Positions 1-22,157 of a stretch of DNA of 22,157 bases are shown here, piece by piece. The first letter of the stretch is position 1, and each line of letters opens with the position of its first letter. Source of the DNA: a virus; the IMG/VR virus record IMGVR_UViG_3300032087_000946, positions 1 to 22,157 of that record; one strand, 5' to 3'. The notes under the pieces were generated by a model. It saw only the letters and a program-made list of their open reading frames with translations. It had not been told where the DNA came from and ran no database searches. Position numbers and translations under genes: made by a program.

Positions 1-41
1 CGTGATCTGTGGGCTATGCGCAGTAGCGAAAGACGATTTAG

Positions 42-65
42 AGCGCCCTTAGTGGCGCTTTTTTT
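42..65 (+). terminator. Rho-independent terminator
   Basis: A perfect 6-bp GC-rich stem (AGCGCC at 42-47, GGCGCT at 54-59) with a 6-nt loop is followed directly by a T tract to 65. It would end rightward transcription from whatever lies left of the window. A stop codon at 3-5 (TGA) is a possible end for that gene, but too little sequence is present to say. The next gene starts only 12 nt after the T tract, so read-through or a promoter inside the upstream region is needed to express it. Confidence 0.85.
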
Positions 66-77
66 ATGGAGAAAGCA

Positions 78-848
78 ATGAAGCATCTCATTATCCCCGA
101 TACACAGGTAAAACCTGGACACCCGATTGAGCACCTGCGCTGGGCAGGGCAGTATGCGGTAGACAAGAAGCCAGACGTTATTATTCACATCGGGGACCAC
201 TTTGATATGCCCTCGCTGTCGTCATGGGATGTGGGCAAGAAGTCCTTTGCTGGCAGGAGGTACACGGATGATGTCGAGGCAGGGATTGCAGGTATGGAGG
301 CATTCCTAGAGCCTATCCGCACAGAGCAGCAGCGCCTGATTACCAACAAACACAAGCGCTGGAACCCGCGCATGGTGTTCACCCTTGGGAACCATGAGCA
401 ACGGATACAACGTGCTATTGAGGGCGATGAGAAGTTAGAGGGGTTGATTGGCTACCACGACCTGAAGCTAGAGGAGATGGGCTGGGAGGTGTACGACTTC
501 CTCGAGGTGGCAGTGATAGACGGCATTTGCTACTCCCATTACTTTACGTCAGGTATTATGGGCAGACCAGTAGCCAGTGCCCGCAGCATGATGACAAAAA
601 AGATGCAGACCTGCGTTATGGGCCACGTCCAGGACCGAGACATTGCCTATGGCAGGAGAGCAGATGGCACGAATATTATGGGCTTGTTTGCTGGCATATT
701 TTATCAGGGCCACGAGGATTACCTTACCCCGCAAACTAATTTGTCATGGCGGGGAATCTGGATGTTGCACGAGGTGGCAGACGGTGGATGCGATGAGCTG
801 CCAGTCAGCCTAAATTATCTACGCAAGAAATACGGAGGCAAACAATGA
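78..848 (+). CDS. calcineurin-like metallophosphoesterase
   Basis: A 256-residue protein of the metallophosphoesterase superfamily, which uses two metal ions to hydrolyse phosphomono- or diesters; its substrate in phages of this kind is not established. Family motifs visible are PDTQ (residues 7-10, metal-binding Asp8), GDHFD (39-43), GNHE (104-107), a later His in YSHY (about 154) and GHVQ (182-185). The last replaces the usual GHxH, so one metal ligand of the canonical set seems changed. I chose the ATG at 78 rather than the ATG at 66, because a GGAG Shine-Dalgarno sits at 67-70 at the right distance and the first ATG directly abuts a terminator T tract. The stop overlaps the next start (ATGA), so the two genes are probably translationally coupled. 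The superfamily call is firm; the role is unknown. Confidence 0.85.
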   Translation: MKHLIIPDTQVKPGHPIEHLRWAGQYAVDKKPDVIIHIGDHFDMPSLSSWDVGKKSFAGRRYTDDVEAGIAGMEAFLEPIRTEQQRLITNKHKRWNPRMVFTLGNHEQRIQRAIEGDEKLEGLIGYHDLKLEEMGWEVYDFLEVAVIDGICYSHYFTSGIMGRPVASARSMMTKKMQTCVMGHVQDRDIAYGRRADGTNIMGLFAGIFYQGHEDYLTPQTNLSWRGIWMLHEVADGGCDELPVSLNYLRKKYGGKQ

Positions 849-1165
849 GTGAGTGGAAAGAATTGCAGAAAAACCACCCCGCCATAGAGCCACGGCCAGT
901 TTCAACTATGGAAAAAAGCGCCTTGGCAGGGAATGACTCTACCCCGCCAACTGATATGGTCAACCACCCCGCCCACTATCAAGGCGAGATCGAATGCATC
1001 GATGCGATCGAAGCGAGTATGTCGAAGGAGGCTTTTGCGGGTCATTGCAAAGCATGCGCGATTAAGTACTTGTGGCGCTATCAGCAAAAGGGAGGCGTTG
1101 AATCACTCCAAAAGGCGCAATGGTACCTATCTAGGCTCATAGACACCGAAAAAAAGGCCCTGTAA
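845..1165 (+). CDS. DUF3310 family protein
   Basis: A 106-residue protein. The N-terminal 35 or so residues look disordered and Pro/Ser rich. From about residue 38 it carries the DUF3310 signature: NHPAHY, then IECIDAIE, then the KYLWRY block and a C-terminal QKAQWYL helix. DUF3310 proteins are common in tailed phages, usually among nucleotide-metabolism and replication genes, sometimes fused to nucleotide kinase-like domains; their biochemical role is not settled. The start ATG overlaps the previous stop by 4 nt and has GGAGG at 834-838. It is the last rightward gene before a convergent, leftward cluster. The family assignment rests on the motif block and is fairly sure; no function can be assigned. 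Confidence 0.8.
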   Translation: MSEWKELQKNHPAIEPRPVSTMEKSALAGNDSTPPTDMVNHPAHYQGEIECIDAIEASMSKEAFAGHCKACAIKYLWRYQQKGGVESLQKAQWYLSRLIDTEKKAL

Positions 1166-1215
1166 TCGTTTCTAACGGCGATTAAGGGGTTAAGGGATAC
1201 CTACCTACAGGGTAT

Positions 1216-1240
1216 AAAAAAGCCCCCAATTTAGGAGGCT
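1216..1240 (-). terminator. Rho-independent terminator of the leftward cluster
   Basis: Read on the minus strand, AGCCTCC and GGGGGCT form a 7-bp stem (one T-G wobble) around a 6-nt loop, followed by TTTTT. On the plus strand the same stem carries a C-A mismatch and no T tract, so it works leftward only. It lies 64 nt past the stop of the last leftward gene. The rest of the convergent gap 1166-1303 holds two further weak inverted repeats (TAATCG/CGATTA at 1163-1184 and TGACCC/GGGTCA at 1244-1269), neither followed by a T tract. I see no gene there. Confidence 0.8.
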
Positions 1241-1303
1241 AAGTGACCCTTTTTCGGCCCAGCGGGTCAGACTGGTTTCATAGGAGGAAGGAAGCCCCCT
1301 TGC

Positions 1304-1480
1304 CTAGCTATTTTGCTTTTCCCATAGTTCCGCTAATGTGGATTCTATCAGGTTAAATTGTGCTCCTAGCTCTATGCGCTCTTTGGTGTATTCATCGCCT
1401 GAAATGCAATTTTCTCTGTGAGAGTCCATTGCTTCCCAAACAGCGGTTAACGCCTTTTCTATTTCGGTGGTCATTCTCAT
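1304..1480 (-). CDS. small hypothetical protein, 58 aa
   Basis: A 58-residue protein starting MRMTTEIEKALTAV and ending LWEKQNS. It is hydrophilic, acidic and predicted by eye to be nearly all helical (Glu, Leu, Ala rich), with one Cys (residue 25) and no membrane segment. Its ATG (1480-1478) begins one nucleotide after the stop of the methyltransferase gene upstream (TAAAATG), the tight packing seen throughout this cluster. A GGAG lies inside the end of that upstream gene as a Shine-Dalgarno. An in-frame ATG two codons later is an alternative start. It is the last gene before the leftward terminator. I do not recognise the family; small acidic helical proteins from early phage clusters are often inhibitors of host enzymes, but nothing here shows that. 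Confidence 0.6.
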   Translation of the reverse strand: MRMTTEIEKALTAVWEAMDSHRENCISGDEYTKERIELGAQFNLIESTLAELWEKQNS

Positions 1481-1481
1481 T

Positions 1482-2066
1482 TTATACGCTCCATTGAGAG
1501 GCCATTGCCTCAGCTATTCCAGTGTATGTCTCTGATCTGATTTTCCAGCGATCAGCACTTGGCGGCAGCATGTGTATCCTCTGCGCCTCTTTCTTGGGTA
1601 GTGTGCGCCAAACGTCTTCCACATCGTTTGTGGGCACTAATGGGGGTAGATTGTGAAGCCAAAGCCCTGTTTTTTTGCTTTCGGGGTGGCCAAATTGGTA
1701 CGGCTGTACGTATTGGGTAGGTTTAATGGGTAGTACGCCAACGGGATTCTCAAACGCTACGCGGGGCGCGTGTTTCTTTGCGTGTTCATATAGGGCTAGT
1801 GTCCAATCAATTGAATCTAGGCGGTCTTGATGTTTGGGCATTCCTTTGCCGTACCATCTATTGCCTGACACAGCTAAAGCGGTGCATGGGGGGTGCATAA
1901 TGATCAAATCCCAGCCCTCAGCTATTACGGGCCAACAGTCGCCCGTGTAGTGGTAGTCTGTCAGATTGTCTGAGGGTAACAAGTCGCAGCTCCATGCGTC
2001 ATGACCAAGGACGCGGAAAGCCTCCCTTACCTTCCCGCTGTACTCGCAAGCAATCAATACTTTCAT
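1482..2066 (-). CDS. phage mini cytosine-C5 DNA methyltransferase-like protein
   Basis: A 194-residue Rossmann-type protein resembling the short cytosine-C5 methyltransferase-like proteins of phages. Visible motifs in order are MKVLIACEYSG (1-11, SAM-binding motif I-like, with Glu8-Tyr-Ser-Gly), SCDLLPS (26-32, acidic residue after the second strand), WDLIIMHPPCT (52-62, motif IV with candidate catalytic Cys61) and FENPVG (105-110, motif VI-like, ENP in place of ENV). A recognisable target-recognition domain is missing; the enzyme is about half the length of cellular m5C methyltransferases. It would methylate phage or host cytosines, for example against restriction, but proteins of this type may be divergent and activity is unproven. 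It overlaps the upstream gene by ATGA and lies in the leftward cluster. A second, different mini methyltransferase lies at 4061-4663. Confidence 0.7.
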   Translation of the reverse strand: MKVLIACEYSGKVREAFRVLGHDAWSCDLLPSDNLTDYHYTGDCWPVIAEGWDLIIMHPPCTALAVSGNRWYGKGMPKHQDRLDSIDWTLALYEHAKKHAPRVAFENPVGVLPIKPTQYVQPYQFGHPESKKTGLWLHNLPPLVPTNDVEDVWRTLPKKEAQRIHMLPPSADRWKIRSETYTGIAEAMASQWSV

Positions 2067-2389
2067 GCTGCCACCTCCCCGCCTAACTCGTAAAATTCCT
2101 GCAATGCCGCATTCTGTATTGTGACCTCAGCTAATACGCAGGCATGATGGGCGAATGAGTCGAAACGCTCATATCCGGCGTCGTCGAGTAGTGCCTCCGC
2201 ATCATCTGTGCAGCAGTTAGCGCATAACATGATTGCTTTGTAGGTATAGATGGCGTGTTCACTACTAGCCGCGGCCTGATCAATTAGCTCGTAATGGTCG
2301 CCACCGTGGTTCTTTACTTCCTCAATCGCTTCGAGTGCGATGTCGAGGGCTAGTTGTTTTAGTTCGTAGTCGTTTTTGATGTATTCCAT
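2063..2389 (-). CDS. hypothetical protein, 108 aa
   Basis: A 108-residue acidic protein beginning MEYIKNDYELKQL. It appears mostly helical, with a Cys-rich stretch (LCANCC) in the middle and a His/Cys-containing segment (FAHHACVL) later; no membrane span is seen. I placed the start at 2389 rather than at the ATG at 2431, because GAGGAAC lies 5-12 nt upstream of 2389 while the longer form would add an unlikely 14-residue extension across that Shine-Dalgarno. The stop overlaps the next gene's ATG (ATGA), implying coupled translation with the methyltransferase. The family is unknown; the Cys and His residues could bind metal, but there is no clear zinc-finger spacing. Confidence 0.65.
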   Translation of the reverse strand: MEYIKNDYELKQLALDIALEAIEEVKNHGGDHYELIDQAAASSEHAIYTYKAIMLCANCCTDDAEALLDDAGYERFDSFAHHACVLAEVTIQNAALQEFYELGGEVAA

Positions 2390-2453
2390 GGTCGTTCCTC
2401 TTGTGTGTGTGATTGGTACTAAAAAGCGCACTCAGTGAATGCGCTCTATGGTA

Positions 2454-2633
2454 TCAACCAAAGTAAAAGGTCATTGCGCCGATATAGGACACAACTACTA
2501 GTCCGGCCATTGCATAAAAATAGGCATTGATGCGTCGCTGGTTGCGTTCCTGTTGTTTATCTGCTAGGTATCTAATCGCAATTAATTGCGCCTGTTGGCC
2601 AATGTAATCTGTTGTCTCTATTGTTGTTTGCAT
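2454..2633 (-). CDS. small single-span membrane protein, 59 aa
   Basis: A 59-residue protein starting MQTTIETTDYIGQQAQL. The first 38 residues are polar and helical, ending in a basic stretch (KQQERNQRRINA). A single hydrophobic segment follows (about 39-58, YFYAMAGLVVVSYIGAMTFY) and the protein ends FG. This gives a tail-anchored topology, probably with the charged N-terminal part in the cytoplasm. The ATG is 3 nt past the stop of the gene upstream, with GGAG at a proper distance. It belongs to the leftward, probably early, cluster. It could be a holin-like or membrane-signalling protein, but one-span early phage proteins have many roles and there is no endolysin gene nearby to support lysis. 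The reading frame is clear; the function is unknown. Confidence 0.6.
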   Translation of the reverse strand: MQTTIETTDYIGQQAQLIAIRYLADKQQERNQRRINAYFYAMAGLVVVSYIGAMTFYFG

Positions 2634-2636
2634 TGT

Positions 2637-2927
2637 CTATGCTCCTCTATTGTCACAAAATGTTATTGCATCGGTTAAGCTGGTAAACGAACCCAAATCA
2701 ATTTGCTCAGATTCGTGATCTTCTTCTTGCACGGCCCATATTAATGGCGTTCCATCACCCCAAATGCCAAAGTAAATAATGTGAGTACCGTCGCATATAC
2801 TTGGTACTTCATCACTTGTATACGAAACATCAATCCATTTTTGCTTGCTATCTATTGCAAGTAATTCTTCTTTGTATGCTTCTTTGTCGTCTTTAAAGAA
2901 TTCGCAAGGGTTTAGTGAAATGCTCAT
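2637..2927 (-). CDS. hypothetical protein, 96 aa; first gene of leftward cluster
   Basis: A 96-residue acidic protein beginning MSISLNPCEFFKDDKEAY. It alternates short predicted strands (WIDVSYTS, HIIYFGIWGD, PLIWAVQEE) and ends in a helix (SLTDAITFCDNRG), so it looks like a small alpha/beta fold; there is no signal peptide or membrane span. A strong AGAGGAG Shine-Dalgarno precedes the ATG. It is the first gene after the strong leftward sigma70-like promoter at 2958-2987, with a leader of only about 25 nt, which suits a protein made early by host RNA polymerase. I do not recognise the family. Confidence 0.65.
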   Translation of the reverse strand: MSISLNPCEFFKDDKEAYKEELLAIDSKQKWIDVSYTSDEVPSICDGTHIIYFGIWGDGTPLIWAVQEEDHESEQIDLGSFTSLTDAITFCDNRGA

Positions 2928-2946
2928 TTGTTGTGCTCCTCTGTTT

Positions 2947-2966
2947 AATGAGGTGACACTATATAG
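2947..2966 (+). promoter_or_regulatory. SP6-promoter-like sequence
   Basis: The plus strand reads AATGAGGTGACACTATATAG. The phage SP6 RNA polymerase promoter is ATTTAGGTGACACTATAG; 13 bases in a row (AGGTGACACTATA, 2951-2963) are identical, but the SP6 start G is replaced by T. It points rightward to the terminase and virion genes. Six of the shared bases are also the complement of the leftward TATAGT box, which weakens the case. No second copy was found in the window and no single-subunit RNA polymerase gene is present here. Confidence 0.3.
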
Positions 2967-2986
2967 CTATATGTTTACAAGTGTCA
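2954..2986. repeat. inverted repeats over the divergent control region
   Basis: TGACAC (2954-2959) and GTGTCA (2981-2986) form a 6-bp inverted repeat with a 21-nt spacer. Between them lies a perfect 12-bp palindrome, ATATAGCTATAT (2961-2972). The outer arms overlap the -10 and -35 boxes of the leftward promoter, so a dimeric regulator bound here would control it. The two symmetries are not centred on the same base, so they may be two separate sites. Confidence 0.45.
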
Positions 2987-2987
2987 A
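2958..2987 (-). promoter_or_regulatory. leftward sigma70-type promoter
   Basis: On the minus strand a perfect -35 box TTGACA (2987-2982) is followed by TATAGT after 18 nt (2963-2958) or TATATA after 16 nt (2965-2960). The start of transcription would be near 2951, leaving a short leader with AGAGGAG before the ATG at 2927. No other plausible promoter serves the five leftward genes. The boxes match the host sigma70 consensus, so this cluster is likely read by host polymerase. Confidence 0.7.
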
Positions 2988-3048
2988 ACATGCAAACGTC
3001 TTTTTTTATATCGGTTACTTCTATACGTAGGGGTTTATATGCATTTAA

Positions 3049-3057
3049 TGGTATAAT
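3049..3057 (+). promoter_or_regulatory. rightward extended -10 promoter before small terminase gene
   Basis: TGGTATAAT is a perfect extended -10 element (TGnTATAAT). There is no good -35 box 17 or 18 nt upstream, as is usual for extended -10 promoters. Transcription would start near 3064. The leader contains a direct repeat ATCAAAT at 3061-3067 and 3081-3087, exactly 20 bp apart, and a GGGAG Shine-Dalgarno at 3092-3096. Confidence 0.5.
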
Positions 3058-3105
3058 CTGATCAAATTTTAACCAATATTATCAAATAGTTGGGAGTAAA
3101 GAACT

Positions 3106-3423
3106 ATGAGCAGACCAAAGGGTGCAGTAGGTAAAAACAAACAGTATTTATTGAATCGCCTTAAAGATATGTACGGCGATGATTTCGATCCTGTCATGAA
3201 GATGGCGGCACAAGCTGTGAAGCTGGACAACCTAGCGGACGATGAGCCAAGTGTTACTAATCAGAAAGAATCTATTGCGGCATGGGGAAAGATAGCAGAG
3301 TTTGTTACTCCCAAACTGAAAGCCACAGAACTGACTACAGACTCGGCTCTCACAGTCTCTGTCCAACGCAAACGGTACGATGCCGGCGCCATAGGTAATG
3401 ACACAAGCGATGCCGATAGTTAA
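3106..3423 (+). CDS. putative terminase small subunit
   Basis: A 105-residue protein starting MSRPKGAVGKNKQYLLNRL, with a basic N-terminus, a helical middle (DFDPVMKMAAQAVKL), an acidic loop, a second helical part (KESIAAWGKIAEFVTPKLKA) and a polar, probably disordered tail. The layout resembles short terminase small subunits, which bind the packaging site and regulate the large subunit. Support is mostly positional: it is first in the rightward packaging and virion block, with the large terminase 1.2 kb downstream. An ATG with GGGAG 9 nt upstream fixes the start. It is separated from the large subunit by a repeat array, three tiny genes and a methyltransferase, which is unusual. It could instead be another small DNA-binding protein. 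Confidence 0.5.
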   Translation: MSRPKGAVGKNKQYLLNRLKDMYGDDFDPVMKMAAQAVKLDNLADDEPSVTNQKESIAAWGKIAEFVTPKLKATELTTDSALTVSVQRKRYDAGAIGNDTSDADS

Positions 3424-3435
3424 TCGTCAATACTG

Positions 3436-3524
3436 TATGGATAACCAGGTAAGTAACCTGTGCATAACCCTGTGGATAACCATGTTGATAAGCTGGGGAA
3501 AAGTTGTGCATAACCTGTGGATAA
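3436..3524. repeat. array of six DnaA-box-like repeats
   Basis: Six 9-mers lie in one orientation. TGTGCATAA (3459, 3505) and TGTGGATAA (3471, 3516) are four exact complements of the DnaA box TTATNCACA. TATGGATAA (3436) and TGTTGATAA (3483) each have one mismatch. Start-to-start spacings are 23, 12, 12, 22 and 11 bp, close to one or two helical turns, so the sites face the same side of the DNA. The 60 bp that follow hold a C7 run, a TATATATAT stretch (3559-3567) and an A9 tract (3577-3585), which could unwind easily. The gap 3424-3587 has no convincing gene. It may be a replication origin, a DnaA-titrating or regulatory site, or a packaging site bound by terminase. Confidence 0.75.
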
Positions 3525-3587
3525 GTAGACCCCCCCTTCCGAGGCGCGTGACGTGTTGTATATATATGTCCCCCGCAAAAAAAAATT

Positions 3588-3791
3588 ATGACAGTTACTA
3601 AGATACGCCCCGACATAGAAGATGCCATAGAAGACGCTACAAAGCATTCTAAGGACCATATACTGATAGTGGTAGAGGATAGTGGGGTTAGCTTCAAAAG
3701 CTCCTTAAACGACAAAAACAGCGTATTCTACATTGAATTATGTAAACAATTGATATTAGAGGACTGGCTATGTGGGAACAGTACCAAATAG
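3588..3791 (+). CDS. hypothetical protein, 67 aa
   Basis: A 67-residue protein beginning MTVTKIRPDIEDAIEDATK, with a helix, a strand (HILIVVEDSG), a polar loop and a final helix (VFYIELCKQLILEDWL). The family is not recognised. The ATG has no Shine-Dalgarno; it follows an A9 tract at 3577-3585, which may act as an A-rich ribosomal protein S1 site. Upstream reading in frame stops at 3549-3551 with no other ATG or GTG, so this start is the only ordinary one. It overlaps the next gene by 22 nt. The run of nine A could also allow polymerase slippage, but it lies outside the coding part. Existence as a gene is likely, because it fills the space and the next genes chain onto it. Confidence 0.5.
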   Translation: MTVTKIRPDIEDAIEDATKHSKDHILIVVEDSGVSFKSSLNDKNSVFYIELCKQLILEDWLCGNSTK

Positions 3792-3952
3792 ACGACACTG
3801 AGTCTGAGGTAATTGAAGCCTTTATAGAAGCATTGTTAGACAGGGATGCCATTGCGATGCGTGAAGTGGTATATTTAGTTGGTGACTTCATAGAGGATAT
3901 GTACGATGGGCCAGAGTCTAGTACACAAGCTGGAGAAGAAAGACAGGGATAG
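3770..3952 (+). CDS. hypothetical acidic protein, 60 aa
   Basis: A 60-residue, very acidic protein beginning MWEQYQIDDTESEVIEAFIE. Nearly the whole of residues 10-45 looks like amphipathic helix, and the tail is polar. AGAGGAC lies about 8 nt before the ATG, so initiation is well supported even though the start is 22 nt inside the previous gene. Its last 47 nt overlap the next small gene in another frame. The family is unknown; the acidity and small size recall DNA-mimic or inhibitor proteins, but nothing more specific can be seen. Confidence 0.5.
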   Translation: MWEQYQIDDTESEVIEAFIEALLDRDAIAMREVVYLVGDFIEDMYDGPESSTQAGEERQG

Positions 3953-4064
3953 GCACTTCCCTGAGTCTAATGGTGGTAAGGGCAGCCATGCCCGTAAGTC
4001 TGACAAGAAGACTAGAGAAGCCTTTAAGAAGGGCTATGACGCTATAGATTGGACTAAGAAATGA
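3906..4064 (+). CDS. small basic hypothetical protein, 52 aa
   Basis: A 52-residue, strongly basic protein starting MGQSLVHKLEKKDRDRHF and ending GYDAIDWTKK, with a Gly/Lys-rich centre (SNGGKGSHARKSDKK). AGAGGAT at 3892-3898 gives a good Shine-Dalgarno for its ATG, although the first 47 nt are also coding for the preceding acidic protein in another frame. Its stop overlaps the methyltransferase start (ATGA), fitting coupled translation. The charge suggests nucleic-acid binding, or pairing with the acidic protein encoded just before it; both are guesses. No family is recognised. Confidence 0.55.
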   Translation: MGQSLVHKLEKKDRDRHFPESNGGKGSHARKSDKKTREAFKKGYDAIDWTKK

Positions 4065-4663
4065 GAGTGTTAAACTTATATGCTGGATTGGGCGGCAACC
4101 GTAAACTATGGGATGGGTGCGAAGTTGTGGCCGTAGAAAGCCACGAAAAGATAGCTGAAGTCTATCAGCGTCTACACCCTAACGACACCGTGATCGTCGG
4201 AGATGCCCATGAATACCTACGACAACACTTTAGGGACTTTGATTTCATCTGGTCTAGCCCTCCATGCCCGACACACTCCAAAATGGCAAAGGCTACACGC
4301 CACAAAAACCGCAACTATCCCGATATGTCTCTGTATCAAGAGATATTATTCCTACAGCATTTTTACAAGGGAAACTGGGTGGTTGAAAACGTAAAGCCAT
4401 TTTATGACTTTTTGGTTGAGCCTACTGTTACTGTTGGCCGTCACTGCTTTTGGTCTAACTTTGACTTTAAAGCTGATGATGTTAAGCGCCCCGACAACTT
4501 TATTAATCTAGCTAATCTAGCCGGTAAACGCGCCTTAATGGATTGGCTTGATATACACTATGAGGAGAACATCTACTACAAGGGGAATCATTGCCCTGCG
4601 CAGATTCTCAGGAATTGTGTACACCCTAAACTTGGGCTTCAGATATACGAGCAAGCTATATGA
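4061..4663 (+). CDS. phage mini cytosine-C5 DNA methyltransferase
   Basis: A 200-residue enzyme that should transfer a methyl group from SAM to C5 of cytosine. Motifs in order are NLYAGLGG (5-12, SAM-binding motif I), the acidic end of strand 2 (VVAVES, Glu26), VGDAHEY (46-52, motif III), WSSPPCPTHS (64-73, motif IV with catalytic Cys69), VVENVKP (107-113, motif VI), GRHCFWSNF (motif VIII-like) and a C-terminal RNCVHPKLGLQIYEQ (motif X-like). It is roughly half the usual length and has almost no target-recognition domain, as in known short phage enzymes. ATGA overlaps join it to both neighbours, so it is co-translated with the large terminase; methylation of packaged or replicating DNA is a reasonable inference. 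It differs clearly from the leftward methyltransferase at 1482-2066. Confidence 0.8.
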   Translation: MRVLNLYAGLGGNRKLWDGCEVVAVESHEKIAEVYQRLHPNDTVIVGDAHEYLRQHFRDFDFIWSSPPCPTHSKMAKATRHKNRNYPDMSLYQEILFLQHFYKGNWVVENVKPFYDFLVEPTVTVGRHCFWSNFDFKADDVKRPDNFINLANLAGKRALMDWLDIHYEENIYYKGNHCPAQILRNCVHPKLGLQIYEQAI

Positions 4664-6120
4664 GCCAAATAGAATACAACCTAATGCCACAGGGCCAGGT
4701 TCTACAGGACTTTGCTGACTGTAGGGCTAGAAACTCCTTTATCATGGGGCCACTCGGCTCTGGTAAGACCGTTCAATGCATCCTTAAACTGTTCGACTTG
4801 ATGTGTGAGCAGGAACCTGTGTCTGACCCACAACATAAGAACTATGGTGTGCGCTTATCCCGTATAATCGCAGCCCGTAACACTTACTCTGAACTGTTCT
4901 CTACCACGATTAAGGACTGGCTAGAGATACACGGTGAGCTAGGGGACTTCAAACAGGGTAATAAGGAGCCTCCTACGCACTTCATTAGGTTTAATTTAGA
5001 GGATGGTACGAAGGTAGAGTGTGATGTCGTGTTTATCGCATTTGATCGCCCTGAACACGTTAAGAAGGCTAGGGGTATTCAGACTACATGGGTGTGGTTA
5101 AACGAGACAAAGGAGCATTCTAAGGCTGTTTTAGACATGCTGGACCTAAGACACGGCCGTTATCCCTCCCCAAAAGAAGGATCGCGTCCTACACATCATG
5201 GGATCATTGGTGATAGTAACGCCCCTGACGAAGACCACTGGTATTTTAAACTAGCAGAGATAGAGCGCCCTGAAGATTGGTCATTTTTTAGGCAACCTGG
5301 CGGTGTATTCAAGGACGGCGAGGACTGGAAGGTCAATGATGACGCTGAGAACCTGATCAACTTACCCCAAGACTACTACAAACGTGGCCTAAACGGTAAG
5401 ACTGACGACTGGATCAAGGTTAATCTCGCTAATGAATACGGCTTTGTGTCTAACGGTAAGCCTGTTCACCCCATGTACACCGATTCTGTACACTGTCAGC
5501 ACCTAGACTTTGAACCGTCCAAGGACTATCCCATTGTCCTCGGCTTTGACTTTGGCCGTACACCGGCCTGTGCATTCTTACAACGAACCTCTATAGGAAG
5601 GTGGGTGTGTTTTGATGAGATGGTACTTACCGATTCAGGTGCAGTGGATTTTGCTCCGACACTCAAGCGCTATATTGAGGAGATGTACCCAGACCATGAG
5701 TTCAAAGGATGGGGCGATCCGAGTGGACAGAACAAAAATCAATCAAACAGCGAAACCCCATTCCAAATCATGCGGGCGGCCGGCATACCCTGTCAGCCCA
5801 CCCAATCGAACGATCCACTGAAACGTAGAGCAGCCCTAGAAGTGCCCATGAAAGAGATGTGCATGGACGGTAAGCCGCGATTCACTGTCCTACCCAAAGC
5901 CTCAATGATACGTAAGGGGTTACAGGGTGGCTTCTGCTACCGCAGAGTACAGACAACCGGAGAGAGATACACTGACGAACCGGACAAGAACGAGTATTCA
6001 CACCCCGTAGAAGCCCTAGAATACGCTTTACAGGGCGAAGGTGAGGGCAGACAGGCACTAGGACGGTCTGGCAAGTTCGACAAGCCTGTAACAGCTAAGG
6101 TTGGCTTTAGTGTCTTCTGA
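4660..6120 (+). CDS. terL: terminase large subunit
   Basis: A 486-residue packaging motor that moves DNA into the prohead by ATP hydrolysis and cuts the concatemer. The N-terminal ATPase shows GPLGSGKT (30-37, Walker A) and WVWLNE (144-149, Walker B with catalytic Glu149). The C-terminal RNase H-like nuclease begins at VLGFDFGRTP (293-302, metal ligand Asp297), with WGDPSGQ near 355 supplying another acidic residue and HPVEALEYAL near the end. The length fits the family (T7 gp19 is somewhat longer). The ATG overlaps the methyltransferase stop by ATGA. Placing it before the portal differs from T7, where terminase genes are last, and is more like other podovirus groups. Confidence 0.93.
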   Translation: MSQIEYNLMPQGQVLQDFADCRARNSFIMGPLGSGKTVQCILKLFDLMCEQEPVSDPQHKNYGVRLSRIIAARNTYSELFSTTIKDWLEIHGELGDFKQGNKEPPTHFIRFNLEDGTKVECDVVFIAFDRPEHVKKARGIQTTWVWLNETKEHSKAVLDMLDLRHGRYPSPKEGSRPTHHGIIGDSNAPDEDHWYFKLAEIERPEDWSFFRQPGGVFKDGEDWKVNDDAENLINLPQDYYKRGLNGKTDDWIKVNLANEYGFVSNGKPVHPMYTDSVHCQHLDFEPSKDYPIVLGFDFGRTPACAFLQRTSIGRWVCFDEMVLTDSGAVDFAPTLKRYIEEMYPDHEFKGWGDPSGQNKNQSNSETPFQIMRAAGIPCQPTQSNDPLKRRAALEVPMKEMCMDGKPRFTVLPKASMIRKGLQGGFCYRRVQTTGERYTDEPDKNEYSHPVEALEYALQGEGEGRQALGRSGKFDKPVTAKVGFSVF

Positions 6121-6469
6121 CATATTCGTAGTATTTACCAAGGATGACGGGCACTGGTGGTCAAGGTTCCTACATAAAGACATTCAGCACTGCTTTGTCA
6201 TCAAACCTAACGGCGCTGATTACCTTGTTCACGCCAGAACGACCCAAAAATTTGATCTGTTCACGGTTACGGACAAAAATGTTATACTTGACGAACCTTT
6301 TATTATGATGGGGTATGAGCAAAAGAGCCCTGTCAGGGGTTTGTTCATGCTAAATACTTGCGTAGGACATACTAAACAACTGTTGGGTATTAACAAGCCA
6401 TTTATATGGACACCCTACCAACTCTACAAGTACATGAGAAAGCATTATGAAAGCACCAAAAGCACCTAA
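6110..6469 (+). CDS. hypothetical protein between terminase and portal
   Basis: About 119 residues. A GTG at 6110 (MSSDIFVVFTKDDGHWW) has AAGG 9 nt upstream; a TTG at 6101 would add three residues but leaves no room for a Shine-Dalgarno, so I prefer 6110. Either start overlaps the terminase end. The protein looks like an alpha/beta fold with several aromatic strands (IFVVFTKDDGHWW, HCFVIKPNG, DYLVHART) and a conserved-looking CVGHTKQLLGI segment near a Cys and His, followed by WTPYQLYKYM. A small papain- or NlpC-like fold could be imagined from that Cys and His, but the order of catalytic residues cannot be confirmed by eye. Function unknown. Confidence 0.65.
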   Translation: MSSDIFVVFTKDDGHWWSRFLHKDIQHCFVIKPNGADYLVHARTTQKFDLFTVTDKNVILDEPFIMMGYEQKSPVRGLFMLNTCVGHTKQLLGINKPFIWTPYQLYKYMRKHYESTKST

Positions 6470-6728
6470 GCCCACTGCTCAAGAAACAGCAATGGTAGAA
6501 CGTCAGCGCAGAGAGCTAGACGAGGAAATGGAAGAACAAGAGCGACGCTTGAAGGCTGTAGCCAGAGGAACACTAGGAACTAAATCACTGTTAGCCAAAG
6601 GCCCAGTAGCTAAACGATCAGGCCCAGGTCGAGGTCGTGGCGGTATGGGTACATTGACTGGTGGCGGCTTGATGGGCGGCATCGGCGGTTACACTCCTGG
6701 ACGACAAGGCCCAACTAGAGAGCGATAA
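6447..6728 (+). CDS. small charged, glycine-rich protein upstream of portal
   Basis: A 93-residue protein. Residues 10-40 are a highly charged helix, likely a coiled coil (VERQRRELDEEMEEQERRL). The C-terminal 35 residues are Gly/Arg-rich and low in complexity (GPGRGRGGMG, GGGLMGGIGG). It overlaps the previous gene by 23 nt, has a GAGAAAG Shine-Dalgarno and ends one base before the portal start. Small proteins of this type, a coiled coil plus a flexible tail, are common just before the portal in T7-like marine phages, but I cannot name a function; a minor virion or assembly role is an inference from position. Confidence 0.65.
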   Translation: MKAPKAPKPTAQETAMVERQRRELDEEMEEQERRLKAVARGTLGTKSLLAKGPVAKRSGPGRGRGGMGTLTGGGLMGGIGGYTPGRQGPTRER

Positions 6729-6729
6729 A

Positions 6730-8295
6730 ATGCAGTTACCAAAAGAGCTAGGGTCTTTAGCTGACCTTAAAAAGCGCGAAGCCAAGGCATTCGAGAATGC
6801 TATGATGTGGCACGACACGCTAGACGATGTGTACGAGTTCTTCCTTCCTAACAGGAACTTGTTCGACACCAATCGCCGAGGCCAGAAGAAGATGGAGCGT
6901 ATCTTTGACTCCACGGCTCTTGAGGCAATCCAACAGGGTGCTAGTAAGCTGCAAGAAAACATCGCACCTATCTGGTCACGCTGGGCTACGTTTGCCCCGT
7001 CCGACCAAGTAGTAGAGATGCTCGAGACTGGTGACTACGGCGTAACCGTACAAGAGGTAGAGGCTAACCTAGAGAAGCAGGCAGTCATTATCTTTGATTA
7101 CATCAACCGTTCTAACTTCGCCACGCAGTTTTACGAGCATGCACTAGACCTTTTAGTAGGCACTGGCTCTCTACGCATAGATGAGAACGATGACGACAAC
7201 ATGCCTGTCATCTTCAATGCTATCCCACAGAAGGGAATCGCGTTTGAGGAAGGCCCATACGGCACTATTGAGACACACTGGCGTAGATTCAACGTCAAGG
7301 CGCGTAACCTAGAGCGTCAGTGGAGAGGCTTCAAGTCCTCCGAGAAGATCAAGAATGTGATCAAAAATTCACCAGATAAAGACATCGAGGTATGCGAGGG
7401 TGTTGTCTATATGCCCAAGTCTAAGACCTACTACGGCTGTGTCTGGGTGAAGAATGAAGATTCTATTAGCTGGATGGAAGACTACGGTACATCTAGCCCT
7501 TGGTTAACTGGACGCTACTCTAAGGTATCCGGTGAGATACGCGGTCGTGGCCCTGCCCTGCAAGCACTGCCTGATGTGCGCTCTCTGAACAAAGCCAAAG
7601 AGTTTGTGCTACAGAAAGCAGCTATCGATCTAGCGGGTATGTACACAGCTACTGATGACGGCGTAACCAACCCCTACAATATTAGTATAAGCCCGGGCAT
7701 TGTTATTCCTGTTGGTTCTAACAACTCCGCGAATCCCTCTATCCAACGCCTAGACACGGGAACTAACCTGTCATTAGCCCAGTTCGAGATTGTAGAGCTA
7801 CAGACTGCTATCAAACGTGCCCTGTTTAACGATCTACGCGACCCTACTGGCCCTGTACGCAGTGCTACTGAGGTGGCGTTAGAGTCCAGAGAACTAGCAA
7901 AACGCATTGGTTCTGCGTTTGGTCGCTTGCAGACCGAAGTGTTAATCCCTATCATCAAGCGTGTAGCAGCTATTCTAACTCGTAGAGGGCTAATCACCCC
8001 CATACAGTTAGATGGCAGAGACATCGATATTAAATTCCTGTCTCCATTGGCTAAGGCGCAAGATGGTGAGGACTTGATGAGCGTACAACAGGCTGTAGCA
8101 TTTGTATTACAGACTGCTGGCCCAGACCAAGCCATGATCTCCTTTAAGATGGAAGACTTTGGTACATGGGCTGGAGGTAAAACTGGTATGCCTGCTGAAC
8201 TATTGCGAAGCGAAACCGAGAAACAACAAATCATTCAGGCTGGCGCACAGGCTGAACAAGCTGGGATGGCCACGAGTCAACCGCCAGTACAATGA
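6730..8295 (+). CDS. portal (head-tail connector) protein
   Basis: A 521-residue equivalent of T7 gp8 (536 aa), forming the dodecameric ring at the portal vertex through which DNA enters and leaves. Family-typical blocks are FDSTALEAIQQGASKL (about 57-72) with IAPIWSRWATF just after, the middle region GTGSLRI, PDVRSLNKAKEF (about 281-292) and the long C-terminal helical region around RSATEVALESRELAKRIG. The C-terminal tail is Gln/Ala-rich (QAGAQAEQAG). It follows the preceding gene by one base and overlaps the next by 4 nt. The assignment agrees in length, motifs and position just before scaffold and capsid. Confidence 0.92.
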   Translation: MQLPKELGSLADLKKREAKAFENAMMWHDTLDDVYEFFLPNRNLFDTNRRGQKKMERIFDSTALEAIQQGASKLQENIAPIWSRWATFAPSDQVVEMLETGDYGVTVQEVEANLEKQAVIIFDYINRSNFATQFYEHALDLLVGTGSLRIDENDDDNMPVIFNAIPQKGIAFEEGPYGTIETHWRRFNVKARNLERQWRGFKSSEKIKNVIKNSPDKDIEVCEGVVYMPKSKTYYGCVWVKNEDSISWMEDYGTSSPWLTGRYSKVSGEIRGRGPALQALPDVRSLNKAKEFVLQKAAIDLAGMYTATDDGVTNPYNISISPGIVIPVGSNNSANPSIQRLDTGTNLSLAQFEIVELQTAIKRALFNDLRDPTGPVRSATEVALESRELAKRIGSAFGRLQTEVLIPIIKRVAAILTRRGLITPIQLDGRDIDIKFLSPLAKAQDGEDLMSVQQAVAFVLQTAGPDQAMISFKMEDFGTWAGGKTGMPAELLRSETEKQQIIQAGAQAEQAGMATSQPPVQ

Positions 8296-8576
8296 GTTGG
8301 GACAATATCGAGAAGGCTTCTGTTAATCCAGAGGCCGCAAAAAAGCAGACGGCTGAAAAACGTGCCAAGGCTGCTGCTCTTGCTAAGGCATACAACCGCT
8401 GCTTCAACTCTGAGGAAGGCAAGCAGGTTATTGCTGATCTACACAAACGTTTTATCTACGATAACGATACCTCCTTTGGTTCCCCGAACATTAACTATGA
8501 ATCTGCCTACCATAACGGTGAGTCAGGCGTAGTTAAGTTCATCATTAATCAAATCAATCAGGCAGAAACACTATGA
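8292..8576 (+). CDS. Bbp19-like virion-region protein
   Basis: A 94-residue protein with a Lys/Ala-rich N-terminal helix (residues 13-36) and then a block resembling the Bbp19 phage family: a small alpha segment CFNSEEGKQVIADLHKRF, a loop with SFGSPN, and a C-terminal AYHNGESGVVKFIINQI helix. Proteins with this domain are encoded near portal and capsid genes in many podoviruses; their function is not known. The start overlaps the portal stop by 4 nt, and the stop overlaps the next start. The family match rests on the pattern of the FNS-EGKQVI and GES-VV-I motifs and is moderate. Confidence 0.6.
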   Translation: MSWDNIEKASVNPEAAKKQTAEKRAKAAALAKAYNRCFNSEEGKQVIADLHKRFIYDNDTSFGSPNINYESAYHNGESGVVKFIINQINQAETL

Positions 8577-8896
8577 CAAAAGAAGTTAAGAAGCGTGTCG
8601 TAAAGGCAACGCCCAAGATTCTTATAGGCGATGATTCTAAGAAGTACCTAGAGAAGATTGGCTTTAACATGGAGTGGCTGCACGACTTGGCTAAACAGTA
8701 CAAGTTTGATGGGTTTGATTATGTCAGTAAGTTTTGTGCATTCCGGTGTAACCGTGATGGCAAAAGCGTCGAATGGATTGACGTTAATACTCTTGCTTTG
8801 CTCAATGGACAGCGCAAGTTATGCGAGATCAAACTTAAACACCAACCATTAGGGAAGTCGAGGAAGATTATTGATTTACCCTGGGAGAAGATTTAA
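8573..8896 (+). CDS. hypothetical protein, 107 aa
   Basis: A 107-residue basic protein. It starts with a Lys-rich segment (MTKEVKKRVVKATPKI), then a helical region (SKKYLEKIGFNMEWLHDLAKQY) and a mixed C-terminal half with two Cys (KFCAFRCNRDG) and a Trp-containing end (IDLPWEKI). The start overlaps the previous stop (ATGA) and the stop overlaps the scaffold start (TAATG), so it is translated as part of the portal-scaffold run. It sits where other podoviruses carry small unknown genes. No family is recognised. Confidence 0.65.
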   Translation: MTKEVKKRVVKATPKILIGDDSKKYLEKIGFNMEWLHDLAKQYKFDGFDYVSKFCAFRCNRDGKSVEWIDVNTLALLNGQRKLCEIKLKHQPLGKSRKIIDLPWEKI

Positions 8897-9633
8897 TGTC
8901 AGAAGAACAGGCCGCAGTAGAAGAAACAACAAGCGATACCCTGTTAGATCAGTCATCGCCAGAGTTAAGTGAAGGTGAATACTTTCTATCAGAAGGTATC
9001 AAGGGTGCAGGCGACATGCCTGAGTGGTACAACCCTACCAAGTACAAGTCAGTAGCTGAACAGGCTAAAGCATACAACGAGCTAGAGAAGAAGTTCGGTG
9101 GATTCACAGGCGCACCTAAAGACGGCTATGCTGGCCCTGAAGGTGTAGAGTCTGGTGATGCTTTGCTAGAAGAACTGACCGAGTTTGCTACTAGAACCAA
9201 CATGTCTCAGGACGCATTTAACGATGCATGGGAACTGTTAACCGCACAGTCTGAAGCTGTAGAGCAGGTTGAGCAGGAGCAGGAGTTGGCGAAGCTAGGA
9301 GACAACGCACAGCAGCGCATTAAGACTATTGAAGGGTTCATGAAGAACAATATGAGTCCAGAAGACTTTGATGTAGCTCGTGACCTAGTAACTACAGCAG
9401 AATCAGTGCAGTTGATTGAGATGCTAGTAGCCGCTACAGCCCCGACTAAGCTACCCATACAGGGCGGTGAAAGCCCCACAGGTGTTACATGGGCTGACAT
9501 TGAGGCTGAGATGTTTAAGAAGCACGAGAATGGGCAGTTGTTACGCAGTGTAGATACCAACCATGAACGCAAAATCCAGAAGATGATGCACGATTACGGT
9601 GGAGATATGCCACACCACCAGACCATTGGTTGA
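8896..9633 (+). CDS. capsid assembly scaffolding protein
   Basis: A 245-residue, acidic, helix-rich protein with no Cys, equivalent to T7 gp9. It directs prohead assembly and leaves before or during packaging. The N-terminal 40 residues are Glu/Ser-rich and disordered. A block typical of T7-like scaffolds follows (EWYNPTKYKSVAEQAKAYNELEKKFG, read in two overlapping halves, about residues 40-65), then GAPKDGY, a long charged helical region (SEAVEQVEQEQELAKLG) and a final amphipathic part ending MMHDYGGDMPHH, which in the family contacts the capsid. Its position directly before the capsid gene agrees. It is probably the last gene of the transcript that starts near 3064. Confidence 0.85.
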   Translation: MSEEQAAVEETTSDTLLDQSSPELSEGEYFLSEGIKGAGDMPEWYNPTKYKSVAEQAKAYNELEKKFGGFTGAPKDGYAGPEGVESGDALLEELTEFATRTNMSQDAFNDAWELLTAQSEAVEQVEQEQELAKLGDNAQQRIKTIEGFMKNNMSPEDFDVARDLVTTAESVQLIEMLVAATAPTKLPIQGGESPTGVTWADIEAEMFKKHENGQLLRSVDTNHERKIQKMMHDYGGDMPHHQTIG

Positions 9634-9659
9634 TACATAAGTGTCATTCGGGGTATAAT
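9630..9659 (+). promoter_or_regulatory. sigma70-type promoter of capsid gene
   Basis: TTGATA (9630-9635, five of six matches to TTGACA), an 18-nt spacer and a perfect TATAAT (9654-9659) lie in the gap between scaffold and capsid; the -35 box overlaps the scaffold stop codon. Transcription would start near 9666, giving a leader of about 116 nt. The spacer contains GTGTCA, also seen in the control region at 2981-2986. T7 has its strongest late promoter at the same place before its capsid gene. Confidence 0.65.
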
Positions 9660-9687
9660 CTGTCCACTGGATACCCTTTCTCTAAGG

Positions 9688-9725
9688 CCCAGTAAATTAG
9701 GTTGGATGCTGACCAATTTACTGGG
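9688..9725 (+). promoter_or_regulatory. long leader hairpin before capsid gene
   Basis: CCCAGTAAATT (9688-9698) and AATTTACTGGG (9715-9725) form a perfect 11-bp stem. The 16-nt loop can pair further (GGT/ACC). No T tract follows directly, so it is unlikely to be an intrinsic terminator. It falls within the leader of the capsid transcript. It may stabilise the mRNA, be cut by RNase III, or bind a protein. A T-rich stretch (9749-9768) and a GAGGAA Shine-Dalgarno (9770-9775) lie between it and the ATG. Confidence 0.7.
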
Positions 9726-9781
9726 TACTCAGCAAAAACCTTGAAAAACTTTTTTATTTACTCTTTTTCGAGGAAACTATT

Positions 9782-10627
9782 ATGAGTAAAAATCTATCGG
9801 CCGTAGCGGTCACAGAGTTTGACAGTATGGTCAAGCATGCCTATCAGGGCATGGGCCTGCTGAAAGGTGCTGTAACTCAGCGCAACAATGTAATTGGCGA
9901 TACTTACAAGTTCCGCCGTATGGGTAAGGGTCTTGCCAACCAGAAGTCTACTTCTGATCTGGTAACTCCTATGGATGTGGCGCACGAGTTCAAGACTGCC
10001 ACTCTGTCTAACTGGAATGCTCCAGAGTACACTGACATGTTTGATGCCAAAGATGTCAACTTTGATGAGAAGCAGGAACTGGCTAACACTATCGCTGGTG
10101 CCTTGGGTCGTCGTACTGACCAGCTCGTCATCGATGCTATGGATGCTTCTACTCCTCTGACTACAACTATCAACACCAACGTAGGTGGCAACAACACTAA
10201 CCTGAACATGGCTAAGGTCATCAAGGCACAGGTTGAGCTGCGCGACCAAGGTGTACCTAACTCTGAGCTGTTTGCTGCTGTAAACGCACTGGGTCTAGGT
10301 GGACTGTTGAATGACGAGAAGGCAACTTCTTCTGACTACCAGGCTATTAAAGCTCTCGTAAACGGCGACGTTGACACTCTGGCTGGCTTCAAGTTTGTAA
10401 TCCTTGAGTCACGCGCAGAAGGTGGACTGACTACCGCTGCTAACGTAGTTGATTCTTACTTCTTCCAGCGTCCTGCTGTTGGCCTCGCCATCGGTATCGA
10501 CATGAAGACTGAGATCGATTGGGTTGCCGAGCGTACTTCTTGGTTGTGTAACGGCATGCTGAAGGCTGGCGCTGTTGTTCGCGACGAAGGCGGTTTGGTT
10601 AAAGTTCAATACACTCAGACTGCATAA
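9782..10627 (+). CDS. major capsid protein
   Basis: A 281-residue shell protein, expected to have the HK97 fold of the phage_capsid_2 type. Supporting blocks are EFDSMVKHAYQGMG near the N-terminus, RRMGKGLANQKS, the strand-rich WNAPEYTDMFDAKDVNFDEK, GALGRRTDQLVIDAMDAS and the C-terminal FFQRPAVGLAIGIDMKTEID followed by AERTSWLCNG. Its own promoter, structured leader and good Shine-Dalgarno (GAGGAA, 7 nt before ATG), along with a terminator two genes on, fit the most abundant virion protein. Length is shorter than T7 gp10A (345 aa) and near that of other members of this family. A frequent use of preferred codons is also apparent by eye. Confidence 0.9.
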   Translation: MSKNLSAVAVTEFDSMVKHAYQGMGLLKGAVTQRNNVIGDTYKFRRMGKGLANQKSTSDLVTPMDVAHEFKTATLSNWNAPEYTDMFDAKDVNFDEKQELANTIAGALGRRTDQLVIDAMDASTPLTTTINTNVGGNNTNLNMAKVIKAQVELRDQGVPNSELFAAVNALGLGGLLNDEKATSSDYQAIKALVNGDVDTLAGFKFVILESRAEGGLTTAANVVDSYFFQRPAVGLAIGIDMKTEIDWVAERTSWLCNGMLKAGAVVRDEGGLVKVQYTQTA

Positions 10628-10639
10628 GGAGAAACTATC

Positions 10640-10903
10640 ATGGCTTTTGTTCGATCTGATCTATGCCGCATTGGCGGTTCTGGCAACGGTGGTTCTACTT
10701 GGCAGTACACAACTACTGAAGCTACTTCAGCGGTTGTAGCTGACACTAACTACTTTGCTAACGCAGCAGCGGAACTGAGCGCTGGCGACATTCTGCTGGT
10801 TATCGGTACTACTGGAACTACTCCTACTGGACGTATCTCCTATGTAGAATCAAATGACGGTACTACCGTTGTTTGTGCCGCAGGTACAGTAATTACCGCG
10901 TAA
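10640..10903 (+). CDS. putative capsid decoration or head protein
   Basis: An 87-residue protein rich in Thr, Gly, Ala and Ser. The N-terminus is MAFVRSDLCRIGGSGNGGS; then come WQYTTTEATSAVV, a helix-like YFANAAAELSAGD and beta strands (ILLVIGTTG, GRISYVESNDGTTVVCA). The YTTTEA followed by YF-AA-LS-GDIL pattern resembles small proteins encoded next to capsid genes in many podoviruses, thought to decorate heads or form fibres. It is co-transcribed with the capsid gene only 12 nt downstream (TAAGGAGAAA supplies the Shine-Dalgarno) and is followed by a strong terminator, so it should be made in large amounts. The decoration role is inferred from position and composition. Confidence 0.65.
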   Translation: MAFVRSDLCRIGGSGNGGSTWQYTTTEATSAVVADTNYFANAAAELSAGDILLVIGTTGTTPTGRISYVESNDGTTVVCAAGTVITA

Positions 10904-10911
10904 AACTGAAT

Positions 10912-10933
10912 GGGGGCTTCGGCCCCCTTTCTT
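10912..10933 (+). terminator. UUCG-loop terminator after capsid unit
   Basis: GGGGGC (10912-10917) and GCCCCC (10922-10927) form a 6-bp GC stem closed by the very stable TTCG tetraloop, followed by TTTCTT. It lies 8 nt past the stop of the gene after the capsid gene, the same place as the T7 late terminator T-phi. It should lower expression of the tail genes relative to the capsid, assuming partial read-through. Confidence 0.9.
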
Positions 10934-10945
10934 ACTGAGGTTAGT

Positions 10946-11503
10946 ATGGCAGAGAAAATTAAGTTAATTTCTAACGCCTTGATTTTGATTGGCGACCTGC
11001 CTATCACATCATTAAGTGGTAACACACGCGCAGAAACCGTAGCTAACAACTTGTACGACAACATCGTGCAGGCTGAGATGTCTAAGTATCGCTGGGGCTT
11101 TGCTCGACGATTAGCGCAGTTAGCACTGACTACAGAGACTCCAGTAGGTAATGACTACAAGAATATCTATCAGCTTCCTGCTGACCTGATTAACGTAGTT
11201 AAGTTAGACCCTGCAATACAATACAGAATCTATGGCGACAAGGTGTATGCCAATACATCTGGGCCTTTGTACGTTGATTACATAGCAAACGTGGCTGAAG
11301 GCGAATGGCCTGTCTACTTTGCTAAGATGATCGAGTACGCACTAGCAATGGACTTTGCGCCTTCTATCAGGGACAGTGCTGCATCAGCACAGGTTAACGC
11401 TGCTAAGTACGAGAACGCATCCCGTATGGCGCGTTACACTGACTCACAACAATACCCAACGGAGCCGCTTAGAAGCCAACCATTTATTAATGTGAGGTAC
11501 TAA
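10946..11503 (+). CDS. tail tubular protein A (T7 gp11-like)
   Basis: A 185-residue tail adaptor that forms the ring below the portal; T7 gp11 has 196 aa. The start MAEKIKLISNALILIGD with the block TRAETVANNLYDNIVQAEM is typical of the family, as are the middle YQLPADLINVVKL and the later GPLYVDYIANV. I place the start at 10946, where a TGAGG sits 6 nt upstream; the frame also has an ATG at 10910, but it lies at the foot of the terminator stem and would add 12 unlikely residues. The stop overlaps the tail tube B start (TAATG). Confidence 0.88.
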   Translation: MAEKIKLISNALILIGDLPITSLSGNTRAETVANNLYDNIVQAEMSKYRWGFARRLAQLALTTETPVGNDYKNIYQLPADLINVVKLDPAIQYRIYGDKVYANTSGPLYVDYIANVAEGEWPVYFAKMIEYALAMDFAPSIRDSAASAQVNAAKYENASRMARYTDSQQYPTEPLRSQPFINVRY

Positions 11504-14136
11504 TGGCTGAGTCACAATTCCTGCAAGCCAGCTTTACTAGCGGTGAGCTATCGCCTCTACTAAAGGGCCGCACAGACCTTAATCAATACTATGCTGGTTT
11601 ACAGACTGCTGAAAACGTAGTCATTGTGCCGCAGGGTGGTGTTAAAAGACGACCAGGCACAGAGCATATTGATGAGCCAGTTGCTCAGTTAGGGCCATAC
11701 GTTACTGGTACGTTCACTGCCACAATGCCCAATGGCGGCACACCAGCCAATATAAACGACTTTGACCTTGCTACCGTAGGCCTGACTACCACTAACATTG
11801 GAACGTCCGGCACAGGCGCAACAGAGTACGTTGTAGCGCACTATGATATGAGCAGCACCACTAACGGTATACGCTTCATTGACGTGCAAGACATCAAACT
11901 GACCGTCGATAACACGGACACGGCCTACCTGAGAGTACAAACCAGCAGCAACAATACTGACTGGGCTACGCGAGGAACCATACAGATTAACTCTGGATAC
12001 CAGTCCTTTAGAATTAAAGTGACTGATACTTTCTCGACACCGTATGTGCGTTTGGTGCGGCAGGGTGACACTGGTGACTTGGGCACTCAGAGAATAGAGC
12101 TGGCTGAGTTTAATGTGCTGTTTGAGACTACAGCAACCTCTGACGTTAAGACGTTTGACTTTAGTATTCAGTCTGACCGGCACTATCTCTGTGTAGCTAC
12201 AGGTGGAGCAGACACTACTCCATCATACGGCAACATGGCTTTCTACCGCATTCCGCATGCAGGCTCTACTGATACTGTATTAGTGGGCAATGTACCGCTG
12301 CCGTACAAGTCTAGCGAGATAGCTACGTTGCGTGACGCGCAAACAGAGAACGTCATGCTATTGTTCCACGAGGAACATCCATCAAAAAGAATTATTAACA
12401 GCGGCCACACCATAGTCTCTGGCAATGACAGTATATTCCAGATAGACAACATACCGTTTCTTAATGTGCCGCAATTTGACTATGATGACGCACTAAGTCC
12501 TATACCTGTAGACGAGATACAAGACCTAGAGCTAGATCACGGTAGCGGCCACAACTGGGAGATCGGTGACACGTTCCAGCTAGATGTCGAGGGCGTGTTA
12601 AGCAAAAACATCACGTTTGCTGGTGATGGCAACGCTGATCAAATATCTTCTACTGTGTTTAATATTAGGCGTAACCTGCAAGAAATGCCTGTGTTTGGTG
12701 AAACAGGCGTTGATGTAGTTAGAACTGGTACACGCACATACAGAATTACTATTAGCGGCGAGTCTACAAAAGCATTCGAGTTGTTTAGCGGATTCCCTAC
12801 TGCAGGCGGTCAGGACAACACTACACTGTTTACCAAGGTGCAGACTGGCTCACCACGCAAAGAAGATGTGTGGAGCGCAACACGCGGCTATGTACGCATG
12901 GGTACATTCCACGATGGTAGATTATGGTTAGGTGGCACTAAGTCCAAGATACAGAGTGTGTTCGCGTCTAAGGCGGGGATATTCTTTGACTACTACTTCC
13001 AAGAAGGGGATGACGATGAAGGCATCTTTATCACCCTGACTAACAGAATACAGACAGAGATCGTAGACATTAACTCTGACCGTGGACTGCAAGTATTTAC
13101 CACGGGTGGCGAGTTCTTAATTAAGGGCAACACCCCCTCTACTGTTACCAGTGAAGCGCAGACGCAGCATGGCTCTGCTTACCTAGAGGCTAAGTCACTA
13201 GACGGTGCTACCTTGTTTATAGACCAGAACGGTCAGACACTAAGACAGTTTTTGTATAGCTTCAATGAGGATGCTTACACGTCTAATGACATATCTGTGT
13301 TGTCCTCTCAGTTAATTGATCAGCCTAAAGATGTGGCTGTGCTATCTGGCACAACGTCAGAGGACTCTAACTGGGTGTTTATTATTAACCAGGATGGTAA
13401 TGGTGCGGTACTTAATACTGTACGCGCACAAGACATAAATGGATTCACGCGATGGACTAATGCAAACAGTGGATACTTTATCGGTCAGAACCCGGTGCCT
13501 CTACAGTTGGTATCTGCATCTACTGTTAAGAACGAGCTATACCTAGTTAACAAGTTTGCTGGCGGCACTAGCTTTAGATACTCATTAGAACGTTGGTCTT
13601 TTGATCACCTGCTGGATTCATCAGTCAAGATTGATAACGTGTCTACAACGACCGTACAGCTTCCTGACGACCATCTACGTTTGGCCGAGGTAAGTGTTAT
13701 TGGTAATGGTAACAACCTTGATAAGCGCACTGTTTCGGCTACAGGGCAGATCACATTGACGGCAGAAGAACTATCAGGCGGTAACTTAGACCTAGAGGTA
13801 GGTCTTAACTTTGTGCCTAAGATTGTACCTATGCCGTTGAACACTAGCTCACAAGCTGGTGCAAACAATGTTATGCGGGAGAAGCGCATAAATCGCATGA
13901 ACCTGCGCATGTACGAGAGTGCTGGTATTTACATAGACGGCAACCCTGTACCTGTCAGGAACTTTGGGCAGGCAGTAGATAGCCCATTAGGTACACCGTT
14001 TGAGGTTAGAACTGGTATTATACAAGACAACAATGGTGGTAAAGGCTGGGGTATAGACGTAGTACCTGAGATTACAGTACCAGACCCTGCGCCTATCCAC
14101 CTACAAGCAATAGAGTACGAGGTTGAGTCGTCATGA
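11503..14136 (+). CDS. tail tubular protein B (T7 gp12-like) with inserted domain
   Basis: An 877-residue nozzle protein at the tip of the short tail; T7 gp12 is near 800 aa. The N-terminal signature of podovirus tail proteins is clear: FTSGELSPLLKGRTDLNQYY (11-30) followed by PQGGVKRRPGT (43-53). The family normally continues with a strand like TFDFSIQSDRHYLCVATGG, which here starts only at about residue 217. Between lies an extra stretch, about residues 61-214 (nt 11683-12144), looking like a jelly-roll with LRVQTSSNNTDW and PYVRLVR motifs, reminiscent of galactose-binding (F5/8 type C) domains. Further on are DGRLWLGGT, the EFLIKGNTPS region and NELYLVNKF blades. It overlaps its neighbours (TAATG and ATGA). 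The gp12 assignment is firm; the insert's role is inferred. Confidence 0.87.
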   Translation: MAESQFLQASFTSGELSPLLKGRTDLNQYYAGLQTAENVVIVPQGGVKRRPGTEHIDEPVAQLGPYVTGTFTATMPNGGTPANINDFDLATVGLTTTNIGTSGTGATEYVVAHYDMSSTTNGIRFIDVQDIKLTVDNTDTAYLRVQTSSNNTDWATRGTIQINSGYQSFRIKVTDTFSTPYVRLVRQGDTGDLGTQRIELAEFNVLFETTATSDVKTFDFSIQSDRHYLCVATGGADTTPSYGNMAFYRIPHAGSTDTVLVGNVPLPYKSSEIATLRDAQTENVMLLFHEEHPSKRIINSGHTIVSGNDSIFQIDNIPFLNVPQFDYDDALSPIPVDEIQDLELDHGSGHNWEIGDTFQLDVEGVLSKNITFAGDGNADQISSTVFNIRRNLQEMPVFGETGVDVVRTGTRTYRITISGESTKAFELFSGFPTAGGQDNTTLFTKVQTGSPRKEDVWSATRGYVRMGTFHDGRLWLGGTKSKIQSVFASKAGIFFDYYFQEGDDDEGIFITLTNRIQTEIVDINSDRGLQVFTTGGEFLIKGNTPSTVTSEAQTQHGSAYLEAKSLDGATLFIDQNGQTLRQFLYSFNEDAYTSNDISVLSSQLIDQPKDVAVLSGTTSEDSNWVFIINQDGNGAVLNTVRAQDINGFTRWTNANSGYFIGQNPVPLQLVSASTVKNELYLVNKFAGGTSFRYSLERWSFDHLLDSSVKIDNVSTTTVQLPDDHLRLAEVSVIGNGNNLDKRTVSATGQITLTAEELSGGNLDLEVGLNFVPKIVPMPLNTSSQAGANNVMREKRINRMNLRMYESAGIYIDGNPVPVRNFGQAVDSPLGTPFEVRTGIIQDNNGGKGWGIDVVPEITVPDPAPIHLQAIEYEVESS

Positions 14137-14612
14137 TTTTCACTATATTAGCAGGCTTAAAAACTGTCGGGGCTGCAATTGTAGCCAACCCTTTGGCTGC
14201 TGCAACTTTAGCAAGCGGAGCAGTCGGGGCATACGGCAGTGTGCAACAGGGGAAGGCACAAGCTGATATTCTTAAAGAACAGGCAAGGCAAGAAAAGATA
14301 CAGGCAGAAGCTGACGAATTACTGCGTAGAGAGGAGTTAAACAGACAATTAGCTGCAATGGTTGTTGCCGCGTCAACTGCTGGTTACACGGGCGGAACGC
14401 CAGAAAGCATAGGCTTATATAGCGCACAACAATCAGGGAAAAGTGAGCGATCTCTTAGCTTGAAGTCGCGTTTATCCATAGCTGACAAAGAACGGCAAGC
14501 GAAAGCTGCAAAAAGTGGTGGCACAGCTAGTGCGGTTACTGGTGTTTTAAAGCAGGCACCATCATTAATACCAGCATATCAAACTTTATCAAGCTCCATT
14601 AAAGGATCATAA
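14133..14612 (+). CDS. internal virion / ejection protein (T7 gp14-like)
   Basis: A 159-residue protein. The N-terminal 40 residues are hydrophobic and small-residue rich (LAGLKTVGAAIVANPLAAATLASGAVGAYG), a membrane-active segment. A long charged helix follows (AQADILKEQARQEKIQAEADELLRREEL in two halves), then AMVVAASTAGYTG, and a polar Ala/Ser/Lys-rich tail. This layout and its place after tail tube B match T7 gp14 (196 aa), which is ejected into the host outer membrane to build the DNA channel. The start overlaps the tail tube B stop by ATGA. The identification rests on architecture and order rather than on strong motifs. Confidence 0.75.
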   Translation: MIFTILAGLKTVGAAIVANPLAAATLASGAVGAYGSVQQGKAQADILKEQARQEKIQAEADELLRREELNRQLAAMVVAASTAGYTGGTPESIGLYSAQQSGKSERSLSLKSRLSIADKERQAKAAKSGGTASAVTGVLKQAPSLIPAYQTLSSSIKGS

Positions 14613-14615
14613 AGC

Positions 14616-16883
14616 ATGGCTATGCAACCTATTAAAAGATATGCCGGATTTACTCCTGATTCTGTAGACGCATCTGAAGTAGCTCGTATGCAGTCCTTGG
14701 CTGGCATGGGGCAAGCTGGTGTTACTGCGTTTAGTGCAATAGGTGAGAAGCTGGCTACGGCTCAAGCTCCTGAAAAAGCTAAAAAAGCTATTGATGAGGC
14801 AACTACTGTTGACCCTGTAACTGGTGAGGTCACTCGTGAAAAGATAGAGATGAAGAGTGGCTTCGGCTGGGGTGACGCTGCATATAATGAGCAAATAGCA
14901 GTGCATGATGAGGCCATTAGGCAGCAGTATTTAAATGGCGTTGACCGTAATGCTCAGACTACTCTAAACAGGTTGTTCGATGAAAACAAAGATGACCCAG
15001 AGCTATTTAATCAGTTAGCTACAGAGGCTGCAAAAGGCATTGTTTCTGGGGTTAGTCCTGAATACCAAGGTCTTGTTAGCGATTCTCTTACTAACTCTAT
15101 CTTTAAGAACACAGAAGTACTGCGATCAAACAAGCGCGCTAATGACATTGCGCTTACCATACAGCAAGGCGAGGAGGCACTAGAGGCAGAGCTTGATGCC
15201 ATTACTATTGCCGCTGCTGCTGGCAAAGACACAACTGTTCTTGAGGAAAAGTTTGCTATTAGGTTAGATAGTCTCAGCAAAATGCCTGGGCAAGACATAA
15301 AGAAAGCTGAACGACAGCAGTTGCTGCAACAAAAGAAATATGAAGCGCAAGTGTCTGGCGAGTTAAACCGTATTGCTGAAGGCGAGGGTGGAGCATCAGC
15401 GGCCTATGCAAGATTAACGGAGATAGAAAGTAAGCCCAAGAAAGGCTATAGCAATGAAGAGTGGCAAGCGTTCGTTAATAATCAACGCATACAAATTGGT
15501 CGCACAGACACTTTGCTGCAAGCGACTAAAGGGGTTGCTACGGAAGAGTTTAAGGCTGAAGTAAAAAACTACGAAAGCAAGGCACAGCTAGGGTTTGAAA
15601 TCCCAGAGTCAGAGCGCGCTGCTATGACGGCAAAAGTTGCTGGCACACCTTATGAGGCTGGCGTTTCTATGGCTAATCAGATGGCTGAGTTTGCTGTTCA
15701 GCCACAAGATAAGCGCAATCAACTACTGGCTGATGCACAAGCTTCTGGCAATGCTACATTGTTTATACAGTTGGAGCAGTTAGATCAGCGGCTGCAAAGC
15801 GAAGTGGCAAACGATGCTTTTGGGCTAGGTATTAAGCAGGGCTATGTTGAGTACACTCCTCTCAATCTAATGCAGTTAGCAGATGATCCGGCTACGCCTA
15901 TTGATGAGCGTCAAGAAACAATATCTGCACTAAATGCGCGTAAAGAATCTGCCAGCAAACTAAGCCAGATATACGGAACTAATGTATCTGTGCTTACAAA
16001 GCAAGAAGCAGATACCCTAGCGGCAGCATTACCTGGAATGAATTGGGCACAAAAACTATCTTTATCTGAGGTGTTCGGGTCTACATCTGGACTGTGGGCG
16101 CAAATAGCAAAAGATAACACCGCAGGGGCATTTGCTCAGGTATCAGCATTGGGTGATGAAACTGTAGCAAAAACAGTGTTTATGGGCGAAGAGGCCATAG
16201 CAAATGACAAAACATTGGCTGTTATTGGTAATGACCTCAAGGATGCTAACGACATGCTTGATGACATAGTTGGCAATGTATATGGCAACTTTGATAAAGC
16301 GTCTGTCCGAGAGGCTGCACTAAATCACTACTACGGCAGCGATCCAGGAAGGGGTGTATTAGATAGAGATAAGTGGAAAGCATCTATACAGGCTGTTACT
16401 GGTGGAATTGAGAAGGTGCGCGGTGTTCCAACACAACTTACAGGGGTTGGGGCAGATAAGGTAAGCGGTCAAGACTTAGACTTGTACTTTAGTGCTTTAA
16501 CTGCTGATAACCTCAAAACAATGGGAGTTGAGCAGCTTGTTGTTGGAGAAGAGGTAATAGAACAAGTATACCGGCCTGGAGCGCCATTTCCAATTCCTAG
16601 ACAGACACAAAGGCAGGTCAACCTTACTCTGGATAAGCTGGCGAGAGGAACAATAAAAGCTGACGTAGGACAAGGAAACTATGTCATTGTTGATGGCGAT
16701 CAGGTTGTCTCAAAGCCTAATGGCGAACCGTTCGTATTTAACGTAACTAAAGACAAGGTTGAAGCTATCAAAGGAACTAAAAAAGGCATTGAAATGCAAG
16801 GCGCTATATCTCCATACCTGTATGCTTTAGAGCAAGAGGAAACCTACCAGAAAACGATGTCTGAATTCTTGGGTGCAGAGTAA
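14616..16883 (+). CDS. internal virion / ejection protein (T7 gp15-like)
   Basis: A 755-residue, largely helical protein rich in Ala, Gln, Glu and Lys, with no membrane span; T7 gp15 is 747 aa and forms the periplasmic tube of the ejection channel. The N-terminus reads MAMQPIKRYAGFTPDSV, then helical repeats such as RLFDENKDDPELFNQLATEA and VLEEKFAIRLDSLSKMPG. Length, composition and position between the gp14-like and gp16-like genes support the call. AAGGATC gives a Shine-Dalgarno; a second in-frame ATG two codons later is possible. The stop overlaps the next start (TAATG). No peptidase or lysozyme motif was seen. Confidence 0.75.
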   Translation: MAMQPIKRYAGFTPDSVDASEVARMQSLAGMGQAGVTAFSAIGEKLATAQAPEKAKKAIDEATTVDPVTGEVTREKIEMKSGFGWGDAAYNEQIAVHDEAIRQQYLNGVDRNAQTTLNRLFDENKDDPELFNQLATEAAKGIVSGVSPEYQGLVSDSLTNSIFKNTEVLRSNKRANDIALTIQQGEEALEAELDAITIAAAAGKDTTVLEEKFAIRLDSLSKMPGQDIKKAERQQLLQQKKYEAQVSGELNRIAEGEGGASAAYARLTEIESKPKKGYSNEEWQAFVNNQRIQIGRTDTLLQATKGVATEEFKAEVKNYESKAQLGFEIPESERAAMTAKVAGTPYEAGVSMANQMAEFAVQPQDKRNQLLADAQASGNATLFIQLEQLDQRLQSEVANDAFGLGIKQGYVEYTPLNLMQLADDPATPIDERQETISALNARKESASKLSQIYGTNVSVLTKQEADTLAAALPGMNWAQKLSLSEVFGSTSGLWAQIAKDNTAGAFAQVSALGDETVAKTVFMGEEAIANDKTLAVIGNDLKDANDMLDDIVGNVYGNFDKASVREAALNHYYGSDPGRGVLDRDKWKASIQAVTGGIEKVRGVPTQLTGVGADKVSGQDLDLYFSALTADNLKTMGVEQLVVGEEVIEQVYRPGAPFPIPRQTQRQVNLTLDKLARGTIKADVGQGNYVIVDGDQVVSKPNGEPFVFNVTKDKVEAIKGTKKGIEMQGAISPYLYALEQEETYQKTMSEFLGAE

Positions 16884-18670
16884 TGCCAATACTGTCCTCG
16901 GTTGACCAGCAAAATGCAATGCTTAGGTATGTGCCTGAGTACCAAACCATTGAGCCTACATTTACTGAGACTTTAGCTGCAAGTTTTTCTTTTGTGCAGG
17001 ACGAGGAGTTATCAATATCGTCTAGCTTCTACAATGAAGGTTACTACAACCGCAGACGCGACCTGAAGACGCTCTCTGATGAAGGATTCGATGTAGATAA
17101 ATACATAGATGACGCAGGCATTATTGATTATGACCGCATATCTACAGCTACCGATGGCAGGATTAAGACTGATCTGGAGTTGTATCAAGAGCGAAATGAC
17201 ATACTGCGTAAACGCAGAGAACAAAACCAAGACGTAATGGCTAGAGGCAGTGGCCTAGCACAGTTCTTTGGTATGACTGCGGGATATATGACTGACCCTA
17301 TCAATATAGCAACGCTGCCTATTGGCACTATTGCTACGGCGGGTAAGGGTATGAGCGTACTAGCACAAGCCTTGATGAGTGCTAGGAACACAGCAGCAGT
17401 CGCAGTAGCCTCAGAAGCCGCTATACAGCCGTTAGTCTACAGGCATAAGCAAGACATTGACTCCCCTTACGACATGGATGATTCTATCAGAGCCATTGCC
17501 TATGCAGCAGGTGGTAGTGCGGTGTTGGGTGGTGCGTTAGGCGGAATATCTGGCTACCTAAGAAAGTTAACAGAAGACGCATCCAGTGTGTTGCCTGTAT
17601 TTCCAGAAGCCCCATTCGCCTTTAAGCCAGCGGTAATTAATGGCAAGAAAGCTATTGCTCCTACATTCGAGAACATAGAGTCATTCAAAGCACAGTTAAT
17701 TGCAGAGCAAAGAACTAAACTGATAGGGCCTGCTGGGGAAAAGCTAACAAGAGGTCAGCGCAAAAATATAAATGCCGAGCTTAAAGGGTTACAGAAGCAG
17801 CTAGAGGAAGTTGAAACTAGTGAGCTACTGTATACCAAGGCAGGAAAGGTACTAAAGGCCAAGTCTGTTAGGCATAAAAAGCAAGCAAGAGAAAGAAAGC
17901 AGCAAGAGATAGCTGCAATACAAGAAAAGATTGCCCGTATTAACCAGACGCTAGAAGTGGATCGCAAAGGCGGTTTAGCAGAAGCATCGTTAAGTCGATT
18001 AGAGCAGGGCATATTACCTGAAGCTGCACAAAAGCAACTTGATGACTTTATCCTACAGAAGACTACGCCAGAAGGTGAGTCTATGTTCTTGCTGGCTCGG
18101 TGGGCAGAGAACCTACGAGCGCAAAAAGGGTTTAGGGCAGAAGAAGTATTTTTAAGCGCTGTTGCCAAAAGTGCAGATAATGTGGCAGGCATCAAAGCTA
18201 CCGGCCTACAAGCTATTGATGAAAGACTGGTTGAAATGAAGGCTGCTGACGCAAATGCTAGTGACATTGCAAAGCTAGAAAACTTACGCAATAGAATAGA
18301 CACTGATGAAGGCGATATCGTTGATCTTGTAGAAGACATACGGCAAGAGAACATTGATTTAGATGCAGCCATATTGCGAGAGAACGAACTCTTCAGACAG
18401 CAAATGGATGAGTTTACTGTCACTCCTGATATGTTTGTTGGGCCTCCTAAGCCGCCAGCGCCAAGAGCTGAAGCAACTAACCTAGAAAGAAACGCATTAG
18501 ATGCTGACGGAATGAGCAAGAACTTTGATGAAGACATGGCTAATTACAACAACCTAGACACTAAATACGCTATTGTAGATGGCAAGTTAGTAGATGGTGA
18601 GCAGGTCATTAAAGAGCTAGATGATGATCTTGATGGCCTAGAATCAATAATGAGGTGTTCAGTTGGCTAG
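16883..18670 (+). CDS. ejection protein, N-terminal half of a T7 gp16 equivalent
   Basis: A 595-residue protein. From about residue 124 to 228 it contains two hydrophobic, small-residue-rich stretches (GLAQFFGMTAGYMTDPINIA; AIAYAAGGSAVLGGALGGIS) that resemble the region of T7 gp16 after its enzyme domain (AGVDPLSYVP and GAALGGFVFGAG, by memory). Residues 290-380 are a highly charged coiled coil, followed by a further helical part and an acidic tail (KELDDDLDGLE). T7 gp16 (1318 aa) begins with a lytic transglycosylase; here the N-terminal 120 residues show no ESR or LMQ motif of that enzyme. The end overlaps the next gene by 8 nt in another frame. It is probably one of two subunits that together (595 + 773 residues) do the work of gp16. 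Confidence 0.7.
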   Translation: MPILSSVDQQNAMLRYVPEYQTIEPTFTETLAASFSFVQDEELSISSSFYNEGYYNRRRDLKTLSDEGFDVDKYIDDAGIIDYDRISTATDGRIKTDLELYQERNDILRKRREQNQDVMARGSGLAQFFGMTAGYMTDPINIATLPIGTIATAGKGMSVLAQALMSARNTAAVAVASEAAIQPLVYRHKQDIDSPYDMDDSIRAIAYAAGGSAVLGGALGGISGYLRKLTEDASSVLPVFPEAPFAFKPAVINGKKAIAPTFENIESFKAQLIAEQRTKLIGPAGEKLTRGQRKNINAELKGLQKQLEEVETSELLYTKAGKVLKAKSVRHKKQARERKQQEIAAIQEKIARINQTLEVDRKGGLAEASLSRLEQGILPEAAQKQLDDFILQKTTPEGESMFLLARWAENLRAQKGFRAEEVFLSAVAKSADNVAGIKATGLQAIDERLVEMKAADANASDIAKLENLRNRIDTDEGDIVDLVEDIRQENIDLDAAILRENELFRQQMDEFTVTPDMFVGPPKPPAPRAEATNLERNALDADGMSKNFDEDMANYNNLDTKYAIVDGKLVDGEQVIKELDDDLDGLESIMRCSVG

Positions 18671-20984
18671 TTTTGATTACTGTATAGATCAAGCCCTCAA
18701 AGGGGGCAAGATTAACAAGAGTGTTGCGGAAGAGATTAAACAGGCGCAAGACCCTGAAGCGGCCATACAAGAGCTAGCAGCTAACTACAGCCGTGTTAAA
18801 CGCGAAAAGCTAGTAGATGCTGTCCGTATAGCCGTTAATATGGAGAAGATGCAGAGCCATCCTAACGGGGCTGTGGCGGGTTTACAGGCACTGTTGTCGC
18901 GTGACATTAAGATGAAGGCAGGATATGCCAACATTGACTACCTGGCTAAGACGTATGAAAAGAAGTTCTTGGCGCAGTTTGGTGATGGCCTATCTATCTT
19001 CAGAACTCGTATGTTCGGCTTGTCTCAGGATGAGGAAGGGCTTCGGAAGTTTGTTAAGGCTGTATATGGCGAGACTGTTGATGACCCTGAGATTATGAAG
19101 GCTGCTAAGTCGTGGTTGGAAGTGGCTGAAGACATGCGCGTTACCTTCAACTCTAAGGGCGGCAGCATCAGCAAGAACGAGAACTGGTTGTTCCCGCAGA
19201 ACCATGACATACGCGCTATTACTAAGGCAGGTAAAAAAGAGTGGATAGCGTACATTAGTGGGCGTTTAGATCGCAGCAAAATGTTAGATGATGCAGGCGA
19301 AAGGCTAGATGATACACAGCTTGCAGAGTCATTGTCCTATGTGTACGACACTATTACCTCTGGCGGCATGAACAAGGCGCAGGGGCTGACAATACCTAGA
19401 GGGCTAGGCAGAAAGCTATCTAGGAAAGGGTCTGAAGAACGGTTCCTGTACTTTAACAAAGCTGATGATTGGCTGAGTTACCAGAACAAGTTTGGCAAGG
19501 GTGATCCATTGACTACCCTAACCGATCACATTATGGCTAGGTCAAATGACATAGCGTTAGTAGAGACGCTAGGAACAAATCCTAGAGTTATGTATGACGC
19601 ACTAAAGATCCAAGCTAGGCAACTAGAGGCTAAGTCAGGTAAGGCAACAAGTGAGTCTGCGGTAGCCTTGATGGACGCAACATACAAAACTGTAAGCGGG
19701 GAAATAAACGGTGGAGACCTTCTTACTCTTGCTGATGGTGTTCAGTTTGTTAGGAATATTCAGGTAGCATCTAAGCTTGGTGGTGCATTCTTGGCATCGT
19801 TTACCGATGTTGCTACATCTGCCATAACAGCGCACTACAATGGCATGTCTGCTACTAAAGTATTTAAGCGCCACATGCAGTTGTTTGCTGGTGGCACTGA
19901 GGAAGACCGCAAAGCACTAGCTAGAATGGGACTGATCTTTGACACATGGACAGGTAGAGCGCACTCGCAAAACAGGTTCTCTGATACCTATGGTACAGGA
20001 GCCAGTGCTAAAACAGCAGAGGTTGTATTAAGGGCATCAGCACTAGAACCTTGGACTGAGGCTGGGCGTAAAGCATTTGGTATGGAGTTCGCAGGGCTTT
20101 TGTCTGACAACTTTGGAAAGCAAATGGATGAGCTAGACCCATCACTGTTGAAGGGGTTTGAGACATACGGCATTACAAAAGAAGACTGGGATGCCTTCAG
20201 GAAGACTAGCACTGTAGATATACGCGGCTCTAAGTTTGCTGACCTTACTAAAGATAAGAGCATGAAGTTTCATCGCATGATTCTAACTGAGACTGACTTC
20301 GCCGTACCAACGCCGGACGCTAGGGTTAGAGCAATAGCTACAGGTGGTTTAGAGCGAGGTACAGTGTGGGGTCAAATATCGCGTTCAGCTATGATGATTA
20401 AGTCCTTCCCTATTACCATGATTACTACGCACTTATACCGTGGAGCAACACAGGCTACAACAGCAGGCAGAGTGGGCTACCTCTCAACGCTGATGGGCGC
20501 TACAACTCTTATGGGTGCGTTTGCTATGCAGGCAAAAGATGCAGCTAAAGGGCGAGAGCCTAGAGACATGGATGGTGCATTCTGGGCGCAAGCATTGACG
20601 CAGGGCGGCGGTTTAGGGCTGTTCGGTGACTTTATCTTGTCTGACGTTAACAGGTATGGGCAAGGCTTCGCTATGACTGTAGCTGGCCCTATGGCTAGTT
20701 TTGCCAATGATACGTTTGACCTAACCTTTGGCAATCTGCTTGAGGCTGTGAAGGGAGAAGAGACTAACATACTGGGTGAGGGCGTTAAGTATCTGGAGGA
20801 TATTACTCCAGGCACATGGCAGACACAGTTATTATTTGATTCGTTCTACGATAACTGGAGAACTATGGCAGACCCTGACTACGAGAAGACCCTCAACCAG
20901 ATTCGCAGACGCAGAATGAGAGAATACAACCAAGGCTACTGGTGGGAGCCAGGTCAGACTCCAGCCGAGGCTCTTTCAGAATGA
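18663..20984 (+). CDS. ejection protein, C-terminal half of a T7 gp16 equivalent
   Basis: A 773-residue protein starting at TTG (18663), with GAGGTG at 18653-18657 as Shine-Dalgarno; upstream the frame stops at 18651-18653, so no longer form exists. It begins ASFDYCIDQALKGGKI, a typical domain start. A long helical body follows, with WLFPQNHD near residue 180. Near residue 580 to 625 the block MMIKSFPITMITTHLYRG and a hydrophobic span (LSTLMGATTLMGAFAMQA) match the pattern of the C-terminal part of T7 gp16 (QFKSFTIKSLNSKFLR and a following hydrophobic run). The end, NQIRRRRMREYNQGYWWEPG, is common in such proteins. It should enter the cell with the DNA and form the inner-membrane part of the channel. 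The split from the previous gene is real in this sequence unless a base is missing. Confidence 0.75.
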   Translation: MASFDYCIDQALKGGKINKSVAEEIKQAQDPEAAIQELAANYSRVKREKLVDAVRIAVNMEKMQSHPNGAVAGLQALLSRDIKMKAGYANIDYLAKTYEKKFLAQFGDGLSIFRTRMFGLSQDEEGLRKFVKAVYGETVDDPEIMKAAKSWLEVAEDMRVTFNSKGGSISKNENWLFPQNHDIRAITKAGKKEWIAYISGRLDRSKMLDDAGERLDDTQLAESLSYVYDTITSGGMNKAQGLTIPRGLGRKLSRKGSEERFLYFNKADDWLSYQNKFGKGDPLTTLTDHIMARSNDIALVETLGTNPRVMYDALKIQARQLEAKSGKATSESAVALMDATYKTVSGEINGGDLLTLADGVQFVRNIQVASKLGGAFLASFTDVATSAITAHYNGMSATKVFKRHMQLFAGGTEEDRKALARMGLIFDTWTGRAHSQNRFSDTYGTGASAKTAEVVLRASALEPWTEAGRKAFGMEFAGLLSDNFGKQMDELDPSLLKGFETYGITKEDWDAFRKTSTVDIRGSKFADLTKDKSMKFHRMILTETDFAVPTPDARVRAIATGGLERGTVWGQISRSAMMIKSFPITMITTHLYRGATQATTAGRVGYLSTLMGATTLMGAFAMQAKDAAKGREPRDMDGAFWAQALTQGGGLGLFGDFILSDVNRYGQGFAMTVAGPMASFANDTFDLTFGNLLEAVKGEETNILGEGVKYLEDITPGTWQTQLLFDSFYDNWRTMADPDYEKTLNQIRRRRMREYNQGYWWEPGQTPAEALSE

Positions 20985-21003
20985 TCTATAACCTTGTATG
21001 TAG

Positions 21004-21009
21004 TATAAT
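21004..21009 (+). promoter_or_regulatory. TATAAT box before fibre gene
   Basis: A perfect TATAAT lies in the 49-nt gap before the fibre adapter gene, 25 nt before its ATG, so transcription would start near 21016 with a very short leader that still holds the GGGGTG Shine-Dalgarno. No good -35 box or TG extension is visible. T7 has a late promoter (phi17) at the equivalent place. The case rests on position as much as sequence. Confidence 0.4.
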
Positions 21010-21033
21010 TAGCACAATTATTGGGGTGCAGAA

Positions 21034-21732
21034 ATGACAGTAACAGCAGCAACAACTAGGAACGATTACGTTGCCACAAGTGGGCAGACGGTATTCCCGT
21101 ACACGTTTACCGCGTTAGCCGATGGTGACATAAAAGTCCTGAAGAACGGTACAGCATTGACGCTGGGTGCTGGCAATGACTACACCCTGAGCGGAATAGG
21201 CTCCTACGGCGGTAATGTCACGCTAAACAGCGGTGCAGCTACTGGTGACAAGATAGCCATATACCTAGATATGGACTTAGCGCGTACAACTAACTACCAG
21301 AACAGCGGTGATTTCCTAGCATTAGACGTTAACGGTGACTTCGATGCACTGTGGTTAGCACTACAGCAGTCTGAAACCACACTAGATGGCGCTGTAAGGC
21401 GGCCTCAAGCTGATTCGGGAACCATTAATATGGTCTTGCCTGTGGCGGCTACTCGCGCTAATAAGCTCTTAGCGTTCGATTCTACGGGTGCGGTAACTGC
21501 TCAGGCTTACGCGGTTACTGCATACGATGTAGATACATTTACAGGAAATGGAGTTCTTACTCAATTTACATTAACCTCTCAGGCAGTGACTAACAATACT
21601 ATCGTTCACATTAATGGTGTTTACCAGTACAAATCGACTTACTCTGTATCTGGCACTACGCTTACTTTCACAACAGCGCCACCTGCCAGTAGTGCAATTG
21701 AGGTTGTTAATTCCTCTGCGGCAGTATTTTAA
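21034..21732 (+). CDS. short tail fibre adapter (T7 gp17 N-terminal-like)
   Basis: A 232-residue beta-rich protein. The N-terminal part has the pattern of the T7 gp17 N-terminal domain that ties the fibre to the tail: ATSGQTVFPYTFTALADGDI (14-33), KVLKNGTALT, a DYTLSG turn, then GDKIAIYLDMDLARTTNY and a helix (FDALWLALQQSETTLDGAV). The last 70 residues look like a second copy of the same small beta module (FTGNGVLTQFTLTSQAV, VHINGVYQ, YSVSGTTLTFTTAPP, AIEVVNSSAAVF). There is no receptor-binding tip, so the protein is likely only an adapter, with the gene downstream providing the next fibre piece. The start has GGGGTG upstream and a TATAAT box 25 nt before it. Confidence 0.8.
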   Translation: MTVTAATTRNDYVATSGQTVFPYTFTALADGDIKVLKNGTALTLGAGNDYTLSGIGSYGGNVTLNSGAATGDKIAIYLDMDLARTTNYQNSGDFLALDVNGDFDALWLALQQSETTLDGAVRRPQADSGTINMVLPVAATRANKLLAFDSTGAVTAQAYAVTAYDVDTFTGNGVLTQFTLTSQAVTNNTIVHINGVYQYKSTYSVSGTTLTFTTAPPASSAIEVVNSSAAVF

Positions 21733-21746
21733 TAACGGAGTTATTT

Positions 21747-22157
21747 ATGTCACTAACTAAAATACAAGGCAACATGGTTACTGGAGTACCCGCTGCTGGC
21801 AACTTGAACACTTCAGAGATAGGCATTGTCGCAGGCACTATACGGCAAGACGACACAGACAGGACAAAGTGGTACTTCATCAATGATGTATCGCATGAGC
21901 CTGTGGGAGTTTCAGGAACCTACGCTACGGCTAGTGGAGGAACTATCACTCTCAACTATGACACTACATATAGCGAAGTCATCAGCATGGTTGTTGCGCC
22001 TGACGAAACGTTTGCCAACCAAATGAACATTAGCTGTGGTGGCTCAGTAGGTCTTAGCCGTGTACTTATATCCGCATCCTCTGCCTTTACTGGCGCATTT
22101 ACACTGGAGTGGACTGGTTCAGCATGGTCATTTATTAGCGGCACAGCGCAGCTACTA
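21747..22157 (+). CDS. tail fibre or receptor-binding protein, 5' part (runs off window)
   Basis: An open frame from ATG 21747 with GGAG at 21737-21740; the 137 codons present have no stop, so the gene continues beyond the window. The N-terminus MSLTKIQGNMVTGVPAAG resembles the start of many phage fibre proteins. The rest is Gly, Ser and Thr rich and beta-like (GTYATASGGTITLNYD, FTGAFTLEWTGSAWSF), with no enzyme motif so far. It lies 14 nt after the adapter gene and would be translated from the same message. It is most likely the second component of a two-part fibre; a tip or depolymerase domain, if any, would be to the right. Confidence 0.65.
   Translation, partial: MSLTKIQGNMVTGVPAAGNLNTSEIGIVAGTIRQDDTDRTKWYFINDVSHEPVGVSGTYATASGGTITLNYDTTYSEVISMVVAPDETFANQMNISCGGSVGLSRVLISASSAFTGAFTLEWTGSAWSFISGTAQLL

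Follow-up and report, generated by a model that had tools for sequence, protein, structure and literature searches.

The closest precedent for the repeats described here is the injection stop signal of phage T5, in which DnaA boxes have been reported (Heusterspreute 1987 and Davison 2015, as cited in PMC13250531). Both combine DnaA boxes with repeats in non-coding DNA, which in T5 lies near a genome end. However, the T5 signal has inverted repeats and palindromes, a terminal repeat of about 10 kb and a two-step entry of the DNA, whereas the window (the whole stretch of 22,157 nucleotides analysed, IMG/VR virus record IMGVR_UViG_3300032087_000946, a fragment) carries a compact array in one orientation beside terminase genes. 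datA, the E. coli locus at which DnaA is titrated and inactivated and which requires IHF, resembles the array as a cluster of DnaA boxes outside oriC and a plausible sink; it is chromosomal, whereas all boxes of the array have one orientation and follow each other in 11/12-bp steps. The DnaA-reactivating sequences DARS1 and DARS2 are also intergenic clusters of DnaA boxes, with core boxes in defined opposed orientation. DARS1 is located in the uvrB promoter region, where LexA sites are also present (PMC5835720, PMC6015884). The DARS core is small and comprises three boxes, of which two must have a set orientation; the array, with six boxes on one strand, is not built in this way. High-affinity TTATCCACA boxes are shared with the gammaproteobacterial oriC, from which the array differs by a GC-rich spacer, by the lack of a DUE on the expected side (in E. 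coli oriC, the AT-rich part is on the other side of the R1 box than here) and by a phage-type initiator in a relative. Short repeats (CCTAAAG) are also found next to the terminal repeat of T7. They are direct repeats at the concatemer junction, an area in which DnaA-like repeats occur in Berlinvirus and Przondovirus; however, the T7 motif is different. Searches of the open-access literature revealed no earlier account of DnaA-box arrays next to terminase genes of phages; the only precedents to emerge were the T5 injection stop signal, mentioned in passing in PMC13250531, and one phage origin predicted by software.

The initial annotation of the window described six boxes with spacings of 23, 12, 12, 22 and 11 bp, and their positions were confirmed, with four exact boxes and two with one mismatch, all on the minus strand (Table 1). 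Several of these 9-mers fit TTATNCACA (TTWTNCACA), which places the array among DnaA-box clusters by its sequence. The whole window contained five exact TTATNCACA boxes, compared to 1.00 +/- 0.84 in 100 shuffles, none of which reached five. The chance expectation was thus 1.00 rather than the 0.7 exact boxes first estimated, and the array is far above chance within the window, as had been claimed. One exact box, TTATTCACA at 181-189 on the plus strand, had been overlooked when the rest of the window was inspected by eye; it probably occurs there by chance. This box sits within a metallophosphoesterase gene.

The placement of the boxes on one face of the helix was correct for neighbouring boxes, which are nearly in phase, but not for the first and last box, which are out of phase: their starts are 80 bp apart, or about 7.6 turns at 10.5 bp per turn, so that the phasing drifts along the array. 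Because degenerate units occupy both gaps of about 22 bp, it is more accurate to speak of an array of some eight units of 11/12 bp. The sequence that follows is not AT-rich at once, as had been stated, since a C7 run and a GC-rich stretch come before TATATATATG, C5 and A9 (3530-3587).

Table 1. Features at and around the array; positions are those of the window.
Feature	Position	Strand	Remarks
DnaA-box-like array	3436..3524	-	six 9-mers; the + strand reads as about eight 11/12-bp units CCTGTGNATAA
Box 1, TTATCCATA	3436..3444	-	one mismatch; overlaps the LexA-like palindrome
Box 2, TTATGCACA	3459..3467	-	exact
Box 3, TTATCCACA	3471..3479	-	exact
Box 4, TTATCAACA	3483..3491	-	one mismatch
Box 5, TTATGCACA	3505..3513	-	exact
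Box 6, TTATCCACA	3516..3524	-	exact; 5 bp short of the C-run
Degenerate unit, CCAGGTAAGTAA	3445-3456		in the first ~22-bp gap
Degenerate unit, GCTGGGGAAAA	3492..3502	+	in the second ~22-bp gap; identical in L040, L041 and L112
LexA-like palindrome, degenerate, CTGTATGGATAACCAG	3433..3448	.	exact CTGT-N8-ACAG at the same place in relatives
Conserved module: C7, CCGAGGCGCG, TATATATATGTCCCCCGC, A9TT	3530..3587	+	58 bp; pattern matched at 87 viral loci
Putative small terminase subunit, 105 aa	3106..3423	+	assigned by position alone
Large terminase subunit (TerL)	4660..6120	+	phrog_2, E=1.9e-13; 52% identical to TerL of Burkholderia phage BcepC6B

On one side of the array, which takes up all the space between them, is the gene of the 105-aa protein and on the other a non-coding module that is strongly conserved after the putative small terminase gene in uncultured phages (the window and loci L043-L119). 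Across these loci the module consists of a C-run, TATATATRTCCCYC and A8-9TT, and it could be a packaging site or a promoter. The possibility that it is an element known from isolates was rejected, since no significant match was obtained in cultured phages. In most carriers the array adjoins the C-run of the module at a distance of about 5-7 bp. Searches of Pfam, PHROG and NCBIfam gave no match for the 105-aa protein and the PDB no informative one, and its predicted structure (mean pLDDT of 57) was too poor for a fold search. An Rfam search also found nothing. Exact LexA-like palindromes of the CTGT-N8-ACAG type were seen beside the array or in its place, just upstream of the C-run, at loci L048, L054, L040, L041, L029, L104, L116 and L119, and a related repeat, TGGATGGATATACAG, was seen at other loci. 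Among the other genes of the window, that at 4061-4663 (plus strand) matched a C-5 cytosine DNA methylase in Pfam, and that at 1482-2066 (minus strand), which had no Pfam match, appeared methyltransferase-like by eye.

Relatives of the 105-aa protein are encoded at 40 loci, and the module was present at 74 distinct related loci, in which an array was called when at least three boxes lay on the same strand with at most one mismatch each. By this definition 13 of the 74 loci carry an array, compared to none when the sequences were reversed as a control. Comparison of the gap, a check of the kind that the initial annotation had proposed, showed that the 9-mers are largely kept in L040 and L041, that the period but not the sequence is kept in the L088, L099 and L070 subgroup, and that most of the 74 loci have no array. 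The six boxes and most of their sequence are retained in L040 (spacings of 22, 12, 12, 22 and 11 bp) and L041, even though the 105-aa proteins of these loci are only about 40-44% identical to that of the window. Identity between the window and L041 is 81% in the array, 56% in the preceding gene, 64-65% in the following segments and 84% in TerL. The boxes are partly retained in L112 and L304. In the subgroup the array keeps its place and period while its sequence has drifted to TTACACACA or TTACGCACA, which deviate from the DnaA consensus, and L104, L116 and L119 have a longer array in the opposite orientation. L003, in contrast, encodes a neighbouring protein that is 97% identical and has no array, with only about 13 bases before the C-run. 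By these comparisons the array is an accessory element with a fixed location, which some diverged phages have retained while others have gained or lost it. L304, in which the array also abuts the module, is a MAG contig filed under Piscirickettsiaceae with a TerL 86% identical to that of the window and a further array of the same kind; it is the sole hint to the host of the phage.

The phage had been called T7-like by the initial annotation, a label that found no support as far as replication is concerned. DNA polymerase A and DnaB helicase were not found in nine partial relatives, and the relative G004 encodes lambda-type replication and recombination genes, namely a RecE-like exonuclease, Sak, an O-like replication initiator and NinG. 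The O-like initiator gene of G004 contains three 23-bp iterons with a ATACCCTCCCCA core (L268, 3040-3117), as in lambda, and is thereby a candidate for an origin of the lambda type. Given this initiator with its iterons, the array is probably not the main origin, which probably lies in the initiator gene, beyond the fragment analysed here.

We then scanned viral contigs for three copies of the motif in one fixed pattern geometry. Three copies of TTATNCACA with a G or a C at position 5 were found in at least 120 viral contigs. Substitution of position 3 by G (TTGTNCACA, which we take to be the actinobacterial DnaA box) gave 25 contigs, while its substitution by C (TTCTNCACA) and that of position 4 by C (TTACNCACA) gave four contigs each and the reversed motif gave one. 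Among the matches listed, 102 of 121 arrays are intergenic, and their second spacing peaks at 11-12, 21-22 and 33-34 bp, consistent with a phasing of about 11 bp, it being understood that the linkers are partly dependent, that homologous loci are not independent and that 34 is the upper limit of the pattern. The carriers include the phrog_2 terminase family, to which the window belongs, the phrog_38 family, the T7-like Berlinvirus and Przondovirus, T5-like phages, Arthrobacter phages and microviruses; the terminases beside the arrays are unrelated (phrog_2 and phrog_38), and microviruses have none. In the microviruses, which are single-stranded DNA phages, CTGTGGATAA arrays were seen at or near the replication initiator gene (L257, 1520-1561, and IMG/VR loci L151, L213 and L231). 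Plasmids yielded one record at E<=0.01 compared to 50 phage records, in databases that differ in size and make-up and with many near-identical phage records. The recurring viral motif matches DnaA-box specificity, which supports the identification of the boxes, and with carriers so unrelated a shared host ligand is a simpler explanation than many phage proteins.

A G/C run of at least five was seen within 40 bp of 32 of 88 distinct arrays (among L127-L246), compared to 4.6% of random positions. The association of arrays with G/C runs is real but modest, because the intergenic control reduced the contrast to 43% of arrays with a run within 100 bp versus 17.8% of random intergenic positions.

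Several cultured phages carry arrays in terminal repeats or near their genome ends. That of Bf23 lies in the annotated left terminal repeat and that of Siara, with only one exact box, in the PhageTerm repeat region, whereas in Tiff81 some 50-100 bp separate the array from the right end. In Berlinvirus and Przondovirus the array comes after a left-end sequence (TCTCACAG or TCTCATAG) similar to those of T7 and KP32, and ahead of GTGTCCCTATCTGTT, a sequence close to the right-hand border of the terminal repeat in T7. T7-like phages can thus also do without an array, because no boxes were found in the first 800 bp of T7 or in the left end of KP32. For the phrog_38 family, a single query gave too few loci to test the distance to TerL, and the figures are those of all family members. 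All 33 distinct arrays are upstream of TerL, versus 20.9 expected from intergenic positions, and 26 of the 33 are on its strand, while their distance to TerL is barely shorter than that of random intergenic positions (mean rank of 0.40). Contig ends were taken as a proxy for a cos site; some fall within 200 bp of the module, spread over positions and with no sharp clustering. The positions in cultured phages and in the phrog_38 family favour a role linked to genome ends or to packaging, spare non-coding space near the ends being an alternative reading.

The explanation that we favour, with slightly less than even confidence, is that of an accessory array bound by host DnaA, for which the role of a decoy is the most likely; among the functions first put forward, a DnaA sink survived best. 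Binding of host DnaA to the array is probable, and, given such binding, the chance of a decoy role would be even or slightly better. Host DnaA would occupy the phased boxes, probably cooperatively, and with many phage copies per cell these would outnumber the good chromosomal boxes; DnaA would thus be tied up and re-initiation of the host damped, while the phage would replicate from its own O-like initiator. In E. coli, the TTATNCACA sites in which N is C, A or G number only 78 (PMC5835720), and, according to PMC12371093, datA and the DARS provide a large share of its DnaA titration power and chromosomal titration now has experimental support. With so few boxes and so large a share at these loci, modest phage copy numbers could matter; by our own arithmetic, about 20 phage copies with four exact boxes each would equal the supply of the E. 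coli chromosome. Against this explanation, the drift to TTACACACA or TTACGCACA in some relatives does not fit the DnaA consensus, the near-fixed abutment to the module would not be needed by a mere sink, and most relatives manage without an array.

In the main rival explanation, the DnaA-bound array would act locally at the packaging or genome-end junction, as a nucleoprotein block guarding the end, pausing, marking the terminus or stopping DNA entry, the last having been proposed for the T5 injection stop signal. This is possible though rather unlikely: the fixed abutment to the module, the arrays in terminal repeats or near ends of Bf23, Siara, Tiff81, Przondovirus and Berlinvirus, the upstream position of all phrog_38 arrays and the T5 injection stop signal with its reported DnaA boxes (PMC13250531) point to such a role, whereas contig ends show no sharp accumulation around the module, non-coding space at the termini may merely tolerate extra sites, and L003, on a similar backbone, and the left end of KP32 have no boxes. 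Binding of the repeats by a phage protein, the small terminase or another, with a chance likeness to DnaA boxes, would agree with the adjoining putative small terminase gene and with the drift to TTACACACA under a constant period in one subgroup. It is nevertheless improbable, and the terminase binding site proposed at the outset is weakened, since the gene of the 97% identical protein of L003 is followed by no array, this motif also turns up next to unrelated terminases and in terminase-free microviruses, and the motif variants show a DnaA-like selectivity.

A regulatory region, in which DnaA and LexA (at the adjoining palindrome) would switch transcription of the terminase operon, is distinctly unlikely. 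The array is intergenic and upstream of the small genes and TerL, relatives have exact CTGT-N8-ACAG palindromes beside it or instead of it, and E. coli uvrB is jointly controlled by DnaA and LexA (PMC6015884). However, no sigma-70 promoter-like site was found within 3424-3590 (array and module), which speaks against the promoter switch suggested earlier, and most relatives have the module without the array. A DnaA-dependent replication origin, also among the earlier suggestions, has become very improbable: the box cluster does adjoin TATATATATG and an A-tract, and PolA and DnaB were not found in the nine partial relatives, but a relative has the O-like initiator gene with internal iterons, only 13 of 74 loci carry an array, the GC-rich C-run separates the boxes from the AT-rich part, this part is on the wrong side of the boxes compared to R1 of E. 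coli oriC, and the GC skew shows no clear switch near 3.4 kb. Neutral expansion of a tandem repeat is scarcely credible; it would account for the variable number of units and for gains and losses between close relatives, but not for the recurrence in unrelated genomes of a DnaA-type 9-mer, when the reversed motif does not recur, nor for an array better conserved between the window and L041 than the flanking genes.

Since arrays occur in unrelated phages, including cultured phages of Klebsiella, Shigella, Escherichia and Enterobacter, the idea that phages bind DnaA with them can be tested at once in laboratory hosts. It is also conceivable, if on the unlikely side, that unrelated phage families have convergently placed DnaA-box arrays at the junction of the terminase genes or of the genome ends. 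A DnaA nucleoprotein filament would there guard the end, stop entry or mark the cut, whether or not the array also sequesters DnaA. If so, filaments of this kind at DNA ends would be a general way, undescribed so far, in which phages exploit the host initiator. Bacterial replication has its central switch in DnaA, and arrays of DnaA sites would enable phages to influence the host cell cycle cheaply and without a protein of their own.
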